Below are positions 1-64,000 of a stretch of DNA of 64,000 bases, one piece after another. The position numbers and the translations under genes were made by a program. This stretch comes from Nocardioides sp. Iso805N (GTDB lineage: Bacteria > Actinomycetota > Actinomycetes > Propionibacteriales > Nocardioidaceae): the NCBI RefSeq assembly GCF_000364605.1, contig NZ_KB822577.1:124001-188000 (forward strand). The letters are read 5' to 3'. Every line of letters starts with the position of its first letter. The stretch's first letter is position 1. Under the pieces are notes generated by a model. The model saw only the letters and a list, made by a program, of their open reading frames with translations, was not told the origin of the DNA and did no database searches.

Positions 1-992
1 GCGTTCGACGTGCGCAGCCCGGCCTTGTCGCCGAGCCAGGAGAAGTCGATGGCGTTGGTCCCCTTGCCACCGGTGATGTTGCCCTTCCAGTGCATCGCCG
101 CGGCGGTGCTCCAGGTGGTGGCGTCCGTCTTCAGCGTGCCGATCTTGAAGACGTCGTCGCCGGTGTTTCCGCTGAGGGTGTAGCCGGTGACGGCCGGGGC
201 GCTGTCGGCGCTGGCGCCGGAGAGCTGGTTGTTGGGGTCGGCGGCGATGGTGTCGTCACCCTTTCCCCCGGACACCCTGCCGCCGTAGCCGACAGTGATG
301 GTGTCGTCGCCGGAGTTGCCGCCGATGTAGTTGGGGTCGACGGCGTGGAACCAGTCGTCGCCGCCGTTGCCGTGGATGTCGTCGGCGCCGGCGCCGCCGT
401 CGAACCAGTTCGCCGCGTCGTCACCCGTGAAGGTGTCCACGCCGTCGGTGCCGAAGATGCGCGCCTGGTCGAGGCCGCTGAGCGTGTCGGTGCCCGTCCG
501 GGCGCCCGTCACGGTGCCGGCGGCGAGGTTCACCGTGATGCCGGTGCTACCCGCGGCGTAGCCGTCGGTGCTGTAGACGACGTCGTTGTTGATCGTGCCG
601 GTGAGCCTGTCGTTCCCGGCGCCGCCGATGAGTCGGTCGCGGCTGCCGGTGCTGATCAGGGTGTCGTTGCCGTCGCCGCCGTTGAGGGTGGTGTTGCTGG
701 CGGTGCCGGCGGGGTCGTTGGAGCCGCAGATCTGGTCATCTCCGGCGCCGCCGTTGATGGTCAGGCCGTGGAACCCGTTGGCGGCGATGATGTCGTTGCC
801 GCTGGTGCCGGTGATGGTCTGGTTGTCCGCGGTCGCCCACATCGTCGGTGCGACCCCGTTGCAGAGCAGCCCGGCAGGCGGGGTGTCGGCGGGCACCGCG
901 CCGCCGTCGGCGTACGCAGCGCCCAGCGCGGGGAGCACGAGGAACCCGGCGGCGATGGCCGGGACGGTGATGCGGCGGAAGAGGTGATGCAT
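1..992 (-). CDS. Secreted RTX-type calcium-binding repeat protein (3' end outside window)
   Basis: The reading frame is open from the ATG at 992 to the window edge, about 330 codons, so the C-terminus is missing. It begins with a Sec-type signal peptide (MHHLFRRITVPAIAAGFLV, then a cut near AYADGG). From about residue 65 it carries hemolysin-type nonapeptide repeats: GGAGDDQI, GGDGNDTL, GGAGNDRL, GGAGADDI, GGKGDDTI. These fold into calcium-binding parallel beta-rolls in known RTX proteins. A purine-rich stretch just upstream of the ATG could serve as ribosome site. No enzymatic domain is visible in the part present. Known of the family: RTX repeats fold on export into calcium-rich medium. Inference: an extracellular structural or adhesive protein using Sec rather than a type I exporter. 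Confidence 0.85.
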   Translation of the reverse strand, partial: MHHLFRRITVPAIAAGFLVLPALGAAYADGGAVPADTPPAGLLCNGVAPTMWATADNQTITGTSGNDIIAANGFHGLTINGGAGDDQICGSNDPAGTASNTTLNGGDGNDTLISTGSRDRLIGGAGNDRLTGTINNDVVYSTDGYAAGSTGITVNLAAGTVTGARTGTDTLSGLDQARIFGTDGVDTFTGDDAANWFDGGAGADDIHGNGGDDWFHAVDPNYIGGNSGDDTITVGYGGRVSGGKGDDTIAADPNNQLSGASADSAPAVTGYTLSGNTGDDVFKIGTLKTDATTWSTAAAMHWKGNITGGKGTNAIDFSWLGDKAGLRTSN

Positions 993-1155
993 GAGTCTGT
1001 ATCCCTTCGGCAGGGCCATGGGGAGGATGGCTGTTGCTTCGAATGCGTGGGTACCCCGACCGTCACATGGGAATCTGTCCAGAACCTGTGTGACTGCCGT
1101 GCCGGGAGTGACGGGAGTGACGTCGGGACGACACCGGCATGAGACGGCCGCGGCG

Positions 1156-2013
1156 CTACACGTAGCGTGCGGCGACGTGCGCGGCCCGCACTCCGTACCC
1201 GCCGCCGAAGAGGCAGGCGTGCACCAGCAAGGGGAACAGCTGGTGGAGGCCGATCCGCTCCTCCCAGCCATCGGCGAGAGGGTGTGCCTCGCCGTACGCC
1301 TCCTGCAGGCGCTCGAGGTGGGGGAGCCCGAAGAGGGCGAGCATGGCGAGATCCATCTCGCGATGGCCGCCATAGGCGGCGGGGTCGATCGCCCACGCAC
1401 GGCCGTCGTGCGACCAGAGCACGTTGCCGGTCCACAGGTCGCCGTGCAGTCGGGCAGGCGGCTCTTCGGGCACGATCGTCGCCACCCGTGCCAGGGCGCG
1501 CTCGACGGTGGCGACGTGTCGATCGTCGACGCTGCCGCGGTCGTGTGCGAGCTTGAGGTAGGGCAGGACCCGGCGGGTGGCGAAGAACTCCGCCCAGGTG
1601 GCCGCCGGCCCGTTGGGCAGCGGCAGCCGGGCGATGAAGCCGTCCTCGTCCAGGCCGAAGGAGTCGGCGCCGGCTCGGTGGGTCCTCGCCAGCGCGTGGC
1701 CGAGCTCGGCGGCGGTGTCGCCGGTCGGGCGACCGGGCTCGATCCAGCGCAGGATCAGGCAGTCGGTCTCCACCGCCAGCACCTCCGGCACACGTACGCC
1801 CTCGGCCTCGCCCAGCCAGGCCAGGCCGCGTGCCTCGCTGGGGAAGAAGGTGTCGGGGCAGTGCGGCAGCGTCTTCATCAGCGCCTGGGTGCCGTCCGCG
1901 AGCCGCAGCTTGGTCGCGGTGGCGACGTCGCCGCCCGCCACCGGCGCGGTGCTCACCACCGCCCGGCCGAGCAGCTGCTCGGCGCGGCGGGCGATGGAGG
2001 GCAGCCGGGTCAC
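1156..2013 (-). CDS. Fructosamine kinase family protein
   Basis: This 285-residue protein has the protein-kinase-like fold of the fructosamine/ketosamine-3-kinase family, which phosphorylates sugars attached to amines so that the glycation adduct falls apart. The catalytic loop HGDLWTGN is at residues 190-197 with Asp192 as the likely base, followed by the metal-binding AIDPA near 210. A lysine in ALMKTLP near 47 fits the ATP-anchoring position. Length is normal for the bacterial family. The GTG start (2011-2013) overlaps the stop of the upstream phosphatase gene by four bases, so it is the last gene of a coupled three-gene unit. The substrate cannot be read from sequence; a related small-molecule kinase role is the alternative. 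Confidence 0.88.
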   Translation of the reverse strand: MTRLPSIARRAEQLLGRAVVSTAPVAGGDVATATKLRLADGTQALMKTLPHCPDTFFPSEARGLAWLGEAEGVRVPEVLAVETDCLILRWIEPGRPTGDTAAELGHALARTHRAGADSFGLDEDGFIARLPLPNGPAATWAEFFATRRVLPYLKLAHDRGSVDDRHVATVERALARVATIVPEEPPARLHGDLWTGNVLWSHDGRAWAIDPAAYGGHREMDLAMLALFGLPHLERLQEAYGEAHPLADGWEERIGLHQLFPLLVHACLFGGGYGVRAAHVAARYV

Positions 2014-2522
2014 TGCGACCGAACCGCCTGGGTGCCGGGCGTCGGGTCGAGTGTCGTGATCAGGTCTGCGACGAGCGCGTCGGCCGTCCGTTCCACCATC
2101 GCCAACACCTCCGTGAACCCGTCGTCGCCGCCGAAGTAGGGGTCAGGTACGTCGCCCGCCCCGTCCGGATCGAACTCCCGGAACACCATGGTGCGCTCGT
2201 CGGGGCCGCCGAGGTCGGCGAGGTTCTGCGCGTCCATCGCGAGCACCAGGTCGAACCGGTCCTGCCAGGCAGGTACCCACTGCTGGGCACGATGCCGGCT
2301 CGGGTCGTAGCCACCCGCACGCAGGGCGGCCGCCGCGCGCGGGTCCATCGGGTCCCCGACGTGCCAGCCACCGGTGCCGGCGCTGTGAACCTCGATCTCG
2401 GTCAGGCCGGCCTCGTCGAGCCGTGAGCGGAGCACCACCTCGGCGATCGGGCTGCGGCAGATGTTGCCGAGGCAGACCGCGGCGACGGCGTACGTGCCCT
2501 CGACGCGTGCGGCCGGGATCAT
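2010..2522 (-). CDS. Low-molecular-weight protein tyrosine phosphatase
   Basis: A 170-residue cytoplasmic phosphatase of the LMW-PTP class. The P-loop CLGNICRS (C17 to R23, CX5R) holds the nucleophilic cysteine and the phosphate-binding arginine, and DPYFGGDDGF near residue 127 supplies the general-acid Asp. The ATG at 2520-2522 overlaps the stop of the upstream membrane-protein gene, and its own stop overlaps the GTG of the fructosamine kinase gene, so all three are translationally coupled. Family members dephosphorylate tyrosine kinases or secreted effectors in other bacteria. No partner kinase is visible nearby, so the target is unknown. A longer in-frame extension upstream exists but lies wholly inside the preceding gene and is rejected. 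Confidence 0.92.
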   Translation of the reverse strand: MIPAARVEGTYAVAAVCLGNICRSPIAEVVLRSRLDEAGLTEIEVHSAGTGGWHVGDPMDPRAAAALRAGGYDPSRHRAQQWVPAWQDRFDLVLAMDAQNLADLGGPDERTMVFREFDPDGAGDVPDPYFGGDDGFTEVLAMVERTADALVADLITTLDPTPGTQAVRSQ

Positions 2523-2938
2523 CGGCGCTCGTCCGTCAGGAATCCGCGCGCGAAGAAGCCCGCGATCGCGAAGATGAGACCACCCCACACCGCCGGCCAG
2601 AAGCCGTCGACGTGGAAGCCGACGCGGGTCGGTCCCAGCAGCCAGGCGGTCAGGCCGAGCATCGCGGCGTTGACCACCAACAGGAACAGGCCCAGCGTCA
2701 GGATGATGAGGGGGAGGCTCAGGATGGTGAGCACCGGCTTGATCAGCTTGGAGACCGCGCCCAGGATCACCGCGACCACCAGCAGCGGCGGGATCTTGTG
2801 CCTGATCTCGTCCCAGCCCTGCGTCGGACCGTCCAGGTAGATCCCGGGGATCAGCCACAGCACCACCGCGAGCGCCACCGCGTTGACTGCGAGCCACGAC
2901 ACGAACCTCACGAGGCCGATCGTGACATGCCGGGCCAA
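2519..2938 (-). CDS. Small four-helix membrane protein, PF04020 (mycobacterial holin superfamily IV type)
   Basis: A 139-residue integral membrane protein with four hydrophobic segments (roughly residues 12-30, 48-66, 70-94, 107-130). The segment order and the motif SKLIKPVLTILSLPLIILT are typical of PF04020, a family named after a putative phage holin but found as a housekeeping membrane protein in many bacteria. The frame is best opened at a TTG at 2938; no good Shine-Dalgarno sequence supports it, and a GTG nine codons in is possible. It leads the coupled unit with the tyrosine phosphatase and fructosamine kinase. There are no phage genes around, so a lysis role is unlikely. Function is unknown. 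Confidence 0.8.
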   Translation of the reverse strand: MARHVTIGLVRFVSWLAVNAVALAVVLWLIPGIYLDGPTQGWDEIRHKIPPLLVVAVILGAVSKLIKPVLTILSLPLIILTLGLFLLVVNAAMLGLTAWLLGPTRVGFHVDGFWPAVWGGLIFAIAGFFARGFLTDERR

Positions 2939-2960
2939 GCCGAGACGAGTACGCCGGGGG

Positions 2961-3692
2961 CTACAGGGTCGGCCCGGCGGAGCCGGGGGCCGGCGCGACG
3001 GCCGCCGCGAGCGCTGACTCGAGATGCTCCAGGAGGTTCAGCGGGTCGTCGTAGACCGCCACCGCACCGGCATCGAGCAGCTCCTGCTCGCTGATCCCGC
3101 CGCTGCGCAGCCCGATGGTGCGAAGGCCGGCCCGGGTGGCCGCCTCGACGTCCCACGTGGCATCGCCGATCATCACCGCTCGAGATCCGCCGACCTGCTC
3201 CAGTGCCTTCTCCAGCAGCTCGGGATGCGGCTTGGACTCGCTGGCGTCCTCGGCGGTGGTCCAGGCGTCGGTGCGACCGCCGGCGCCGAGTGCGCGCAGC
3301 GCGTGTTCGGCGTGCTCCGGGATGCTCGAGCTGGCCAGCACGACCTTCAGCCCCAGGCCCTGCAGGCGGTCCAGCAGGGCGCGGGCGCCGGGGAGGAGGC
3401 GGGTCTCCTCGATCAGGTCGTCGTACTCCCGCTTCCAGCGCTCCCGGAGCTCGTCGCCGAGCCGCGCCTCCGTCTCGTCATCGACCGCCGCGGCCACGAT
3501 CCTGTCGCCGCCCATGCCGATCAGCCGGTGCAGGCGGTGAACGGGGATCGGCTCACCGACGGCGGCGAACGCGCGCGACCAGGCGAGCGCGTGGTGGTAG
3601 GTGGAGTCGAGCAGGGTGCCGTCGATGTCGAGCAGGGCGACGTCGAGAACCAGATCAGGAGCCCCGTCGGGAGCCACGTCGGAGGAGGTCAC
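2961..3692 (-). CDS. HAD-superfamily hydrolase (phosphoglycolate phosphatase-like)
   Basis: A 243-residue haloacid dehalogenase phosphatase. Motif I is LLDIDGTLLDS with nucleophile D22 and D24, motif II the SSS near residue 122, motif III the lysine of SKPHPE, and motif IV GDATWD with the metal-binding acids. A helical cap between motifs I and II (about residues 30-95) places it in subfamily I, like phosphoglycolate phosphatases and beta-phosphoglucomutases. The GTG start at 3690-3692 lies beside a 10-bp inverted repeat in the space shared with the divergent GST-like gene. Substrate is not predictable: related enzymes act on phosphoglycolate, sugar phosphates or pyrophosphate. Confidence 0.88.
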   Translation of the reverse strand: MTSSDVAPDGAPDLVLDVALLDIDGTLLDSTYHHALAWSRAFAAVGEPIPVHRLHRLIGMGGDRIVAAAVDDETEARLGDELRERWKREYDDLIEETRLLPGARALLDRLQGLGLKVVLASSSIPEHAEHALRALGAGGRTDAWTTAEDASESKPHPELLEKALEQVGGSRAVMIGDATWDVEAATRAGLRTIGLRSGGISEQELLDAGAVAVYDDPLNLLEHLESALAAAVAPAPGSAGPTL

Positions 3693-3697
3693 GCCGT

Positions 3698-3727
3698 CCG
3701 TTACCCGGAGGGGCTGGCGGGTAACGG
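3698..3727. promoter_or_regulatory. Perfect 10-bp inverted repeat in divergent promoter region
   Basis: CCGTTACCCG at 3698-3707 is repeated in reverse at 3718-3727 with a 10-nt spacer. It lies 6 bp upstream of the HAD-hydrolase start and 36 bp before the -10 box of the GST-like gene. It may be an operator for a dimeric regulator or a hairpin in the HAD 5' leader; the sequence does not tell which. Confidence 0.4.
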
Positions 3728-3762
3728 GTGCACATGGACGCGCAGTTGGTTGAATTTCGAAC

Positions 3763-3768
3763 TATGCT
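3763..3768 (+). promoter_or_regulatory. -10 box TATGCT, leaderless start
   Basis: TATGCT ends 6 nt before the ATG at 3775 and no Shine-Dalgarno sequence precedes that ATG. This spacing places transcription start at or next to the A of the start codon, the pattern of leaderless actinobacterial mRNAs. No convincing -35 hexamer is seen. Confidence 0.5.
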
Positions 3769-3774
3769 GGTCTC

Positions 3775-4737
3775 ATGACCGCCGAGCACACGCCGACCTA
3801 CGTCGCCCAGGGCGAGGAGTTCACCCGCGACGTCCGCTACATCTCCGACCGGATCACGCGGGACGCGCGGGTGCCGGAGCACGGTCCGACCGACGGCGAG
3901 ACCTGGCCGGTCGAGCCGGGCCGTTACCGGCTGATCGCCGCCAAGGCGTGCCCGTGGGCGACCCGCACGATCATCGTGCGGCAGCTGCTCGGCCTCGAGG
4001 ACGTGATCAGCCTCGGGACCCCTGGCCCGACCCACGACGCCCGCTCCTGGACCTTCGACCTCGACCCCGACGGGCTCGACCCGGTGCTCGGCATCCACTT
4101 CCTGCGCGACGCCTACGACAAGCGCTTCCCCGACTACCCGCGCGGCATCACCGTGCCCGCCGTCGTCGAGGTCGAGAGCGGCAAGGTCGTCACCAACGAC
4201 TTCCCCTGGATCACGCACGACTTCTTCTTCGAGTGGCGCGAGCACCACCGCGAGGGTGCGCCCGACCTTTGGCCCGCGCACCAGCGTGAGGAGATGGAGG
4301 CGGTGATGAAGCGGATCTACACCGAGGTCAACAACGGCGTCTACCGCTGTGGCTTCGCCGGCTCGCAGGAGTCGTACGACGCGGCCTACGACCGGCTGTG
4401 GACCGCCATGGACTGGCTCGAGGGGCGACTGGGGGAGTCCCGCTACCTGATGGGCGATGCGATCACGGAGGCCGACGTACGGCTGTTCACCACGCTTGCC
4501 CGCTTCGACCCCGTCTATCACGGACACTTCAAGTGCAACCGGCAGAAGCTCACCGAGCTGCCGAACCTGTGGGGCTACGCCCGCGATCTCTACCAGCAGC
4601 CCGCCTTCGGCGAGAACACCGACTTCGACCAGATCAAGGCGCACTACTACGTGGTGCACAGCGACATCAATCCGTCGCAGGTCGTGCCGAAGGGCCCGGA
4701 CCTGGCCGGCTGGCTGACGCCGCACGGCCGCGGCTGA
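3775..4737 (+). CDS. Xi-class GST family protein, glutathionyl-hydroquinone reductase-like (YqjG/ECM4)
   Basis: A 320-residue protein with a thioredoxin-like N-terminal domain and an all-helical GST C-terminal domain. The CPWA motif (C59 in AKACPWATR) is the signature of Xi-class reductases, which remove glutathione from glutathionyl-hydroquinones through a cysteine. The C-terminal domain has NNGVYRCGFA near 186 and ITEADVRLFTTLARFD near 232, also typical. It stands alone, reads divergently from the HAD gene and looks leaderless. Because most Actinobacteria use mycothiol instead of glutathione, the physiological thiol here may be mycothiol; that is inference. Family assignment is firm, substrate is not. 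Confidence 0.87.
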   Translation: MTAEHTPTYVAQGEEFTRDVRYISDRITRDARVPEHGPTDGETWPVEPGRYRLIAAKACPWATRTIIVRQLLGLEDVISLGTPGPTHDARSWTFDLDPDGLDPVLGIHFLRDAYDKRFPDYPRGITVPAVVEVESGKVVTNDFPWITHDFFFEWREHHREGAPDLWPAHQREEMEAVMKRIYTEVNNGVYRCGFAGSQESYDAAYDRLWTAMDWLEGRLGESRYLMGDAITEADVRLFTTLARFDPVYHGHFKCNRQKLTELPNLWGYARDLYQQPAFGENTDFDQIKAHYYVVHSDINPSQVVPKGPDLAGWLTPHGRG

Positions 4738-4782
4738 ACTGGCGTCAGGATTTTTGCAGAAACATGCAAGGCAACAATTTGT

Positions 4783-4813
4783 AACTGCGGCGGCTATCAT
4801 CCCCGCCGCAGTT
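4783..4813 (+). terminator. Hairpin after the GST-like gene
   Basis: An 11-bp perfect stem (AACTGCGGCGG at 4783-4793 with its complement at 4803-4813) and a 9-nt loop, 45 nt past the GST-like stop codon. No T-run follows, as is usual for GC-rich actinobacterial terminators. Confidence 0.6.
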
Positions 4814-4934
4814 CGAGCGTCTCCCTGAGGTAGGGCCATCCGGTCCTACGGCTCGTAATAAGCGACCCGCCTCGAGGAGCGGTTCTTGGAGGTTCTGCAT
4901 CCTCGCGACGGGTCCCGATCCCGCAGGGGGACCG
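4814..4934 (+). other. 5' leader of the sortase-domain surface protein gene
   Basis: This 121-bp stretch has no gene. It contains possible stem pieces (GACCCG near 4863 and CGGGTC near 4909; repeats of GGAGG) and ends with an AGGGGGA ribosome site at about 4925-4931 just before the ATG at 4935. I compared it by eye with c-di-GMP and c-di-AMP riboswitch cores and saw no convincing match. A structured leader is possible but not shown. Confidence 0.3.
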
Positions 4935-7541
4935 ATGAGATTGTTGCACCCAGGACGGACAGTTCCGTCCGACTCGTCTCGGCTCGGCGCGTCGCGCCGA
5001 GCACACGCCGTGGCACTCGCGGCGGTGCTCGGCCTGGCCGTAGCGGGGCTCGCCCGCCCCGCGCTGGCCGACGATGGAGCGCATGGCTATCCCGGGAAGG
5101 TGTCCGACCCCGGCTTCACCGGCTGGGCGCTCTCCGACGGCCGCCAACTCGGCATCGCCGAGCTGGCTGACGGGACCGAGGGCATCTGCTTCGACGCGGG
5201 CGCCTCGTCGTGGCCGTCGGGCACCACGACGCCGATCACGAAGACCAACGCGAAGGTCGGCGCCGCGATCAGCCACTTCATGGCTGCCGCTCGCGCGGAC
5301 GCGACCGAGGCGGCCGCACTGTGGGTCGTGGTCGGCAAGGACCTGGGGATGAACTCCAACCCGTCCTACATGGCCGGGTCGATCAACGAGTTCCACGACG
5401 AGTTTCCCGGCGCCGCCGCAGAGATGGAGTCCGACCGTCGGGCGATCCTCGACTGGGTCGCGGCGAACGCGCCCGACAACGACGGCTATGCGATCCCGGA
5501 CGGCTTCTCGATCCAGCTCGATACGGGTTCGACGACCGGCGGCAGTGTCGATCATCCTGGCGTGCGGTCAGCGGCCGGCAACTGGGTCGACGGCGCCGCC
5601 ATCACCCTGACACTGATCGGCGATGCCCGATGGTCGCCTGCGTCCGACCAGCCTTCGACGGTGACGATCTCGGCCGACGGCAAGACGATGACCTTCGATC
5701 CGACCAGGTCGGAGAACTCTGCGCTCGCCTCCGACGGCGGCGTGAAGAAGTACGGGTGGGTCTCGGCCGACGGCGCCTCGATCACCACCGCCAACCCGGT
5801 CAAGGTGAAGGAGTCGATCACCGGGCTCGCCAACAGCCAGTACAAGCTGCAGCCCAGTCTGCACGGAGCGCAGCGGGTCGGGTTCAACGCCGGTCAGGTG
5901 TCCTTGAAGAACACCGCGTACGTCTACGCCGCGGCGGCCGATCAGCTCGTCCCGCTCGGCGTCGACAAGTTCACCGACAGCTCCGACCCGGGCGACCTGG
6001 CCGGCATGGTCGGAGCGACGGTCACGGTGCACCAGAGCAGCCCCACCGGTGCGGTTCCCGCCGGCGCGGCCCACACCTTCAGTGCAGCCGACGTCGTCGG
6101 TGCGGGGAGCTCCGCGCACGCGCACTGGGACTTCCCGGCGATCTTCGACCCCGACTACGACTGGTGGGTGGTGCTCTCGACCGAGCCGAGTGGCTTCACC
6201 CCGGAGGCCGGGACCAGGGCGAAGCTCGCGCACGCGGCCAGTGGCGACGACGGTGACCAGACCCAACCCCTGGTCTCCTCGTTCACCGACTACAAGCTCT
6301 GGACCCCGGCGCTGGCCACCCAGGTCAACGCCCAGGAAGCCACGCCGGGAGCGACCTTGGTCGACCACGTCGAGGTCGTCGGCACCGGTGGTCACCAGAT
6401 CACCGGTGCCTGGCAGCTCCTGGGCCCGACCGCGCCCACCAGGACCGGGTCCTGCGACCACCTCGACTGGAGCGGGGCGAAGGTCGCCGGCTCCGGCGTC
6501 TTCACCGTCGCCGGCGACGGGACCTACGACGTCGGATCGACGAAGGCCCCCGCATCCGGCTGCTACACCTACATCGAGAAGAGCGAGGCCGACGACTATG
6601 TCGCCGGCACCGGGTGGACCGCGCCCGGCACCTCCACCGAGACCAGCTCGGTGCTCTCCGCACCCGTCCTGCACACCGAGGCCCAGCGCCGGCTCGTCAC
6701 GGTCGGTGGTCAGCTGGTCGACCTCGTCACCGTCAGCGGTACGCAGGGCGTCGCAGTGCCGGGACAGTGGCGGGTGCTGGGCCCGATCCAGGCGAGCAGG
6801 AACGGCTCCTGTGCGGGGCTGGACTGGTCCAAGGCTCCCTTGTATGCCAACGGATCCTTCACGGCCGTGACCGGCGACGGCACCTATCGGGTCGACGCCG
6901 GCAGGGCGAAGGAGGCCGGTTGCTACGTCTTCGAGGAGCGGGCGGTGAAGACCCACGCGACCAGCGGCACCGGCTGGACCCTCCCGGTCGCCGAGGAGAC
7001 GGTGACGGTGAAGCCGAAGAAGGCGCAGGTCCCACATCACCCCCAGATCGACACGGGGTTCGACGGCATCGCGAGCCCGGCGCGTACGTTCGGGCAGTTC
7101 GTCAGGGTGCCCGGAGCCCGGTTCAGGTCGGCCCTGGTCGGTGAGTCGTTCCGAGGCTCCACGTTGTCGGCTCCGAGCAACGTACGAGAGGGCGGCATCT
7201 GGAGCGGCGGCGCCGCCCTGGACGCGGTCGTCGGTACGACGCTGGTCTACGGTCACGTCTCCGACGCCGAGGATGAGCCGGGCGCGTTCGCCCATCTCAA
7301 CCACGTCCGTCGGGGCCAGGTCGTCACGACCTACGCCGGCGGGCACCGGCAGCGCTGGCGGATCGTCTCGGTCACCTCGGTGGACCGGCGCCGGCTGCCC
7401 CGGTCGATCTTCCAGCAGGCCATGCGGCGCCAGCTGGAGCTGGTCACCTGCACCGGCGAGATCCACGACGCGTCCTCGGGCCGCTTCCACTACACCAGGA
7501 ACCGGATCGTGACGGCAGTCCCGGTGCGCCGAAGCGCATGA
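4935..7541 (+). CDS. Large secreted surface protein with C-terminal class E/F-like sortase domain
   Basis: This 868-residue protein has a long signal peptide (cut near ARPALADD, residues 41-48), then a roughly 400-residue region with GTEGICFDAG near 80 that I cannot assign. Two tandem beta-rich repeats of about 105 residues follow (about 470-690), each holding a GSC...GLDW/HLDW core and a GCY cysteine. The last ~150 residues are a sortase domain: VYGHV (H774), LVTCTG (C839), and arginines in YTRNR (R855/R857), the catalytic His-Cys-Arg set. Sortases join surface proteins to partners or cell wall; having the enzyme as the tail of a large exported protein is unusual. No LPXTG protein lies nearby. 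Start chosen from the AGGGGGA site. Overall role unknown; the sortase call is firm. Confidence 0.8.
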   Translation: MRLLHPGRTVPSDSSRLGASRRAHAVALAAVLGLAVAGLARPALADDGAHGYPGKVSDPGFTGWALSDGRQLGIAELADGTEGICFDAGASSWPSGTTTPITKTNAKVGAAISHFMAAARADATEAAALWVVVGKDLGMNSNPSYMAGSINEFHDEFPGAAAEMESDRRAILDWVAANAPDNDGYAIPDGFSIQLDTGSTTGGSVDHPGVRSAAGNWVDGAAITLTLIGDARWSPASDQPSTVTISADGKTMTFDPTRSENSALASDGGVKKYGWVSADGASITTANPVKVKESITGLANSQYKLQPSLHGAQRVGFNAGQVSLKNTAYVYAAAADQLVPLGVDKFTDSSDPGDLAGMVGATVTVHQSSPTGAVPAGAAHTFSAADVVGAGSSAHAHWDFPAIFDPDYDWWVVLSTEPSGFTPEAGTRAKLAHAASGDDGDQTQPLVSSFTDYKLWTPALATQVNAQEATPGATLVDHVEVVGTGGHQITGAWQLLGPTAPTRTGSCDHLDWSGAKVAGSGVFTVAGDGTYDVGSTKAPASGCYTYIEKSEADDYVAGTGWTAPGTSTETSSVLSAPVLHTEAQRRLVTVGGQLVDLVTVSGTQGVAVPGQWRVLGPIQASRNGSCAGLDWSKAPLYANGSFTAVTGDGTYRVDAGRAKEAGCYVFEERAVKTHATSGTGWTLPVAEETVTVKPKKAQVPHHPQIDTGFDGIASPARTFGQFVRVPGARFRSALVGESFRGSTLSAPSNVREGGIWSGGAALDAVVGTTLVYGHVSDAEDEPGAFAHLNHVRRGQVVTTYAGGHRQRWRIVSVTSVDRRRLPRSIFQQAMRRQLELVTCTGEIHDASSGRFHYTRNRIVTAVPVRRSA

Positions 7542-7582
7542 CCGACCCAGGAGCCGACCCGCGTCAACGGGCCGACTGAGCA

Positions 7583-7623
7583 CTCTCGCCTCGCCCGGAT
7601 CTCGGGCCCGGGCGAGGCGAGAG
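7583..7623 (+). terminator. Strong hairpin terminator after the sortase-domain protein
   Basis: A 16-bp perfect stem (CTCTCGCCTCGCCCGG at 7583-7598, complement at 7608-7623) with a 9-nt loop begins 41 nt after the stop codon of the surface protein gene. Confidence 0.8.
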
Positions 7624-8014
7624 CTCAAGGGCGACCACGCCCAGTCGTGCCGCGTGCTGTCCAGCCCGGGAGTCACGCCTTGAGCAGCTGACCGACGTCA
7701 TGGTCGCGCCGGTGCAGCGTCTCCCGTGTGTGGAGATACTCAAGGGACTGTCGGTGCTGGCGCGAACGGTGGCCACAGCAGGCGCACTGTGGGTTGCCGA
7801 AAGGCTTCAAGACTGACGCGACCGTGACGGTGAGGCGCGCCGTGTGCGCACGTGCGGGCGGGCGCCCACTCGCGAGTAACTTCGCGGCGCGCTACTTTGA
7901 CAGCATCGGGTGACCTGGTTCACAGGCGCGCCACCCCTGTGTCGAGTGGGCCGGAGATCCCTCGGCAACGGTCGCGTGGTGATCCCGTGCAGGCCGCAGG
8001 ACGAAGGAGCGCAC
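7624..8014 (+). other. Gene-free leader region before the 2-oxoacid dehydrogenase operon
   Basis: No coding frame with plausible codon use is seen. A TTGACA hexamer at 7897-7902 could be the -35 element of the operon promoter, although the matching -10 (TCACAG at 7920) is poor. CACAGG...CCTGTG at 7921-7941 is a short inverted repeat over the same spot and might bind a regulator. The AAGGAG ribosome site at 8004-8009 ends the region. Confidence 0.35.
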
Positions 8015-9106
8015 ATGAGTGAGTTCGTGCAGCTGCTCACCCCGGAGGGTGAGCGCAGAGAGCATCCGGACTACGACTACCGAGGCGGCCCCGACCAGAT
8101 CCGGTCCCTCTACCGCGACATGGCGCTGGTCCGTCGCTTCGATGCAGAGGCGACAGCACTGCAGCGGCACGGCGAGCTGGGCCTGTGGGCTCCGCTTGTC
8201 GGGCAGGAGGCCGCGCAGGTGGGCGCCGGCCGGGCCTTGCGGGCGCAGGATCACGTCTTCCCGACCTACCGCGAGCACGGCGTCGCGTGGTGCCGTGGTG
8301 TCGATCCGCTGCAGGTGCTCAGCCTCTTCCGCGGCATCGACTACGGCTCGTGGGACCCGGTGGAGAAGGGCTTCAACCTCTACACCCTCGTGATCGGCGC
8401 TCAGGCCCTGCACGCGGTCGGCTATGCCATGGGCGTGCAGCGCGACGGCGCCGTCGGCACCGGCGATCCGGACCGTGACACCGCCGTGGTCGCCCACTTC
8501 GGCGACGGTGCCACCTCGCAGGGCGACGTCAACGAGGCCTTCGTCTTCGCCGCCTCCTATCAGGCGCCGGTGGTCTTCTTCTGCCAGAACAACCAGTGGG
8601 CCATCTCCGAGCCGCTCGAGCGGCAGTCGCGGATCCCGCTCTACCGTCGTGCCGAGGGGTTCGGCTTCCCCGGCGTCCAGGTCGACGGCAACGACATCCT
8701 CGCGACGTACGCCGTCACCCAGGCCGCGCTGCAACGCGCACGCGAGGGCGGTGGCCCGACCCTCATCGAGGCCTACACCTACCGGATGGGCGCGCACACC
8801 ACCACCGACGACCCGACCCGCTACCGGCTCTCGGACGAGGTAGAGCACTGGAAGCTCAAGGACCCGCTCGCCCGGGTGGAGGCCTACCTGCGTCGCAACG
8901 GCTTCGCCTCGGATGACTTCTTCGCCGAGCTGGGCGCCGATGCCGACGCGCTGGGCGAGCGGCTGCGGGCCGGCGTACGCCAGCTCGCGGAGCCGACGCC
9001 GCACCAGCTCTTCGACCGGGTCTACGCCGAGATCAGCGACGAGCTCGCCGCGCAGCGGGACGCCTACGACGCCTATCTGGCCACGTTCGAGGGGGCCGCG
9101 TCGTGA
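8015..9106 (+). CDS. bkdA: Branched-chain-type 2-oxoacid dehydrogenase E1 component, alpha subunit
   Basis: A 363-residue E1-alpha subunit. With the beta subunit it decarboxylates a 2-oxoacid using thiamine diphosphate and passes the acyl group to E2 lipoamide. The ThDP motif runs from GDGATSQGDVNEAF (G163-D164-G165) to the Asn of FCQNNQWAIS near 192. YRMGAHTTTDDPTRY is the phosphorylation-loop region typical of BCKDH/PDH alpha chains. ATG at 8015 is chosen for its AAGGAG site; an upstream GTG in the same frame lacks one. The stop overlaps the beta-subunit GTG. Sequence alone does not separate a pyruvate from a branched-chain enzyme; the heterotetrameric E1 plus a single-lipoyl E2 resembles the actinobacterial branched-chain complex. 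No E3 gene is adjacent. Confidence 0.88.
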   Translation: MSEFVQLLTPEGERREHPDYDYRGGPDQIRSLYRDMALVRRFDAEATALQRHGELGLWAPLVGQEAAQVGAGRALRAQDHVFPTYREHGVAWCRGVDPLQVLSLFRGIDYGSWDPVEKGFNLYTLVIGAQALHAVGYAMGVQRDGAVGTGDPDRDTAVVAHFGDGATSQGDVNEAFVFAASYQAPVVFFCQNNQWAISEPLERQSRIPLYRRAEGFGFPGVQVDGNDILATYAVTQAALQRAREGGGPTLIEAYTYRMGAHTTTDDPTRYRLSDEVEHWKLKDPLARVEAYLRRNGFASDDFFAELGADADALGERLRAGVRQLAEPTPHQLFDRVYAEISDELAAQRDAYDAYLATFEGAAS

Positions 9107-10074
9107 TCACCCTGGCCAAGGCCCTCAACGCCGGGCTGCGCAAGGCGATGGAGAACGACCCGAAGGTGGTGCTCCTCGGCGAGGACATCGGCCGGCTCGG
9201 CGGCGTCTTCCGGATCACCGACGGTCTGCAGAAGGACTTCGGCGAGGACCGGGTCGTCGACACCCCGCTGGCCGAGTCCGGCATCGTCGGCTCCGCCGTC
9301 GGCCTGGCCCTGCGCGGCTACCGCCCGGTGGTGGAGATCCAGTTCGACGGATTCGTCTACCCGGCCTACGACCAGATCGTGAACCAGGTCGCCAAGATGC
9401 ACTTCCGCACCAGCGGCAAGATCGCGATGCCGATGGTCATCCGGATCCCGTTCGCGGGCGGGATCGGTGCCGTGGAGCACCACAGCGAATCGCCGGAGGC
9501 GCAGTTCGCGCACACGCCGGGCCTCAAGGTGGTCGCCTGCTCCAACCCGATCGACGCCTACTGGATGATCCAGCAGGCCATCGCGTCCCCGGACCCGATC
9601 GTCTTCCTGGAGCCCAAGCGGCTCTACCACTCCGACAAGGCCGAGCTCGACCTCGCCGTGCCTCCCGTCCCGCTGTTCTCCTCCCGGGTCGTGCGCCGCG
9701 GTGAGGACGTGACGGTGCTGGCCTACGGGCCGACGGTGAAGACCGCGCTCAACGCCGCCGCCGTCGCCGAGAAGGAGGGCACGTCGCTCGAGGTCATCGA
9801 CCTGCGCACGCTCTCCCCGTTGGACCTCGCCCCGGTGTTCGCCTCCGTACGCCGCACCGGTCGCGCCGTGGTCGTGCACGAGGCCCACACCAATCTGGGG
9901 ATGGGCGCGGAGGTCGCCGCCCGGATCACCGAGGAGTGCTTCCACTCCCTGGAGGCGCCGGTGCTGCGCGTCGGCGGCTTCGACACCCCCTACCCGCCCG
10001 CCAGGGCCGAGGAGCACTTCCTCCCCGACCTCGACCGCCTCCTCGACGCCGTGGATCGGAGCCTCACGTGGTGA
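9103..10074 (+). CDS. bkdB: 2-oxoacid dehydrogenase E1 component, beta subunit
   Basis: A 323-residue transketolase-like E1-beta subunit. LLGEDIGRLGGVFRITDGL at residues 23-42 and DTPLAESGIVGSAVGLALRG near 55 are hallmark segments of the pyrimidine-binding domain. GGIGAVEHHSESPEA near 120 supplies the active-site histidines, and the C-terminal transketolase domain holds SLEVIDLRTLSPLD. The GTG start overlaps the alpha-subunit stop (GTGA) and the stop overlaps the E2 start, so the three proteins are translationally coupled, fitting their fixed stoichiometry. Substrate specificity follows the alpha subunit and remains inferred. Confidence 0.9.
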   Translation: MITLAKALNAGLRKAMENDPKVVLLGEDIGRLGGVFRITDGLQKDFGEDRVVDTPLAESGIVGSAVGLALRGYRPVVEIQFDGFVYPAYDQIVNQVAKMHFRTSGKIAMPMVIRIPFAGGIGAVEHHSESPEAQFAHTPGLKVVACSNPIDAYWMIQQAIASPDPIVFLEPKRLYHSDKAELDLAVPPVPLFSSRVVRRGEDVTVLAYGPTVKTALNAAAVAEKEGTSLEVIDLRTLSPLDLAPVFASVRRTGRAVVVHEAHTNLGMGAEVAARITEECFHSLEAPVLRVGGFDTPYPPARAEEHFLPDLDRLLDAVDRSLTW

Positions 10075-11384
10075 CTGGGCAGAGTGTGAACGAGTTCCTC
10101 CTCCCCGACGTCGGCGAGGGCCTCACCGAGGCCGAGCTGGTCACCTGGCACGTCGGGGTCGGCGACGAGATCAAGATCAACGACATCATCTGCGAGATCG
10201 AGACGGCCAAGTCGGTCGTCGAGCTGCCCTCGCCCTACGCCGGAGTGGTGCAGGCGCTGCTGGTGCCGGAGGGCGAGACCATCGAGGTCGGTACGCCGAT
10301 CATCCGCGTCGGCGACTCGGTCGAAATGGCCGCCGAGTCGACTGCTGTGGACGGCGTCGAGACGGCGGCCCAGGTGGATCCGGCCGTGCCCGCCGAGCCG
10401 CTCGCCGAGCCGGCGGAGGCCAAGGATGCCGACCCCGCCGAGGTCGAGCAGCCGCTGACCCTGGTCGGGTCGGGCCCGAAGGAGGCAGCGGTGGTGCGGC
10501 GGCCGCGGGTGCTGGCCAAGCCGCCGGCACGGGCCCTCGCACGCGAGCTGGGCGTGGACCTGGCCGACGTCGTACCTGCGCGTGAGGACGGCGTCGTCAC
10601 CACCGCGGACCTGCAGAGCGGTGATCGACACGCGTCCGGGGACGGCCGCCATGTCGCGTCGCAGGGCCGGGACGCGGTCGGCGGCGAGCGGGAGTACCGC
10701 GAGCCGATCAAGGGTGTGCGCAAGCAGATGGGCCAGGCGATGGTCCGCTCGGCCTTCACGGCTCCGCACGTCACCGAGTGGGTCACCGTCGACGTCACCC
10801 GCACGATGGAGCTCCTGGCCCGGCTCAAGCAGCGACCCGAGCTGCGCGACGTACGGGTCGGGCCGCTGCTGGTGCTCGCTCGGGCCTGCATCCTGGCCGC
10901 TCGGCGGACGCCGATCATCAACTCCGTGTGGGACGAGGAGGCCCAGGAGGTGGTGTTCAAGCGCTACGTGAACCTGGGCATCGCCGCGGCCACCCCGCGG
11001 GGTCTCGTGGTGCCCAACGTCAAGGACGCCGACGCGCTCAGCCTGCCCGATCTCGCGGCCGCGCTGGACCAGCTGGTCGCGACCGCCAGGGACGGGAAGA
11101 CGCCGCCGCCCGACCTGGCCGGTGGCACGTTCACCATCACCAACGTGGGCTCGTTCGGCATCGACTCCGGTACGCCGATCATCAACCCCGGCGAGTCGGC
11201 CATCCTGTGCTTCGGCGCGATCAAGCGCAAGCCGTGGATCGTGGCGGACCAAGTCGTGCCGCGCGACGTCTGCACGCTGAGCCTGAGCTTCGACCACCGG
11301 CACATCGACGGCGCGGCCGGCTCGCAGTACCTCGCCGACGTGGCCAGCATCCTCGAGGACCCGGCGACGGCACTGCTGTTCTGA
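10071..11384 (+). CDS. bkdC: 2-oxoacid dehydrogenase E2 component (dihydrolipoyl acyltransferase)
   Basis: A 437-residue E2. Domains in order: one lipoyl domain (residues 5-80, lipoyl lysine K47 in ETAKSVVELP), an Ala/Pro/Glu-rich linker, a peripheral subunit-binding domain (about 143-180, PRVLAKPPARALARELGVD), a second linker, and the catalytic acyltransferase domain from about 205. The active-site histidine is H411 in SFDHRHIDGA. It transfers the acyl group from lipoamide to CoA. The GTG at 10071 overlaps the beta-subunit stop; a GTG one codon earlier is equally possible. One lipoyl domain, against three in many pyruvate E2 proteins, favours the branched-chain type. The convergent terminator at 11391 closes the operon. 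Confidence 0.9.
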   Translation: MTGQSVNEFLLPDVGEGLTEAELVTWHVGVGDEIKINDIICEIETAKSVVELPSPYAGVVQALLVPEGETIEVGTPIIRVGDSVEMAAESTAVDGVETAAQVDPAVPAEPLAEPAEAKDADPAEVEQPLTLVGSGPKEAAVVRRPRVLAKPPARALARELGVDLADVVPAREDGVVTTADLQSGDRHASGDGRHVASQGRDAVGGEREYREPIKGVRKQMGQAMVRSAFTAPHVTEWVTVDVTRTMELLARLKQRPELRDVRVGPLLVLARACILAARRTPIINSVWDEEAQEVVFKRYVNLGIAAATPRGLVVPNVKDADALSLPDLAAALDQLVATARDGKTPPPDLAGGTFTITNVGSFGIDSGTPIINPGESAILCFGAIKRKPWIVADQVVPRDVCTLSLSFDHRHIDGAAGSQYLADVASILEDPATALLF

Positions 11385-11390
11385 GTCGCG

Positions 11391-11434
11391 TTGTGAGTGT
11401 CAGCGCGGCACTGGAGCCACGCTGACACTCACAA
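11391..11434. terminator. Bidirectional terminator between E2 and carboxyltransferase genes
   Basis: A perfect 15-bp stem (TTGTGAGTGTCAGCG at 11391-11405, complement at 11420-11434) lies between two convergent genes, 6 nt past the E2 stop and 1 nt past the carboxyltransferase stop. It can serve both strands. Confidence 0.8.
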
Positions 11435-11435
11435 C

Positions 11436-12932
11436 TCAGAAGTCGTAGCGCGCCGCGCGCGTTTCCGGCGTACCCGGCCCGGTGGCCAGCAGCCCGCTGA
11501 GCTCCTCCTGCAGCGCCAGTCCGACGCGTCGGCAGAAGGCCTCCGGCTCCTCGGCCGCATCCGGCAGCTCCGGCACGAGCCGGTCGACGACGCCGAGCGT
11601 GGCCAGGTCGGCTGCGAGCACGCGCTGCTTCGCGGCGAGCTCGGGAGCGTGGTCCGCGTCGCCGTACACGATGGCGGAGGCGCCCTCTGGCGGCAGCGGG
11701 GAGAGCCACGCGTGCTGCGCGGCGATCACCCGGTCGGCCGGCAGCAGCGCCAGTGCGCCACCGCCGTTGCCCTCGCCGAGCATGAGGCACAGCGTCGGTG
11801 CCCTGACCGTGACCAGTGCGGCCAGGCAGCGGGCGATCTCGCCGGCCAGACCCCGGTTCTCGGCCTCGGGGGAGAGCGCGGCGCCGCGGGTGTCGATCAC
11901 GGTGAGGACGGGCAGGCCGAGGTCGGCAGCCAGCCGCAGGCCACGCTGGGCCTCGCGCAACCCCTCGGGTCCGAACGGCTGGTGCGCCTGCTCCCGTCGA
12001 TCCTGGGCCAGGATCAGGCACGGAGCGTCTCCGAACCGGGCGAGCGCCGTCATCACCCCGGGGTCGCGCTCGCCCTGCCCGGTCCCGTTGAGGGGTACGA
12101 CGTCGGCCGCGGCCAGCTTCAGCAGCGCACGGACGCCGGGGCGGTCGGGGCGCCGGGAGCGCGTGATGGCGTCCCAGGTCGCCTGCGTCCCGTACGAAAC
12201 GGTGGTGGGTTCCGGCGTGTCGGCCACCGTTTCGTACGGGGCGTGGTTCGGCGCAGGCCGGACGGTGAGGATCGTCAGCACGCGGTCGAGCAGCGCGGCG
12301 ATCTCCTCGGGCGGCACGACGCCGTCGACGATGCCGTGCGCATAGAGGTTCTCGGCCTGCTGCACGCCGGCAGGGAACGGCGCGCCCTGCAGCACCTCGT
12401 AGACCTTCGGCCCGAGGAACCCGAGCAGCGCGCCGGGCTCGGCCACGGTGACGTGCCCGAGCGACCCCCACGAGGCCATCACCCCGCCGGTGGTCGGATG
12501 GCGCAGGTAGACGAGGTAGGGCAGTCCGGCGGCCTTGTGCGCGGCGACCGCCTCGCCGATCCGGACCATCTGGACGAACGCCGGCGTGCCCTCCTGCATC
12601 CGGGTGCCGCCTGAGGCCGGTGCGGCCAGCAGGGGCAGCCTCTCAGCGGTCGCCCGCTTGATCGCCGTGATCAGCCGTTCGGCCGTCGCCCGGCCGATCG
12701 AGCCTGCCAGGAACCGGAACTCGCTGGCCATCACCGCCACCCGCCGCCCGCGCATCAGCCCCGCGCCGGTGAGCACCGCCTCGTCCACCCCCGATCGCTC
12801 CCGCGCGGCGGTCAGGTCGGCGCGGTAGTCCTCGCCGATCGCGCCGTACTCGGGCGGGGTGTCCCACGACTCCCACGACCCCTCGTCGAGGACGAGGCTG
12901 ATCAGCTCGGTGGCGTTCTGTCGGTTCCCCAT
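11436..12932 (-). CDS. Fused acetyl/acyl-CoA carboxyltransferase (beta + alpha domains, AccD3-like)
   Basis: A 498-residue carboxyltransferase that moves a carboxyl group from biotin to acyl-CoA. The N-terminal half is the beta (AccD) crotonase fold with PASGGTRMQEGTPAF near 105-120 and HPTTGGVMASWGSLGH near 144. The C-terminal half is the alpha (AccA) fold with IDTRGAALSPEAENRGLAGE and GEGNGGGALALLPADRV. Length and fusion order match the mycobacterial AccD3 type. The N-terminal C4 zinc ribbon of stand-alone AccD is absent: no CXXC pair occurs near the start. The ATG follows TACTCT by 7 nt, a leaderless arrangement. No biotin carboxylase or carrier gene lies beside it, so the biotin partner must be encoded elsewhere. 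The precise acyl-CoA substrate is unknown. Confidence 0.85.
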   Translation of the reverse strand: MGNRQNATELISLVLDEGSWESWDTPPEYGAIGEDYRADLTAARERSGVDEAVLTGAGLMRGRRVAVMASEFRFLAGSIGRATAERLITAIKRATAERLPLLAAPASGGTRMQEGTPAFVQMVRIGEAVAAHKAAGLPYLVYLRHPTTGGVMASWGSLGHVTVAEPGALLGFLGPKVYEVLQGAPFPAGVQQAENLYAHGIVDGVVPPEEIAALLDRVLTILTVRPAPNHAPYETVADTPEPTTVSYGTQATWDAITRSRRPDRPGVRALLKLAAADVVPLNGTGQGERDPGVMTALARFGDAPCLILAQDRREQAHQPFGPEGLREAQRGLRLAADLGLPVLTVIDTRGAALSPEAENRGLAGEIARCLAALVTVRAPTLCLMLGEGNGGGALALLPADRVIAAQHAWLSPLPPEGASAIVYGDADHAPELAAKQRVLAADLATLGVVDRLVPELPDAAEEPEAFCRRVGLALQEELSGLLATGPGTPETRAARYDF

Positions 12933-12939
12933 GGGGGCC

Positions 12940-12945
12940 AGAGTA
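12940..12945 (-). promoter_or_regulatory. -10 box TACTCT for carboxyltransferase, leaderless start
   Basis: Read on the minus strand, TACTCT is followed by 7 nt (GGCCCCC) and the ATG at 12932, with no Shine-Dalgarno site. The divergent ABC-F gene has a similar TAGCGT box 8 nt before its ATG at 12983. Confidence 0.5.
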
Positions 12946-12982
12946 GGAAAACCGGTGGAGGTGCTGGGTAGCGTTCTGACCT

Positions 12983-14632
12983 ATGAGCGCCACCTTGCAG
13001 GTCCGTGAACTAGCGGCCGGGTACGGCGCGAGAGCCCTCTTCGATGCCCTCGACCTCGTCGTCGCACCCGGGGACGTCGTGGGACTGGTCGGGCCCAACG
13101 GGGCGGGCAAGTCGACGCTGCTGCGCACGCTGGCCGGCGAGCTGGCGCCCGAGGAGGGCTCGATCGCGCTGACGCCGCCGACGGCCGTGATCGGCTACCT
13201 GCCGCAGGAGACCGAGCGCCGTCCCGGCGAGACGGTGCGCGGCTTCCTGGCGCGGCGTACGGGCGTGGCGGCTGCCCAGGAGCGCTACGACGCGGCGACC
13301 GCCGCCTACGAAGCCGACCCGGACGGGCCCGTGCAGGACGAGTTCGCCGAGGCCCTCGACCGCTGGCTCGCCCTCGGCGGGGCCGACCTGGACGAGCGCG
13401 CCGAGCAGGTGAGCGCCGATCTCGGCCTGACCGTCGGCCTGGACGCCCCCATGACCAGCCTCTCCGGCGGGCAGGCGGCCCGCGCCAACCTGGCCTCGTT
13501 GCTGCTGAGCAGGTACGACGTCTTCTTGCTCGACGAGCCCACCAACGACCTCGACCTGGACGGTCTGGACCGCTTGGAGCGCTTCGTGACAGGTCTGCGG
13601 GCCGGCGTGGTGGTGGTCAGCCACGACCGCGAGTTCCTCGCGCGCACCGTCACCCGCGTGCTGGAGCTCGACCTGCACCAGCATCAGGTCAACCTCTACG
13701 GCGGCGGCTACGAGGCCTACCTGCGTGAGCGGGAGATCGCCCGCGAGCACGCTCGCGACGCCTACGAGGAGTACGCCGACAAGGTCGGTGGCCTCAAGGA
13801 CCGGATGGTGACCCAGCGCAACTGGGCCACCCAGGGGGTGCGCAACGCGCGCCGCAAGCAGGCCACCGAACGGGACAAGTTCGTGAAGAACTTCGCCGCG
13901 GACTCCGCGGAGAAGCAGGCCGCCAAGGTGCGCCAGTCCGAGAAGGCGATCGAGCGGTTGCAACGCGATGCTGTCGAGGAGCCACGCAAGGAGTGGGAGC
14001 TTCGGATGGAGATCGCCGCGGCGCCGCGCTCGGGTGCCGTCACGGCGGCGCTCAAGGGCGCGGTCGTGCGTCGCGGTGGCTTCACCCTCGGTCCCGCCGA
14101 CCTGGAGATCGGCTGGGCCGAGAAGGTGGCCATCACCGGTCCCAACGGCTCCGGCAAGACCACCCTGCTCGGCGCCCTGCTCGGCCGGATCCCGCTGGAC
14201 GCCGGCGAGAGCTATCTCGGCCCCGGCGTCGTGGTCGGCGAGGTCGACCAGGCGCGCGGGCTGTTCGAGGGCGAGGATGCGCTGATGGAGACGTTCTCCG
14301 TCCACGTCCCCGACCTGGTGCCGGAGGAGGTCCGCACGCTGCTGGCGAAGTACGGCCTCAAGGCCGACCACGTCACCCGGCCGGCCGGCAGCCTCAGCCC
14401 CGGCGAGCGCACCCGTGCCGCACTGGCGCTGTTGCAGGCGCGCGGCGTCAACCTGCTGGTCCTGGACGAACCCACCAACCACCTCGACCTGCCCGCGATC
14501 GAGCAGCTGGAGACGGCGCTGGACTCCTATCCCGGCACGCTGCTGCTGGTGACGCACGATCGCCGGATGCTCTCCGCCGTACGAACCACGCGGCAGCTGC
14601 GGGTGCAGGACGGACGGGTCACCGAGCTGTGA
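12983..14632 (+). CDS. ABC-F family ATPase (ribosome-associated type)
   Basis: A 549-residue protein with two ABC ATPase domains on one chain and no membrane segments. Domain 1 has Walker A GPNGAGKST near 39-47, signature LSGGQ near 170 and Walker B LLDEPTND. The long charged helical linker between domains (about 240-350) is the ABC-F arm that reaches the ribosomal tRNA sites in characterised members. Domain 2 has Walker A GPNGSGKTT near 379, signature LSPGE and Walker B VLDEPTNH. Members act as translation factors or protect ribosomes from antibiotics. Nothing here shows resistance, so a general translation role is at least as likely. It is monocistronic between a leaderless-type promoter and a palindromic terminator. 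Confidence 0.9.
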   Translation: MSATLQVRELAAGYGARALFDALDLVVAPGDVVGLVGPNGAGKSTLLRTLAGELAPEEGSIALTPPTAVIGYLPQETERRPGETVRGFLARRTGVAAAQERYDAATAAYEADPDGPVQDEFAEALDRWLALGGADLDERAEQVSADLGLTVGLDAPMTSLSGGQAARANLASLLLSRYDVFLLDEPTNDLDLDGLDRLERFVTGLRAGVVVVSHDREFLARTVTRVLELDLHQHQVNLYGGGYEAYLREREIAREHARDAYEEYADKVGGLKDRMVTQRNWATQGVRNARRKQATERDKFVKNFAADSAEKQAAKVRQSEKAIERLQRDAVEEPRKEWELRMEIAAAPRSGAVTAALKGAVVRRGGFTLGPADLEIGWAEKVAITGPNGSGKTTLLGALLGRIPLDAGESYLGPGVVVGEVDQARGLFEGEDALMETFSVHVPDLVPEEVRTLLAKYGLKADHVTRPAGSLSPGERTRAALALLQARGVNLLVLDEPTNHLDLPAIEQLETALDSYPGTLLLVTHDRRMLSAVRTTRQLRVQDGRVTEL

Positions 14633-14643
14633 GGCGCGGGTAT

Positions 14644-14671
14644 CGGTTCTGACCCCTGGGGGTCAAAACCG
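14644..14671. repeat. Palindrome family A, single copy (terminator-like)
   Basis: CGGTTCTGACCCC at 14644 pairs with GGGGTCAAAACCG at 14659-14671, one mismatch. It sits between the convergent ABC-F and SGNH lipoprotein genes, 12 nt past each stop. The same palindrome core occurs twice in each of the composite elements at 19.77 and 22.76 kb. Confidence 0.75.
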
Positions 14672-14682
14672 ACGCGCGCGCC

Positions 14683-15588
14683 TCAGGAGAATGCCTTGAT
14701 CACCATCGCGGCGACGGCCCGCTGCTCGGCCTCGTAGGGATGGAAGGCGAACGCCTCCCCGTTGGTCTGCGGCCCGTTGATCCACGGCTCGGAGGAGCAG
14801 ATGTCGTGGCCCTGGCTCGCGTCCAGGACGTCGACGAAGCGTGCGCCGGCCTGTGACGCGGCCAGCGCCATCCGCTGCGAGATGTCGATGAAGACCTGGT
14901 GCAGGAAGGCCCTGTCCGTCTCGTCGAGCGGTAGTGCGGCACAGCTCCCCGAGGCGGGGATCAGCTGCGGGTAGCCCACCAGCACGACCCTCGCCTGGGG
15001 TGCCTTGGCACGCACCGCCTCCAGCGCCCCGGTGACGTCCTTGCCGATGGTCTCGATCGCCGAGTCGGCGTCCGCGCCGTACGTCGCCTTGCAGCCGCCG
15101 TTGGTCATGCAGGTGACCAGTCCGTTGAACAGTCCGACGTCGTTGCCGCCGATGCCGACGGTGACGTAGCGGGTCGCGGCGCTCACTGCATCCAGCTGCG
15201 GCGGCACGTGCAGATCGAGTGCCGCGGCGGTGTGCTGTGATCCGGACAGCGAGTCGGTGGTAGCGCCCGAGCAGGTCACATCGCTCAGCGTCAGCCCCGG
15301 CACGGCTGCGGCGATCAGGTGGGGATAGTTGGTGGTCGAGCGCACGCAGCCGGCCGCGAAGTCGATCGTCGGCACGCCGGGCGCTGCCGAGTAGGAGTCG
15401 CCCAGTGCCGCATAGGCGCCAGACATCTCCTGCCCGGACGCCGTGGCGGACGTGGAGGGCGTGGAGGGCGCGGACGCTCCGGAGGGCGCCGGCGCCTTCG
15501 CGTCCTGGTCCGGCGCCGAGTCGCCGCAGCCGGCCAGCACGAGGGCGGCCCCGGCAGCCAGTACGACGAGGGCGGGCGTGCGACGCAT
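14683..15588 (-). CDS. SGNH/GDSL-type lipase/esterase lipoprotein
   Basis: A 301-residue exported lipoprotein. The N-terminus has a lipobox, VLAGCG, with the lipidated cysteine near 21, followed by a Ser/Ala/Pro-rich spacer to about 52. The SGNH hydrolase domain has block I GDSYSAAPG (nucleophile Ser), block III GIGGND and the C-terminal block V Asp/His region ending in AFHPYEAEQ. Cysteine pairs (GCVRST, VTCSG, TCMTNGGC, GSCAALP, DICSS) suggest disulfides as in the Streptomyces SGNH lipases. ATG 15588 is chosen over a GTG two codons upstream because TACGGT lies 6 nt before the ATG. Substrate, lipid or carbohydrate ester, is unknown. Confidence 0.87.
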   Translation of the reverse strand: MRRTPALVVLAAGAALVLAGCGDSAPDQDAKAPAPSGASAPSTPSTSATASGQEMSGAYAALGDSYSAAPGVPTIDFAAGCVRSTTNYPHLIAAAVPGLTLSDVTCSGATTDSLSGSQHTAAALDLHVPPQLDAVSAATRYVTVGIGGNDVGLFNGLVTCMTNGGCKATYGADADSAIETIGKDVTGALEAVRAKAPQARVVLVGYPQLIPASGSCAALPLDETDRAFLHQVFIDISQRMALAASQAGARFVDVLDASQGHDICSSEPWINGPQTNGEAFAFHPYEAEQRAVAAMVIKAFS

Positions 15589-15623
15589 GCTCACACCGTA
15601 GGCGGCGGGGCCAGGGCGCTTGT

Positions 15624-15692
15624 TGGGGTAGTCCGGGGCGCAGACCAGCCTTACCCGCCAGTAACCCCTGATTTGCGCCCCGGACTACCCCA
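15624..15692. repeat. Palindrome family B, copy 1
   Basis: Two 19-nt arms (15624-15642 and 15674-15692, core AGTCCGGGGCGCA) form a perfect stem. The TAG stop of the PucR gene lies inside the right arm. The loop contains GTAACCCCTGATTT, which is shared with copy 2 at 42.0 kb. It likely terminates the PucR transcript. Confidence 0.75.
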
Positions 15693-16833
15693 GCGCCACG
15701 GTCAGCGCCAACAGCCAGGTCGGGTCCTCGAGCTTGTCGCCGTACACCTCGCGCAGCTGGCTGACCCTGTATCGCACCGTCTGCGGATGCACGAACAGCT
15801 CCGCGGCGACCTCCTCGCGCCGGCCCTGGTGCAGCAACCAGGATCGCAGCGTCTCAGTGAGCTTCTCGGCCGTGCTGGGACGCAGCTGCGCCATCGGCTT
15901 GAGCACGGCCGCGCGCAGGTCGGCGCGGGCGTCCGGATCGGCGTCGAGCACCAGCGGCACGAGGGTCTGGTCGGTGTCGGGGCCCAGGTCGGCGGTCCGT
16001 GCACGCAGGGCTCGTTCGACCGACACCCGCGCCTCGCGCCACGGCTTGGCCGGACCGCAGACCGCGCCGCGGCCCTCGAGCACGCGCAACAGGGCGCCGC
16101 GGCCGCGGTCGTGCACGTCGGGAACCAGCAGCAGGGTGACGTCCTCGAGGTCGGTGACGTCGTTGATCACCAAGGTGGCCTGGGAGACCATCGCCAGCAC
16201 CGGGCCGACCTGCGCGGCCGGCACGAGTGCGGCCGTCAGGGTGCTCGGCTTGATCCAGCTCGCCCGCTCGGCGGCTGCGTCCAGGGCGTCGGGGGCGTCG
16301 CCGCGCAGCAGCATCCGTCCCAGCCGGGAGAGCAGCTGCTGGCGCACCCGGCCCGCGGTGGCGAGCTCGTCGGCATGCCCGGCGACGGAGGCGTCGGAGA
16401 CCTCGTCGATCCACGCGAAGACCAGCGCCGCCAGCTCCACCAGCGACTCCGCCGGGAGGCCCGCCTCGACCGCGCACTTGGACAGCTCACGCCACGCCAC
16501 CCGCGCCCCGATCCGGTACGCCGCCAGCAGCGCCTCGGTGGTCCGCCCGCTGCGAGCCTCGCCGCGGCCCAGCTCGTAGGCACCCTGCACAGCCGGTGGC
16601 GTGGCCTGACCGGCGTCGGCCATCTCGCCCGAGGCGACCGAGAGGAAGCCACCCAGGGCGACCTTGACAGCCGTCTGGATCGTCAGGCTCATCTGGTCCG
16701 ACCAGGCACCCTGGTAGGGCGGGACCTCCTTGATCACCGCCGCCACGACGTCCTCACCAACCCGCGGGAGGATCTCGCGGAGCCGGTCGACGATGTCGGG
16801 CGGGAGAAGGAGAATCGGCTCGATCTTGGTCAT
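15685..16833 (-). CDS. PucR/CdaR-family transcriptional regulator
   Basis: A 382-residue regulator. The C-terminal 60 residues form the PucR helix-turn-helix, RREEVAAELFVHPQTVRYRV, followed by LREVYGDKLEDP, the family signature. The middle (about 200-310) is a degenerate GGDEF-like sensory region, and the N-terminal half is helical. The start ATG 16833 is preceded by GGAGA at 6-nt spacing; a longer frame upstream runs into the divergent gene. It is transcribed away from the ferredoxin reductase/desaturase pair with only 65 bp between starts, so these genes are its likely target. Whether it activates or represses is not visible. Confidence 0.85.
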   Translation of the reverse strand: MTKIEPILLLPPDIVDRLREILPRVGEDVVAAVIKEVPPYQGAWSDQMSLTIQTAVKVALGGFLSVASGEMADAGQATPPAVQGAYELGRGEARSGRTTEALLAAYRIGARVAWRELSKCAVEAGLPAESLVELAALVFAWIDEVSDASVAGHADELATAGRVRQQLLSRLGRMLLRGDAPDALDAAAERASWIKPSTLTAALVPAAQVGPVLAMVSQATLVINDVTDLEDVTLLLVPDVHDRGRGALLRVLEGRGAVCGPAKPWREARVSVERALRARTADLGPDTDQTLVPLVLDADPDARADLRAAVLKPMAQLRPSTAEKLTETLRSWLLHQGRREEVAAELFVHPQTVRYRVSQLREVYGDKLEDPTWLLALTVALG

Positions 16834-16898
16834 TCTTTGTCTCCAGCGAACAATTGTGGCGCGCACATTCACGTGCGTAACACAGGAGTTTACGCCCA

Positions 16899-18113
16899 AT
16901 GCGTAGCAACCTTGATGTTATGAGCAGTGCAGCCCTTCGCTCGACGACCCAGCGCACCACTACCCCGCGCGCAGGCGGTCTGCGGCGCTCGCTCGGGGAG
17001 CGGCTGCACAAGGTCGCCTCCGCGGCGGTGACTCCGCTGGAGCCCTCCGACGTACTCGACCTCTTCAACCCGCTGCGTCGCGGCGCCGAGCTGCGCGCGC
17101 GGATCGTCGCGGTCCACGCAGAGACCGACGACGCCGCCACGATCGAGCTCAAGCCGGGCAAGGACTGGGCCGGTCACATCCCGGGCCAGTACATCCGGAT
17201 CGGCATCGACGTCGACGGGCGCCGGCAGTGGCGCGCCTACTCGCTGACCCACGGCCCGCGTCCCGACCGGCACATCTCGATCACGGTCAAGGCCGTCCCG
17301 GGCGGTGTGGTCAGCCAGTTCCTGGTGCACCAGGCCAAGCCCGGCACGCTCGTCCACCTGGAGCAGGCGGCCGGTGAGTTCGTGCTCGACCACACCCACC
17401 ACAAGCTGCTCTTCGTCACCGCCGGCTCCGGCATCACGCCGGTGATCGGCATGCTGCGCAACCTCTTCCCGGTCACCGACTCCGGCGTCCTCGGCCTCGA
17501 CAAGCTCGACCAGCGGTCCCCGAGCCTGTCGAGGGGCCTCGACATCGTCGTCGTGCATCTGGCACCCAGCGAGCCGCAGACGATCTTCCGACGCAACCTG
17601 ACCGAGCTGCACGACTCCGGCGCGGTCACCGTGATCCCGCGGTACGACGACGTCCACGGCGTCTTCGACGTCGCCACCCTCGCCGAGCTCGTCCCGGACC
17701 TGGCCGAGCGCACCACCTACGCCTGCGGTCCGCACGGACTACTGGACGCCCTCGAGGCACACCACGCCGAGCGCGGGCTGGAGCTGTACACCGAGCAGTT
17801 CCGCGTCGGTGCCGTGGAGGCCGGCGAGGGCGGCACCCTCTCCATCGCCGGGCAGACCCTCGAGCTCGACGGGGCGACCACGATCCTGGATGCCGCCGAG
17901 GAAGCCGGCGTCCTGATGCCCAGCGGGTGCCGGATGGGCATCTGCATGGGCTGCATCCTCCCGCTCAGGGAGGGTGCGGTGCGCGACCTGCGCACCGGCG
18001 ACGTGACCGTCGCCGTACCGGGGGAGACGCCGGTTGCCGGCCTCCCCGTCCAGACCTGTATCAGCGCCGCCGCCGGCGCGTGCACGATCGAGCACAAGGA
18101 GCGAGTCCGATGA
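16899..18113 (+). CDS. Ferredoxin reductase-type electron donor for desaturase (FAD/NAD + C-terminal 2Fe-2S)
   Basis: A 404-residue flavodoxin-reductase-like protein. An FAD-binding beta-barrel has RAYSLTHGP near 110, the NAD(P)-binding domain has VTAGSGITPVIGM near 170 and YACGPHGLLDAL near 270, and a plant-type 2Fe-2S domain ends the chain with CRMGICMGC near 344-352 and a fourth cysteine in QTCISAAAG. This layout matches the mycobacterial oxidoreductase that feeds electrons to desaturase DesA3. ATG 16899 has AGGAG 11 nt upstream; an internal ATG at 16920 has no ribosome site. Its stop overlaps the desaturase start by 4 nt, which supports a functional pair. Confidence 0.88.
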   Translation: MRSNLDVMSSAALRSTTQRTTTPRAGGLRRSLGERLHKVASAAVTPLEPSDVLDLFNPLRRGAELRARIVAVHAETDDAATIELKPGKDWAGHIPGQYIRIGIDVDGRRQWRAYSLTHGPRPDRHISITVKAVPGGVVSQFLVHQAKPGTLVHLEQAAGEFVLDHTHHKLLFVTAGSGITPVIGMLRNLFPVTDSGVLGLDKLDQRSPSLSRGLDIVVVHLAPSEPQTIFRRNLTELHDSGAVTVIPRYDDVHGVFDVATLAELVPDLAERTTYACGPHGLLDALEAHHAERGLELYTEQFRVGAVEAGEGGTLSIAGQTLELDGATTILDAAEEAGVLMPSGCRMGICMGCILPLREGAVRDLRTGDVTVAVPGETPVAGLPVQTCISAAAGACTIEHKERVR

Positions 18114-19330
18114 CCGTCATCACCAAGAAGCCTGACAGCGCGATCGCCCATCTGACGCCCGAGGACATCGAGGAGCTCGGGCGCGAGCTCGATGCCATCC
18201 GGCAGTCGGTGATCGACTCCCGCGGCGAGTCCGACGCGCGCTACATCCGCCGCGTCATCAAGACCCAGCGCTACCTCGAGCTCGGCTCGCGCGCTGTGCT
18301 GCTGGCCTCGATGTTCCCGCCGGCCTGGGTCGTCGGCACGGCCGGGCTCTCGGTCGCCAAGATCCTGGACAACATGGAGATCGGCCACAACATCCTGCAC
18401 GGCCAGTGGGACTGGATGCGCGACCCGAAGATCCACTCGACGGTGTGGGAGTGGGACAGCGCTTCGACCGCCGAAGGCTGGAAGCACAGCCACAACGAGC
18501 TGCACCACACCTACACGAACATCATCGGCAAGGACAACGACCTCGGCTACGGCATCATGCGCGTGGACGAGGACCAGCGCTGGATGCCCTCCAGCCTGCT
18601 CCAGCCGCTGTTCAACTTCGTGAACATGCTCGTCTTCGAGTACGGCATCGCCGCCTACGACCTCGAGCTCGGCCGCAACCTGCGGCTGCCGAAGGAGAAG
18701 CGTCCGGCCGAGTTCGCCGAGAACGTCTCCAAGACGCTGAAGAAGGTCCGCAAGCAGGCGCTCAAGGACTACGTCGTGCACCCGCTGCTCTCGGGCCCGT
18801 CGTTCCTGAGCACGGTCGCGGCGAACCTGACCGCCAACGTCGTGCGCAACGTCTGGTCGCACAGCGTCATCATGTGCGGTCACTTCCCCGAGGGTGTCGA
18901 GACCTACGAGAAGGCCTCGATCGACCCCAACGAGACCCGTGGCGAGTGGTACCTGCGCCAGATGCTCGGCTCGGCCAACATCTCCGGCTCCAAGGCCATG
19001 CACATCATGAGCGGCAACCTGTCGCACCAGATCGAGCACCACCTCTGGCCTGACCTGCCCTCGAACCGGTACGCCGAGGTTGCGCCGAAGGTGGAGGCGC
19101 TCTTCGAGAAGTACGGTCTGCGCTATCACTCCGCCTCGATGCCGGCCCAGGTCTACTCCGCCTGGCACAAGGTCGTCCGGCTCTCACTGCCGAACAACTG
19201 GCTGGCCACCACCAAGCCGAGCAACCTCCCCTCGCAGCTCAAGGTGCTGTGGAAGATGACGCGCGGCTCGCGCGCCGAGCGCCGTCGACTGCAGCAGCAG
19301 CTCGACCTGGAGGCGGCGTACCTCGCCTGA
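18110..19330 (+). CDS. Membrane fatty-acid desaturase (DesA3-like acyl-CoA desaturase)
   Basis: A 406-residue di-iron membrane desaturase. The three histidine boxes are GHNILHG (about 92-98), HSHNELHHTYTN (about 125-136) and HQIEHHLWPDLP (about 305-316), the last with the QIEHH form of front-end/stearoyl-type desaturases. Hydrophobic stretches flank the boxes. It should introduce a double bond into an acyl chain, drawing electrons from the reductase encoded immediately upstream (ATGA overlap). Position of desaturation cannot be read; mycobacterial relatives make oleoyl-CoA. The divergent PucR regulator probably controls the pair. Confidence 0.88.
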   Translation: MTVITKKPDSAIAHLTPEDIEELGRELDAIRQSVIDSRGESDARYIRRVIKTQRYLELGSRAVLLASMFPPAWVVGTAGLSVAKILDNMEIGHNILHGQWDWMRDPKIHSTVWEWDSASTAEGWKHSHNELHHTYTNIIGKDNDLGYGIMRVDEDQRWMPSSLLQPLFNFVNMLVFEYGIAAYDLELGRNLRLPKEKRPAEFAENVSKTLKKVRKQALKDYVVHPLLSGPSFLSTVAANLTANVVRNVWSHSVIMCGHFPEGVETYEKASIDPNETRGEWYLRQMLGSANISGSKAMHIMSGNLSHQIEHHLWPDLPSNRYAEVAPKVEALFEKYGLRYHSASMPAQVYSAWHKVVRLSLPNNWLATTKPSNLPSQLKVLWKMTRGSRAERRRLQQQLDLEAAYLA

Positions 19331-19354
19331 TCCGGGCCGGTCGCACGACGAGAG

Positions 19355-19750
19355 ATGAGATTCACCGAGCAGGAGCTCACGCTCGCCATGACGGGTGTGG
19401 CCAAGAGCGTCCTGGCCGCGCGGGACAGGGCCGTTCGCAAGGGGCGGCGGACCGAGGACGAGTTGTGGGAGTCGGTCAGCCGCTACCAGCGGTTCCTCGT
19501 GCTCGACGGCCTCGGCGACCAGATCCTGCCGGTGCTCATCGGGCTGCCGGACGTGGAGGTCCCGGCCGGCGAGCGGCCCACGTACAGCGACGCGCAGATC
19601 ACCGCGGCGGTCGAGGAACGGCTCGGCGACGAAGGCCGGCTCCGCCGCAAGGCGCTGCTCCTCACGCGGGTGTCCCTGGTCAAGCGGGCGCTGGCCAGCC
19701 TGCCGGTACGACAGGACCCCGACGCGCTGATCGTCCCTGATCACCTGTGA
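19355..19750 (+). CDS. Conserved hypothetical protein, 131 aa
   Basis: A soluble, mostly helical, charged protein with no signal peptide or membrane segment. It starts at ATG 19355 after GAGAG, 24 nt past the desaturase stop, so it may be the third gene of that operon. Codon use matches its neighbours, supporting a real gene. I recognise no domain. Charged segments such as AARDRAVRKGRRTEDEL and VEERLGDEGRLRRKALL suggest a surface-exposed helical bundle. No function is proposed. Confidence 0.6.
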   Translation: MRFTEQELTLAMTGVAKSVLAARDRAVRKGRRTEDELWESVSRYQRFLVLDGLGDQILPVLIGLPDVEVPAGERPTYSDAQITAAVEERLGDEGRLRRKALLLTRVSLVKRALASLPVRQDPDALIVPDHL

Positions 19751-19765
19751 CGGTGGCGGTCGCGT

Positions 19766-19856
19766 CGGTTTTGACCCCTGGGGGTCAGAACCGAACCTTG
19801 TTGGGCAAAGCTTTGCCCGACAGCCTGCGGTTTTGACCCCTAGGGGTCAAAACCGC
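19766..19856. repeat. Composite palindromic element, family A, copy 1
   Basis: Three hairpins in a row: GGTTTTGACCCC...GGGGTCAGAACC (19766-19793), the 16-nt palindrome GGGCAAAGCTTTGCCC (19803-19818), and a perfect 30-nt palindrome (19827-19856). The whole unit reappears with about four fifths identity at 22.76 kb. It separates two convergent genes and can end transcription both ways. Confidence 0.85.
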
Positions 19857-19866
19857 CGGCCCCCGC

Positions 19867-20556
19867 TCACAGCACACGCACGTCCAGCGGCGTCTCATCC
19901 TCAGCCGTGACGGCGAACGCCTGCCCGTCGGCGCGCTCGCTGACCACGTCAGCCAGTACGCCGTCGCGCCACACCAGGGCGACGCCGTCGTCGGCGCCGT
20001 ACCCGGGTGGGAGGGTGCCCTCCGCGATCCAGCCGCGGAACCGCTCGGCGCGACCCTCCTCACCTAAGTAGTGCGGGCAGGCGCTGCCCGGCAGCCAGCC
20101 CAAGCCGTCCCGTAACGGGGCGAGCGGGCCGAAGGAGTCGGTCGAGGATGCTTCGTACCAGCAGTTCATGCCCGCGCTGATGCCGGCCAGGATCGTCCCG
20201 CTCGCGGCGGCCCTCTCCAGCAGCGCCGGCACGCCGTGCAGCCGCCACAGCGCGAGCAGGTTCGCTGTCGACCCGCCGCCGACGTAGACGAGGTCCTGCT
20301 CCAGCAGCGTCTCGGGCGGCGTGTAGTCGTGGGTCGCCTGGCCGAACAGCACCAGCGCGCTCGCCTCGGCACGGCTGCGGAAAGCGTCGAGGAAGCGCTC
20401 GCGATAGGCCGACGAGTCGCCGCTGGCGGTGCCGACGAAGCAGACCCGCGGTCGCCGCTTCCCGGTCAGGCCGAGCAGGAGGTCGTCGAGCGCACTCGCA
20501 CCGTCCTCGGCCATCGAGAAGCCGCCACCGCCCAGCGTCACGATCGTCCCCTGCAC
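19867..20556 (-). CDS. Peptidase S51 family protein (dipeptidase E-like)
   Basis: A 229-residue serine peptidase of the S51 family, whose known members cleave N-terminal Asp dipeptides or, as cyanophycinase, cyanophycin dipeptide bonds. The nucleophile is S127 in LAGISAGMNCW. LVYVGGGSTANLLALWR near 89-104 is a second family block, and the His of ACPHYLG may complete the site. The GTG at 20556 is chosen because TACGGT ends 7 nt before it; a GTG three codons upstream overlaps that -10 box. Cytoplasmic, no signal peptide. Single-gene unit between palindrome element A and a convergently placed regulator. Confidence 0.82.
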   Translation of the reverse strand: MQGTIVTLGGGGFSMAEDGASALDDLLLGLTGKRRPRVCFVGTASGDSSAYRERFLDAFRSRAEASALVLFGQATHDYTPPETLLEQDLVYVGGGSTANLLALWRLHGVPALLERAAASGTILAGISAGMNCWYEASSTDSFGPLAPLRDGLGWLPGSACPHYLGEEGRAERFRGWIAEGTLPPGYGADDGVALVWRDGVLADVVSERADGQAFAVTAEDETPLDVRVL

Positions 20557-20563
20557 GAGCCTC

Positions 20564-20569
20564 ACCGTA
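20564..20569 (-). promoter_or_regulatory. -10 box TACGGT, leaderless start of S51 peptidase
   Basis: On the minus strand TACGGT, 7 nt, then GTG at 20556. The box would be destroyed as an upstream element if translation began at the GTG at 20565, so it decides the start. Confidence 0.5.
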
Positions 20570-20579
20570 TCGGGCCCGG

Positions 20580-21314
20580 CTAGGTGGGGATGCCGAACTC
20601 CCGCTGCAGCGCCTCGGCTCCCGTCGTGGTGATCCGCAGCGCACGGTGGGTGCCGCCCGACTCGACCCAGCCCGCCTCCACGAACCTGTCGCGCAGCCCG
20701 CGCCCGACCTGCCCGGCGAGGTGGTGCCGGGTCTCGGTCCAGTCGACGCAGTAGCGCACCAGCGGCCGACGGCCGCCGGCGAGCCGCACGCCCAGGGCGT
20801 CCAAGAAGCCGCGGCCGTCGCTGGTCAGCTCGTACTCGGCGTCCTGCCCGAACGACGCGGGAGCGTCCTGCCCCGGTCGGCCGGCATCGAAGGTGCCATC
20901 ACCGCCGACGATGAACCCGCGGTCGAGCATCCGCTGCATCAGCGCGACGCCGAGCCGCCCGGCGAGGTGGTCATAGCAGGTCCTGGCACGCCGCAGCTGT
21001 GCGGCGCGGGTGCTCTCCCGCAGCGACGCGATCGGCTCGGGCGGCGCCAATGCGATCAGGCGCTCGAGGACGTCGGCGACCTGTGGTCCGGACAGGCGGT
21101 AGTGGCGCCGCTTCCCGTCGGCACGTACGTCGATCAGGCCGCCCTCGGTCAGCCGCTTGAGATGGGCACTGGCCGTCGACCGGCTCACGCCCGCCTCCTC
21201 GGCCAGCAGGCTCGCCGAGAGCTCGCGACCTCCTACCAGGGCGAGCAGGATCCGACTGCGGGCGCGGTCGGCCATCAGGTCGGCCACGCGGGCGATGTCG
21301 GCGTCACCGGCCAT
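20580..21314 (-). CDS. ArsR-like winged-helix transcriptional regulator
   Basis: A 244-residue protein. The N-terminal 85 residues are an ArsR-type winged helix: RARSRILLALVGGRELSASL, then recognition helix VSRSTASAHLKRLTEGGLI and wing DVRADGKRRHYRL. The rest (about 100-244) is helical and matches the extended C-terminal part of actinobacterial ArsR/DUF-type regulators; no CXC metal site is seen, so metal sensing is unlikely. Its ATG overlaps the end of the upstream MFS gene by 11 nt, so the exporter and regulator are co-transcribed, and it probably controls that exporter in response to an exported compound. Ligand unknown. Confidence 0.83.
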   Translation of the reverse strand: MAGDADIARVADLMADRARSRILLALVGGRELSASLLAEEAGVSRSTASAHLKRLTEGGLIDVRADGKRRHYRLSGPQVADVLERLIALAPPEPIASLRESTRAAQLRRARTCYDHLAGRLGVALMQRMLDRGFIVGGDGTFDAGRPGQDAPASFGQDAEYELTSDGRGFLDALGVRLAGGRRPLVRYCVDWTETRHHLAGQVGRGLRDRFVEAGWVESGGTHRALRITTTGAEALQREFGIPT

Positions 21315-22713
21315 GAGGCGACTCCTCGCTGAAGCGGTGCCCTGTGCCGCCGGTCGCCGCCACGCTGGTGCCGATCCCGGCGAGGCAGGCCACCACACCG
21401 AGAGCGACAGCCGTCGCGAACCCGCCGTGCGCCCCGCCGGCGTTGAGCGCCGCGCCCAGCAGGGCCACCCCGACGGCGCCGCCGATCTGCCGGGCGGTGT
21501 TGAGTGAGCCGCTGGCGAGGCCGGCATGCTCGGCGCTGGCCGCGCCGAGCGTCACCGCGGTCATCGCGGGCATCGCCAGGGAGCACAGGCCGAGGCCGGC
21601 CAGCCCGATCACGATCATGACCGGGGAGCTGCTCAGGCCGCCGGCTAGCATCACCCCCAGGCTCGCCGCCGAGCAGGCGAACCCGGTGACCATCGGTCGT
21701 CGCGGACCGATCGCGGCCGCCAGGAAGCCGCTGCAGGTCGCACCGACGCTGACCACGATCGCCATGGGCAGGGCGGCCAGCCCACCGGCGAGCGCGGAGT
21801 AGCCATAGCTGTTCTGCAGCAGCAGCGAGACGCACAACAGGACGCCGTACATGGCGAAGTTGAAGACGAAGCCCGTCCCCAGGCCCCATCGGTACGCCGG
21901 AGCGCGCAACAGCTGGCCCGGGACCAGCGGATCCGCGCTGCGGCGCTCGTGACCGGCGAACCCCCAGCCGGCGGCGAGGCCGCCACACACCAGCACCGCC
22001 GCGATCAGGAAGCGCCGCTCGCCGGCCTCGATGATGCCGGCCGTCAGAGCCGCCAGCGCGATCACGCCGAGCGCGGTGCCGAGCGGGCGGATCGGGCGTG
22101 CCCGCGGCATGTCGCGCGGCCCGAGCAGGGCGATGGTGCCGCCGACCAGAGCGGCGATGGGGAGGTTGATCCAGAAGATCGCCGGCCAGCCGGACGTGGT
22201 GATGAGGATGCCGCCGAGCAGGGGACCAGCAGCGAACCCGAGCGTCGCGATGCCACCCCAGATGCCGAGCGCGCGGGAGCGTTCGCGCGGCTCGGGGTAG
22301 AGCGCGGTGATCATCGCGAGCGACGCCGGCAGCATCAACGCGGCGCCGACACCCTGTACGACGCGGGCGCCGATGAGTGTCGTCAGCGAGGCGGACATCG
22401 CGGCCCCCGCCGACGCCAGTCCGAAGAGAGCGAAGCCGGCCACGCACGCGCGCCGGTGCCCGTAGCGATCACCGAGGGCGCCCGCTGTGAGCATGCACGC
22501 GGCGAACGGGACGGCGTACCCGTCGACCGCCCATTGCGCGGCCCCGACACCGCCGCCGAGGTCGGTGCGCAGCGTCTGCAGAGCGACGTTGACGATGGTG
22601 GCGTCGAGCTGGACCACCCCGAAGGTCAGCGACAGGGCCACGAGCAGGACAGTCCTGCGCCATCGCGCGGTGCCCGCGTGGTCCTTGGTGTGTTCGGTCA
22701 GGCTCGAGCTCAT
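21304..22713 (-). CDS. MFS drug exporter, DHA2 (14-TM) family
   Basis: A 469-residue membrane protein with about 14 hydrophobic segments. Motif A is GALGDRYGHRRA near 79-90, and motif C-like GIATLGFAAGPLLGGIL and the early LDATIVNVALQTL (TM1, near 38-50) mark the DHA2 group of proton-driven exporters such as EmrB and QacA. ATG 22713 has GGAGA directly upstream. It is the first gene of an operon with the ArsR-like regulator, with which it overlaps. Substrate unknown; drug, dye or metabolite export are all possible. Confidence 0.88.
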   Translation of the reverse strand: MSSSLTEHTKDHAGTARWRRTVLLVALSLTFGVVQLDATIVNVALQTLRTDLGGGVGAAQWAVDGYAVPFAACMLTAGALGDRYGHRRACVAGFALFGLASAGAAMSASLTTLIGARVVQGVGAALMLPASLAMITALYPEPRERSRALGIWGGIATLGFAAGPLLGGILITTSGWPAIFWINLPIAALVGGTIALLGPRDMPRARPIRPLGTALGVIALAALTAGIIEAGERRFLIAAVLVCGGLAAGWGFAGHERRSADPLVPGQLLRAPAYRWGLGTGFVFNFAMYGVLLCVSLLLQNSYGYSALAGGLAALPMAIVVSVGATCSGFLAAAIGPRRPMVTGFACSAASLGVMLAGGLSSSPVMIVIGLAGLGLCSLAMPAMTAVTLGAASAEHAGLASGSLNTARQIGGAVGVALLGAALNAGGAHGGFATAVALGVVACLAGIGTSVAATGGTGHRFSEESPHGR

Positions 22714-22761
22714 ATCTCCATCGTGACGGCGGGATGGTTCGTCGCCGGACGAAACGAGGGC

Positions 22762-22856
22762 CGTTTGGTTTTGACCCCCGGGGGTCAAAACCAAACGTTG
22801 ACGGGCAATGCTTTGCCCAACAACCTGCGGTTTTGACCCCCGGGGGTCAAAACCGC
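22762..22856. repeat. Composite palindromic element, family A, copy 2
   Basis: A perfect 36-nt palindrome (22762-22797, core GGTTTTGACCCCC), a middle hairpin GGGCAA/TTGCCC (22803-22818), and a perfect 30-nt palindrome (22827-22856). Spacing and linkers such as CCTGCGG match copy 1 at 19.8 kb. It lies 12 nt past the phosphoglucomutase stop and upstream of the MFS gene on the same strand. Confidence 0.85.
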
Positions 22857-22868
22857 GCGACCGAAGCC

Positions 22869-24524
22869 TCAGCCCAGCGCCGCAGCCACCACCGACTTCG
22901 CCTCCTCCTGCACCTGAGCGAGGTGCTCGGGACCGCGGAAGGACTCGGCGTAGATCTTGTACACGTCCTCGGTACCGGACGGCCGGGCCGCGAACCAGGC
23001 CGACTCGGTCGTCACCTTGAGGCCGCCGATCGGGGCGTCGTTGCCGGGCGCGCGGGTCAGCTTGGCGGTGATCGCCTCGCCGGCCAGCTCGGTGGCTGTC
23101 ACCGCATCCGGCGAGAGCCGTCCCAGTGCCGCCTTCTCCTCGGGCGTGGCCGGCGCGTCGATGCGCTGATAGGCCGGCTCGCCGTGCTCGGCGACCAGCT
23201 CGGCGTACCGCTGCGAGGGCGTCTTGCCGCTGGTCGCCAGGATCTCCGAGGCGAGCAGCGCCAAGATGATGCCGTCCTTGTCGGTGGTCCAGGCCGAGCC
23301 GTCCTTGCGCAGGAACGACGCCCCGGCCGACTCCTCGCCGCCGAAGCCGAACGAGCCGTCCTGGAGGCCGTCGACGAACCACTTGAACCCGACCGGCACC
23401 TCCACCAGAGGCTTGCTCAGCGAGGCGGCCACCCGGTCGATCATCGAGGAGGAGACCAGCGTCTTGCCGATCCGGGCACTGTCCGGCCAGCCGGGGCGCG
23501 CTCCGCCGAAGAGATGGTCGATCGCGACGGCCAGGAAGTGGTTGGGGTTCATCAGGCCGGCGTCGGGGGTGACGATGCCGTGCCGGTCGGAGTCGGCGTC
23601 GTTGCCGGTGCTGATGTCGAAGTCGGCGCGGCGCGCGACCAGCGAGGCCATCGAGTACGGCGAGGAGCAGTCCATCCGGATCTTCGCGTCCCAGTCGAGG
23701 GTCATGAAGCGCCAGGTGGGATCTACGACGGGGTTGACCACGGTCAGGTCCAGCCGGTGCTCCTCGGCGATCCGGGCCCAGTACTCGACCGACGCGCCGC
23801 CGAGCGGGTCAGCGCCGATCCGGACGCCCGCGGCGCGGATCGCGTCGAGGTCGAGCACGCTGGGGAGCGCGGCGACGTACTGGCCCAGGAAGTCGTAGGA
23901 GGAGGTGGCCCGGATCGCCGACTCGTAGGACGTGCGGCGCACGTCCCGCAGGCCGTCGCGGATGATCTCGTTGGCGCGCTTCGCGATCCAGCCGGTGGCA
24001 TCGGTGTCGGCCGGACCGCCGTGCGGTGGGTTGTACTTGAAGCCGCCGTCGGTCGGCGGGTTGTGCGACGGCGTCACCACGATGCCGTCGGCCAGCCCGG
24101 ACGACCTCTCGGCGGTCGAGCCCGTCGAGACCTTCCCGCGGTTGGCGGTGATGATGGCCAGCGACACCGCCGGCGTCGGTTGGTAGCCGCCCTGGACCAG
24201 CACGGTGACCTCGTTGCCGATCAGCACCTCGATCGCCGAGACGTACGCCGGCTCGGAGAGCGCGTGCGTGTCGCGGCCGAGGAACAGCGGGCCGTCGTAA
24301 CCCTGCTGCCTGCGGTACTCGCAGATCGCCTGGGTGGTGGCCACGATGTGCTGCTCGTTGAACGACGTCTTCAGCGAGGAGCCGCGGTGGCCCGACGTAC
24401 CGAAGACGACCTGCTGGGCGGGGTCGTCGGGATCGGGGGTGCGGGCGAAGTACGCCGTGACCAGCTGGGGGACGTCGACCAGGTCGGCCAGGGTGGCAGG
24501 AGTGCCGGCGCGAGGATCAGCCAT
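22869..24524 (-). CDS. pgm: Alpha-D-glucose phosphate-specific phosphoglucomutase
   Basis: A 551-residue phosphohexomutase interconverting glucose 1- and 6-phosphate, feeding glycogen, trehalose and cell-wall sugar synthesis. The phosphoserine loop is VVTPSHNPP (S153), the metal loop NDADSDRHG near 305, the sugar loop GGEESAG near 400 and the phosphate loop RPSGTEDVYKIY near 520. Start ATG 24524 is the first residue matching the family N-terminus (MADPRAGTPATLADL). Odd: eleven residues, KVSTGSTAERS (131-141), sit between the usual NRG and SGLADG segments just ahead of the active loop. Their DNA resembles a REP-like palindrome, GTCTCGACGGGCTCGACC. The frame is intact, so the enzyme is probably functional. 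Confidence 0.93.
   Translation of the reverse strand: MADPRAGTPATLADLVDVPQLVTAYFARTPDPDDPAQQVVFGTSGHRGSSLKTSFNEQHIVATTQAICEYRRQQGYDGPLFLGRDTHALSEPAYVSAIEVLIGNEVTVLVQGGYQPTPAVSLAIITANRGKVSTGSTAERSSGLADGIVVTPSHNPPTDGGFKYNPPHGGPADTDATGWIAKRANEIIRDGLRDVRRTSYESAIRATSSYDFLGQYVAALPSVLDLDAIRAAGVRIGADPLGGASVEYWARIAEEHRLDLTVVNPVVDPTWRFMTLDWDAKIRMDCSSPYSMASLVARRADFDISTGNDADSDRHGIVTPDAGLMNPNHFLAVAIDHLFGGARPGWPDSARIGKTLVSSSMIDRVAASLSKPLVEVPVGFKWFVDGLQDGSFGFGGEESAGASFLRKDGSAWTTDKDGIILALLASEILATSGKTPSQRYAELVAEHGEPAYQRIDAPATPEEKAALGRLSPDAVTATELAGEAITAKLTRAPGNDAPIGGLKVTTESAWFAARPSGTEDVYKIYAESFRGPEHLAQVQEEAKSVVAAALG
24102..24134 (-). repeat. REP-like element inserted in frame in pgm
   Basis: 33 bp coding for residues 131-141 of phosphoglucomutase, beginning AAGGTCTCGACGGGCTCGAC. 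The core is close to the CTCGACAGGCTCG element at 39.07 kb and 28.68 kb in this window. Confidence 0.55.
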
Positions 24525-24570
24525 GGGTCCATGGTGCCCGAGACCGGCGCGGCTCACGCAGGGCCTTGGT

Positions 24571-24576
24571 TACTCT
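24571..24576 (+). promoter_or_regulatory. -10 box TACTCT, leaderless start of crotonase gene
   Basis: TACTCT, 7 nt (TCAGTAC), ATG at 24584, without a ribosome binding site. Same box and spacing as the carboxyltransferase gene at 12932. Confidence 0.5.
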
Positions 24577-24583
24577 TCAGTAC

Positions 24584-25378
24584 ATGTCCCTGGTCACCGC
24601 CACCGTCACCGACGGCATCGCACAGGTGCGGCTCAACCGCCCTGACAAGCTCAACGCGCTCACCCTCGACCTGCTCGCCGAGCTGGTCTCGACCGCACAC
24701 GGGCTCGGCAAGGACCGCGACCTGCGCGCCGTCGTGCTCGCCGGCGAGGGCGCCTCCTTCTGCGCGGGCCTGGACTTCGCCTCCGTGCTCAAGGAGCAGC
24801 GGAAGATGTGGACGAGCTTCACCCCGCGGCCCTGGCGCGGCACGAACACGTTCCAGGAGGCCGCCTGGGCGTGGCGTCGGGTGCCGGTGCCGGTGATCGC
24901 GGCGGTCGAGGGCCACTGCCTCGGCGGCGGCGTGCAGATCGCGCTGGGCGCCGACTTCCGCTTCGCCGCCCCCGACTCGACCTGGTCGGTGCTCGAGGGC
25001 AAGTGGGGGATCATCCCGGACATGAGCGGCATCCGGTCGCTGGCGCAGGTCGTCGGCATCGACGTCGCCAAGCGGCTCACCATGACCGCCGCGATGTTCG
25101 ACGGCACCGAGGCGCACCGACTGGGGCTGGCCACCGAGGTCGCCGCCGACCCGGTCGAGGCCGCTACCGCCTTCGCGCGACAGCTCTCCGAGCGCTCGCC
25201 GGACGCGCTGGCTGCGGCCAAGCGGCTGTTCAACGACACCTGGAACGCATCGCCGCGGCGTACCTTCTCCCGGGAGCGGATCGAGCAACTCCGGCTGCTG
25301 CTGGGCGCCAACACCAAGATCGCGCAGAAGGCGGCGTTCAAGAAGGAGCAGCCGGTCTATCGGCCCCGCGCCCGCTGA
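24584..25378 (+). CDS. Enoyl-CoA hydratase/isomerase (crotonase) family protein
   Basis: A 264-residue crotonase-fold protein. VRLNRPDKLNALTLDL near 15-30, GASFCAGLDF near 62-71 (first oxyanion strand) and AVEGHCLGGGVQIALGADFR near 103-122 (second) form the acyl-CoA oxyanion hole; WSVLEGKWGIIPDM near 132 carries an acidic residue in the catalytic region. It hydrates or isomerises an enoyl-CoA. TACTCT ends 7 nt before the ATG, so it is probably leaderless. It reads divergently from pgm and has no beta-oxidation partner next to it, so the pathway is not clear. Confidence 0.87.
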   Translation: MSLVTATVTDGIAQVRLNRPDKLNALTLDLLAELVSTAHGLGKDRDLRAVVLAGEGASFCAGLDFASVLKEQRKMWTSFTPRPWRGTNTFQEAAWAWRRVPVPVIAAVEGHCLGGGVQIALGADFRFAAPDSTWSVLEGKWGIIPDMSGIRSLAQVVGIDVAKRLTMTAAMFDGTEAHRLGLATEVAADPVEAATAFARQLSERSPDALAAAKRLFNDTWNASPRRTFSRERIEQLRLLLGANTKIAQKAAFKKEQPVYRPRAR

Positions 25379-25387
25379 CCTCGAGTA

Positions 25388-25552
25388 GGGGGTTTCGCAG
25401 CGTTGATTCGTAGATTTTGGTGGGTCGAGTCGGGAATCGGGCCTGCGAAGCCCACGACTCGGGCCTGCGAAACCCGCGACTCGGGCCTGCGAAACCCACG
25501 ACTCGGGCCTGCGAAACCCACGACTCGGGCCTGCGAAACCCACGACTCGACG
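25388..25552. repeat. 22-bp tandem array with inverted lead-in
   Basis: Five adjoining 22-bp units (25433-25542), CGACTCGGGCCTGCGAAACC plus CA, the first degenerate and the other four nearly identical. GGGTTTCGCAG at 25390-25400 and GGGTCGAGTCG near 25422 are the reverse complement of parts of the unit, so the transcript can fold in several registers. It lies between the convergent crotonase and SDR genes and ends at the SDR stop. Confidence 0.85.
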
Positions 25553-26476
25553 TCAGGGGTAGGTGATGCCGGTGATGCGCTCCGAGACCTCCCAGAGGCG
25601 TCGTTGGGCGTCAGCGTCGTGCGAGCGCCTGTTCGAGCCGACCACCTCGGGGGCGCCCCGCGACTCGGCCGGACCGGACGGGCCGACGTACGTGCCGCCG
25701 GGCAGGTCGGCGGTGGCCGCCATCAGCGAGGGCCATGCGCCCTGTGCCGGCTTCTGCGAGATGACCGGGTAGGCCACGTCAGCGATCCGTGACAGCGGTC
25801 CGAACGAGCCGCCGTTGCTGATCAGGTGGCTGCTGACCAGGCCCGGGTGGGCCGCGAGCGCGCTCACTGCGAGCCCGGCGGCGCGCAGCCGGCTGTCGAG
25901 CTCGTAGGTGAAGAGCAGGTTGGCCAGCTTGGTCCGGAAGTACGTCGGCCAGCGGTGGTAGCGACCCTGCGTCAGCGGATCACCGACCGGCGCGCTGGTG
26001 GCCATCCGATGTCCCACGCTGGACACCGTCACCACCCGCGCACCGCCGAACGCCGAGCCGGAGGCGACCAGCGAGGGCAGCAGCAGCCCGGTCAGCAGGA
26101 ACGGTCCGAAGTGGTTGGTGGCGAGCTGCTGCTCCAGCCCGTCCGAGGTCCGCCGGTACGGCGTGGCCATCACCCCGGCGTTGTTGACCAGCCGATCGAC
26201 CGGGCCGAGCTCCGCGATCGCGGTAGCTGCGGCGCGCACCGAGGACAGGTCGCTCAGGTCGAGGATGACCTGCTCGAGCGACGCATCGGGCACCTCGCCC
26301 CTGATCCCCGCGGCGGCCTCGTCGAGCTTGCCCTGCGAACGACCCGCCAGCACCACCCGGGCGCCGTGCCTGGCTAGCTCGAGGGCGGTGTCGTAACCGA
26401 TCCCACCACGCGAAGGGCCCGTGACGACAGCCGTCATCCCGCCCAGGTCCCCCATGTCGGACGTCGTCCAGGTCAT
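25553..26476 (-). CDS. Short-chain dehydrogenase/reductase (retinol-dehydrogenase-like)
   Basis: A 307-residue SDR. The NAD(P)-binding glycine motif is TGPSRGGIG near 19-27, a variant of TGxxxGxG with an extra Gly and Pro. The structural NNAGV is near 92, the catalytic Ser in VTVSSVGHRM near 145, and the YxxxK motif in YFRTKLANLLF near 170. Length above 300 and the RY(H)RW segment fit the retinol dehydrogenase/WWOX-like classical SDR group. TAGGTT ends 6 nt before ATG 26476, suggesting a leaderless message. Substrate unknown. Confidence 0.87.
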   Translation of the reverse strand: MTWTTSDMGDLGGMTAVVTGPSRGGIGYDTALELARHGARVVLAGRSQGKLDEAAAGIRGEVPDASLEQVILDLSDLSSVRAAATAIAELGPVDRLVNNAGVMATPYRRTSDGLEQQLATNHFGPFLLTGLLLPSLVASGSAFGGARVVTVSSVGHRMATSAPVGDPLTQGRYHRWPTYFRTKLANLLFTYELDSRLRAAGLAVSALAAHPGLVSSHLISNGGSFGPLSRIADVAYPVISQKPAQGAWPSLMAATADLPGGTYVGPSGPAESRGAPEVVGSNRRSHDADAQRRLWEVSERITGITYP

Positions 26477-26493
26477 GCGGTCAACCTATGCCA

Positions 26494-26508
26494 GAGCCCG
26501 TCGGGCTC
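26494..26508 (-). terminator. Short hairpin between LysE exporter and SDR genes
   Basis: GAGCCC and GGGCTC (26494-26499, 26503-26508) flank a 3-nt loop, 57 nt past the exporter stop. It is a short stem, and the SDR -10 box (26483-26488) lies just beyond it. Confidence 0.4.
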
Positions 26509-26564
26509 ACGCCTGCTACGCGCCGACAACCGCAGTCGAGCCGGCGACCCTCAGGCCAGCGAGC

Positions 26565-27167
26565 TCAGGCCAGGGCGAGCCTGACCGCGATCACCAGCAT
26601 CGTGATGCCGATCAGCACCTCGAGCACCTGCCAGGCGCGCGGCAGCGCCAGCACAGGGGCTGCGAGCCGTGCACCGAAGCCGAGCGCGGAGAACCACAGG
26701 ATGCTCGCCAGCCCGGCGCCGAGTGCGAACCACCAGCGATCATCGTCGTACCCCTGCGCGATCGAGCCGAGCAGCAGCACCGTGTCCAGGTAGACGTGCG
26801 GGTTCAGCCAGGTCAGCGCGACCACCCGGGCAAGCACCCGTCGACGGCTGTCCTGGCGGGCCTCCGCCGCGGCGGCGAGGGACTCGGCATGCCGGGCGCG
26901 CCGCAGCGAGCCGACGGCGTACCAGACCAGGAAGGCGACCCCGAACCACCGCACCACCGTCAGCACCCAGTCGGCGTGCTCGACGATGGCACCGATCCCG
27001 CTGACGCCGGCGGCGATCAGGACCAGGTCGGAGAGGGCGCAGACCGCCACCACCGGGCCGATGTGCGAGCGCAGCAGGCCCTGGCGCAGGACGTAGGCGT
27101 TCTGCGCGCCGATCGCGACGATGAGCGTGAGCCCGGCGACCAGACCGCCCAGGGATGCTTGGAACAC
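26565..27167 (-). CDS. LysE/ArgO-type amino-acid exporter
   Basis: A 200-residue inner-membrane protein with six hydrophobic segments. IVAIGAQNAYVLRQGLLR near 16-33 is the N-terminal LysE signature, and ALTWLNPHVYLDTVLLLGS near 117-135 is the conserved central segment. Family members export basic amino acids such as lysine and arginine. The GTG at 27167 follows TAGCCT by 6 nt, a leaderless pattern. No divergent LysG-type regulator is beside it, which is unusual for the LysE/LysG system. Confidence 0.88.
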   Translation of the reverse strand: MFQASLGGLVAGLTLIVAIGAQNAYVLRQGLLRSHIGPVVAVCALSDLVLIAAGVSGIGAIVEHADWVLTVVRWFGVAFLVWYAVGSLRRARHAESLAAAAEARQDSRRRVLARVVALTWLNPHVYLDTVLLLGSIAQGYDDDRWWFALGAGLASILWFSALGFGARLAAPVLALPRAWQVLEVLIGITMLVIAVRLALA

Positions 27168-27213
27168 CCGGGGAGGCTACCGGCCCGCGTCCGTCCGACC
27201 GCGTCCGGTCCGA

Positions 27214-28551
27214 TCAGTGTTTGGAGCCCTTCACGAACTTCTTCACGTACGGCGCACGGTTGGCGAAGCCGAGCTTGACGGCGTACAGCGCGCGGACGGG
27301 GTGCTTGCGCTCGAACTTCGCGCTGTAGGCCCAGAACTTCGCGCCGCACGGCTTGTAGGTGCGGTTGCAGGTCCAGGCCTCGAAGTACATCGTTGTCTTG
27401 CCCGGCTGGACCAGCACGTCCGCGCCGCCGGGTCCGCAGAGCTTGTGGGTGTTCTTGCGCGTCAGCAGGCTGTGGGCCGGCGAGGCGGTCCAGCTGTGCA
27501 GCGACGTCGATGCGCGCCACACGGTCGAGTAGCTGCAGCGGGCGTAGTCCCCGTAGGAGTTGAACAGGTAGTAGATCCCGCCGTGGTTGACCATCACCGG
27601 GTTCTCCAGCACTCCGGCGTTGTTCACCAGCTCCTCGCTGTAGGCGCCCGGCGCCGCGTGCAGCCCGTCGGCGCTCAGCTTGAGGATCCGGATCGAGGAC
27701 GGCCGGCCGTCGGTCTTGTAGAGCAGGTACGGCGTGCCGTTGGTGTCGAGGAAGAACGACGGATCGATCGCGCCGATCACGGTGGACGGCGTGTTGGGCG
27801 GGGGAACCTTGGTGGGCTTGCAGGTCGGTCCGACGGTGGGGCTCCGGCTCGGGCTGGCCGGCGCGCTGGTGGTGGGGGCACCGCTCGTGGCGGGACTGGT
27901 GCTGTTCGTCGCGCTCGCGGTGACCGTCGGCGTGGTGGAGCTCGTCGGCGTGGCCGAGGCCGTCGGGCTGGCGGACAGGGATGCCTGGCAGTCGGCCAGC
28001 GCCTTCTTGGCCGCGGCGGAAGCGCTGGTGTAGCTGTCCAGCGCCGACTGGTCGATGACCCGGTCGCCGGCCGTCGGGACGCTCTTGAACGTGCTCGGGC
28101 ACACCAGCGGCGCCGTACCGACCGGCACGAAGGTGCCCTTGGCGCTGCTCGAGGTGGCCACGCCGATGCACCTGCTGCTGACGGTCTTGCCCTTCACCGG
28201 CGCGGCGAAGTAGAGGACGTACCTGGAGCCGACCTTCTCCATGTCGGCGGCCCAGATATCACCGCCGTTCGGCTTGGCCCAGCTCGGCAGGTGGGGCAGC
28301 GCGGAGGACTTCCACTTCCACACCTTGCCGTTCTTCGACAGTGCCCGGTTGACCTTCGCGCCGGTCGCGATCACGACGTAGTTCTTCGTCGTCTTGACCA
28401 CGCTCGGGTCGCCGACGGTGTGCTTCCAGTCCAGCGGGAGCGGGCGCATCGCGACGGCGGCAGGTACGGCGCAGGTGAGCAGGACCGCGACTGCGACGAG
28501 GACCCGTCGCGCAAGCTGCCCGTGGCGCGGGCGGGAGGGAACGAGCTGCAT
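27214..28551 (-). CDS. Secreted GH43-like beta-propeller protein with an internal Ser/Thr/Pro linker
   Basis: A 445-residue exported protein: signal anchor at residues 15-35, then two blocks of GH43-type five-bladed propeller. The first block has TVGDPSVV with candidate base D48. The second has GAIDPSFFLDTNGTPYLLYK (D263, transition-state stabiliser position) and GVLENPVMVNHGGIYYLFNS (E316, acid position). Between them, about residues 165-258, is a helical piece followed by a low-complexity Ser/Thr/Pro/Ala linker. GH43 enzymes release arabinose or xylose from plant polysaccharides. All three acids are placed as expected, but the linker in the middle of the propeller is odd. Start ATG chosen as the first residue before the signal sequence. 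Confidence 0.72.
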   Translation of the reverse strand: MQLVPSRPRHGQLARRVLVAVAVLLTCAVPAAVAMRPLPLDWKHTVGDPSVVKTTKNYVVIATGAKVNRALSKNGKVWKWKSSALPHLPSWAKPNGGDIWAADMEKVGSRYVLYFAAPVKGKTVSSRCIGVATSSSAKGTFVPVGTAPLVCPSTFKSVPTAGDRVIDQSALDSYTSASAAAKKALADCQASLSASPTASATPTSSTTPTVTASATNSTSPATSGAPTTSAPASPSRSPTVGPTCKPTKVPPPNTPSTVIGAIDPSFFLDTNGTPYLLYKTDGRPSSIRILKLSADGLHAAPGAYSEELVNNAGVLENPVMVNHGGIYYLFNSYGDYARCSYSTVWRASTSLHSWTASPAHSLLTRKNTHKLCGPGGADVLVQPGKTTMYFEAWTCNRTYKPCGAKFWAYSAKFERKHPVRALYAVKLGFANRAPYVKKFVKGSKH

Positions 28552-28672
28552 GAACCTGACTCCGAGACGGCTGAGGAGTCTTGAGGCTAGCGGCGGTCGG
28601 TCACCGGCACGGTCATACGCGCTGTGAATCGCATGTGAGTGTTGGGGCCGGAGGGGCGATGCGTGCGCCGAC

Positions 28673-28717
28673 GTACACCGAGCCTGTCGAGGCGGCACCT
28701 CGACAGGCTCGGCGTAC
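28673..28717. repeat. REP-like palindrome with CTCGACAGGCTCG core (terminator-like)
   Basis: Two 20-nt arms (28673-28692 and 28698-28717), one mismatch, 5-nt loop. It lies 41 nt past the acyl-CoA dehydrogenase stop. The core is the one found in frame at 39.07 kb and, with changes, at 24.1 kb. Confidence 0.75.
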
Positions 28718-28757
28718 GCGTTGGCGGCTCGGCGTACGTGTTACCGGCTGCGCCGGA

Positions 28758-30632
28758 TCAGAAGGCGCTCTCGTCGAGCTCCATGATCGAGTTGTCGACC
28801 GCCTCGGCGATCGCGCGCTCCGCGGACAGCTTCGGCAGGTTGTAGGAGGCGAAGAACTTCGCCGCCGCCACCTTGCCGGTGTAGAAGTCCTTGTCCTTGC
28901 CGGGGTCGCCGGCGAGCTTGGCCAGCGCGACCTCTGCCTGGCGCAGCAGCAGCCAGCCGCAGACGACGTCGCCGACGGACATCAGCAGGCGGCTGGTGTT
29001 CTGGGCGACCTTGTAGATGTTCGTGATCTCCTCCTGCGAGGACATCAGGTCGTTGAACATGTGGCCGGCGATCGCGTTGACGTCCTCGAGCGCGGTGGCG
29101 AGCAGCGCGCGGCTCTCCTTGAGCTCGGCGTTGCCCTCGGCCTCGAGGAACGACTTGATCTCACCCGCGATGTAGCCCAGTGCCTGGCCCTGGTTCTTCA
29201 CGATCTTGCGGAAGAAGAAGTCCTGGCCCTGGATGGCCGTGGTGCCCTCGTAGATCGAGTCGATCTTCGCGTCGCGGACGTACTGCTCCAGCGGATAGTC
29301 CTGGAGGAAGCCCGAGCCGCCGAAGGTCTGGAGACCCTCCGTGCCGAGCAGCACCCACGAGCGCTCCGAGCCGTAGCCCTTGACGATCGGGAGAAGCAGG
29401 TCGTTGACGGCCTCGGCGAGCACCAGCTTCTCGGAGCCGGCGGCCTCGCCGGTCGCGCGGGCGATCTGGATGTCGTCCTGCCAGGTCGCGGTGTAGACCA
29501 CCAGGGCACGCATGGCCTCGGCGAACGACTTCTGCACGAGCAGCGAGCGGCGTACGTCGGGGTGGTGGGTGATGGTGACGCGCGGCGCGTCCTTGGCCGA
29601 GTTGGTCAGATCGGCACCCTGGACGCGGCTCTTGGCGTACTCGAGCGCGTTGAGGTAGCCGGTGGACAGGGTGGCGATCGCCTTCGTGCCGACCATCATG
29701 CGGGCGTTCTCGATCACGTCGAACATCTGCCGGATGCCGTCGTGCACCTCGCCGAGCAGCCAGCCGCGAGCCGGCTCGCCACCGCCGACCTGCGGGTCGC
29801 CGAAGGTGACCTCGCAGGTGTTGGAGACCTTGATGCCCATCTTGTGCTCGACGTTGGTCACGTAGGCACCGTTGCGCTCGCCGGTCGGCTCACCGGTCTC
29901 GACGTCGAAGTGGAGCTTCGGCACCAGGAAGAGGCTCAGGCCCTTGGTGCCCGGACCACCGACGCCCTCGACGCCACGGGGGCGCGCGAGGACCAGGTGC
30001 ATGATGTTCTCCTGGAGGTCCGACTCGGCGCTGGTGATGAAGCGCTTCACGCCCGTGATGTTCCAGGTGCCGTCACCGTTGTCGGTGGCGAAGGTCTTGC
30101 CGGCGCCGACGTCCGAGCCGGCATCCGGCTCGGTCAGCACCATGGTCGCGCCCCACAGTCGCTCGACCATGTGCTTGGCGATCTTCAGGTCCCGCTCGAC
30201 GCCGTTGGCGTTCTTGTGCACGACCGAGGCGAAGAAGGGGCCGGCGGCATACATCCAGATGGGGGCGTTGGCGCCCAGGATGAACTCGGCGGAGGACCAG
30301 ATCAGGCTCGGGGGTGCGTCCTGGCCGCCGATCGCGGCCGGGGTCTGCACGGCCCACATGCCCGACTCCATCCAGGCGTCGTAGGACTTCTTGAAGCTGG
30401 CCGGGACCGGGGCGGCGTTGGTCTTCGGGTCGAAGACCGGCGGGTTGCGGTCGCTGTCCTCGTAGGACGCGGCGAGGTCCTCGCGGGAGATCCGCTCGAT
30501 CTCGCCGAGGAGCTCCTTGGCGGTGTCTGCGTCGATCTCGGCGAACGGGCCGGAGCCGTAGACCTTGTCGCGACCGAACACCTCGAAGAGGTTGAACTCC
30601 ACATCGCGCAGGTTGCTCTTGTAGTGGCTCAC
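28758..30632 (-). CDS. Long-form acyl-CoA dehydrogenase (FadE5-like, with C-terminal domain)
   Basis: A 624-residue acyl-CoA dehydrogenase that oxidises acyl-CoA to enoyl-CoA with [20 protein letters not shown] near 165-181 and [16 protein letters not shown] near 190-205 form the FAD-binding beta domain; [19 protein letters not shown] near 452 carries the catalytic Glu region. Extra N-terminal helices (first ~60 residues) and a C-terminal extension beyond 500 define the long actinobacterial type, similar in layout to mycobacterial FadE5. GTG 30632 is chosen because GGTGGAG lies just upstream. No electron-transfer flavoprotein genes are adjacent. Confidence 0.9.
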
Positions 30633-30737
30633 TGCTCCACCTTCTGTCTCGGGGGTCAATCGGCTACTGGCCGGTAACATCCATGATAGGAAGGGTGCTT
30701 GCTGGAGGCAACACCGGGGTGCCGGTGCGCTCCGACC

Positions 30738-31370
30738 TCAGGCGTTGGCGTTGCGCTGGATCCAGTCCACCACCGGCCGGATCGCCTGCCAGTCCTCCCG
30801 CACCAGGTCCAGCAGCTCGCCCGTGTGGATGACTGGCTCGAAGCCGAGCATCCGACCGACGGTGAGGGACTTGTGCCGCAGGAGCTCGATGCGGGGATGC
30901 TCCTTGTCGAAGCCGCGCGGAGTCGTCTTGAGGCGCTCGCCGCTGACCTCGTAGCCGGAGCCGGTGACCTCGGCGATCAGCCGCTCGAGCTCGGCGCCGT
31001 ACTGATCGTGGACGATGGCCGCTCGGAAGGCGGCCATCCTGCCGGGGTTGAACCAGTAGCACCCGCCGCCGGTGCGCACGCCGCGCGGCGAGACCTCGAC
31101 GTAGAACCCGGTCTCGGGAGCGACCGCGACGAAGGCGCCCTGGTGGGTCTTGTACGGCGTCTTGTCCTTCGCGAATCGCACGTCGCGATAGGGCCGGAAC
31201 ACTTTCGCCTTGCCGAACTCGGGCTCCAGGGCGGCGGTCAGGGTCTTCATGGGTGCGAGCACGGACTCCGCGTAGACGTGCTTGTGCGCCTCCCAGAACG
31301 ACTTGGTGTTGTCCACCTCGAGGTCGTCGTAGAAGTCGAGTGCCGCGACCGGGAAGCCTTCGAACGTCAT
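30738..31370 (-). CDS. DUF2461 family protein
   Basis: A 210-residue cytoplasmic protein. FEGFPVAALDFYDDLEVDNT at the N-terminus, KSFWEAHKHVYAESV near 23, FRPYRDVRFAKDKTPYKTHQ near 58-77 and GGCYWFNPGRMAAFR near 100 are the conserved blocks of DUF2461 (TIGR02453). The family is widespread and has no established biochemical role. It stands alone, 105 nt from the acyl-CoA dehydrogenase start on the same strand. A nested inverted repeat (GGCGCC...GGCGCC with CGTCTC...GAGACG inside, 31371-31403) lies directly upstream of its ATG. Confidence 0.85.
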   Translation of the reverse strand: MTFEGFPVAALDFYDDLEVDNTKSFWEAHKHVYAESVLAPMKTLTAALEPEFGKAKVFRPYRDVRFAKDKTPYKTHQGAFVAVAPETGFYVEVSPRGVRTGGGCYWFNPGRMAAFRAAIVHDQYGAELERLIAEVTGSGYEVSGERLKTTPRGFDKEHPRIELLRHKSLTVGRMLGFEPVIHTGELLDLVREDWQAIRPVVDWIQRNANA

Positions 31371-31452
31371 GGCGCCATCGTCTCAAAGGCGAGACGCGGC
31401 GCCGCAGCCGAGCGGACCAATCCGATCAGCCCCGTCGCTCCGAACCCTTCGA

Positions 31453-31467
31453 GATGTGCATCACATC
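31453..31467. promoter_or_regulatory. Short palindrome GATGTG-CAT-CACATC upstream of secreted protein gene
   Basis: A 6-bp inverted repeat with a 3-nt centre, 22 nt before the ATG at 31489 and ahead of the AAGGAG site. It may be an operator; it is too short for the CRP/GlxR consensus. Confidence 0.3.
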
Positions 31468-31488
31468 CGTCTAGGCAAGGAGAAGACG

Positions 31489-32169
31489 ATGAAGAAGCTA
31501 GGACGCACCAACCTACGGCTTGTGGCGGCGGCGACGGCGCTGGCCGTCGCAGGCGGCGTGGGAGCCGTGGTCTCTGCCTCGGCAGATCCACCGAGCAACG
31601 CGATGAACATGGGCCATGGCGTCAACGAGTACGGCATGACCAAGGCCTTCTACGACGGCAAGGCCCTGAGCTTCACCTACAGCAAGGGTTTCTTCTGCGA
31701 CACCTCGGTGGCCTCGGCGGCCACCTCGGGCTGTGAGGTCGGCGCCAAGGCGAACAAGGCACCGGCCGGGCGCATCGAGCCCCTCTTCATCACCGTGCCG
31801 CTCGGTTTCACGGTGAAGAAGTCGAAAATGGACTGCCCCGACGGGCTCGTCTGCGTCGACCACCCCGGCACGATCGACCTGAGCCGGCTCGAGCCGACCC
31901 TCAAGCCGCTCTACCCGAAGCTGACCGACGCGCAGCTGACGACGGCCCTGCAGAACGCCGCCACCCCCGGCCACCAGCACTTCATCACCACCCGCGCCAA
32001 GGGCAAGCGGATCTGGTGGGACGTGAAGGTCGTCGGCGTCACCAAGAAGTCTGAGTACAACAAGATCACCGCTCACCGCTCGGCCGCCTTCTTGAAGAAG
32101 GAGATCAAGGCCGGCAAGACCACTGCGGCGATCCCGACCAACCTGTTCCTGTTCTTCTCGGTGAAGTGA
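31489..32169 (+). CDS. Secreted protein of unknown function, 226 aa
   Basis: A signal peptide (MKKLGRTNLRLVAAATALAV, cut near SASADPP about residue 33) leads an exported 190-residue domain. Two cysteine pairs (FFCDTSVASAATSGCE and MDCPDGLVCVDH) suggest disulfides. The mature part is lysine-rich and ends in LFLFFSVK. AAGGAG at 31478-31483 sets the start. I recognise no domain. HQHFITTRAKGKRIWWDVKV near 166-185 is a distinctive stretch for searches. The four-helix membrane protein encoded 58 nt downstream may be co-transcribed, although a hairpin stands between them. Confidence 0.7.
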   Translation: MKKLGRTNLRLVAAATALAVAGGVGAVVSASADPPSNAMNMGHGVNEYGMTKAFYDGKALSFTYSKGFFCDTSVASAATSGCEVGAKANKAPAGRIEPLFITVPLGFTVKKSKMDCPDGLVCVDHPGTIDLSRLEPTLKPLYPKLTDAQLTTALQNAATPGHQHFITTRAKGKRIWWDVKVVGVTKKSEYNKITAHRSAAFLKKEIKAGKTTAAIPTNLFLFFSVK

Positions 32170-32174
32170 GACCT

Positions 32175-32208
32175 CCGGGGTGGGCGCGTGGCGGCGCGCC
32201 CGCCCCGG
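32175..32208 (+). terminator. Hairpin after secreted-protein gene
   Basis: CCGGGGTGGGCGCG (32175-32188) pairs with CGCGCCCGCCCCGG (32195-32208), one wobble, 6 nt past the stop codon. Confidence 0.65.
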
Positions 32209-32227
32209 TAAGGAAGTGAGCGTCGTC

Positions 32228-32638
32228 ATGGTTCGTCACGCACTGCGCAGTCCGGATCGCGCTGCCGCGGTCCTGGCCCTTCTGGTCACCTCGGCCACAC
32301 ACGTGCCGCTGATCCGCATGCACCTCGAGGAGGCGCCGTACGTCGGGTGGCTCTTCGTCGCGCTCTCGGTGGTGGCGGTGCTGCTCGCCGTCGTGCTGCT
32401 GGTCGCCGACCCACCGATGGTCTGGGCCGCGACGGGAGTCGTGGGCGCCGCCTCGGTGCTGGCGTTCCTGCTCTCGCGGACCGTCGGACTGCCCCAGATC
32501 CACGACGACATCGGGAACTGGTCCGAGCCGCTCGGCTACCCGGCGCTGACCGCCGAGGTGATCGTCACCGTTGCTGCCGTCGTGACGCTCGTCAGGTCGG
32601 CGCGCGAACGCACGAGCGTTACGACACGGTCGCGCTGA
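32228..32638 (+). CDS. Four-helix membrane protein of unknown function, 136 aa
   Basis: Hydrophobic segments near residues 12-27, 40-60, 66-83 and 105-122 indicate a four-pass inner-membrane protein. HVPLIRMHLEEAPYVGWLF near 25-43 and RTVGLPQIHDDIGNW near 84-98 are extracytoplasmic-loop candidates with histidines and acids, reminiscent of small actinobacterial membrane proteins found beside copper or secreted proteins, but this is only impression. AAGGAAG precedes ATG 32228. Its 3' end overlaps the convergent lipoprotein gene by 20 bp. Confidence 0.65.
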   Translation: MVRHALRSPDRAAAVLALLVTSATHVPLIRMHLEEAPYVGWLFVALSVVAVLLAVVLLVADPPMVWAATGVVGAASVLAFLLSRTVGLPQIHDDIGNWSEPLGYPALTAEVIVTVAAVVTLVRSARERTSVTTRSR

Positions 32639-33776
32639 GCTGCCGGTCGCCGCTGTCGGAGGAGTCCAGGATGCTCAGCACACGGCCCGCACACAGCGGC
32701 TGGCCGAGGAAGCCCTTGGACTCGTAGGCGACCGTCAGCCTGGAGCCGTCCCACCGCATCAGCGCGGCGGGAGCGGAGCCGGTCTTGTCGCGTGCCCAGT
32801 AGGCCGCCGAGCCGCACACGGTCAGGGTGCTGTTCACCCCGAGCCCGAGGTCGACGACCCCCGTGGCGGTGGAGGCGTAGACATGGACCTGCTGGTACCG
32901 GTTCTCCTTCGGGACCATCGACCAGATCCGCGACGCCGTCGACCCGCTTCCGAGCGCGGCACCCTCGGCGCCCTTGCACTTCGGCACGTCGGGGTACGGC
33001 GAGGTCTGGGTACCGCTGACCGTCACCACGGTGCGACACGACGGCTGCTGGTTGTCGAAGGTCATCATCGAGGTCCGGCCGCCGGCGGCGAGGACGTTGG
33101 TGAAGCCGTGCAGCGCCGGGGCGCACCAGCTGAGCTTCGAGGTCATCGTGCCGAGGTCGGTGCTGGCCAGGCAGTAGGAGCCGGCGTGGTCGGTGGCGTA
33201 CCACAGCGTGGTCCCGTCCAGCGACCACGAGCCGTCGGTCGAGGGCGGCAGGTCGCTTGTCCTGTCCAGCGTCCGCACCTTGCCCGAGGAGAGGGTGGTG
33301 ACCACGGCGCGCTGCTGCTTCTTGCCGTCGGGGTCGCCGTAGACCACCACGGCGACGTCGTCGGAGAGCTGGGCGTCGGCGACCTGGAAGCCGGCGGGCG
33401 CCTTGGTCCGCTTCACCGACTCGGATCCGCCAGACCTGCGGCCCAGCGACCACCAGCCGCCATCCTGGCCGGTCCGCAGCGTCCAGGTGCCGTTGGTGGA
33501 GACGGTGTCGGAGGCGTCGCCCGGCAGCGCGGTCCAGGTCAGCGGTGCCGAGGCCGCGGTGGCCTTCGCCGTCCCTGCGGCCGTCGGGGTGGCCGGGCCG
33601 GTCGGCGAGACGGCGGCTGTCGGCGTACTCGAGGGGCTGTCGGACGCGAGCGAAGGCTGCTCGCCCGGCGAGGCTGCGTTGTCGGGCTGGTCGTCGGCGT
33701 TCGTGCAGCCGGCGACGGCGAGGAGCAGCGCGAGCGCGGCGAGCGCGGCGGGGCCGGTACGTCGGATCCGTCGCAT
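32619..33776 (-). CDS. Lipoprotein of unknown function, probable beta-propeller
   Basis: A 385-residue lipoprotein: signal with lipobox VAGCT near 21-25, a Ser/Thr/Pro/Ala-rich tether (about 27-75), then a globular region. Repeated short strands with spaced Trp/Asp (TNGTWTLRTGQDGGWWSL, DGSWSLDGTTLWYATD, GSTASRIWSMVPKENRYQQ) suggest propeller blades. Cysteines in SYCLAS, LSWCAP, PSCRT, PKCKG, TVCGS and PLCAG suggest disulfides. Its ATG shares one base with the stop of the upstream C39-like peptidase gene, so the two are coupled and probably act together outside the membrane. No catalytic motif is recognised. Confidence 0.72.
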   Translation of the reverse strand: MRRIRRTGPAALAALALLLAVAGCTNADDQPDNAASPGEQPSLASDSPSSTPTAAVSPTGPATPTAAGTAKATAASAPLTWTALPGDASDTVSTNGTWTLRTGQDGGWWSLGRRSGGSESVKRTKAPAGFQVADAQLSDDVAVVVYGDPDGKKQQRAVVTTLSSGKVRTLDRTSDLPPSTDGSWSLDGTTLWYATDHAGSYCLASTDLGTMTSKLSWCAPALHGFTNVLAAGGRTSMMTFDNQQPSCRTVVTVSGTQTSPYPDVPKCKGAEGAALGSGSTASRIWSMVPKENRYQQVHVYASTATGVVDLGLGVNSTLTVCGSAAYWARDKTGSAPAALMRWDGSRLTVAYESKGFLGQPLCAGRVLSILDSSDSGDRQLSATVS

Positions 33777-35110
33777 CAGACGCCGATGTTGTGGAACGCG
33801 TTCGCCTTGATCGCGCCCAGCTCGCGGTCGACCGGCAGCCACTGCACCCGGGAGATGTAGGGCTCCGAGGGGTGGAACCGCTGCTGGTTCCACGGCTCGT
33901 AGTAGCCGATCTCCTGGACGTGGGTGGTTGTGGTCTTGTAGCCGCGGCCGACCTGGAAGTGGCCGCTGCCGCTGTGGTCCAGGTAGGGGAAGTAACGGGT
34001 GAGCAGCTGCGGGTGAAGGATGATCGGCGCCTTGTACTGCGCGATGTGCTTCTGCAGCAGCGCCCAGAACTGTGCGGTGGTGAAGCTCCTGACATCGAGG
34101 GTGACGTAGGGGCCCGCGAGCTTGTCCCAGCCGGTGTTGTTGTTCGTGACCCGGACCATGTCCGAGATCGCCGTGCCGGCGGAGGTGGTGCCGAGCTTGG
34201 CGGCCCAGTGCGCGGCGCCCTTGTCCTTCTGCTTCCAGCCCCAGGCGATCATCTGCATCGAGGTCGGACCGCACCAGTAGGTGCGGATCTGCTCGGCGGT
34301 CTGCTTGTTCTTCAGGACCTTGGCCTTGACCGGGTACTTCGCCGGCACCGAAGCGGCGATCGACGCGCTGGCACTCGGGATCGGGGCCTTGCTGCTCGCC
34401 ACGGTCGCGACGGTGCCGGTGGTGGGCCGCACCGTCGGCGTCTTGGACGGCGCCGGGGTGGCGACGGGGGTGGCGACCGCGGCGGCGACGCGACCGGCGC
34501 CCACCGTGACACGCGCCTCGGGGTGCGCCGCCAGGAAGCCGGCCGGGAGCGGGACGCCCTGGATCTCGTTGCGGATCATCCACACCTTGGCGACCGAGCG
34601 GGCGGCCTGCGTGAGCTCCCTGCGCTCCGCCTTGGCGCGCTTCTTCGGGCTCATCTTCGCGAGCCGCTTGAGCGCGTTCTTCGCGGACAGGTCCCCGGTC
34701 TGTCGCAGCTTCTTGTGGGTCGTACGTCGCCCAGCCGGCGGGGCGACCTCGGTCGCGACCCGCGCCTGCACGCTCGCCTGCGTCTCGTCGGTCCAGCCCT
34801 CGCCGAGGCAGTAGGTCTGACCGTCGAGGTCGGCGCACTGGGTCAGCGTGGTCGCCGCGTGGGGGGAGAGCCGGCCGTGCTGCTGCGGCAGGGACGCGGT
34901 GGTGGCCACCACGCGGTCGATCTGCTGGCGCATCGCGGGCGTGACCGCGCCGTACCCGACGGCGGTGGCTTCGCGCGGTGCGAACGTCGGCCGATCGCCC
35001 GAGGGGCTGATCGCGCCGTTGTCGTCGTTGCCGCGCGGGATGAACGGCGCGGCGGCGAGGAGGAGCACGAGGGCGCCGACGGCGATGGTGCGGGGACGGG
35101 GGCGATGCAT
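33776..35110 (-). CDS. Exported C39-like papain-fold peptidase
   Basis: A 444-residue protein with an N-terminal membrane signal (residues 8-22), a helical Lys/Arg-rich region (about 110-200), a Pro/Thr/Ser linker (about 210-255), and a C-terminal peptidase C39-like domain. The catalytic set is C280 in TYWCGPTSMQMIAW, H384 in GSGHFQVGRG and probably the Asn in EPWNQQ near 408. The domain is related to bacteriocin-leader peptidases but here it is secreted and without a transporter. The start has GGAG upstream. It is the first gene of a two-gene operon with the coupled lipoprotein, behind the promoter at 35175-35203. Target protein unknown. Confidence 0.8.
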   Translation of the reverse strand: MHRPRPRTIAVGALVLLLAAAPFIPRGNDDNGAISPSGDRPTFAPREATAVGYGAVTPAMRQQIDRVVATTASLPQQHGRLSPHAATTLTQCADLDGQTYCLGEGWTDETQASVQARVATEVAPPAGRRTTHKKLRQTGDLSAKNALKRLAKMSPKKRAKAERRELTQAARSVAKVWMIRNEIQGVPLPAGFLAAHPEARVTVGAGRVAAAVATPVATPAPSKTPTVRPTTGTVATVASSKAPIPSASASIAASVPAKYPVKAKVLKNKQTAEQIRTYWCGPTSMQMIAWGWKQKDKGAAHWAAKLGTTSAGTAISDMVRVTNNNTGWDKLAGPYVTLDVRSFTTAQFWALLQKHIAQYKAPIILHPQLLTRYFPYLDHSGSGHFQVGRGYKTTTTHVQEIGYYEPWNQQRFHPSEPYISRVQWLPVDRELGAIKANAFHNIGV

Positions 35111-35174
35111 GGCGTACTCCGAGAGGCTGGGGGAAGGTGCCTGGTCGATCGAGAGCGGAGGATCTCGACGCTCC

Positions 35175-35203
35175 ACTATCGGCCGAATTCACAAATGTCG
35201 CAA
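35175..35203 (-). promoter_or_regulatory. Promoter of the C39-like peptidase/lipoprotein operon
   Basis: On the minus strand TTGCGA (35198-35203), a 17-nt spacer and GATAGT (35175-35180) make a good -35/-10 pair 65 nt before the ATG at 35110. Confidence 0.5.
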
Positions 35204-35286
35204 CTGCCACATCTGTCACACAGGTAAGCGCTAGCGAAGGCTCAGCAACGGCGCGCCGTGGCCGAAGAGAAGGGGATGAGATGCGC

Positions 35287-35314
35287 GATGGCCGCGCCTG
35301 TCGGCGCGGCCATC
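35287..35314 (-). terminator. Terminator of tRNA-Gly
   Basis: A perfect 12-bp stem, GATGGCCGCGCC with complement GGCGCGGCCATC, and a TGTC loop, starting 9 nt past the encoded CCA end of the tRNA. Confidence 0.8.
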
Positions 35315-35322
35315 GGGTGATA

Positions 35323-35398
35323 TGGAGCGGATGACGAGACTCGAACTCGCGACATCGACCTTGGGAAGGTCGCGCTCTACCAACTGAGCTACATCCGC
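35323..35398 (-). tRNA. tRNA-Gly (anticodon CCC)
   Basis: 76 nt including an encoded CCA. The acceptor stem GCGGATG pairs with CATCCGC, the D-loop region AGCTCAGTTGGTAGAGC, anticodon stem CGACC/GGTCG with loop TTCCCAA (anticodon CCC at positions 34-36, reading GGG), and T-arm with GTTCGAGTC are all present. GGG-reading glycine tRNA fits the GC-rich codon use. Confidence 0.97.
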
Positions 35399-35431
35399 AT
35401 GCGACCCTCGGTGAGGATCGCGGTGAGGATG

Positions 35432-36220
35432 CTACCCCACGTCCCCGGCGGGGTGGTGCAGCGGCGTCAGGGTGGGGTACTTCGGGCTGATGTCGTCGCC
35501 CGAGGACCGGCCGGTCAGGCGGCGCTTGACCCACGGGGCGAGGTGGGTCCGGGCCCAGGCGAGATCCTCGGCGCGCTGCTGCTGCTTGGTCTTGACCGGT
35601 CCCTCGGGGATCGGGATCGGCTGGAGGTCGTGGTCGACGCCCAGGGCGTCGAGCATGTTGATCGCGATGCCCTGGTGCCCGATCGGGTTGAGGTGGAGGC
35701 GGTCCGCGTCCCAGACGCGGAGATCGTGGCCGTCCTTGAGGCGCCAGTTGTCGACCAGCACGATCCCCTCGGGGTCGGCGGCGATGAAGTCGCGGAGCAG
35801 CTCGTTGTAGATGGCGACGCGGCCGCGGATGGCGCCGAAGACGCCCGACTTGCCGCCGTCCCCGTGGGTGAAGAGTGCGACGCTGGCGCCGATCGCGCGG
35901 AAGGCGTTGACCGCTCGGCCGATCTCCTCGACCATCAGGTCGATGTCGACCTTCGGCCGGATCAGGTCGTTGCCGCCGGCGCTGAGGGAGACCAGGTCCG
36001 GCTCCAGGTCGAGCGCCCGGGGGACCTGCTCCTCCAAGATGTTGCGATAGAGCCGGCCCCGGATGGCGAGGTTCGCGTAGCGGAAGTCCGGTGACTGCGA
36101 GGCCAGCACTTCGGCGACACGGTCGGCCCAGCCGCGCACGCCGTTGGGGCGCGCGGGGTCCGGGTCGCCGACGCCTTCGGTGAAGGAGTCGCCGAGGGCG
36201 ACGTAGGAGGTGAACGGCAT
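35432..36220 (-). CDS. SGNH/GDSL hydrolase, cytoplasmic type
   Basis: A 262-residue hydrolase without signal peptide. Block I is ALGDSFTEGVGDP with nucleophile S12, block II has the Gly in NLAIRGRLYRNIL, block III is SAGGNDLIRP and block V DRLHLNPIGHQ with the catalytic Asp/His. This is the compact SGNH form common in Actinobacteria, acting on esters. The C-terminal ~60 residues are basic and Pro-rich (WARTHLAPWVKRRLTGRS). It reads divergently from dcd. Substrate unknown. Confidence 0.88.
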   Translation of the reverse strand: MPFTSYVALGDSFTEGVGDPDPARPNGVRGWADRVAEVLASQSPDFRYANLAIRGRLYRNILEEQVPRALDLEPDLVSLSAGGNDLIRPKVDIDLMVEEIGRAVNAFRAIGASVALFTHGDGGKSGVFGAIRGRVAIYNELLRDFIAADPEGIVLVDNWRLKDGHDLRVWDADRLHLNPIGHQGIAINMLDALGVDHDLQPIPIPEGPVKTKQQQRAEDLAWARTHLAPWVKRRLTGRSSGDDISPKYPTLTPLHHPAGDVG

Positions 36221-36262
36221 GACCGCATTGTGCGACGGCCCGGCACCGGAGCGCGCATTGGG

Positions 36263-36268
36263 TAGGTT
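36263..36268 (+). promoter_or_regulatory. -10 box TAGGTT, leaderless start of dcd
   Basis: TAGGTT, 6 nt (GACCCC), GTG at 36275, with no Shine-Dalgarno site. Confidence 0.5.
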
Positions 36269-36274
36269 GACCCC

Positions 36275-36850
36275 GTGCTGCTGAGTGACCGGGATATCAA
36301 GACCGAGCTGGACAACGGGCGGATCGTGCTGGCTCCCTGGGAGCCGGCGATGCTCCAGCCCTCGAGCATCGACGTCCGCCTCGACCGGTTCTTCCGCGTC
36401 TTCGACAACCACAAGTACGCCACCATCGACCCGGCCGCGGACCAATCCGATCTCACCCGTCAGGTCGAGACCGAGGGCGAGGACCCGTTCATCCTGCACC
36501 CGGGTGAGTTCGTGCTCGGCTCGACGTACGAGACGGTCACGCTGCCCGACGACATCGCCGCTCGCGTCGAGGGCAAGTCCTCGCTGGGCCGGCTCGGGCT
36601 GCTCACCCACGCCACCGCAGGTTTCGTCGACCCCGGCTTCTCCGGGCACGTGACGCTGGAGCTGGCCAATGTCGCCACGCTGCCGATCAAGCTCTACCCG
36701 GGGATGAAGATCGGCCAGTTCTGCTTCTTCCGGCTCACCTCGCCGAGCGAGCACCCCTACGGCTCGGAAAAGTACGGCAGCCGCTATCAGGGCCAGCGTG
36801 GGCCGACAGCGTCGCGCAGCTTCCAGAACTTCCACCGCACCGCGATCTGA
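36275..36850 (+). CDS. dcd: dCTP deaminase (likely bifunctional dCTP deaminase/dUTPase)
   Basis: A 191-residue enzyme that deaminates dCTP toward dUMP for thymidylate synthesis. [19 protein letters not shown] at the start, [17 protein letters not shown] near 27-43, [20 protein letters not shown] near 97-116 with the catalytic Arg/Glu region, and [20 protein letters not shown] near 129-148 are the family blocks; [14 protein letters not shown] forms the nucleotide-closing tail. Length and sequence resemble actinobacterial enzymes that release dUMP directly. The GTG start follows TAGGTT by 6 nt. Monocistronic. Confidence 0.95.
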
Positions 36851-36896
36851 GCGCTTCCCGCGCGCTGCCATCGAAACAACTTCATCGAAGTGCTTG

Positions 36897-36946
36897 CTTA
36901 GGGCGACCTAAGTTGGGTTAGGCTGGCCTCACTAAGGCTCACCTAA
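36897..36946 (+). promoter_or_regulatory. Overlapping DtxR/IdeR-type iron boxes before siderophore operon
   Basis: Several TTAGG/CCTAA half-sites crowd here: CTTAGGGCGACCTAAG (36897-36912), then GTTAGGCTGGCCTCAC and CTAAGGCTCACCTAAC, which together form an imperfect 31-bp inverted repeat (36917-36947). They agree with much of the DtxR/IdeR consensus TTAGGTTAGCCTAACCTAA. The first gene starts 17 bp later, so iron-loaded regulator would block transcription. Confidence 0.75.
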
Positions 36947-36963
36947 CTAGATAGGGCTCTCCT

Positions 36964-37998
36964 GTGCTCCGTCGTACCTGCGGCATCGTCGCCGCCACTG
37001 CGCTGACCGCTGCCGCCCTCACCGCCTGCTCGACCGGCTCAACGAGCTCCGACGACGCCGGCGCGGGCGGCTCGGCGAGCACCGCTGCCGACACCAGCGC
37101 GTTCCCGGTCACGATCGACAACGCCAACTTCGGCTCGGTCACCATCGACAAGCAGCCGACCCGCGTCGCCGCGCTCGGCACCCAGGACGGCGACAACCTG
37201 CTCGCGCTCGGCGTGGTCCCGGTCGGCGTCACCAAGATCACCTGGGGCGGTGACAGCAAGGGCTCGACGCCGTGGTTCGAGGACCAGCTGGCCAAGCTCG
37301 GCGGCACCATGCCCGCCCAGTACGACGACAGCGACAGCGTGCCGATCGACGAGATCGCCAAGGTCGCCCCCGACCTGATCCTGGCGACCAACTACAGCCT
37401 CACCAAGCAGCAGTACCGCCAGCTCTCCAAGATCGCCCCGGTCGTCGCCTACCCGGGCGCCGCCTGGACGACCAGCTGGCAGGACAGCCTCACCCTTGAC
37501 GCGAAGGCACTCGGCCTGGAGTCCAAGGGCCAGCAGGTCCTCGACCAGACCGACGCGGCCGTGGCCGCCGCCAAGACGACCAACCCCGACCTGGCCGGGA
37601 AGACCTTCATCTGGGGCGCGCTGGAGACCACCGATCTCTCCAGCGTCTCGTACTACACCCCGGAGGACGGCCGTCCGTCCTTCCTGGCCTCGCTGGGCAT
37701 GGTCAACGCGCCGATCATCGAGAAGCTCTCCAAGAAGGGCCAGTTCTACGGCACCGTCTCGGCGGAGCGCTACGCCGACCTCAAGTCCGACGTCTTCCTC
37801 ACCTACGGCGAGAAGGCCTCCGACGCGCAGACCTACACCAACGACAAGCTCATCGGGCAGATCCCGGCGATCAAGGCCGGTCACCTGGCGACCTTCCTGG
37901 CCGACCCGACCGCGTTGGCCGGCAGCTCGCCCGACGTACTCGCCATCCCCTACGCGATCGATCACTTCATCCCGAAGATCGCGGCCGCGCTCAAGTGA
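36964..37998 (+). CDS. Iron-siderophore ABC transporter substrate-binding lipoprotein
   Basis: A 344-residue class III (FhuD/FepB-like) periplasmic-type binding protein. The lipobox is LTACS with lipidated cysteine near 22, followed by a Ser/Gly/Ala tether. The two-lobed domain has TIDKQPTRVAALGTQDGDNL near 60-79, DEIAKVAPDLILATNYSL near 130-147 and a C-terminal VLAIPYAIDHFIPKIAAAL. It captures a ferric siderophore outside the cell. GTG start; its stop overlaps the first permease GTG. Overlapping iron boxes directly upstream indicate iron repression. Which siderophore is bound cannot be told. Confidence 0.92.
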   Translation: MLRRTCGIVAATALTAAALTACSTGSTSSDDAGAGGSASTAADTSAFPVTIDNANFGSVTIDKQPTRVAALGTQDGDNLLALGVVPVGVTKITWGGDSKGSTPWFEDQLAKLGGTMPAQYDDSDSVPIDEIAKVAPDLILATNYSLTKQQYRQLSKIAPVVAYPGAAWTTSWQDSLTLDAKALGLESKGQQVLDQTDAAVAAAKTTNPDLAGKTFIWGALETTDLSSVSYYTPEDGRPSFLASLGMVNAPIIEKLSKKGQFYGTVSAERYADLKSDVFLTYGEKASDAQTYTNDKLIGQIPAIKAGHLATFLADPTALAGSSPDVLAIPYAIDHFIPKIAAALK

Positions 37999-39065
37999 CC
38001 TCCAAGCTTGCCTGGCCCGCCGTTGCCACACGGGGCCCGGGCATGCCGGAAGGAGGTGCCGGCGGGGTCGCCCCCCTGCGGCCCTCCGGTGCCTCCTTCC
38101 GGATTCTTCCCCTGGTGATCGGGGTCGTCGGCCTCCTCGTGGTGATCGCCGCCTCGGTGCTGGTCGGCTCGCGGATGGTGGGCCCTGCAGGACTGTTCGA
38201 CCCGCACGCCTCGGGGCACGCCATCCTGCAGGCGCGCCTACCCCGTACCGTCCTCGCCCTCCTGGTCGGCGCCGCCCTCGGCATCGCCGGCGGCTGCCTG
38301 CAGGGGCTGACCCGCAACCCGCTGGCAGACCCGGGTCTGCTCGGCGTCAGCGCGGGTGCGTCCTTCGCGATGGTGCTCGCCATCGGGTACGTCGGCGTCA
38401 GCTCGATCCACGCCTACCTCTGGTTCGCGTTCGTCGGGGCAGCCGTCGCGGCGCTGCTTGTGCACGGTCTGGCCTCGTTGGGGCGCGACGGTGCCACGCC
38501 GGGGAAGCTCGTCCTGGTCGGAGCCGCCGTCACGGCCGGGCTCTCCTCGTGGACCTCCGGCGTACTCCTGCTGCAGCACCACACCATGGACGTCTACCGG
38601 CGCTGGGAGGTCGGCACGGTCGGCGGCCGCGGCTGGTCGGTGATCGCCGCGGGACTGCCCTTCCTGATCCTCGGGGCGGTGCTCGCGCTGGCCGGCTCCC
38701 GCACCCTCGACACCCTCGCGCTCGGCGACGACCTGGCGCGCGGCCTCGGTCGTCGGGTGGCCTTCGACCGGCTGGTGATCGGGGTGGCGATCGTGCTGCT
38801 GGCCGGCACCGCCACCGCGCTGGCCGGCCCGGTCGGCTTCGTCGGCCTGCTCGCGCCTCACCTGGTCCGGGCGACCGGCACCGCGGCCTACACCCGTGTC
38901 CTCCCGCTCTCGGCCCTCTACGGTGCCGTGCTGGTCACGATCGCCGACGTCGTCGGGCGCGTGATCCTGCCGCCGACCGAGGTGCAGGTCGGGATCATGA
39001 CCGCCGTCGTCGGGGTGCCGGTCTTCTGCTGGTTCCTGCGCCGTGGTCGGTTGGGGGCGGCATGA
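37995..39065 (+). CDS. FecCD-family siderophore ABC transporter permease 1
   Basis: A 356-residue permease with about ten hydrophobic segments. RLPRTVLALLVGAALGIAGG near 83-102 and GLTRNPLADPGLLGVSAGAS near 105-124 are the hallmark FecCD blocks. GTG 37995 overlaps the binding-protein stop. Odd: residues 17-36 (from MPEGGAGGVAPLRPSGASFR) precede the first membrane helix and are encoded by an inverted repeat (38046-38062 against 38086-38102), as if a palindromic element had extended the N-terminus; the ATG at 38043 within it is a possible alternative start. Partner of the next permease. Confidence 0.9.
   Translation: MTSKLAWPAVATRGPGMPEGGAGGVAPLRPSGASFRILPLVIGVVGLLVVIAASVLVGSRMVGPAGLFDPHASGHAILQARLPRTVLALLVGAALGIAGGCLQGLTRNPLADPGLLGVSAGASFAMVLAIGYVGVSSIHAYLWFAFVGAAVAALLVHGLASLGRDGATPGKLVLVGAAVTAGLSSWTSGVLLLQHHTMDVYRRWEVGTVGGRGWSVIAAGLPFLILGAVLALAGSRTLDTLALGDDLARGLGRRVAFDRLVIGVAIVLLAGTATALAGPVGFVGLLAPHLVRATGTAAYTRVLPLSALYGAVLVTIADVVGRVILPPTEVQVGIMTAVVGVPVFCWFLRRGRLGAA
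38046..38102. repeat. Inverted repeat within the N-terminal codons of permease 1
   Basis: Arms CCGGAAGGAGGTGCCGG (38046-38062) and its reverse complement with two changes (38086-38102), enclosing a 23-nt GC-rich loop. It encodes the extra N-terminal residues of the permease. Confidence 0.6.
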
Positions 39066-40180
39066 GCATCTCGACAGGCTCGATGGCCGGAGAAGGCTCG
39101 ATGGCCGGAGAAGGCTCGATGGCCGGAGAAGGCTCGATGGCCGGAGAAGGCTCGAGGACTGCGGCGGCCGTGGCGTCGACTGCGCTCGTACGCGCTGCTC
39201 GGCGTCGCCCCCGGCGCCGGCTGTGGTGGGTGCTGGCCGGGCTCGCCGTCGCGCTGATCGCGCTGTTCTGGCTGCGCGTCCTCGGCGGCGATTACACCAT
39301 CACCTTCGGTGACTTCTGGCGGATCGTCTTCGGCAAGCAGATCCCGGGAGCGACCTTCATCCTCACCGAGTCGAAGCTGCCGCGCGCCTGTGAGTCGGTG
39401 TTGGTCGGCGTGGCGCTCGGCGTCGGTGGCGCGATCTTCCAGACCACCCTGCGCAACCCGCTGGCCAGCCCGGACGTGATCGGCGTCAGCATGGGCGCCA
39501 GCGCGGCGGCCGTGCTCGGCATCGTGGTGTGGTCGGCCTCCGGCTGGGACCTGGCGGTGCTCGCGCTGGTCGGTGCCGTCGGCACCTCGCTGCTGGTCCG
39601 GTCGCTGGCCGGCAACGGTGCGGGGCAGCGGTTGGTGCTCGTCGGCGTGACCGTCGCCGCCGGTCTGAGCGCCGTCATCCAGTACCTGTTCACCCGCGCC
39701 GACGTGTACGACGCCCAGCTCGCGCTGCGCTGGATGACCGGCTCGGTCAGCGATGCGTCCTGGCCGACCATCCGGGTGCTGGCCGTCGTACTGGTGGTGC
39801 TGCTGCCGGCCACCGCGCTCGCGGCGCGCTCGGCCCGGGCGCTCGAGCTCGGCGACGAGGTCGCGGCCGGTCTGGGCGTCGGACAGCGCCGCGCCGACGT
39901 CCTGCTGCTGTGCGGTGTCCTGCTCGTCGCCGCGGCCACGGCGGCCGCGGGTCCTGTCGCCTTCGTCGCCTTCGTCGCCGGCCCGATCTCCCGCGCCCTC
40001 AACGGGGGACGGGTGACCTTCGCCGGCGCGGCCCTGGTCGGCGGTGCCGTCACCGTCGCTGCGGACTACGTCGGCGCCTACGCCTTCCACGACGTGAACC
40101 TCCCGGTCGGCGTCGTCACGGGCGCCTTCGGGGCGCCCTTCCTGCTCTGGCTGCTCACCGTCTCCCGGAGGTCCGCATGA
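39062..40180 (+). CDS. FecCD-family siderophore ABC transporter permease 2
   Basis: A 372-residue permease. KLPRACESVLVGVALGVGGA and TLRNPLASPDVIGVSMGASA (about 104-145) are the FecCD blocks, and GPVAFVAFVAGPISRALNGG near 302 is the coupling region contacting the ATPase. It pairs with permease 1 (ATGA overlap) to form the channel. Odd: residues 2-30 are a repeat, ISTGS followed by four SMAGEG-type units, encoded by REP-like CTCGACAGGCTCG and four exact 18-bp copies. This extra cytoplasmic tail is probably dispensable. Its stop overlaps the ATG of a coupling mini-ORF. Confidence 0.9.
   Translation: MSISTGSMAGEGSMAGEGSMAGEGSMAGEGSRTAAAVASTALVRAARRRPRRRLWWVLAGLAVALIALFWLRVLGGDYTITFGDFWRIVFGKQIPGATFILTESKLPRACESVLVGVALGVGGAIFQTTLRNPLASPDVIGVSMGASAAAVLGIVVWSASGWDLAVLALVGAVGTSLLVRSLAGNGAGQRLVLVGVTVAAGLSAVIQYLFTRADVYDAQLALRWMTGSVSDASWPTIRVLAVVLVVLLPATALAARSARALELGDEVAAGLGVGQRRADVLLLCGVLLVAAATAAAGPVAFVAFVAGPISRALNGGRVTFAGAALVGGAVTVAADYVGAYAFHDVNLPVGVVTGAFGAPFLLWLLTVSRRSA
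39070..39153 (+). repeat. REP-like core plus four exact 18-bp tandem repeats inside permease 2
   Basis: CTCGACAGGCTC (39071-39082) runs into four identical copies of GATGGCCGGAGAAGGCTC (39082-39153). Because 18 is a multiple of three, the copies encode MAGEGS units and keep the frame. Confidence 0.9.
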
Positions 40181-40260
40181 GCGAGCGCAGCGAGCAAATC
40201 ATTCAACGCAGCGACATGGGTGCCTCATCGGCGCCCGGAGCGGAGCGAGGACGCCGATGA
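40177..40260 (+). CDS. 27-codon mini-ORF coupling permease 2 to the ATPase
   Basis: ATG 40177 overlaps the permease stop (ATGA) and the TGA at 40258-40260 overlaps the ATPase start (ATGA). The peptide begins MSERSEQIIQRSDMGASS and is encoded partly by the GAGCGCAGCGAGC repeat that is frequent at actinobacterial gene borders. It probably has no function as a protein; it would carry terminating ribosomes to the ATPase start, which sits in a 10-bp stem (CTCATCGGCG at 40224-40233, complement 40252-40261). An alternative is that the segment is just an untranslated repeat. Confidence 0.45.
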   Translation: MSERSEQIIQRSDMGASSAPGAERGRR

Positions 40261-41072
40261 GACTCACGACCGACAGCGTCACCCTCGGGTACGGCGCGAC
40301 CACCATCGTCGACCAGGTCACCCTCGAGATCCCCGACGCCGCCACGACCGTCATCGTCGGCGCCAACGGCTGCGGGAAGTCGACCCTGCTGCGTGGTCTC
40401 GCCCGGCTGCTCAAGCCGACCGGCGGCGCGTGCCTGCTCGACGGCGAGGCGGTGCACAAGCGACCGACCCGCGAGGTTGCGCGCGTGCTGGGCCTGCTAC
40501 CCCAGCAGCCGCTCTCCCCGGAGGGCATCACCGTCGTCGATCTGGTCTCCCGCGGCCGCCAGCCGCACCGCGGCGCACTCTCCCGCTGGTCCGAGGCGGA
40601 CGAGGCCGCTGTCGCGTCGGCGCTGGAGATGACGGGGACGCTGGACCTGGCGGCTCGGCCGGTCGATGAGCTCTCCGGTGGCCAGCGGCAGCGCGTGTGG
40701 ATCGCGCTGGCCCTGGCCCAGCAGCCGGAGATCCTGCTGCTCGACGAGCCGACCACGTTCCTCGACGTGTCGCACCAGATCGACCTGCTCGACCTGCTGC
40801 ACTCCCTGCGTGTCGAGCAGCGCACCACCGTCGTGATGGTGCTGCACGACCTCAACCTCGCCGCTCGGTACGCCGACCACCTGGTCGCGATGCGCGAGGG
40901 CAAGGTGCTCGCGGCGGGCGCGCCGTCCCAGATCGTCACGCCCGACCTGGTCCGCGACGTCTTCGGCCTGGACGCGCAGGTCGTCACCGACCCCGTCTCG
41001 GGCACGCCCCTCGTGGTGCCGATCGGGCGTCACCACCTCCCCGCTGTCACCCCTCCCGCAAAGGTCTCCTGA
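40257..41072 (+). CDS. Siderophore ABC transporter ATP-binding protein (FecE-like)
   Basis: A 271-residue ATPase powering ferric-siderophore import with the two FecCD permeases. Walker A is GANGCGKST near 37-45, Q-loop LPQQPLSPEG near 80, signature LSGGQRQR near 140 and Walker B ILLLDEPTTFLD near 160, with the switch His in MVLHDLN. GRQPHRG after the Q-loop is typical for iron-siderophore ATPases. The start codon lies within a hairpin; GAGGA in its loop is the ribosome site. The stop shares one base with the next gene (TGATG). Confidence 0.94.
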   Translation: MRLTTDSVTLGYGATTIVDQVTLEIPDAATTVIVGANGCGKSTLLRGLARLLKPTGGACLLDGEAVHKRPTREVARVLGLLPQQPLSPEGITVVDLVSRGRQPHRGALSRWSEADEAAVASALEMTGTLDLAARPVDELSGGQRQRVWIALALAQQPEILLLDEPTTFLDVSHQIDLLDLLHSLRVEQRTTVVMVLHDLNLAARYADHLVAMREGKVLAAGAPSQIVTPDLVRDVFGLDAQVVTDPVSGTPLVVPIGRHHLPAVTPPAKVS

Positions 41073-42004
41073 TGCTGCTCGCGAACGTGACGGTGCGCTC
41101 CGTCGAACGACCCTCGCCGTCCTTCGCCCGGATCGAGCTGGGCGGCCCGCAGTTGGCCGACTTCGGTGTCGACGGACCGCTCTTCGACCAGCGGATCAAG
41201 CTGGTCTTCCCCGGTCCGCAGGGTCTCCCAGCCCTGTCCGCGGAGAACTGGTGGAGCGACTACACATCGTTGGAGGCCGAGACCCGCGGCGCGGTGCGGA
41301 CCTACACCATCGCCGACGTGGCGGGCGCGGGCGCCGAGACCCGCATCGTGGTCGACTTCGTCATCCACCCCGGCGCCCACGGACCGGGCTCGGACTGGGC
41401 GCAGCAGGCCTCACCCGGCGACGAGCTGCTGGCGGTGCTGCCCAGGCGCGGCACGGTCGGCGGCGGGATCGAGTTCGAGCCCGGTGACGCCGAGCGGCTG
41501 CTCCTCGTCGGTGACGAGACGGCGCTGCCGGCGATCCACCAGATCCTGCGCGAGCTGCCCGAGCGTGCCGGCGGCCGCACGGGCGCCGTCTTCGTCGAGG
41601 TGCCGTGCGCCGAGGACATCTGCGACCTGCCCGTGGTCGACGGCGTCGAGGTGACGTGGCTGCCCCGCGGCGAGCGCGCGGTCGGTGCGCCGATGATGGA
41701 GTCGGTCGCGGCACATCTCGGGTTCGCGCCGATGCCGGCAGCAGCGGAGTCGGCAGCGGTGGAGCCGGCCGACGCCGCGCCGCCCTCGGCCGACGACATG
41801 CCCTGGGAGACTCCGACGTACTCCGCCCTCGGGGAGGCCGCCGAGGAGGTGGCTCCGCCGGTCGACGGACGCTATGCCTGGATCGCCGGCGAGGCCGGCA
41901 TGGTGACCGCCCTGCGGCGTCATCTGGTCGGTGAGCTGGGCATGCCGCGGACTCAGGTCGCCTTCATGGGCTACTGGCGCCAGGGTGTGGCGATGCGTGC
42001 GTGA
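41072..42004 (+). CDS. FAD-binding siderophore-interacting protein
   Basis: A 310-residue member of the ViuB/YqjH family. These NAD(P)H-dependent flavoproteins reduce Fe(III) of imported siderophores in the cytosol. RTYTIAD near 75-81 is the FAD-binding RxYT motif, LLVGDETALPAIHQIL near 146-161 the nucleotide region, and WIAGEAGMVTALRRHLVGE near 272 plus GYWRQG near 300 the C-terminal signature. An acidic, Ala/Pro-rich insert (about 225-260) precedes the last block. It is the last gene of the iron operon; palindrome family B follows 4 nt after the stop. Confidence 0.92.
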   Translation: MLLANVTVRSVERPSPSFARIELGGPQLADFGVDGPLFDQRIKLVFPGPQGLPALSAENWWSDYTSLEAETRGAVRTYTIADVAGAGAETRIVVDFVIHPGAHGPGSDWAQQASPGDELLAVLPRRGTVGGGIEFEPGDAERLLLVGDETALPAIHQILRELPERAGGRTGAVFVEVPCAEDICDLPVVDGVEVTWLPRGERAVGAPMMESVAAHLGFAPMPAAAESAAVEPADAAPPSADDMPWETPTYSALGEAAEEVAPPVDGRYAWIAGEAGMVTALRRHLVGELGMPRTQVAFMGYWRQGVAMRA

Positions 42005-42008
42005 AGAA

Positions 42009-42075
42009 GGGATAGTCCGGGGCGCAAATCAGGGGTTACCCGTCAGTAGTGCTGATTTGTGCCCCGGACTATCCC
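42009..42075. repeat. Palindrome family B, copy 2 (bidirectional terminator-like)
   Basis: Arms of 24 nt (42009-42032 and 42052-42075) with one wobble; core AGTCCGGGGCGCAAATCAG. It shares both the arms and the inner GGGGTTAC with copy 1 at 15.6 kb, and lies between convergent genes. Confidence 0.8.
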
Positions 42076-42085
42076 GGCACACGGC

Positions 42086-42904
42086 TCAGACCTCGACCAG
42101 GGTCACATCGCCGCTGACTGTGCGCGCCCGCAGCTCCAGGTGCGCCTGTCCGTCCTGCGGCTGACCCACCGAGCGCAGCCCCGAGCGGATGTGCCCGCTG
42201 ACGGTGGTGATGTCGGTCCACACCGGGGTGCCGGCGGGGACGCCGACCCGGATGTGGCCCGAGGCGGCTTTGCCGACCACCCGGCCGCGCGTCGCGTGGC
42301 CGACCTCGAGGGAACCCGAGCCGGTGGTCAGGCTGACGTCGTGGCGGGCCTCGGCGACCCGCAGGTCGCCGTTCCCGGTCTTGACGGTGACAGGGCCATG
42401 GGCGGTCCGGACGGCGATGTCGCCGGAGCCGGTCGAGGCCACCACCTCCTCGTGCGCGGTGCCGACGATGACGTCCCCCGAGCCCGACTTCACCCGCACG
42501 CCGCCGTCGACGGTGGCGATGGTGACGGTGCCGCTGCCGCTCTGCACCAGTGCCGTTCCGGCGACATGGTCGAGCCGGACGGGACCGGTCGCGGTGTGGA
42601 CGACGGTCGCGCCGACGGTGCCCGTCACGTCCACGTCCGCGGTGCCGGTCCTCAGCGCAAGACCACTCGCAGCGGGCACCACGATCGCGATGTCAAGGTT
42701 CGCGAAGCTGAAGGGGCGGCGGGCGTTGGGGTCGGTGACGTCGAGCCGGTTGCCGCGCTGCTGGACGCGGACCCGGTCGGCGTCGCGGCCGGTGATCTCG
42801 ATGTGGGCATGGTTCCTCTCCGTCGTGTCGATGGTCAGTCGGCCCTTGGCGAGCTCGACGGAGAGCTCGACCGGTCCGCTGGTCTCGTAGTCGTAGGTGG
42901 TCAT
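42086..42904 (-). CDS. DUF4097 beta-strand-repeat protein
   Basis: A 272-residue cytoplasmic protein made of regular short beta-strand repeats: GTADVDVTGTVGAT, GSGTVTIATVDGG, GSGDVIVGTAHEE, GSGDIAVRTAHGP, GNGDLRVAEARHD, GSGSLEVGHATRG. This is the DUF4097/DUF4098 right-handed beta-helix pattern. No signal or membrane segment is present, so it acts in the cytoplasm. GAGGAG precedes the ATG. It follows the ribbon-helix-helix gene by 9 bp and must share its promoter, an arrangement I know from other Actinobacteria. Function unknown. Confidence 0.85.
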   Translation of the reverse strand: MTTYDYETSGPVELSVELAKGRLTIDTTERNHAHIEITGRDADRVRVQQRGNRLDVTDPNARRPFSFANLDIAIVVPAASGLALRTGTADVDVTGTVGATVVHTATGPVRLDHVAGTALVQSGSGTVTIATVDGGVRVKSGSGDVIVGTAHEEVVASTGSGDIAVRTAHGPVTVKTGNGDLRVAEARHDVSLTTGSGSLEVGHATRGRVVGKAASGHIRVGVPAGTPVWTDITTVSGHIRSGLRSVGQPQDGQAHLELRARTVSGDVTLVEV

Positions 42905-42913
42905 GGGTGCTCC

Positions 42914-43450
42914 TCAGATCCAGCCGGTCATGCGCCGGCCGCCACGGTTGCCGAGGTCGCCGAGCGCGGAGTTGATGGTCGCGTTGATGGACGAGAGGTC
43001 GACGTCGATGTTGATCGCGTCGGCCCGGGTGGCCGCCCGCACCACGTTCACCAGCCAGGTGTTGAGGGAGTTGCCTGACCTGGCGGCGTACTCCTCCGCC
43101 TTGGCCTTGACCGACTCGGGGATCCGTAGCGTGATCCGCGCGAGATTGCCCTCGTCGACCTCCTCGGCCTCGGAGTCGACAGTCGGCGGCGTGGCAGGCT
43201 CGGTCGGCGGCGGCAGGTGGATGCCGAACTCCAGCTCGCGGCCGTTGAGCCGTACGTCGACGCTGCCCGCGGGCAGCTCGGCGGTGATCTCGGCGGCGGC
43301 CTGGGAGATGGCCTCCATGAGGGCCAGCCGGGCGGACGGATCCAGCGCGTAACTGAGCCGCTCGGTGGCTTGACGGGCTTCGGGACCGGCGGCCTCGGCT
43401 GCGGCGAGCAGGTCGCGTCGCAGGCTTTCGACGTATGGCGTGATGTCCAT
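42914..43450 (-). CDS. Ribbon-helix-helix regulator (HicB-antitoxin-like)
   Basis: A 178-residue protein. The part around residues 105-140, ARITLRIPESVKAKAEEYAA then RSGNSLNTWLVNVVR, is a ribbon-helix-helix DNA-binding unit like those of Arc/HicB proteins. The N-terminal half (MDITPYVESLRRDLLAAAEA) is helical, and the middle has a HicB-like strand pattern (SVDVRLNGRELEFGIHLPP). ATG 43450 is taken over a GTG three codons upstream because CATAGT ends 7 nt before it. A perfect palindrome between its own -35 and -10 elements suggests autorepression. No toxin is encoded; the partner gene is the DUF4097 protein, so a toxin-antitoxin role is not supported. Confidence 0.75.
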   Translation of the reverse strand: MDITPYVESLRRDLLAAAEAAGPEARQATERLSYALDPSARLALMEAISQAAAEITAELPAGSVDVRLNGRELEFGIHLPPPTEPATPPTVDSEAEEVDEGNLARITLRIPESVKAKAEEYAARSGNSLNTWLVNVVRAATRADAINIDVDLSSINATINSALGDLGNRGGRRMTGWI

Positions 43451-43457
43451 GCGCACC

Positions 43458-43487
43458 ACTATGACATCAAAGTGATGTCAAAGACAA
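43458..43487 (-). promoter_or_regulatory. Promoter with internal operator for RHH/DUF4097 operon
   Basis: Minus strand: TTGTCT (43482-43487), 18-nt spacer, CATAGT (43458-43463), 7 nt, ATG. The spacer and -10 carry TGACATCA-CTT-TGATGTCA (43462-43480), a perfect inverted repeat. Further GTGATGTC half-sites lie at about 43440 and 43492. Confidence 0.65.
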
Positions 43488-43538
43488 CGGTCGTGATGTC
43501 GTAGGTTTGAGAGGGTCGTTGATGGTTCACTGAGGGGC

Positions 43539-45266
43539 GTGTACAGCCTGACTCTGATCCAGGCGTCCTGGATCGACTACGTGATCATCGCCCTGTACTT
43601 CGCCTTCGTTCTTGGCATCGGTGTCGTCGCCAGCCGCGGCGTCTCGGACTCGGTGGACTTCTTCCTGTCCGGGCGCTCGCTGCCTGCTTGGGTGACGGGC
43701 CTCGCCTTCATCTCCGCGAATCTCGGCGCCGTCGAGATCATGGGAATGAGTGCCAACGGCGCGCAGTACGGGCTTCCGAGCGTTCATTACTTCTGGATCG
43801 GAGCCATCCCCGCCATGCTCTTCCTGGGCGTGGTGATGATGCCGTTCTACTACGGCTCGAAGGTCAGATCGGTGCCGGAGTTCATGCTCCGACGGTTCGG
43901 CCCCGGCGCCCACCTGGTCAACGCCATCTCCTTCGCGATCGCCCAGCTGCTCATCGCCGGCATCAACCTCTACCTGCTGGGTGCGATCGTGCACGCGCTG
44001 CTGGGGTGGCCGCTGTGGCTGGCCCTGATCGTGGCCGCGCTGATCGTGCTCTCCTACATCACCCTCGGTGGGCTGAGGGCGGCGATCTACAACGAGGTGC
44101 TGCAGTTCTTCGTGATCGTTGCCGCGCTCACGCCGCTGACGATCATCGGCCTCCACCGCGTCGGTGGCTGGGACGGCCTGAAGGACAAGATCACCGAAGC
44201 GGCCTCGCATCCTGGCGCGTCATCCACGGCCGCGCAGCAGCTCCACTCGTGGCCGGGCACCAACCTGACCGGCTTCTCCTCCGACCTGCTCTCGATCATC
44301 GGCATCGTCTTCGGCCTCGGCTTCGTGCTCTCCTTCGGTTACTGGACCACGAACTTCGTCGAGGTGCAGCGTGCGATGGCCTCGCAGTCGATCACAGCCG
44401 CGCGGAGCACGCCGATCATCGGTGCGTTCCCGAAGATCTTCATCCCCTTCATCACCATCCTGCCGGGCATGATCGCAGCGGTGCTGATCACCGAGATCTC
44501 CAAGATCAAGGCCGGGGGCACGGTGCCAGGGGGATCGTCGGGCGACGGCGTGACCTTCAACGACTCGCTGATCTTCATGATGCGAGACCTGTTGCCCAAC
44601 GGTCTCCTGGGAGTGGCGATCACCGGTCTGCTGGCCTCCTTCATGGCCGGCATGGCGGCGAACATCTCCGCCTTCAACACGGTGCTGTCCTACGACCTGT
44701 GGGAGCGCTACATCGTCAAGGACCGCAGCGACGCCTACTACCTGCGGATCGGTCGTCTGGCGACGGTCGCCGCCACGGTGATCGCCATCTTCACCGCGTC
44801 GCTGGCGTCGAACTTCTCCAACATCATGAACTACCTGCAGACCCTGTTCGGGTTCTTCAACGCGCCGCTGTTCGCGACGTTCATCGTGGGCATGTTCTGG
44901 AAGCGGATGACCGCCACGGCCGGTTGGGTCGGCCTGGTGAGCGGAACCTTGTCGGCGATCGTGGTGGCCTTCTTGAGCAAGGACGCCTTCGGGTCGTGGT
45001 CGACCGGCACGTTGAACCTGTCGGGCCAGGGGGCATCCTTCGTGGCCGCCGGTGCGGCCTTCGTGGTCGACCTGGTGCTTTCGATCGTCGTCTCGCTGTT
45101 CACCCAGCCGAAGCCGGCCGAGGAGCTGACCGGCCTGGTCTACTCCGAGACCCCGCGCAGCTCGCTGGTCGATGCTGACGCCGTCGACTACCCGTGGTAC
45201 CGACGTCCGGTGCCGCTTGCCGGGGTGGCGCTGGTCCTCGTCATCATCCTCAACGTGATCTTCTAG
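43539..45266 (+). CDS. Sodium:solute symporter (SSS, SGLT-like)
   Basis: A 575-residue membrane protein with about 14 hydrophobic segments. DFFLSGRSLPAWVTGLAFIS near 40-59 and SANLGAVEIMGMSANGAQYG near 59-78 are N-terminal SSS blocks; KVRSVPEFMLRRFGP near 108-122 and ITGLLASFMAGMAANISAFN near 362-381 match the sugar/inositol (SGLT) branch. Na+-driven uptake of a sugar or related solute is expected. GTG 43539 has GAGGGGC directly before it. A 79-residue membrane protein gene follows by 9 bp and is probably co-expressed. The solute is unknown. Confidence 0.9.
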   Translation: MYSLTLIQASWIDYVIIALYFAFVLGIGVVASRGVSDSVDFFLSGRSLPAWVTGLAFISANLGAVEIMGMSANGAQYGLPSVHYFWIGAIPAMLFLGVVMMPFYYGSKVRSVPEFMLRRFGPGAHLVNAISFAIAQLLIAGINLYLLGAIVHALLGWPLWLALIVAALIVLSYITLGGLRAAIYNEVLQFFVIVAALTPLTIIGLHRVGGWDGLKDKITEAASHPGASSTAAQQLHSWPGTNLTGFSSDLLSIIGIVFGLGFVLSFGYWTTNFVEVQRAMASQSITAARSTPIIGAFPKIFIPFITILPGMIAAVLITEISKIKAGGTVPGGSSGDGVTFNDSLIFMMRDLLPNGLLGVAITGLLASFMAGMAANISAFNTVLSYDLWERYIVKDRSDAYYLRIGRLATVAATVIAIFTASLASNFSNIMNYLQTLFGFFNAPLFATFIVGMFWKRMTATAGWVGLVSGTLSAIVVAFLSKDAFGSWSTGTLNLSGQGASFVAAGAAFVVDLVLSIVVSLFTQPKPAEELTGLVYSETPRSSLVDADAVDYPWYRRPVPLAGVALVLVIILNVIF

Positions 45267-45275
45267 GAGTCGATC

Positions 45276-45515
45276 ATGAGCGAACGCAAGACAGCCGGAT
45301 TTTTCGACATCCGCAACGTGATCGGTGCCCTCCTGGGTCTGTACGGCGTCATCCTGCTGCTCACCGCGGCCTTCCACAGCGGAGGGCCGAAGGGCACTGA
45401 CAACAGCGACAACTGGTGGGGCGGCGCAGCGCTGCTCCTCACCGGGGTGATCTTCCTGGCGTGGGCCAAGCTCCGCCCGATCGTCGTCGCTGATCAGCCG
45501 TCGCAGGACAGCTGA
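45276..45515 (+). CDS. Small two-helix membrane protein, SSS symporter partner
   Basis: A 79-residue protein with two hydrophobic helices (about 14-32 and 49-67) joined by a Gly/Asp/Asn-rich loop (FHSGGPKGTDNSDNWWGGAA). It starts 9 bp after the symporter stop and ends at the hairpin 45530-45562, so it belongs to that operon. Its N-terminus MSERKTAGFFDIRNVIG resembles small proteins of unknown function that accompany transporters. It may be an accessory subunit; nothing proves it. Confidence 0.65.
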   Translation: MSERKTAGFFDIRNVIGALLGLYGVILLLTAAFHSGGPKGTDNSDNWWGGAALLLTGVIFLAWAKLRPIVVADQPSQDS

Positions 45516-45529
45516 GCAATATCCGTCTG

Positions 45530-45562
45530 AGCGGGCCGGGCGCATTCAGCGCCCGGCCCGCT
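45530..45562. terminator. Bidirectional terminator between SSS operon and BenE transporter
   Basis: A perfect 14-bp stem (AGCGGGCCGGGCGC, complement GCGCCCGGCCCGCT) with loop ATTCA. The BenE stop codon lies in the stem. Confidence 0.8.
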
Positions 45563-46763
45563 GTGTCGTGTGGGTGCTTGTCGCGGCGGTGTTCGTCGTG
45601 GTGGTGCCCGTTGCGGCGGGGCGGACCGTCACAACGCGGAGCACCAGCCCCGCCAGCAGCGCCCAGAACGCCGCCCCGATGCCGAGCGCGGTGATGCCGC
45701 TGGCGGCGACCACGAAGGTGACCACAGCCGCCAGCCGGTCGCGCTCCTCGGCTATCGCGGCGTTGAGCGAGGCGGCGAGGGTTCCGACCAGGGCCAGGCC
45801 GGCGACGCCGGTCGCCACGCCGGCAGGTGCGGCCGCGACGAGGGTGGTCAGTGCCGCCGAGCCGAGCGCGAGCACCAGGAATGTCCAGCCTGCTGCCGCC
45901 GCGACCCGCCAGCGCCGGTCCTTGTCGGGATGAGCCTCCGGTGAGGCGGCGAGGGCCGCGGTGATCGCGGCCAGGTTGATCGCGTGGCCACCGGCGCAGG
46001 CCGCCGCGATCGTCCCGATCCCGGTCGTCGTCATCGCCGGCCGCCAAGGCGCTTGATAGCCGAACGAGGCCAGCACTGCCACGCCCGGGACATTCTGCGA
46101 GGCCATCGTGACGACGTAGAGCGGGAGCGCGATGGTGAGGACCGCGCCGCCGGTGAGGGTCGGTGCGGTCAGCTCCACGCGAGGGAGCAGCGGCCCGTCG
46201 AGGCCTCCGTGCTGGGTCAGCCAGATCCCGAGCGTGGCCATCGCGGCCACGAACGCCGCCGGCACCGCCCAGCGCGGCGCCCACCGCAGCAGGACGAGCC
46301 ACAGCAGCAGCGGCGGCGCAAGCAGGGCCGGATGTGCGATCACCCCGTGCACGGGGGCGAGGCACAGCTCGAGGAGTACGCCGGCGAGCATCGCCCGGGC
46401 CAGCGCCGGCGGGATCGAGGCGATCAGGCGACCCAGCCGCGGCCAGAGCCCGGTGAGCAGGATCAGGACGCCGACGACGAGGAATGCGCCGACGGCCGCC
46501 GGCCAGCCACCTGCGACACGGCCGGTCGAGGCGAGCAGGGCGGCGCCAGGCGTGGACCAGGCGAGCAACACGGGGATGCGGTGGCGGCGGCTCAGCCAGA
46601 GCGTGCCGATGCCTTGCGCGACGCTCAGCGCGAGCAGGCCGGAGGCGGCCTGGGTGGTGCTGGCTCCGACCGCGCGAAGCCCCGCGATCACCACCAGCGC
46701 TGAGCTGGCGAATCCGACCAGCGCCGTGACAGCCCCTGCAGTGGCGATGCGCCAGCGTTCCAT
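45546..46763 (-). CDS. benE: BenE-family (benzoate/H+ symporter-type) transporter
   Basis: A 405-residue membrane protein with about 12 helices. LLALSVAQGIGTLWLSRRHR near 42-61, IPVLLAWSTPGAALLAS near 62-78, and SQNVPGVAVLASFGYQAPWR near 223-242 with GGHAINLAAITAALAASPEA near 262-281 are the BenE signature segments. Known members take up benzoate, but many are uncharacterised. ATG 46763 follows TAGGGT by 7 nt. The divergent XRE-cupin regulator shares a 27-bp promoter region and probably controls it. No benzoate catabolism genes are in the window. Confidence 0.9.
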   Translation of the reverse strand: MERWRIATAGAVTALVGFASSALVVIAGLRAVGASTTQAASGLLALSVAQGIGTLWLSRRHRIPVLLAWSTPGAALLASTGRVAGGWPAAVGAFLVVGVLILLTGLWPRLGRLIASIPPALARAMLAGVLLELCLAPVHGVIAHPALLAPPLLLWLVLLRWAPRWAVPAAFVAAMATLGIWLTQHGGLDGPLLPRVELTAPTLTGGAVLTIALPLYVVTMASQNVPGVAVLASFGYQAPWRPAMTTTGIGTIAAACAGGHAINLAAITAALAASPEAHPDKDRRWRVAAAAGWTFLVLALGSAALTTLVAAAPAGVATGVAGLALVGTLAASLNAAIAEERDRLAAVVTFVVAASGITALGIGAAFWALLAGLVLRVVTVRPAATGTTTTNTAATSTHTTQRAGR

Positions 46764-46770
46764 ATACAGA

Positions 46771-46783
46771 ACCCTACTAGGCT
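46771..46783. promoter_or_regulatory. Abutting divergent -10 boxes (BenE and XRE-cupin)
   Basis: TAGGGT on the minus strand (46771-46776) and TAGGCT on the plus strand (46778-46783) are one base apart. Each ends 7 nt before its start codon (46763, 46791). Polymerase can hardly occupy both at once. Confidence 0.55.
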
Positions 46784-46790
46784 CGGCATC

Positions 46791-47315
46791 GTGGATCCGG
46801 ACCTCTCTGCCGCTGTCGGCGCGCGGGTGCGCGCGTCGCGCCAGCAGGCGGGGCTGTCCGTGGGTGGCCTCGCCGGGCGTGCGGGCGTGGGCAAGGGCTC
46901 GCTCTCCGAGATCGAGAACGGCACCCGCAACCCGACGCTGTCGACGCTCTACGCGGTCGCCGGTGCTCTCGGCGTACCTCTGGCGACGCTGCTGGTCGAC
47001 CCCGGCGCGCAGGTGGCGTCCCCCGGCATCGAGGCGAGGTTGCTCGACGCGCGCCGGCACGGGGATGGCACCACCGTGGAGGTGTACCTGCTGCATCTCG
47101 AGCCCGGCGTCGCCCACCGCTCCGTCGCACACGGCCCCGGCGTCACCGAGCACCTGCTCGTCACCCACGGCCGGGCGCGCGCGGGCGCGCTCGGAGAGGA
47201 GCGGGAGGTCGGCGTCGGCGAGACGGCGGTGTGGGTCAGCGACGTGGAACACGGGTACGAGGCGCTCGGCGGGGCCGCGGTGGAGGCGGTGCTGACGATC
47301 CGGTCGCCCGGCTGA
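46791..47315 (+). CDS. XRE-family regulator with cupin domain
   Basis: A 174-residue regulator: an N-terminal helix-turn-helix (GARVRASRQQAGLSVGGLAG, recognition GVGKGSLSEIENGTRNPTLS, about 10-50) and a C-terminal cupin sensor (about 75-170, YLLHLEPGVAHRSVAHGPGV, HLLVTHGRARAGAL). This XRE-cupin layout is used for small-molecule-responsive regulators. GTG start, probably leaderless. Divergent from the BenE transporter, its likely target; the ligand may be the transported aromatic acid, by inference. Confidence 0.87.
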   Translation: MDPDLSAAVGARVRASRQQAGLSVGGLAGRAGVGKGSLSEIENGTRNPTLSTLYAVAGALGVPLATLLVDPGAQVASPGIEARLLDARRHGDGTTVEVYLLHLEPGVAHRSVAHGPGVTEHLLVTHGRARAGALGEEREVGVGETAVWVSDVEHGYEALGGAAVEAVLTIRSPG

Positions 47316-47358
47316 GTCAGCCCGCGCCGGCGATGGCTCCGTCGAGCGTGAGGCTTCA

Positions 47359-47491
47359 CCGGACGGTTGTTCGGCCGCTGAAGGTGGGTGGCGCGCGCTG
47401 GACGTTTGTTCGGATGCCGGGGGTGGGTGCCGCGCGCTGGACGTTTGTTCGGTCGCCGACGATGGGCCGCATCTCCCGAACGATCGTTCGG
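47359..47491. repeat. Four degenerate repeats with about 38-bp period
   Basis: GGACGGTTGTTCGG (near 47361), GGACGTTTGTTCGG twice (near 47400 and 47439) and CCGAACGATCGTTCGG (47476-47491, a perfect palindrome) recur at 38-39-bp steps, with GGTGGGTGGCGCGCGCTGG-like spacers. The region has no gene. It lies between the XRE-cupin gene and the convergent Fe-S oxidoreductase. Confidence 0.7.
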
Positions 47492-47520
47492 TCCCGCGTC
47501 CACCCCGACCCGGTGACGAC

Positions 47521-47555
47521 GGAGGGCTGGAGCCATCAGACGGCTCCAGCCCTCC
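47521..47555. terminator. Terminator of the Fe-S oxidoreductase gene
   Basis: A perfect 14-bp stem (GGAGGGCTGGAGCC and complement) with a 7-nt loop, 16 nt past the oxidoreductase stop. Confidence 0.8.
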
Positions 47556-47570
47556 CGCGTTCGCCTCGAC

Positions 47571-50500
47571 TCAGAGGTCGAAGAGTGACCCCGCGCCATG
47601 GATGTCCACGTCGGTGCGTGGCGTGTGGGCGGCACCCGAGCCGGCCGCAGGCGCTGTGGCCGGCTTCTCCTCGGCCGCCTTCGGCGTCGGCTCCGGCTCG
47701 GTGGCTTCGGTCGTCGGCTCGGGCTCGGTGGGCTCAGGGGCCGGAGCCTCGACCGGGGTCTCGGCCTCGACGGGTTCCGCTGTGGGGACCCGTACGGCCG
47801 AGTCCTCGGCAGTCGGAGCGTCGACGGCCGGGGCCTTCTGCGCCGTCGCCTCGGTTGCCGGAGCGACGACGACCGGCTCGGGCGCCTCGATGTCGAACAG
47901 CGAGGAGACCTCGTCGATGGCGACGTCTGCGCGCGGCGTGTGCGCAGCACCCGAACTGGTGGCCGGCGCCGTCGGTGCAGCAGGCTGGGCCGTTGCCACC
48001 GGTTCGGCCGCCACGTCGACCGGCTGATCGGGTGCTTCCTCCGCAGCCGGAGCCGCCTCCGGCTCGGCCTCGACGGGCTCAGCCTGGGCCGGTGCCGACG
48101 TCGCGGCAGGAGAAGCTACAGGCGGCGGGGTGGTCGGGATGTCGAACAGTGATCCGCCGGCGTTGAGGTCGATCGCCGGGGCCGCGGCCTCGGCAGCCGG
48201 CGCGGGCGTCTCGGCCGCCGGTGCCGACTCCGCCTGCTCGGCGACCGGCTCAACCTGAGCCGGCGCCGATGTCGCTGCGGGAGAAGCCGCAGGCGGCGGG
48301 GTGGCCGGGATGTCGAACAGTGATCCGCCGGCGTTGAGGTCGACGGCGGGAGCAGCCTCGGCTGGCTCCGCGGACTCGGCCACGGGCTCGGCAGGCGTCT
48401 CAGGAGCCTTCTCCGCCGGCGCATCGGCCGGGATGTCGAACAGCGACGACCCGCCCGAGGCCGGAGCCGCGGGAGCAGCCGGCTCCGCTGCCGCGGGCGC
48501 CGCTGCCGCGGGCGCCGACGCCGGCGTGTCGAACAGTGAAGACGGGTCGTCGAAGAGCGATCCGCCGGCCGCGGGAGCAGCCGGTGCCGCGGGAGCAGCC
48601 GGTGCCGCGGGAGCAGCCGGTGCCGCCGGCTCGCTCGGAGCAGCCGGTGCGGCGTCGAACAGCGATGAACCGCCGCCCGCATCCTGGCTGGCCTTGGCGG
48701 CCGGCCCCGCGTCGGCGGTCTCGGTGATGGTGTTCGCCGTGACGGTCACGTCACCGACCGACGGCTCAGCCTTGGTCGCCACGTCGGCGGCTGCAGCAGC
48801 CGTAGCAGCCGGAGCGGCAGCGGGCGCGCCCGCAGGAGCGCCTTCGCCGGGGAGCAGCTTGGTGGCCTGCTCACCCTTGACCGAGGCGAGCAGCATCTGA
48901 GCGACGTCGAGGATCTCGACCGACTCGCGCGCCGTACCGTCGGCCTGGGCGGCGGTGAGGCCGTCGGAGAGCATGACGCGACAGAACGGGCAGCCGACGG
49001 CGATCTGGTCGGCTCCGGTGGAGACGGCCTCGTCGGTGCGGTTGCGGTTGATCCGCTGACCGATCTTCTCCTCCATCCACATCCGGGCACCGCCGGCGCC
49101 GCAGCAGAAGGAGCGCTCGGAGTTGCGCGGCATCTCCACGAAGTCCGCGCCCGGGAGGACCTGGAGGAGCTCGCGCGGCGGGGTGTAGACGCCGTTGTGG
49201 CGACCGATGTAGCACGGGTCGTGGTAGGTGATCGAGCGCTTGTGCGCGCCGGCACCGTCGGCGACGGGGGTCAGCTTGCCCTCGCGGACCAGTCGGTTGA
49301 GCAGTTGGGTGTGGTGCACGACCTCGAGCTCGATGCCGAACTGCTTGTACTCGTTCTTCAGGGTGTTGAAGCAGTGCGCACAGGTCGTGACGGCCTTCTT
49401 GACCTTGAACTCCTTGAACGTCTCCACGTTCTGCTGCGCAAGGCCCTGGAAGACGAACTCGTTGCCGGCGCGGCGGGCGGGGTCGCCGGTACAGGTCTCG
49501 CCGTTGCCCAGCACACCGAAGGAGATGCCGGCCAGGTCGAGAAGCTCAGCGACGGCCCGCGTCGTCTTCTTCGCGCGGTCCTCGTAGGCGCCGGCACAGC
49601 CGACCCAGAAAAGCCAGTCCACCGACTCCAGGGAGTCCAGATCCTCGCCGACGACCTTGACGTCGAACGGCAGGTCCTTGGCCCAGTCCAGTCGCGCGTT
49701 CGGCGACATGTTCCAGGGGTTGCCCTTGTTCTCCAGGCCCTTGAAGAGGCCGTTGAGCTCGGAGGGGAAGTTCGACTCGACCAGCACCTGGTAGCGACGC
49801 ATGTCCATGATGTGGTCGACGTGCTCGATGTCGACCGGGCACTGCTGCACGCAGGCGCCGCACGACGTACAGGACCAGAGCACGTCCTCGTCGATGACGA
49901 AGCCACCGCCGCCGTGCTCGGAGTCGGGGTTGTAGAACCAGTCGAGGACCTCGTCGCCCTCGCCCACCGAGGCATCGGCGTCGGTCTTGCCGATCAGCGG
50001 CAGCTCGCGACGCTGGGCCCCCTCCTGGGCACCGTCCTCCAGGTACGGCGCGGAGGCGTAGGCGTGCTCACGCAGGCTCATCACCAGGTGCTTGGGCGAG
50101 AGCGGCTTCTCGGTGTTCCACGCCGGGCACTGCGACTGGCAGCGACCACACTCGGTGCAGGTGGTGAAGTCGAGGATGCCCTTCCAGGAGAAGTCCTCGA
50201 TGCTGCCGACGCCGAGCTTCGCGTCCTCGTCGAGGTCGTCGATGTCGTCGAGCGTGATGACCTTGCCACCCGAGGTCAGCGGCTTCATCGCGCCGAGCGC
50301 GGTGGTCGCACCGTCGGTGTCGCGGCCCTTGGACTCGCGCTTGAACCAGATGTTCGGCCAGGCGGTGAAGCGGTGCCAGGCGATGCCCATGGTGAGGTTC
50401 ATCGCGACCACGATCAGCCACGCCAGCGCCGAGGCCACCTTGATGAAGGCGATCACGATCACCCAGTTGCGGGCGGTGTCGGCCGTGTTGCCGAACATCC

Positions 50501-51101
50501 CGCTGAACAGGTGCGAGATCGGGAAGTGGAACGTGCTGACGTGCGCGCCCTCCTCGCCCCGCAGGAGGTTCCACTGCCGCTCCGCACCGCGGATGAAGAG
50601 GATCGCCGAGCCCTCGAGCAGCGCCATGAACTCGACGAAGTAGGCCTGCCAGAACGTCGAGCCGAAGAAACGACTCTTCCGCCCGAGCGCCTTGGGCATG
50701 TGCAGCTGGCGGTACACGATCAGGAAGATGATGCCGATCGTGGACAGGACCCCGATGCCTTCGCAGATCCACTCGTAGACGAACCAGTGGCCGATGATCG
50801 GCAGCTGGAAGCTCGGGTCGAAGAGCTGCACGAAGCCGGTCGCCACCGCGGTGGCGAGGATCAGGAAGCCGAAGTAGACGAACCAGTGCATCACGCCGAC
50901 CCAGCGCCACTGGAACATCCGCGTGTGGAGGAACGTCTCCTTGAGCATCGTTCCCGAGCGGTTGGCGGGGTTGTCCGTGCGACCGATGGCGGGCTGGCCC
51001 ACCTTCAAGACGCCGACCATCGACCGGATCGCCTTCACCACGACGACGACGGTGACGGCAGTCAGGGCGAGCGCCAGGACGATGGCGATGGTCTGCAGCA
51101 T
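47571..51101 (-). CDS. Membrane-bound Fe-S oxidoreductase (heterodisulfide-reductase-like) with repeated SLFD tail
   Basis: A 1176-residue protein. About five or six membrane helices in the first 270 residues resemble the NarI/HdrE-type haem b domain (MHWFVYFGF, HWFVYEWICEG). Two 4Fe-4S motifs follow: CTECGRCQSQCP near 317 and CTSCGACVQQCP near 417. Two CCG-type domains then come (ETCTGDPARR, CAHCFNTL; FCCGAGGARMW, CPFCRVML). This is the layout of mycobacterial Rv0338c-type reductases, electron carriers of uncertain partner. From about residue 750 the chain is Ala/Pro/Glu low-complexity for over 400 residues, with SLFD eight times, the last ending the protein. Within it a segment of about 174 bp is duplicated. 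AAGGAGG sets the start. Iron-box-like sequences lie upstream. Confidence 0.88.
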   Translation of the reverse strand: MLQTIAIVLALALTAVTVVVVVKAIRSMVGVLKVGQPAIGRTDNPANRSGTMLKETFLHTRMFQWRWVGVMHWFVYFGFLILATAVATGFVQLFDPSFQLPIIGHWFVYEWICEGIGVLSTIGIIFLIVYRQLHMPKALGRKSRFFGSTFWQAYFVEFMALLEGSAILFIRGAERQWNLLRGEEGAHVSTFHFPISHLFSGMFGNTADTARNWVIVIAFIKVASALAWLIVVAMNLTMGIAWHRFTAWPNIWFKRESKGRDTDGATTALGAMKPLTSGGKVITLDDIDDLDEDAKLGVGSIEDFSWKGILDFTTCTECGRCQSQCPAWNTEKPLSPKHLVMSLREHAYASAPYLEDGAQEGAQRRELPLIGKTDADASVGEGDEVLDWFYNPDSEHGGGGFVIDEDVLWSCTSCGACVQQCPVDIEHVDHIMDMRRYQVLVESNFPSELNGLFKGLENKGNPWNMSPNARLDWAKDLPFDVKVVGEDLDSLESVDWLFWVGCAGAYEDRAKKTTRAVAELLDLAGISFGVLGNGETCTGDPARRAGNEFVFQGLAQQNVETFKEFKVKKAVTTCAHCFNTLKNEYKQFGIELEVVHHTQLLNRLVREGKLTPVADGAGAHKRSITYHDPCYIGRHNGVYTPPRELLQVLPGADFVEMPRNSERSFCCGAGGARMWMEEKIGQRINRNRTDEAVSTGADQIAVGCPFCRVMLSDGLTAAQADGTARESVEILDVAQMLLASVKGEQATKLLPGEGAPAGAPAAAPAATAAAAADVATKAEPSVGDVTVTANTITETADAGPAAKASQDAGGGSSLFDAAPAAPSEPAAPAAPAAPAAPAAPAAPAAGGSLFDDPSSLFDTPASAPAAAAPAAAEPAAPAAPASGGSSLFDIPADAPAEKAPETPAEPVAESAEPAEAAPAVDLNAGGSLFDIPATPPPAASPAATSAPAQVEPVAEQAESAPAAETPAPAAEAAAPAIDLNAGGSLFDIPTTPPPVASPAATSAPAQAEPVEAEPEAAPAAEEAPDQPVDVAAEPVATAQPAAPTAPATSSGAAHTPRADVAIDEVSSLFDIEAPEPVVVAPATEATAQKAPAVDAPTAEDSAVRVPTAEPVEAETPVEAPAPEPTEPEPTTEATEPEPTPKAAEEKPATAPAAGSGAAHTPRTDVDIHGAGSLFDL

Positions 51102-51137
51102 GCGGCAGGCCTCCTTGGCTGTGCTGGTTCTGCGGGG

Positions 51138-51245
51138 CTAGGTGAGCCTAGGTGCTGCTCACCAGGGTGGGAAGCGTTAGAAATCCCACTGACGACGCAC
51201 TGTACCCACGGGTAACTTCCCCATCCGGCGTTAGGTCAGCCTCAC
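51138..51245 (-). promoter_or_regulatory. Two iron-box-like sequences upstream of the Fe-S oxidoreductase
   Basis: CTAGGTGAGCCTAGG (51138-51152) and GTTAGGTCAGCCTCAC (51230-51245) share the TTAGGTNAGCCT half-site of DtxR/IdeR boxes, 37 and 129 bp before the ATG at 51101. Match to the full 19-bp consensus is only moderate. Confidence 0.4.
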
Positions 51246-52147
51246 TCCGGCACGGGTCCGGGTGCCAGTCCCTCGAACGCGTAGGTCTCCTTGACCACCC
51301 GTAGGTGCGTCCAGGAGACGGTCTCGGTGACGCCGTCGAGCTCGCGCACCTGCTCGAGCCCGCTCAGCAGCTCGGCCGGGTCATAGGCCCGCAGGGTGAG
51401 GACCAGGTCGTAGCGACCGAGCGTCCGGGCGAGGAAGCTCGCCTGCGGCAACTCATTGAGTCGGTCGAGCAGGTCACGAGGATCGCCGCTGACCCTCAGC
51501 CCGATCCCCATCGCCGCCTGGCCGTCTCGTCCCGGCTGGCGCACCAGCGCGCCGATCCGGACGACGCCCGAGTCCAGCAGACGGATGACTCTGCGCCGTA
51601 CGCCAGCGGGCGTGAGCCGCACGTGATCGGCGAGATCGACGTACGACGCCCGTCCGTCGCTCTGCAGCACGTACAGCAGGGCCGCGTCGATGGTGTCGAT
51701 CTGGTAGTCGGCCTCGCCGACCGGACCGACCACATCGCGCAGCACCTCGATGTAGGACAGCGTGTCGACGCCCTGGACCCCGGGCAGGGCGCGCAGTCCC
51801 GAGAGCGCCCTGTCCAGCTCGTGTGCCGAGGAGGTGCGCAGCTCCGCGACGATGGCGTGCGGGCCGGACGTGAGCGAGACGAACGGGCAGTCCTCGCGCT
51901 CGGCGGCCATGGTGGCGACCGGCTCGGCCGGACCGCGCACCAGCAGCCCGACGTGGGCCAGCGACCCGCGCCCGAGCACGGCGGGATGCACCACCCCGCG
52001 CACGATGACCTGGCCGCTCTCGATCAGCCGGTTGATCCGGCCCGCGGCAGCCGATCGGGACAGCCCGACGGCGTCCGCGATCTCGCGATGGCCCAGCCGC
52101 CCATCGGCCTGCAGCAGCCGCACGATCGCCTGATCGGTCTCGTCCAT
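51242..52147 (-). CDS. Tandem Lrp/AsnC-family regulator
   Basis: A 301-residue protein made of two Lrp/AsnC units in series. Unit 1: HTH MDETDQAIVRLLQADGRLGH with recognition GLSRSAAAGRINRL (1-50) and a RAM-like ligand domain to about 145. Unit 2: HTH IDTIDAALLYVLQSDGRASY with LTPAGVRRRVIRLL (about 150-200) and a second ligand domain. Single-unit Lrp proteins are half this size. It is divergent from the NTF2/permease/ureohydrolase operon, with a palindrome in between, and likely controls it in response to an amino-acid-like ligand. No good ribosome site before ATG 52147. Confidence 0.87.
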   Translation of the reverse strand: MDETDQAIVRLLQADGRLGHREIADAVGLSRSAAAGRINRLIESGQVIVRGVVHPAVLGRGSLAHVGLLVRGPAEPVATMAAEREDCPFVSLTSGPHAIVAELRTSSAHELDRALSGLRALPGVQGVDTLSYIEVLRDVVGPVGEADYQIDTIDAALLYVLQSDGRASYVDLADHVRLTPAGVRRRVIRLLDSGVVRIGALVRQPGRDGQAAMGIGLRVSGDPRDLLDRLNELPQASFLARTLGRYDLVLTLRAYDPAELLSGLEQVRELDGVTETVSWTHLRVVKETYAFEGLAPGPVPE

Positions 52148-52194
52148 GGCCCGCTCTCGAAGAAATTTGCCGGTGAATTTTGCGCTGTGTTGCC

Positions 52195-52209
52195 CATCAC
52201 TCAGTGATG
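52195..52209. promoter_or_regulatory. Palindrome CATCACT-C-AGTGATG, candidate operator
   Basis: A 15-bp palindrome, 48 bp upstream of the Lrp-type regulator start, within the divergent intergenic region (52148-52364). A-T-richer DNA surrounds it (AAATTTGCCGGTGAATTTTG), as often at Lrp sites. Confidence 0.45.
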
Positions 52210-52300
52210 AATGAGGCGCGAGCGCACGTCGATCTTACTGTCATCTGCTATCAGCGCAGGCAGATCGTGATTCGGAACCCGATCGACGCTCAGGAAGTGC

Positions 52301-52329
52301 TTGCCAGAAGGGTCGGGGCTTCTTAGATT
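52301..52329 (+). promoter_or_regulatory. Promoter of NTF2/NCS1 permease/ureohydrolase operon
   Basis: TTGCCA (52301-52306), 17-nt spacer, TAGATT (52324-52329), 35 nt before the ATG at 52365, which has AGGGAGA upstream. Confidence 0.65.
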
Positions 52330-52364
52330 CTTGCGGGCAAAGCGCCTAGCAGAGGGAGACGGCG

Positions 52365-52763
52365 ATGCCAGGACTGACCATCGACGAGGTGCTGGAGGCG
52401 ACCGACCGGCTCGTCGCCGCCTTCGCTGCCACCGACACCGTGGCCTACTTCGCGTGCTTCGCCGAGTCGGCGACGTTCGTCTTCCACCCGGAACCGCACC
52501 GTCTCGATGACCGGGCTGCCTACGAGACGCTGTGGGCGGGCTGGGTCGCCGACGGCTGGCGGGTCGAGGAGTGCGAGAGCACCGAGCGGCTGGTCCAGGT
52601 CCACGGCGAGACCGGCATCCTCAGCCACAGCGTCCGCACCGTCACCTCGGTCGGCGGCGAACGCACCACGACGTACGAGCGCGAGTCGATCGTCTTCGTC
52701 CGCGACGGTGACCGTCTGGTCGCCCTTCACGAGCACCTCTCTCCGGCTCCGGCCAACGACTGA
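52365..52763 (+). CDS. NTF2-like (SnoaL-fold) protein
   Basis: A 132-residue cone-fold protein. [20 protein letters not shown] near 10-29 then [20 protein letters not shown] near 32-51 and [20 protein letters not shown] near 53-72 match the NTF2-like superfamily, whose pocket binds or converts small molecules. ATG 52365 follows AGGGAGA. The permease gene starts 9 bp after the stop. The NTF2-like protein may bind or modify the compound that the permease imports and the ureohydrolase splits; that role is inference from gene order. Confidence 0.8.
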
Positions 52764-52772
52764 AGGAAGCCC

Positions 52773-54317
52773 ATGTCCATCACCAACGAGAGCGCCGGCG
52801 CGGGTGCCATCGAAGCGCCCAGGGCGACCGAGGTCGAGGCGCACGGCGTCGAGCCGATCCCGGCCGACGAGCGCACCGCCGGGCCGCTGGACCTGTTCCG
52901 CCTGATCTTCGGCGGCGCGAACACCTTTGCGACCGTCGTGCTCGGCAGCTTCCCGATCATCTTCGGGCTGAGCTTCTGGCAGGGCGCCGCCGCGACCGTC
53001 CTCGGCGTCGTCGTGGGCGCCCTGGTGCTCGCGCCGATGGCGATCTTCGGTCCGCGCAACGGCACCAACAACGCCGTGTCCTCCTCGGCGCACCTCGGTG
53101 TCCACGGTCGGGTGGTCGGTTCGTTCCTGTCGCTGCTGACCGCGTTCGCGTTCTTCTCGATCTCGGTGTGGTCCTCGGGCGACGCGCTGGTCGGCGCCGC
53201 TCACCGCGCCGTACACCTGCCGAACAACGACGCCACTCTCGCTGTCACCTACGGCATCTTCGCGGTGCTCGTGCTCACCGTGTGCATCTACGGCTTCCGC
53301 TTCATGCTGCTGGTCAACAAGGTCGCCGTGATCGCGGCCACCCTGCTCTTCGTCCTCGGCGCCTTCGCCTTCTTCGGCCCGTTCGACTCCTCGTACGCCG
53401 GCATCTACGGCGCCGGGGCGGACGCCGCGACCAAGTCGATGTTCTGGCCCTCCTTCTTCGGTGCCGCGCTGATCGCGATGTCGAACCCGGTCTCCTTCGG
53501 CGCCTTCCTCGGCGACTGGTCGCGCTACATCCCGGAGAACACCCCGAAGCGCCGGCTGATGAGCGCCGCCTTCCTGGCACAGATCGCCACGCTGGTGCCG
53601 TTCTTCTTCGGTCTGGTCACGGCCACCGTGATCGCTACCGACGCGCCGACCTTCATCTCGAACGGCGACTACGTCGGCGGCCTGCTCTCGGTCGCGCCCA
53701 CCTGGTACTTCATCCCGGTCTGCCTGATCGCCCTCATCGGTGGCATGTCCACCGGTACGACGGCGCTCTACGGCACCGGCCTGGACTTCTCCAGCGTCTT
53801 CCCGAAGTTCAACCGCGTCCAGGCGACCCTGTTCATCGGCGCGATCGCGATCGCCTTCATCTTCGTCGGCCGCTTCGCCTTCAACGTGGTGCAGAGCATC
53901 TCGACCTTCTCAGTGTTGATCGTCAGCTGCACCGCCCCGTGGATGATCGTCATGATGATCGGCTGGGTCGTACGCCGCGGCTGGTACGACTCCGACTCGC
54001 TGCAGGTCTTCAACCGTCGCCAGACCGGCGGTCGCTACTGGTTCGCGCACGGGTGGAACTGGCGCGGCCTGCTCGGCTGGCTGGTACCCGCCGCGCTGGC
54101 GATCTGCTTCGTCAACCTGCCGGGCCAGTTCGTCGGGGTCCTAGCGCTCGACAACGGCATCGACCTGAGCATCCCGATCGGCATCGGCCTGGCCGCGATC
54201 CTCTACCCGGCGCTGCTCCTCATCTTCCCCGAGCCGGCGGACGCATTCGGCCCCGAGGGGCCGCGCGTGGTCCCGGCCGGTCCGGCCTCCCAGAACAAGA
54301 TCATCACGAACGGCTGA
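52773..54317 (+). CDS. NCS1-family permease (cytosine/purine permease-like)
   Basis: A 514-residue membrane protein with about 12 helices. [20 protein letters not shown] near 42-61, [20 protein letters not shown] near 90-109 and [20 protein letters not shown] near 232-251 are NCS1 blocks (helices 1, 3 and 6). Known members import cytosine, allantoin, hydantoins or similar nitrogen compounds. Encoded between the NTF2-like and ureohydrolase genes with 9-bp and 5-bp gaps, so the substrate is probably a guanidino compound or a related nitrogen source for the enzyme. That specificity is inferred from context only. Confidence 0.9.
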
Positions 54318-54322
54318 CTGAC

Positions 54323-55282
54323 ATGACGACTCCTCTCGGACCCACCGACAGCTCCCGCATCCCGCGCTTCGCAGGCCCGGCGACGTTCGCCCGGCTGCCC
54401 CGCCTCGACCAGGTCGAGAAGGCCGACATCGTGGTGGCCGGCGTACCGTTCGACGCGGGTGTCTCCTACCGTCCCGGTGCGCGCTTCGCGCCGGCCCACG
54501 TGCGGGAGTCCTCGAGGCTGCTGCGGCCCTACCACCCCGGGCTCGACGTCTCTCCCTTCGAGGTGGCCCAGGTCGCCGACGCCGGCGACATCGCGGTGAA
54601 CCCGTTCGACATCCGCGACGCCCTCGACACGATCGAGGAGGCCGCCCGCGAGCTCACCGCCGACGGCACCCGACTGCTCACCGTCGGCGGCGACCACACC
54701 ATCACGCTGCCCCTGCTTCGCGCCGCCAAGGCGCAGCACGGCGAGATCGCGCTGCTGCACTTCGACGCACACCTCGACACCTGGGACACCTACTTCGGCG
54801 CCGACTACACCCACGGCACGCCGTTCCGTCGGGCCTTCGAGGAGGGCATCCTCGACACCGAGGCGCTCTGTCACCTCGGCACGCGAGGGCCGCTCTACGG
54901 CAAGAAGGACCTCGAGGACGACCGCCGCTTCGGCTTCGGCATCGTCACCGCCGCGGATGTCTACCACCAGGGCGTCGTCGAGGTGATCGACCGGGTCCGT
55001 CAGCGGATCGGCGACCGGCCGCTCTACATCTCCATCGACATCGACGTGCTCGACCCTGCGCACGCGCCGGGCACCGGCACCCCGGAGGCCGGCGGCATGA
55101 CGTCGCGTGAGCTGCTCGAGATCCTGCGCGGTCTGGACGGGCTCAACCTGATCGGTGCGGATGTGGTCGAGGTGTCCCCGCCGTACGACCACGCCGAGAT
55201 CACCGGCATCGCGGCCTCGCACGTGGCCTACGACCTGGTCTCGCTGCTCGCGAAGCGGCACGTCGCGATGACGCAGGGCTGA
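54323..55282 (+). CDS. speB: Agmatinase/guanidinobutyrase-family ureohydrolase
   Basis: A 319-residue Mn-dependent ureohydrolase that splits urea from a guanidino compound. Metal motifs: GGDHTITLP near 120 (His), [12 protein letters not shown] near 141 (Asp, His, Asp) and [19 protein letters not shown] near 235 (two Asp), with [13 protein letters not shown] near 282. [20 protein letters not shown] near 48-67 is the N-terminal substrate region. Family members act on agmatine, 4-guanidinobutyrate or guanidinopropionate; SpeB/Gbu cannot be separated by eye. It is the last gene of an operon controlled from the promoter at 52301, probably by the tandem Lrp protein. Confidence 0.9.
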
Positions 55283-55295
55283 TCGGGCTCACAGG

Positions 55296-55317
55296 TAGGC
55301 GCGAGGCGCAGCGCCTA
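55296..55317. terminator. Convergent terminator, ureohydrolase and MFS genes
   Basis: TAGGCGC (55296-55302) and GCGCCTA (55311-55317) flank an 8-nt loop. The MFS stop codon (TAG on the minus strand) is in the right arm. Confidence 0.55.
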
Positions 55318-56511
55318 GCTCACCCGCCGCTCGCCGCCGACCGGAACCAGGCCGACGGCCAGCATCGGCAGGACGCCGGTCAGCACGTAGGTCCAGGCGT
55401 AGCCGATGTGGGCGATCGCCAGGCCGCCGATCGGTGCCGCCGCGGCGGCGGTGAGGAACTGGGCGGTGTTCTGCAGGCCCAGCGCCCGGCCCGACCAGAA
55501 CGGGCCGGCGCGCTCGGCGACGGCGGTGAAGGCCAGGCCGTTGTCGGCGACGGTCAGCACAGAGGCCAGCACGATCAGCGGTACGGCGACGACCCAGTCG
55601 AGCCCTGCCGTGATCCCGAGCAGGACCATCACGGCGCAGGCGGCCACGGCCACCCAGCGCAGCGGACCCATCCGGTTGCCGGCCAGGTCGGACAGGTGCC
55701 CGACGGCGATCCGACCGAAGGCGCCGAGGATGTTGGCCGCGGCGACCAGAGCGCCGGCCGCGCCGGTGCTCCAGCCGCGGGAGTCGGTCAGCCACAGCAG
55801 CATGAAGGTCGCGATCACGAACTGCGGCACGACCAGCAGCACCGAGACACCGTGGATGCGGGCCAGGAAGGAGTCCTGCCGGTAGGGGTTCGGGGCGCTG
55901 CCGGCCTTCTTCGGCGGCCGGGGCGGATCCAGCACCACCAGGGCGACCGCGGCGGCCGCGACCAGACTGCCGACCGCGGGCACCCACAGCGCTGCGTGGA
56001 CGCCGTGGTGGGCGGCGACCAGCGCGATCGAGAGGGCGGCGATGGCCATGCCCATCGGCTGGCCCATCTGCCGGATGCCCATCGCCAGCCCGCGTCGGTG
56101 CGGTGGGAACCAGCCGACCACCACCCGGCCTGACGCCGAGTTGGCCGCCGCCGAGGCCGCGCCGCCGAGGAACAGGAACACCCAGAGCAGCGCGACGCCG
56201 TGCGTCAGTGCGGCCGCCGCGCTGAAGGCGGCGGTCGCGACGGCACCGCACAGCAGGACCAGCCGCTCACCGCGGTGATCGGCGAGCCAGCCCCACGCCA
56301 CCAGGGCCGCCATTACGCCGAAGGACGGCGCCGCCGCGATCGCACCGGCGGTGGAGAGCGAGTAGCCGTCGTGCCGGTGGAGCGTCGGGATGAGGTAGGC
56401 GACGCCGTTGTTCGCGACCACGCCGGCGGCCTGGGCGAACGTGCTGACACCGAGCATGGCCCAGCGGCGGGTCTCGCTGACGGACAAGGGGTCGGCGGAG
56501 GTGGCGGTCAC
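55315..56511 (-). CDS. MFS transporter, 12-TM type
   Basis: A 398-residue membrane protein with 12 hydrophobic segments. Motif A-like GWLADHRGERLVLL near 73-86, and GMAIAALSIALVAAH plus GIRQMGQPMGMAI near 145-165, the latter with the paired Gly/Met pattern of oxalate/formate and nitrate-type carriers. A second motif A-like VGHLSDLAGNRMGPLRW is near 268. GTG start at 56511, with no clear ribosome site. It follows, on the same strand, the CitE-like genes but is separated by a strong nested hairpin, so it is its own unit. Substrate unknown; an organic acid is possible. Confidence 0.85.
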   Translation of the reverse strand: MTATSADPLSVSETRRWAMLGVSTFAQAAGVVANNGVAYLIPTLHRHDGYSLSTAGAIAAAPSFGVMAALVAWGWLADHRGERLVLLCGAVATAAFSAAAALTHGVALLWVFLFLGGAASAAANSASGRVVVGWFPPHRRGLAMGIRQMGQPMGMAIAALSIALVAAHHGVHAALWVPAVGSLVAAAAVALVVLDPPRPPKKAGSAPNPYRQDSFLARIHGVSVLLVVPQFVIATFMLLWLTDSRGWSTGAAGALVAAANILGAFGRIAVGHLSDLAGNRMGPLRWVAVAACAVMVLLGITAGLDWVVAVPLIVLASVLTVADNGLAFTAVAERAGPFWSGRALGLQNTAQFLTAAAAAPIGGLAIAHIGYAWTYVLTGVLPMLAVGLVPVGGERRVS

Positions 56512-56607
56512 CGGGATAGTAAAGCGCTATCGTCCCAAGAAATGAGATTTGATTCTCAATATATGGGATTTCACGCTCAGAGGTATCGCCGATTTCCCCA
56601 GGCTCTA
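56512..56607. other. AT-richer promoter region before MFS gene
   Basis: 96 bp with markedly lower GC than its surroundings (GAGATTTGATTCTCAATATA). It holds TTGA-TTC-TCAA and GATAG...CTATC inverted repeats and a TACTAT box near the GTG. It is probably the regulated promoter of the MFS gene; no gene is present. Confidence 0.4.
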
Positions 56608-56684
56608 CGTCGAGAGGTCACTTTCCGCGGGTTGAGTGTCCAGCCCGGCTGGACACTCGGCGCGCGAAAAGTGACCTCTCGACG
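56608..56684. terminator. Nested long hairpin after CitE-like genes
   Basis: An outer 17-bp stem (CGTCGAGAGGTCACTTT at 56608-56624, complement at 56668-56684) encloses an inner perfect 12-bp palindrome (GAGTGTCCAGCC, 56634-56658). It starts 3 nt past the lyase stop. A repeat-derived terminator is likely. Confidence 0.75.
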
Positions 56685-56687
56685 GGT

Positions 56688-57572
56688 TCAGGCCAGCGCC
56701 GCGATCGCCTCGGCAATCGAGAGAGTGCGCCGGGCGGACTCGACGTGGAGGTTCTCCACCATCTTGCCGTGGTAGGTCACCACGCCCGCGCCGGCGTTGG
56801 CCTCCCACACCTCGATCAGGCCGCGAGCGTTCTCCACCGCCTCGGCACTGGGAGCGAAGCCGGCATTGGCGCCGTCGATCTGGCCCGGGTGGATGATCGT
56901 CTTGCCGTCGAAGCCGAAGTCGCGGCCCTGCGCCACCTCGGCGAGGTAGCCGTCGACGTCCTTCACGTCGTTGTAGACGCCGTCGAGGATCACCTTGCCG
57001 GTGGCTCGCGCGGCGAGCACGGCGAGCTGCAGGGACGTGACCAGGTTGGTGCGGCCCGGGACGTGGTCGGCGTACAGCTCCTTGACCAGGTCGTTGGTGC
57101 CCATCACCAGCACAGTGAGCCGCTCGCTGGCGGCCGCGATCTCCTCGGCGTGCAGGATCGCGTACGGCGACTCGATCATCGCCCACAGCTTGGTGTGCTC
57201 AGGCGCCCCGGCCCATTCGAGCGCTGTGACGAGTCCTCGGACCTGGTCCGCCGTGTCGACCTTCGGGACGACGATGGCATCGGGCCCGGCGGCGGCAGCT
57301 GCGGCGATGTCCGCGGCGTGCCACTGCGTGCCTGTGCCGTTGATCCGGATGGTGAGCTCCTTGGCGCCGTACTCGCCGCTGGTGATGGCTGCCGCGGCGT
57401 TGAGCCGGGCCTGGGCCTTGGCGTCGGGCGCGACCGCGTCCTCGAGATCGAGGATGAGCGCATCGACCGCGAGGGTCTTGGCCTTCTCCAGGGCTCTCTC
57501 GTTGGAGCTGGGCATGTAGAGGACCGAGCGGCGCGGCCGGAACTCGGCTGCGGAGGTGGAACTCGTCGACAT
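56688..57572 (-). CDS. CitE-like CoA-ester lyase (HpcH/HpaI aldolase family)
   Basis: A 294-residue TIM-barrel lyase. RRSVLYMPSSNERALEKAKT near 14-33, DALILDLEDAVAPDAKAQAR near 37-56 (metal/acid region), ELTIRINGTGTQWHAADIAA near 70-89, VPKVDTADQVRG near 100 and LWAMIESPYAIL near 128 (metal Glu) are the CitE blocks; FGFDGKTIIHPGQID near 228 is the C-terminal signature. Such proteins cleave malyl-CoA or methylmalyl-CoA, or act as malyl-CoA thioesterases. The ATG shares one base with the stop of the upstream paralogue, so both are coupled. Individual substrate uncertain. Confidence 0.88.
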   Translation of the reverse strand: MSTSSTSAAEFRPRRSVLYMPSSNERALEKAKTLAVDALILDLEDAVAPDAKAQARLNAAAAITSGEYGAKELTIRINGTGTQWHAADIAAAAAAGPDAIVVPKVDTADQVRGLVTALEWAGAPEHTKLWAMIESPYAILHAEEIAAASERLTVLVMGTNDLVKELYADHVPGRTNLVTSLQLAVLAARATGKVILDGVYNDVKDVDGYLAEVAQGRDFGFDGKTIIHPGQIDGANAGFAPSAEAVENARGLIEVWEANAGAGVVTYHGKMVENLHVESARRTLSIAEAIAALA

Positions 57573-58657
57573 CAGGCCTCCACCTCGATGGTCGCGTACA
57601 GCTCCTTGAGCTGCGGATCGATCTTGCTGAGCTCCTCGGCGAGCTCGACGAGCACCAGGCACTGCTTGAGCGAGGCGTCGTCCTCCATCTTGCCGTCGAG
57701 CATCACCGCTCCGGTGCCGTCGCCCATCGCGGCGACCACCCGGCGAGCGTGCTGGATGTCCTCGACGCTGGGGGAGAAGACCCGGTTGGCGATCTCGATC
57801 TGCTTGGGGTGCAGCGACCACGTGCCGACACAGCCGAGCAGGAACGCGTTGCGGAACTGGTCCTCGGTCGCCACCACATCGGTGATGTCGCCGAACGGGC
57901 CGTAGTAGGGATAGATCCCCGCCTCCGCGCAGGCGTCGACCATCTTGGCGATGGTGTAGTGCCACAGGTCCTGCTGGAAGACCGTGCGCGCGCCGTGGAT
58001 GTCACCGTCGACCGGGTCCTGGCGGACCAGGTAGCCCGGGTGGCCGCCGCCGACGCGGGTGGTCTTCATCTTGCGGTCGGCCGCGAGGTCGGCCGGGCCC
58101 AGGCTGATGCCCTGCATCCGCGGGCTGGCCAGCGCGATCGCCTCGACGTTTGCGACGCCGCGCGCGGTCTCCAAGATGGCGTGCACGAGCAGCGGCCTGG
58201 TGAGGCCGGCGCGGGCCTCGAGCTGGGCGAGGATCCGGTCCACGTAGTGGATGTCCTCCGGGCCCTGCACCTTCGGCACCATGATCACGTCGAGCCGGTC
58301 GCCGATCTCGGTGACCAGCGTGATCAGGTCGTCGAGCGCCCACGGGCTGTCGAGACTGTTGACCCGGGTCCACAGCTGCGTCGTCCCGCTCTGCCCGCCG
58401 AGGCCCTCGGTGGCCTTGGCGATGGACACCAGACCCTCGCGGGCGGCAACCTTGTTGTCGGCCTTGATCGCGTCCTCGAGGTTGCCCAGAAGGACGTCGA
58501 CGGTGCCCACCATCTGCGGGATCTTGTCGACCATCTTCGGGTTGCTCGGGTCGAAGAAGTGGATCGCGCGGCTCGGCCGGGCCGGGATCTCGCGCAGCGG
58601 CGCCGGCGCACCCACGGCCAGCGGCACGAAGAAGTCCTTGGGTGACTTGAAGCTCAT
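57572..58657 (-). CDS. CitE/malyl-CoA lyase-like protein
   Basis: A 361-residue member of the same aldolase family, longer than its downstream paralogue. AIHFFDPSNPKMVDKIPQMV near 31-50, DVLLGNLEDAIKADNKVAAR near 54-73, TRVNSLDSPWALDDLITLV near 97 (substrate loop), IMVPKVQGPEDIHYVDRILA near 125 and AILETARGVANVEAIALASP near 158 are present, with SLHPKQIEIANRVFSPSVED near 285. The layout resembles L-malyl-CoA/beta-methylmalyl-CoA lyases. With the second lyase it may form the lyase plus thioesterase pair known from the ethylmalonyl-CoA pathway, though no other gene of that pathway is here. TAGGCT ends 7 nt before the ATG. Confidence 0.85.
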   Translation of the reverse strand: MSFKSPKDFFVPLAVGAPAPLREIPARPSRAIHFFDPSNPKMVDKIPQMVGTVDVLLGNLEDAIKADNKVAAREGLVSIAKATEGLGGQSGTTQLWTRVNSLDSPWALDDLITLVTEIGDRLDVIMVPKVQGPEDIHYVDRILAQLEARAGLTRPLLVHAILETARGVANVEAIALASPRMQGISLGPADLAADRKMKTTRVGGGHPGYLVRQDPVDGDIHGARTVFQQDLWHYTIAKMVDACAEAGIYPYYGPFGDITDVVATEDQFRNAFLLGCVGTWSLHPKQIEIANRVFSPSVEDIQHARRVVAAMGDGTGAVMLDGKMEDDASLKQCLVLVELAEELSKIDPQLKELYATIEVEA

Positions 58658-58714
58658 GTCGCGGAGCCTACCGGCGGGTAGTTACCGGTAGGTGCGGCAT
58701 AGGTCACATCCGCC

Positions 58715-58780
58715 GAGTCGGGCCTCCGTCCGGGTCGAGTCGGGCCTCCGTGCGGGTCGAGTCGGGCCTCCGTGCGCGCT
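58715..58780. repeat. 22-bp tandem array upstream of DUF1992 gene
   Basis: Three units with 22-bp period, each starting GAGTCGGGCCTCCG (58715, 58737, 58759). The last unit ends just before the -10 box (58783-58788) of the DUF1992 gene. The core is shared with the 25.4-kb array. Confidence 0.85.
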
Positions 58781-58782
58781 CG

Positions 58783-58788
58783 TAGGCT
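58783..58788 (+). promoter_or_regulatory. -10 box TAGGCT, leaderless start of DUF1992 gene
   Basis: TAGGCT, 6 nt (GGTGGG), ATG at 58795. The GGTGGG might alternatively be read as a weak ribosome site, but it is directly against the ATG. Confidence 0.5.
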
Positions 58789-58794
58789 GGTGGG

Positions 58795-59316
58795 ATGGGC
58801 GAGGAGGAGTTCGAGGACATCCGGATCGAGCCGCTCAGCGACGCCGCCTCGAAGGCTGAGGCCGAGCAGCGACAGCGCCTGATCCACACCTGGGTCGACC
58901 AGCAGATCCAGCAGGCGATCGCACGCGGGGACTTCGACGACCTCCCCGGCGCCGGGAAGCCGATCGAGGGACTCGGCGAGGAGCACGACCCGGACTGGTG
59001 GCTCAAGAACCTGGTCGAGCGCGAGCGGCTCGTCGTACTCCCGCCGAGCATCCAGCTGCGGAAGGACGACGCCGAGCTCGACGAGCTGCTCGATCGGCAG
59101 GCCACCGAGCAGGCGGCGCGCGAGGCCGTCGAGGACTTCAATGCGCGCGTGATCCGGGCGCGCTACCAGATCCCGACCGGTCCGCCGCTGGTCACTCAGC
59201 CGCGCGATGTGGAGGAGACAGTCGCCGCCTGGCGCGAGCGCCGTACGGCGAGGGCGGTGGCGACTCCGCCTACGCCGCAGCCCGCACCGAGGCGGCGCTG
59301 GTTCCGCAGGCGGTGA
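58795..59316 (+). CDS. DUF1992 (DnaJ-C28-like) protein
   Basis: A 173-residue cytoplasmic protein. VDQQIQQAIARGDFDDLPGA near 34-53, GKPIEGL, and EHDPDWWLKNLVERERLVVL near 62-81, then PPSIQLRKDDAELDEL, are the DUF1992 blocks, found also in the DNAJC28 proteins of eukaryotes. The C-terminus is Pro/Arg-rich and basic (PAPRRRWFRRR). The gene is bracketed by 22-bp arrays in opposite orientation. No function has been established for the family. Confidence 0.87.
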   Translation: MGEEEFEDIRIEPLSDAASKAEAEQRQRLIHTWVDQQIQQAIARGDFDDLPGAGKPIEGLGEEHDPDWWLKNLVERERLVVLPPSIQLRKDDAELDELLDRQATEQAAREAVEDFNARVIRARYQIPTGPPLVTQPRDVEETVAAWRERRTARAVATPPTPQPAPRRRWFRRR

Positions 59317-59374
59317 CGGAGGCCCGACTCAACGGGGACGGAGGCCTGACTCAACGGGGACGGAGGCCCGACTC
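59317..59374. repeat. 22-bp tandem array, inverted relative to the 58.7-kb array
   Basis: Three units of CGGAGGCCCGACTC (59317, 59339, 59361; the middle one with CCT) at 22-bp steps, the reverse complement of the core at 58.7 kb. The array starts directly after the DUF1992 stop and contains the stop and last codons of the convergent MFS gene. Confidence 0.85.
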
Positions 59375-60784
59375 GACCCTGCGGGTGAGGAACAGGACCA
59401 CCGCCGCGACCAGCGCGGCGGCCGAGCAGACCGCCCACACGGTGAGGTATCCCGACAGCGGGGCGTGGCCGCGCTTGGGGTCGGCGATCGAGCCGGTGGC
59501 CGAGAGCGCGATGGCGAAGATCGCGGAGGCGACCGCCCCGCCCACGGTCTTGATCGCGTTGGTGAGCCCGGTGGCCATGCCGGCGCTGTCTGCCGGAGCG
59601 GCGGCCACCGCCGCAGCCGGGATCGCGGCGACCAGAGACCCTGATCCGACACCGGCCACGATCATGTTGAGCAGCGCCTGCTCGGTCGAGTGGTGCCACG
59701 GCAGCCACATCGCATAGCCGACCGCCACCAGGAGCGCGGAGGCGATCATGGCGGAGCGGGCGGAGGTGCGTCGGGCCAACCGCGGGTAGAGCAACGCACC
59801 GACGACCATGGCGAAGACGTAGACGACGATGAGGACCGAGACGAAGCCTGCGTCGGCGCCGAGGCCGTAGCCGACCGTGTCGGGATCGGTCCGGGCGAAC
59901 GTCGAGAGCGGGATCTGCGCGCCGAGCACCGACATGCCGGACAGTGCCGCCGTGAGCTGGATCGGCAGCTGGGCGGGGGAGCGCAGCAGCCGGATGTCGA
60001 CGAGGGGAGCGGGCGAGCGCAGCTCGACCCGGGCGAACGGCACCGTGGCGAGCAGGCCGAGGGCGACCAGGAGCCAGGCCGTCACCGATCCTGGACCCTG
60101 CACACGGACCACCACGAGACCGCCCATCACCAGCACGAGCAGGAGGGTGAGCAGGCTCAGGCCGGACCAGTCGAAGCCACCCCCGCCGCGTGGCGCTGTC
60201 GCTGGGAGCCAGCGCCAGATCCCGAACAGCACTCCGGTGATCACCACTGCCGGAACCGCCAGGACCACCGTCATCGGCACCGAGTCGACGATCGCGCCGG
60301 AGATACCGGCGCCGACGATCACCGACGTCTCCAGCACCGCCACCAGCAGGGCGGCTCCACGTCGGGTGAGCTCCTCGTCGCCGTTGGCGCGCAGGTGCAC
60401 GATCGCGATCTCGAGTGGCAGCCAGACGACGTACGCGCCGGTGATCGCCCAGGCGACCAGGAACGTCCCGAACGAGGGCGCGAAGACCTGCGCCCAGGTG
60501 CCCAGCGCCGTCACGATCGTTGCACCGACCAGGACCTGCTTGTGCCCGATCTGGTCGCCGAGCCGGGCCAGCGGCGGCACCAGGATCGCCGAGACGATCA
60601 GCTGCGCGGCCTCGAACCAGTTGACGTCGGCGTCCTTGATGTCGAGGTGACGCGCGATGTCGGTGTAGATCGGGGTGTAGTAGCCCTGCAACACCCCGCT
60701 GCCGAGCTCGAGCAGGACCAGCAGTCCGACCACCGACCAGACGCTCACGCGGGCGGGGGCGGGCGTGCGGGTCAGACCGCTCAT
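59351..60784 (-). CDS. MFS transporter, DHA2-like (14-TM)
   Basis: A 477-residue membrane protein with about 14 helices. Motif A-like PPLARLGDQIGHKQVLVG near 61-78 and GAYVVWLPLEIAIVHLRANG near 110-129 are seen; helices pair around IVGAGISGAIVDSVPM. The ATG overlaps the M20 peptidase stop (ATGA), so it is the third gene of a nitroreductase-peptidase-transporter operon and may export or import the peptidase's product. The last eight residues (ESGLRPR and neighbours) are encoded by the repeat array, suggesting that the repeat replaced the original 3' end. Substrate unknown. Confidence 0.85.
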   Translation of the reverse strand: MSGLTRTPAPARVSVWSVVGLLVLLELGSGVLQGYYTPIYTDIARHLDIKDADVNWFEAAQLIVSAILVPPLARLGDQIGHKQVLVGATIVTALGTWAQVFAPSFGTFLVAWAITGAYVVWLPLEIAIVHLRANGDEELTRRGAALLVAVLETSVIVGAGISGAIVDSVPMTVVLAVPAVVITGVLFGIWRWLPATAPRGGGGFDWSGLSLLTLLLVLVMGGLVVVRVQGPGSVTAWLLVALGLLATVPFARVELRSPAPLVDIRLLRSPAQLPIQLTAALSGMSVLGAQIPLSTFARTDPDTVGYGLGADAGFVSVLIVVYVFAMVVGALLYPRLARRTSARSAMIASALLVAVGYAMWLPWHHSTEQALLNMIVAGVGSGSLVAAIPAAAVAAAPADSAGMATGLTNAIKTVGGAVASAIFAIALSATGSIADPKRGHAPLSGYLTVWAVCSAAALVAAVVLFLTRRVESGLRPR

Positions 60785-62097
60785 GCGGGCAGGCTCTCGA
60801 TGAGCCGGCGATACCAGGTGATGCCGCGCCGGTAGTCCTCCACGCCGATGCGCTCGTCGGCGGCGTGGATCGCGGAGCGCTGGGCCTTGCTCATCCGGAA
60901 CGGCGTGAATCGGAAGACCCGCTCGCAGATCCCGGTGAGGAAGCGCGAGTCGGTCGCCGCCATCATCACGTACGGCGCTACCACGGCCTCGGGGAACAGC
61001 TCCTCGACACAGGTCTCGATCAGCTCGAAGGCATCGTCCATCGGGCTCACCGGGCTCGGCTCGTTGGCCTCGGTCACCTCGACGATGACACCGTCGTCGC
61101 GAATCACCTTGCGGACCGCTGTCACCACGTCGGCGACGGAGTCGCCGACCATCACCCGCACGTTGACGCCGGCGCGTGCCGTCGAGGCGATCACGTTGTG
61201 GGCCGGGCTGCCTTCGAGGGTGGTGATGGCGAAGGTCGTGCGGATCATCGCGGCCGCCTCGGCACCGGCCAGCGGCAGCAGCCGGGTGGCGGCCGGCGCG
61301 ATCCGGTCGATGTTCGCGGTGATGGGGCGCAGCGGTGCCGGTAGGTAGGGCGAGATCCGGCGCAGCAGCTCGACGGTGGGCTCCGGCAGGTGTGCCGGCA
61401 TGGCCAGGGTGTCGAGCCGGGTCAGCGCCTTGGCCAGCCGCACGGTCGGCCCGTTGCGGGTCGGCACCGAGGCGTGGCCGCCCTCGCCGGTGACGGTCAG
61501 CGACAGGGTCGTCGTGCCCTTCTCCGTCAGGCCGACCACCGCGATGGGCGCCGAGACGCCCGGGAAGGCCTGCTCGGCGACGGCGCCGCCCTCGTCCAGC
61601 ACGAACCACGGCCGCACCCCACGCCGGGTGAGCTCGGCCGCCGCGGCAGGCGCGGACTCGCCGGAGACCTCCTCGTCGCAGCCGAAGTGCAGCCAGACAT
61701 CCTGGGCCGGCACGGCGCCGTCGGCGATGGCCGACTCGACGGCTTCGCAGATGGCGGCGACGCTGCCCTTGTCGTCGAGGGTGCCGCGGCCCCAGACCTG
61801 GCCGTCGATCACCTCTGCCGAGAACGGCGGGACGCTCCACTCGCCGACGGCCGGCACCACGTCGAGGTGGGCCATCAGCACCACCGGTCGCGCGGCGGAG
61901 GCGCCCGGCCAGTGGATGAGCACACCCTGCCTGCCGATCCGGACGGTCTCCAGGGCGTGCACCCGCGGGTAGAGATCTCGCATGGTCGCGAGCAGGTCGT
62001 CGAACACCGCGGGGTCTGCGTCGCTGACCGTCGGGATCCGGATCAGGGTCTGGAGTCGGGAGAGGACGCCGGCCTCGTCGAGGTCACCAGCTGCCAC
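60781..62097 (-). CDS. M20-family metallopeptidase/deacylase
   Basis: A 438-residue di-zinc hydrolase. Metal ligands: His in VLMAHLDVVPA near 77, Asp in GRGTLDDKGS near 108, Glu pair in CDEEVSGESA near 143 (EE: base and metal), a Glu/Asp in VLDEGGAV near 169 and the C-terminal His in SAIHAADERI near 414. The dimerisation/lid domain holds EGGHASVPTRNGPTVRLAKA near 204. Length and the lid match the carboxypeptidase S/Gly-X branch. GTG start overlaps the upstream nitroreductase gene by 14 bp. Cytoplasmic. Substrate: a peptide or N-acyl amino acid. Confidence 0.9.
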   Translation of the reverse strand: MAAGDLDEAGVLSRLQTLIRIPTVSDADPAVFDDLLATMRDLYPRVHALETVRIGRQGVLIHWPGASAARPVVLMAHLDVVPAVGEWSVPPFSAEVIDGQVWGRGTLDDKGSVAAICEAVESAIADGAVPAQDVWLHFGCDEEVSGESAPAAAAELTRRGVRPWFVLDEGGAVAEQAFPGVSAPIAVVGLTEKGTTTLSLTVTGEGGHASVPTRNGPTVRLAKALTRLDTLAMPAHLPEPTVELLRRISPYLPAPLRPITANIDRIAPAATRLLPLAGAEAAAMIRTTFAITTLEGSPAHNVIASTARAGVNVRVMVGDSVADVVTAVRKVIRDDGVIVEVTEANEPSPVSPMDDAFELIETCVEELFPEAVVAPYVMMAATDSRFLTGICERVFRFTPFRMSKAQRSAIHAADERIGVEDYRRGITWYRRLIESLPA

Positions 62098-62686
62098 GGT
62101 GCACCACGTCGCTCATCGGAGCGCGCTGGCGACGGGTAGGGGAGCCCTTCGCCCCGCCGGTGTCCGGGTGGCCGATCGAGACCACGCCGATCGGGTCCCA
62201 GGCGTCGGGGATGCCGAACTCGGCTCGCACCTGTGCCTCGTGCCGCGGCGGGATGCCGAAGTAGCAGGCGCCGAGCCCCTCGTCGACCACTGTCTGCAGC
62301 ATCAGCATCACCGCCATCGCGGTGTCCATGTGCCAGTAGGGCATCGGCCAGCGGGCCTCGTCCTCGTCGGTCCAGCCCTTGTCGCTCTGCGCGTAGCGGC
62401 TCAGGTAGGCGGCCTTCGACGAGCACGGCAGGATCAGCACCGGCGCGGTGCGCATGCCGCGCAGCCAGCCGTCGGCCTCCCACTCCTCGTCGCCGACGAA
62501 GATGTCCCAGTAGCGGGCGGTGTCCTCGGGACTGTCCAGCACCAGGAACGACCAACCTTGGGAGAAGCCCGCATTGGGCGCGCGCACGGCATTGCTCAGC
62601 ACCCGCTCCAGCTGCTCGGGGGCGACCGGCTCGTCTGTGTATCGGCGCACCATCTTTCGGCGGCGTACCACGTCCTGGAACTCCAT
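62084..62686 (-). CDS. Nitroreductase-family flavoprotein
   Basis: A 200-residue FMN-dependent oxidoreductase. MEFQDVVRRRKMVRRYTDEP (1-20) is the N-terminal FMN-phosphate signature, NAVRAPNAGFSQGWSFLVLD near 32-51 the ring-binding segment, DTAMAVMLMLQTVVDEGLGA near 120-139 the dimer helix, and IGVVSIGHPDTGGAKGSPTR near 165 the C-terminal block. It reduces a quinone, nitro or unsaturated compound with NAD(P)H. ATG 62686 chosen as the family start. It heads an operon with the M20 peptidase and MFS transporter. Divergent from the Asp-repeat peptide gene. Confidence 0.88.
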   Translation of the reverse strand: MEFQDVVRRRKMVRRYTDEPVAPEQLERVLSNAVRAPNAGFSQGWSFLVLDSPEDTARYWDIFVGDEEWEADGWLRGMRTAPVLILPCSSKAAYLSRYAQSDKGWTDEDEARWPMPYWHMDTAMAVMLMLQTVVDEGLGACYFGIPPRHEAQVRAEFGIPDAWDPIGVVSIGHPDTGGAKGSPTRRQRAPMSDVVHRGSW

Positions 62687-62793
62687 AACCGCAGCATGCC
62701 GCATCGCACCGACAGGCCGGGTGACCGGTGTGTGACGAATGCCCGGGTGGGTACCGGCGCAAGCACCAACCACCGACCTGCTTGGAGGCAGCC

Positions 62794-63117
62794 ATGACCG
62801 ATCTTCCCGAAGAGTCGCTCACCGACGAGGACATGACGACGACGTACGCCGGTCCCGCCGACGCGCCCCAGCCCGGCGGCAGCGACGGTGACGGCACGGA
62901 CGGTGATGGGACCGATGGCACCGACGGTGACGGGACTGACGGCACGGATGGTGACGGGACCGACGGCACCGACGGTGACGGGACGGACGGCACGGATGGT
63001 GACGGGACCGACGGCACCGACGGTGACGGGACCGACGGCACGGATGGTGACGGGACCGACGGCACCGACGGCGATGGCACCGACGGCACCGACGGCGTTG
63101 CGGGCGGGCTGTCCTGA
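62794..63117 (+). CDS. Asp-Gly-Thr repeat peptide, candidate modified-peptide precursor
   Basis: A 107-residue, strongly acidic protein. An N-terminal leader-like part (MTDLPEESLTDEDMTTTYAG then PADAPQPGG, residues 1-29) ends in Gly-Gly. From about 30 to 101 there are nine or so units of DGDGTDGT, one per 24 bp, with alternate codon choices forming a 48-bp higher repeat. The tail is VAGGLS. GGAGG precedes ATG 62794. The stop overlaps the start of a JmjC/cupin-type oxygenase by four bases. No signal peptide or known domain. A precursor or substrate of the oxygenase is an inference from coupling and from the leader/core look; a calcium-binding acidic protein is the alternative. Confidence 0.7.
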   Translation: MTDLPEESLTDEDMTTTYAGPADAPQPGGSDGDGTDGDGTDGTDGDGTDGTDGDGTDGTDGDGTDGTDGDGTDGTDGDGTDGTDGDGTDGTDGDGTDGTDGVAGGLS

Positions 63118-64000
63118 GCGCCCTCGACCTGCTGAGTGGGGACGCCCGGCTCTTCACCGAGAAGATCTGGGCGTCCCGCACCCACCTGCACCGCGCCGAC
63201 CCGGCCGAGCTGGTCGGGTTGCTGTCGCTGGAGGACGCCGACCGGTTGCTGACCGCCTCGGCCCTGCGCACACCCGCGCTGCGGATCGCGCAGTCCGGCA
63301 GCGTGCTGCCGGAGAAACGGTTCACCCGGCACGCCACCATCGCCGGCCAGCAGCTCAGCGGCCTGGTCGACCCGGCCAAGGCGCTGGCGCTGTTCCGCGA
63401 CGGCGCGACCATCGTCTTCCAGGGGCTGCACCGTTATCACCAGCCGCTCGCCGACCTGGTCGCCGAGCTTGAGCTGGAGCTGGGCCACCCCTGCCAGGCC
63501 AACGCCTACCTCACGCCGCCCGGTTCGCAGGGCTTCGCCACCCACAGCGATACCCACGACGTCTTCGTGTTCCAGACGGCCGGCACCAAGGACTGGGAGA
63601 TCACCACCGCCCGCGAGGAGACCCCGACCGTCGAGGCGATCACGATGGAGCCCGGCCTCTCGCTCTACCTTCCCACCGGGACGCCGCACGCCGCCCGGAC
63701 GCAGCAGACGGTCTCGCTGCACGTCACGATCGGGATCAACCAGCTCACCTGGCGCGGGCTGCTGCGCCGTACGGTCGAGGGCGTGCTGCCTCCTGACGAG
63801 CACCTCCCGGCCGGCTACCTCGATGACCCGGCCGCCCTCCAGGACGGCCTGGCCGCGCGACTGCGCGAGCTCGCCGACCGGATCGAGGCCGTAGAGGTGG
63901 GAGCCGCCGCCGAGGCGGAGGTACGCCGCTTCCTGACCGCACGCACCCCCCGCTTCGCCGGCGGCCTGCTCGACGCGGTGACCGAGATCCTCGACGCCAC
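63114..64000 (+). CDS. JmjC/cupin-type Fe(II)/2-oxoglutarate oxygenase (3' end outside window)
   Basis: The frame is open to the window edge, 295 codons. The double-stranded beta-helix holds THSDTHDVFVFQ, with iron ligands H144 and D146 (HxD), and the distal His H192 in TGTPHAARTQ. FTEKIWASRTHLHR near 14 and NAYLTPPGSQGF near 131 match cupin-4/JmjC ribosomal-oxygenase-like hydroxylases, which hydroxylate Arg, His, Asn or Asp in proteins. The only start that keeps the N-terminal domain is CTG at 63114, overlapping the peptide stop as CTGA; no ATG or GTG lies in frame nearby upstream. Coupling to the Asp-repeat peptide points to it as substrate. The C-terminal helical part is cut off. Confidence 0.8.
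   Translation, partial: MSALDLLSGDARLFTEKIWASRTHLHRADPAELVGLLSLEDADRLLTASALRTPALRIAQSGSVLPEKRFTRHATIAGQQLSGLVDPAKALALFRDGATIVFQGLHRYHQPLADLVAELELELGHPCQANAYLTPPGSQGFATHSDTHDVFVFQTAGTKDWEITTAREETPTVEAITMEPGLSLYLPTGTPHAARTQQTVSLHVTIGINQLTWRGLLRRTVEGVLPPDEHLPAGYLDDPAALQDGLAARLRELADRIEAVEVGAAAEAEVRRFLTARTPRFAGGLLDAVTEILDA

Follow-up and report, generated by a model that had tools for sequence, protein, structure and literature searches.

The end of the window, by which we mean the whole analysed stretch of 64,000 nucleotides from Nocardioides sp. Iso805N, holds a gene for a short, acidic repeat peptide and, overlapping it, the gene of a JmjC-type oxygenase. The window sits in a 4.4-Mb genome whose close relatives are Nocardioides. 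The oxygenase gene is cut by the end of the window; in the same genome it continues for 235 bp past 64000 (locus L004, where position 10235 is position 64235 of the window) and a third gene follows. The features are these:

62784 to 62788, forward strand: Shine-Dalgarno motif GGAGG, 5 nt 5' of the ATG of the peptide gene (from the sequence).
62794 to 63117, forward strand: precursor-like peptide gene, 107 aa (open reading frame; profile match with E 3.9e-12; kept in relatives).
62818 to 62841, forward strand: leader motif LTDEDMTT (alignment of relatives).
62884 to 63096, forward strand: Asp-repeat core of 71 aa, consisting of D, G and T alone, with 27 Asp (TRF and translation of the reading frame).
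63114 to 63117, forward strand: CTGA overlap of the peptide stop TGA (63115-63117) and the putative oxygenase start CTG (63114-63116).
63114 to 64000, forward strand, cut by the window: JmjC_2 (ROX-type) Fe(II)/2-oxoglutarate oxygenase (PF08007, E 1e-18).
63543 to 63551, forward strand: iron ligands H144 and D146 of the HxD motif (the same in all of 120 distinct proteins).
63588 to 63590, forward strand: K159, probable 2-oxoglutarate ligand (invariant in 120 of 120; aligns with the lysine of NO66).
63687 to 63689, forward strand: H192, distal iron ligand (invariant in 120 of 120).
L004:10232-11164, directly after the oxygenase: Suc_Fer-like gene, third of the cassette (PF06999, E 8e-18).

The first-pass annotation had described a 107-residue peptide with an acidic N-terminus and about nine DGDGTDGT units. 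The length and the repeat stand, but the count does not: there are eight perfect full units, or 8.6 copies of a 24-nt unit according to TRF. About 29 residues form the acidic N-terminal region, which reads QPGGS ahead of the core. This Gly-Gly had been taken as the end of the leader, but in the family Gly-Gly varies. The idea of a leader for a Gly-Gly peptidase-transporter was thus dropped, and export by this route is unsupported, since Gly-Gly is not conserved and neither a peptidase nor a transporter is conserved nearby. What the family does keep, according to the alignment, is the motif L-[ST]-D-[DE]-[DE]-[IM]-x-T in the leader; AGGAGG-like motifs also lie 5' of the peptide genes of relatives. 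The peptide has no family model in Pfam or NCBIfam. Other tandem repeats of the window are short arrays of a 22-bp unit at 58714-58776, 59311-59374 and 25437-25549, with the sequence CGAGTCGGGCCTCCGTGCGGGT and the related TCGGGCCTGCGAAACCCACGAC.

An array of 24-nt tandem repeats might be a recent satellite expansion devoid of function. The pattern of variation speaks otherwise. The eight units of the core show 77 pairwise nucleotide differences, every one of them at codon position 3, with codon positions 1 and 2 unchanged, which means that it is the protein sequence of the peptide, and not the DNA, that is kept. Across the family, the sequence and copy number of the core vary, and so does the number of aspartates per peptide (about 13 to 37), yet the spacing of Asp is retained. 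In 88 distinct cores, 37% of the residues are Asp, the neighbours of Asp are almost always G, A, S or T, and successive Asp are two or three residues apart in 95.6% of the cases, against 38.7% in shuffled cores. Successive Asp thus have one or two small residues between them. Among these, Gly, Thr, Ala and Ser are interchangeable, whereas Asp is fixed. As both the leader and the Asp spacing are conserved throughout the phylum, the probability of a functionless satellite is negligible. The core is under protein-level selection and is neither a product of chance nor a non-coding satellite.

The stop codon of the peptide gene overlaps the start of the oxygenase gene, as first described, though the start codon has to be corrected to CTG. 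There is no in-frame ATG, GTG or TTG near the conserved N-terminus of the oxygenase. The first canonical start, the TTG at 63219, lies 35 codons further on, and a protein begun there would lack residues found to be invariant in relatives. On these grounds the sequence indicates that the CTG at 63114-63116 must be the start. The same CTG/TGA overlap was found at 27 distinct loci, again with no ATG, GTG or TTG to serve instead, and in the genome of the window the third gene also starts with a CTG that overlaps the stop of the oxygenase (L004:10232-10235). The non-canonical start thus seems to be conserved and to go with translational coupling.

The complete oxygenase has 373 aa. The assignment to JmjC enzymes with an HxD...H triad was borne out, and K159 completes the picture; H203 is likewise invariant in 120 of 120 proteins. 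Judging from these residues, the catalytic site is intact. Searches with the sequence profile against the PDB gave NO66 (7e-20) and MINA53 (1e-17), and the predicted model (pLDDT 90) has MINA53, NO66 and YcfD as its top fold matches, with E 8e-24 to MINA53. The model shows the architecture of ribosomal oxygenases, including the helical middle domain and, at residues 307-370, a C-terminal winged helix with the order bbb-aaa. This is the order that a 2025 survey of RREs gives for these domains in the part drawn on here (PMC12710340), so that the modelled C-terminal domain has the fold expected of an RRE. A winged helix alone is no proof of an RRE, since ribosomal oxygenases carry one at the same place.

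One might therefore suspect that the oxygenase hydroxylates a ribosomal protein, like its closest solved relatives NO66, MINA53 and YcfD, and that the peptide is its regulator and not its substrate: a competitive or RNA-mimicking inhibitor, or simply an upstream coupling ORF. The high acidity of the peptide, which may be likened to that of nucleic-acid mimics, would fit such a role. The likeness to the ROX enzymes (JmjC_2, PF08007) is indeed extensive, covering the JmjC fold, the HxD...H ligands, the 2-oxoglutarate lysine, the helical middle domain and the winged helix. But the cassette oxygenase has only about 20% identity with them, shows no sign of a ribosomal-protein target, and is fixed beside the genes of a repeat peptide and a Suc_Fer protein, a context that argues for something else. 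A regulator would also have to be reconciled with a core whose sequence and copy number are variable but whose Asp spacing is retained.

The distribution of the genes is informative in this respect. We searched 246 genomes of the family, 396 of the phylum and a GTDB collection, all of them Actinomycetota, and recovered full-length oxygenases whose identity ranges from 100% to about 38%. Wherever the DNA 5' of them was available, it encoded a peptide built in the same way. The first-pass annotation had proposed a search for the DGDGTDGT repeat beside a cupin-4/JmjC gene; the pairing of an Asp-repeat peptide with the oxygenase recurs across Actinomycetota and persists at oxygenase identities as low as 38-45%. 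The order peptide, JmjC_2 oxygenase, Suc_Fer is found throughout the phylum, with oxygenase identities of 38-54%. An automatic rule placed a peptide 5' of the oxygenase in 98 of the 100 testable distinct type-1 loci, and the upstream peptide of the remaining two (L090 and L110) was recognised by eye; L095, a distant type-1 locus, has an atypical and doubtful peptide. In 96 of the 100 distinct type-1 loci the next gene after the oxygenase is Suc_Fer. Loci of this type with no recognisable adjacent Suc_Fer are L058, L087, L088, L090 and L095, and the Asp cores of L058, L087 and L090, at the least, are also atypical and sparser.

Peptides occurring widely without the oxygenase would speak against a precursor and its enzyme. 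When the 246 family genomes were searched with the peptide profile, all matches adjoined the oxygenase except two, of which one is a 1026-aa ORF that is not this peptide (G002) and the other lies at a contig end (G168). There was hence no convincing match away from the oxygenase, and the peptide without the oxygenase is absent from this sample. Conversely, the profile missed the peptide at five loci, which all have one on reading; two of these lie at contig ends. The pairing is essentially obligatory in the 246 genomes. The claim that a repeat substrate lies beside its own oxygenase thus finds good support in the conserved pairing, in the family as in the phylum, but the near-constant Suc_Fer gene has to be added to it. 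The cassette as a whole is absent from about half of the family genomes, which would be odd for a housekeeping modifier of the ribosome.

The neighbourhood beyond the three genes is poor in constant elements. The nitroreductase and M20 genes do lie divergently beside the cassette, as noted at the outset, but they are not part of the system, as only the closest relatives retain them. It had also been suggested that the DNA past 64000 might hold export or further modifying genes. A further gene is there, the Suc_Fer-like one, but no conserved exporter was found within about 6 kb of the cassette, and neither was a conserved protease or peptidase or an immunity gene. Most RiPP clusters carry protease, exporter or immunity genes, and some RiPPs are not exported. 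Since no exporter or protease is conserved within this distance, the product may act inside the cell. The best matches to an IdeR-like box were no better than in shuffled sequence, and a tie to iron control was dropped.

The third protein has a predicted model (pLDDT 93) with a thioredoxin-like ferredoxin domain. Its fold matches 1m2a and 5abr with a target TM of about 0.7, but with a weak E of only about 0.01. A Pfam match to Asp_Arg_Hydrox (E 0.0017) was below the cut-off and has no value as evidence. We take the thioredoxin-like ferredoxins Aim32 and Apd1 to belong to the same general family, with which the cassette proteins share a Cys pair and an HX3 motif inside such a domain; unlike them, the cassette proteins are bacterial and tied to a peptide cassette. 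The cluster ligands of Aim32 follow the motif CX8C...HX3H (PMC8482512). This pattern is not that of the cassette proteins, which have CX7CC...HXGGD in nearly all members, with Asp replacing the second His ligand. Given this replacement, we class the protein as Suc_Fer-like by its domain and not as an Aim32-type bis-His ferredoxin. It may have an unusual [2Fe-2S] site.

With two of the three products belonging to families of iron proteins, and with an Asp every two or three residues, another explanation comes to mind. The peptide might be an unmodified acidic buffer for calcium or other metals, its Asp spacing being reminiscent of DxDxDG loops, and the oxygenase and ferredoxin would simply be co-regulated iron enzymes that it serves. 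A calcium-binding repeat family was accordingly considered for the peptides and dropped, as they match none of the RTX, TSP3, dockerin and EF-hand repeats of Pfam. A buffer would have no use for a leader motif that is conserved apart from the core, and in many genomes the genes keep one order and overlap at their codons, which speaks for a direct relation of precursor and enzyme. We therefore give a metal buffer little chance.

The sister group of these oxygenases offers a view on what the leader may do. Its members have about 40% identity with type 1 in the catalytic part, are followed by Suc_Fer in 29 of 31 cases, and are preceded by a different Asp repeat, EGPADGGAEGTPGVQDGGADGG and variants of it, so that ADGG cores take the place of the DGT cores of type 1. 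Some of these peptides lack a leader. They map in the tree to one nested clade of oxygenases whose C-terminal domain is unrecognisable by profile, whereas the sister loci with a leader retain the domain. Leader presence was set by reading, because the automatic call erred (L120 and L166 were false positives and L132 was missed). Across the Asp-repeat loci the presence of a leader then matches that of the domain, with a degenerate leader, MNDDDTMGT, at L180. The leaderless sister loci are L115-L124, L164-L170, L172, L174-L177 and L180-L181; those with a leader are L126, L127, L129, L132, L171, L173, L178, L179 and L183. According to the tree, leader and C-terminal domain were lost together only once in evolution, and we therefore set aside the Fisher p for their association. 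Such a co-loss is what one would predict if the C-terminal domain reads the leader. It also sits badly with a regulatory peptide beside a ribosomal hydroxylase, as does the Suc_Fer partner, which to our knowledge is part of no ribosomal oxygenase system. Taken with the patchy distribution and the conserved Asp spacing, these points make a ribosomal target improbable.

Among the 246 genomes, type 1 occurs in 105, type 2 in 27 and both in none (p 9e-8, a value that ignores kinship, with the 27 counted from match strength and not every one of them read). Mutual exclusion of the two types within a genome is thus only suggestive. More distant relatives have other Asp-bearing cores. For example, pSCL4 of Streptomyces clavuligerus (L163:4757-6152) has a 48-aa peptide before a related cupin/JmjC gene, without Suc_Fer; it has a leader-like SLEPDEIEVI and the core PDFVIADNDPSDPPIAIADPDPFDPVI, and this pair is perhaps a small relative of the system. 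Asp is the sole residue common to the DGT, ADGG and other variant cores, which makes it the likeliest target of the enzyme.

We propose that the three genes form a cassette that makes a ribosomal peptide with many modifications: its oxygenase would read the leader and hydroxylate aspartates at many positions of the core. We hold this to be likely as a whole, with different degrees of assurance for its parts. The long core of the peptide, which follows a short leader, has an Asp at intervals of two or three residues, with Gly, Ala, Ser and Thr in between. The JmjC_2 oxygenase would recognise the leader, probably by its C-terminal winged-helix domain, and oxidise side chains at many places of the core; that it acts on the peptide at all is very likely. 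The likeliest reaction would be beta-hydroxylation of Asp with Fe(II), O2 and 2-oxoglutarate, and for this residue and this chemistry we have a leaning more than a conviction. The Suc_Fer-like protein, probably with a [2Fe-2S] cluster, would act together with the two others as a redox partner. It might keep the iron of the oxygenase reduced, take the hydroxylated peptide through a further redox step, or exchange iron with it. The overlapping stop and start codons in the genome of the window probably couple the translation of the three genes. The product would, speculatively, be strongly anionic, polyhydroxylated, intracellular and metal-binding; the last of these properties is a rather doubtful guess.

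Some 2-oxoglutarate enzymes make dehydro residues, crosslinks or backbone cleavages in RiPPs, and the near-constant company of a second redox protein might hint at a reaction of this sort. The oxygenase or the Suc_Fer-like protein would then go beyond hydroxylation and turn Asp (or Thr and Ser) into another group, for instance a dehydro residue, a crosslink or a site of backbone cleavage. We find this unlikely: the closest solved relatives are hydroxylases, and the crosslinking of some 27 Gly-flanked Asp would be unusual.

How does a cassette for a hydroxylated peptide compare with known systems? FIH, a JmjC-type enzyme, hydroxylates Asn, Asp and other residues at many sites of ankyrin-repeat proteins. 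Unlike these folded substrates, which are encoded elsewhere, the presumed substrate of the cassette is an acidic peptide of low complexity encoded in the same operon. A JmjC oxygenase in a RiPP operon has a precedent in BipG, which is described as an Orn hydroxylase of the biphenomycin pathway (PMC12707348); that operon encodes a transporter and a much larger set of enzymes, and the part of the paper drawn on here describes no Asp-repeat precursor. The RRE survey mentions fusions of PF08007 JmjC domains to the bbb-aaa peptide-binding fold, and bacterial homologues said to lie in RiPP-like contexts (PMC12710340). The fusions are fish and algal proteins, unlike ours, and neither an Asp-repeat precursor nor a Suc_Fer partner is described in the section of the survey used here. 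In the open-access literature, to which our search was confined for the most part (most subscription papers lie outside it), we found no description of a peptide cassette with JmjC and Suc_Fer genes. In essentially all our loci an encoded precursor with leader and core lies beside the putative modifying enzyme, as in RiPPs. We file the cassette as RiPP-like because membership hinges on modification of the core, which is here predicted. We thus regard it as an undescribed system of the RiPP-like kind, for which a JmjC hydroxylase precedent exists.

If our interpretation is true, this is a RiPP-like system where a low-complexity and seemingly intracellular peptide is modified at tens of sites by a single oxygenase, and a bacterial Suc_Fer protein acquires a concrete partner. 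The cassette is compact, with its three genes, and widespread in cultured Nocardioides and their relatives, and the disappearance of the C-terminal domain together with the leader provides a natural handle on substrate recognition. More tentatively, and with the odds somewhat against us, one might picture ribosomal Asp polymers that are turned throughout the phylum into intracellular poly-beta-hydroxyaspartyl metal binders, or into some other poly-modified product, by a JmjC oxygenase and an unusual Cys/His/Asp ferredoxin and with no export machinery. Poly-beta-hydroxyaspartate would be an interesting metal ligand.
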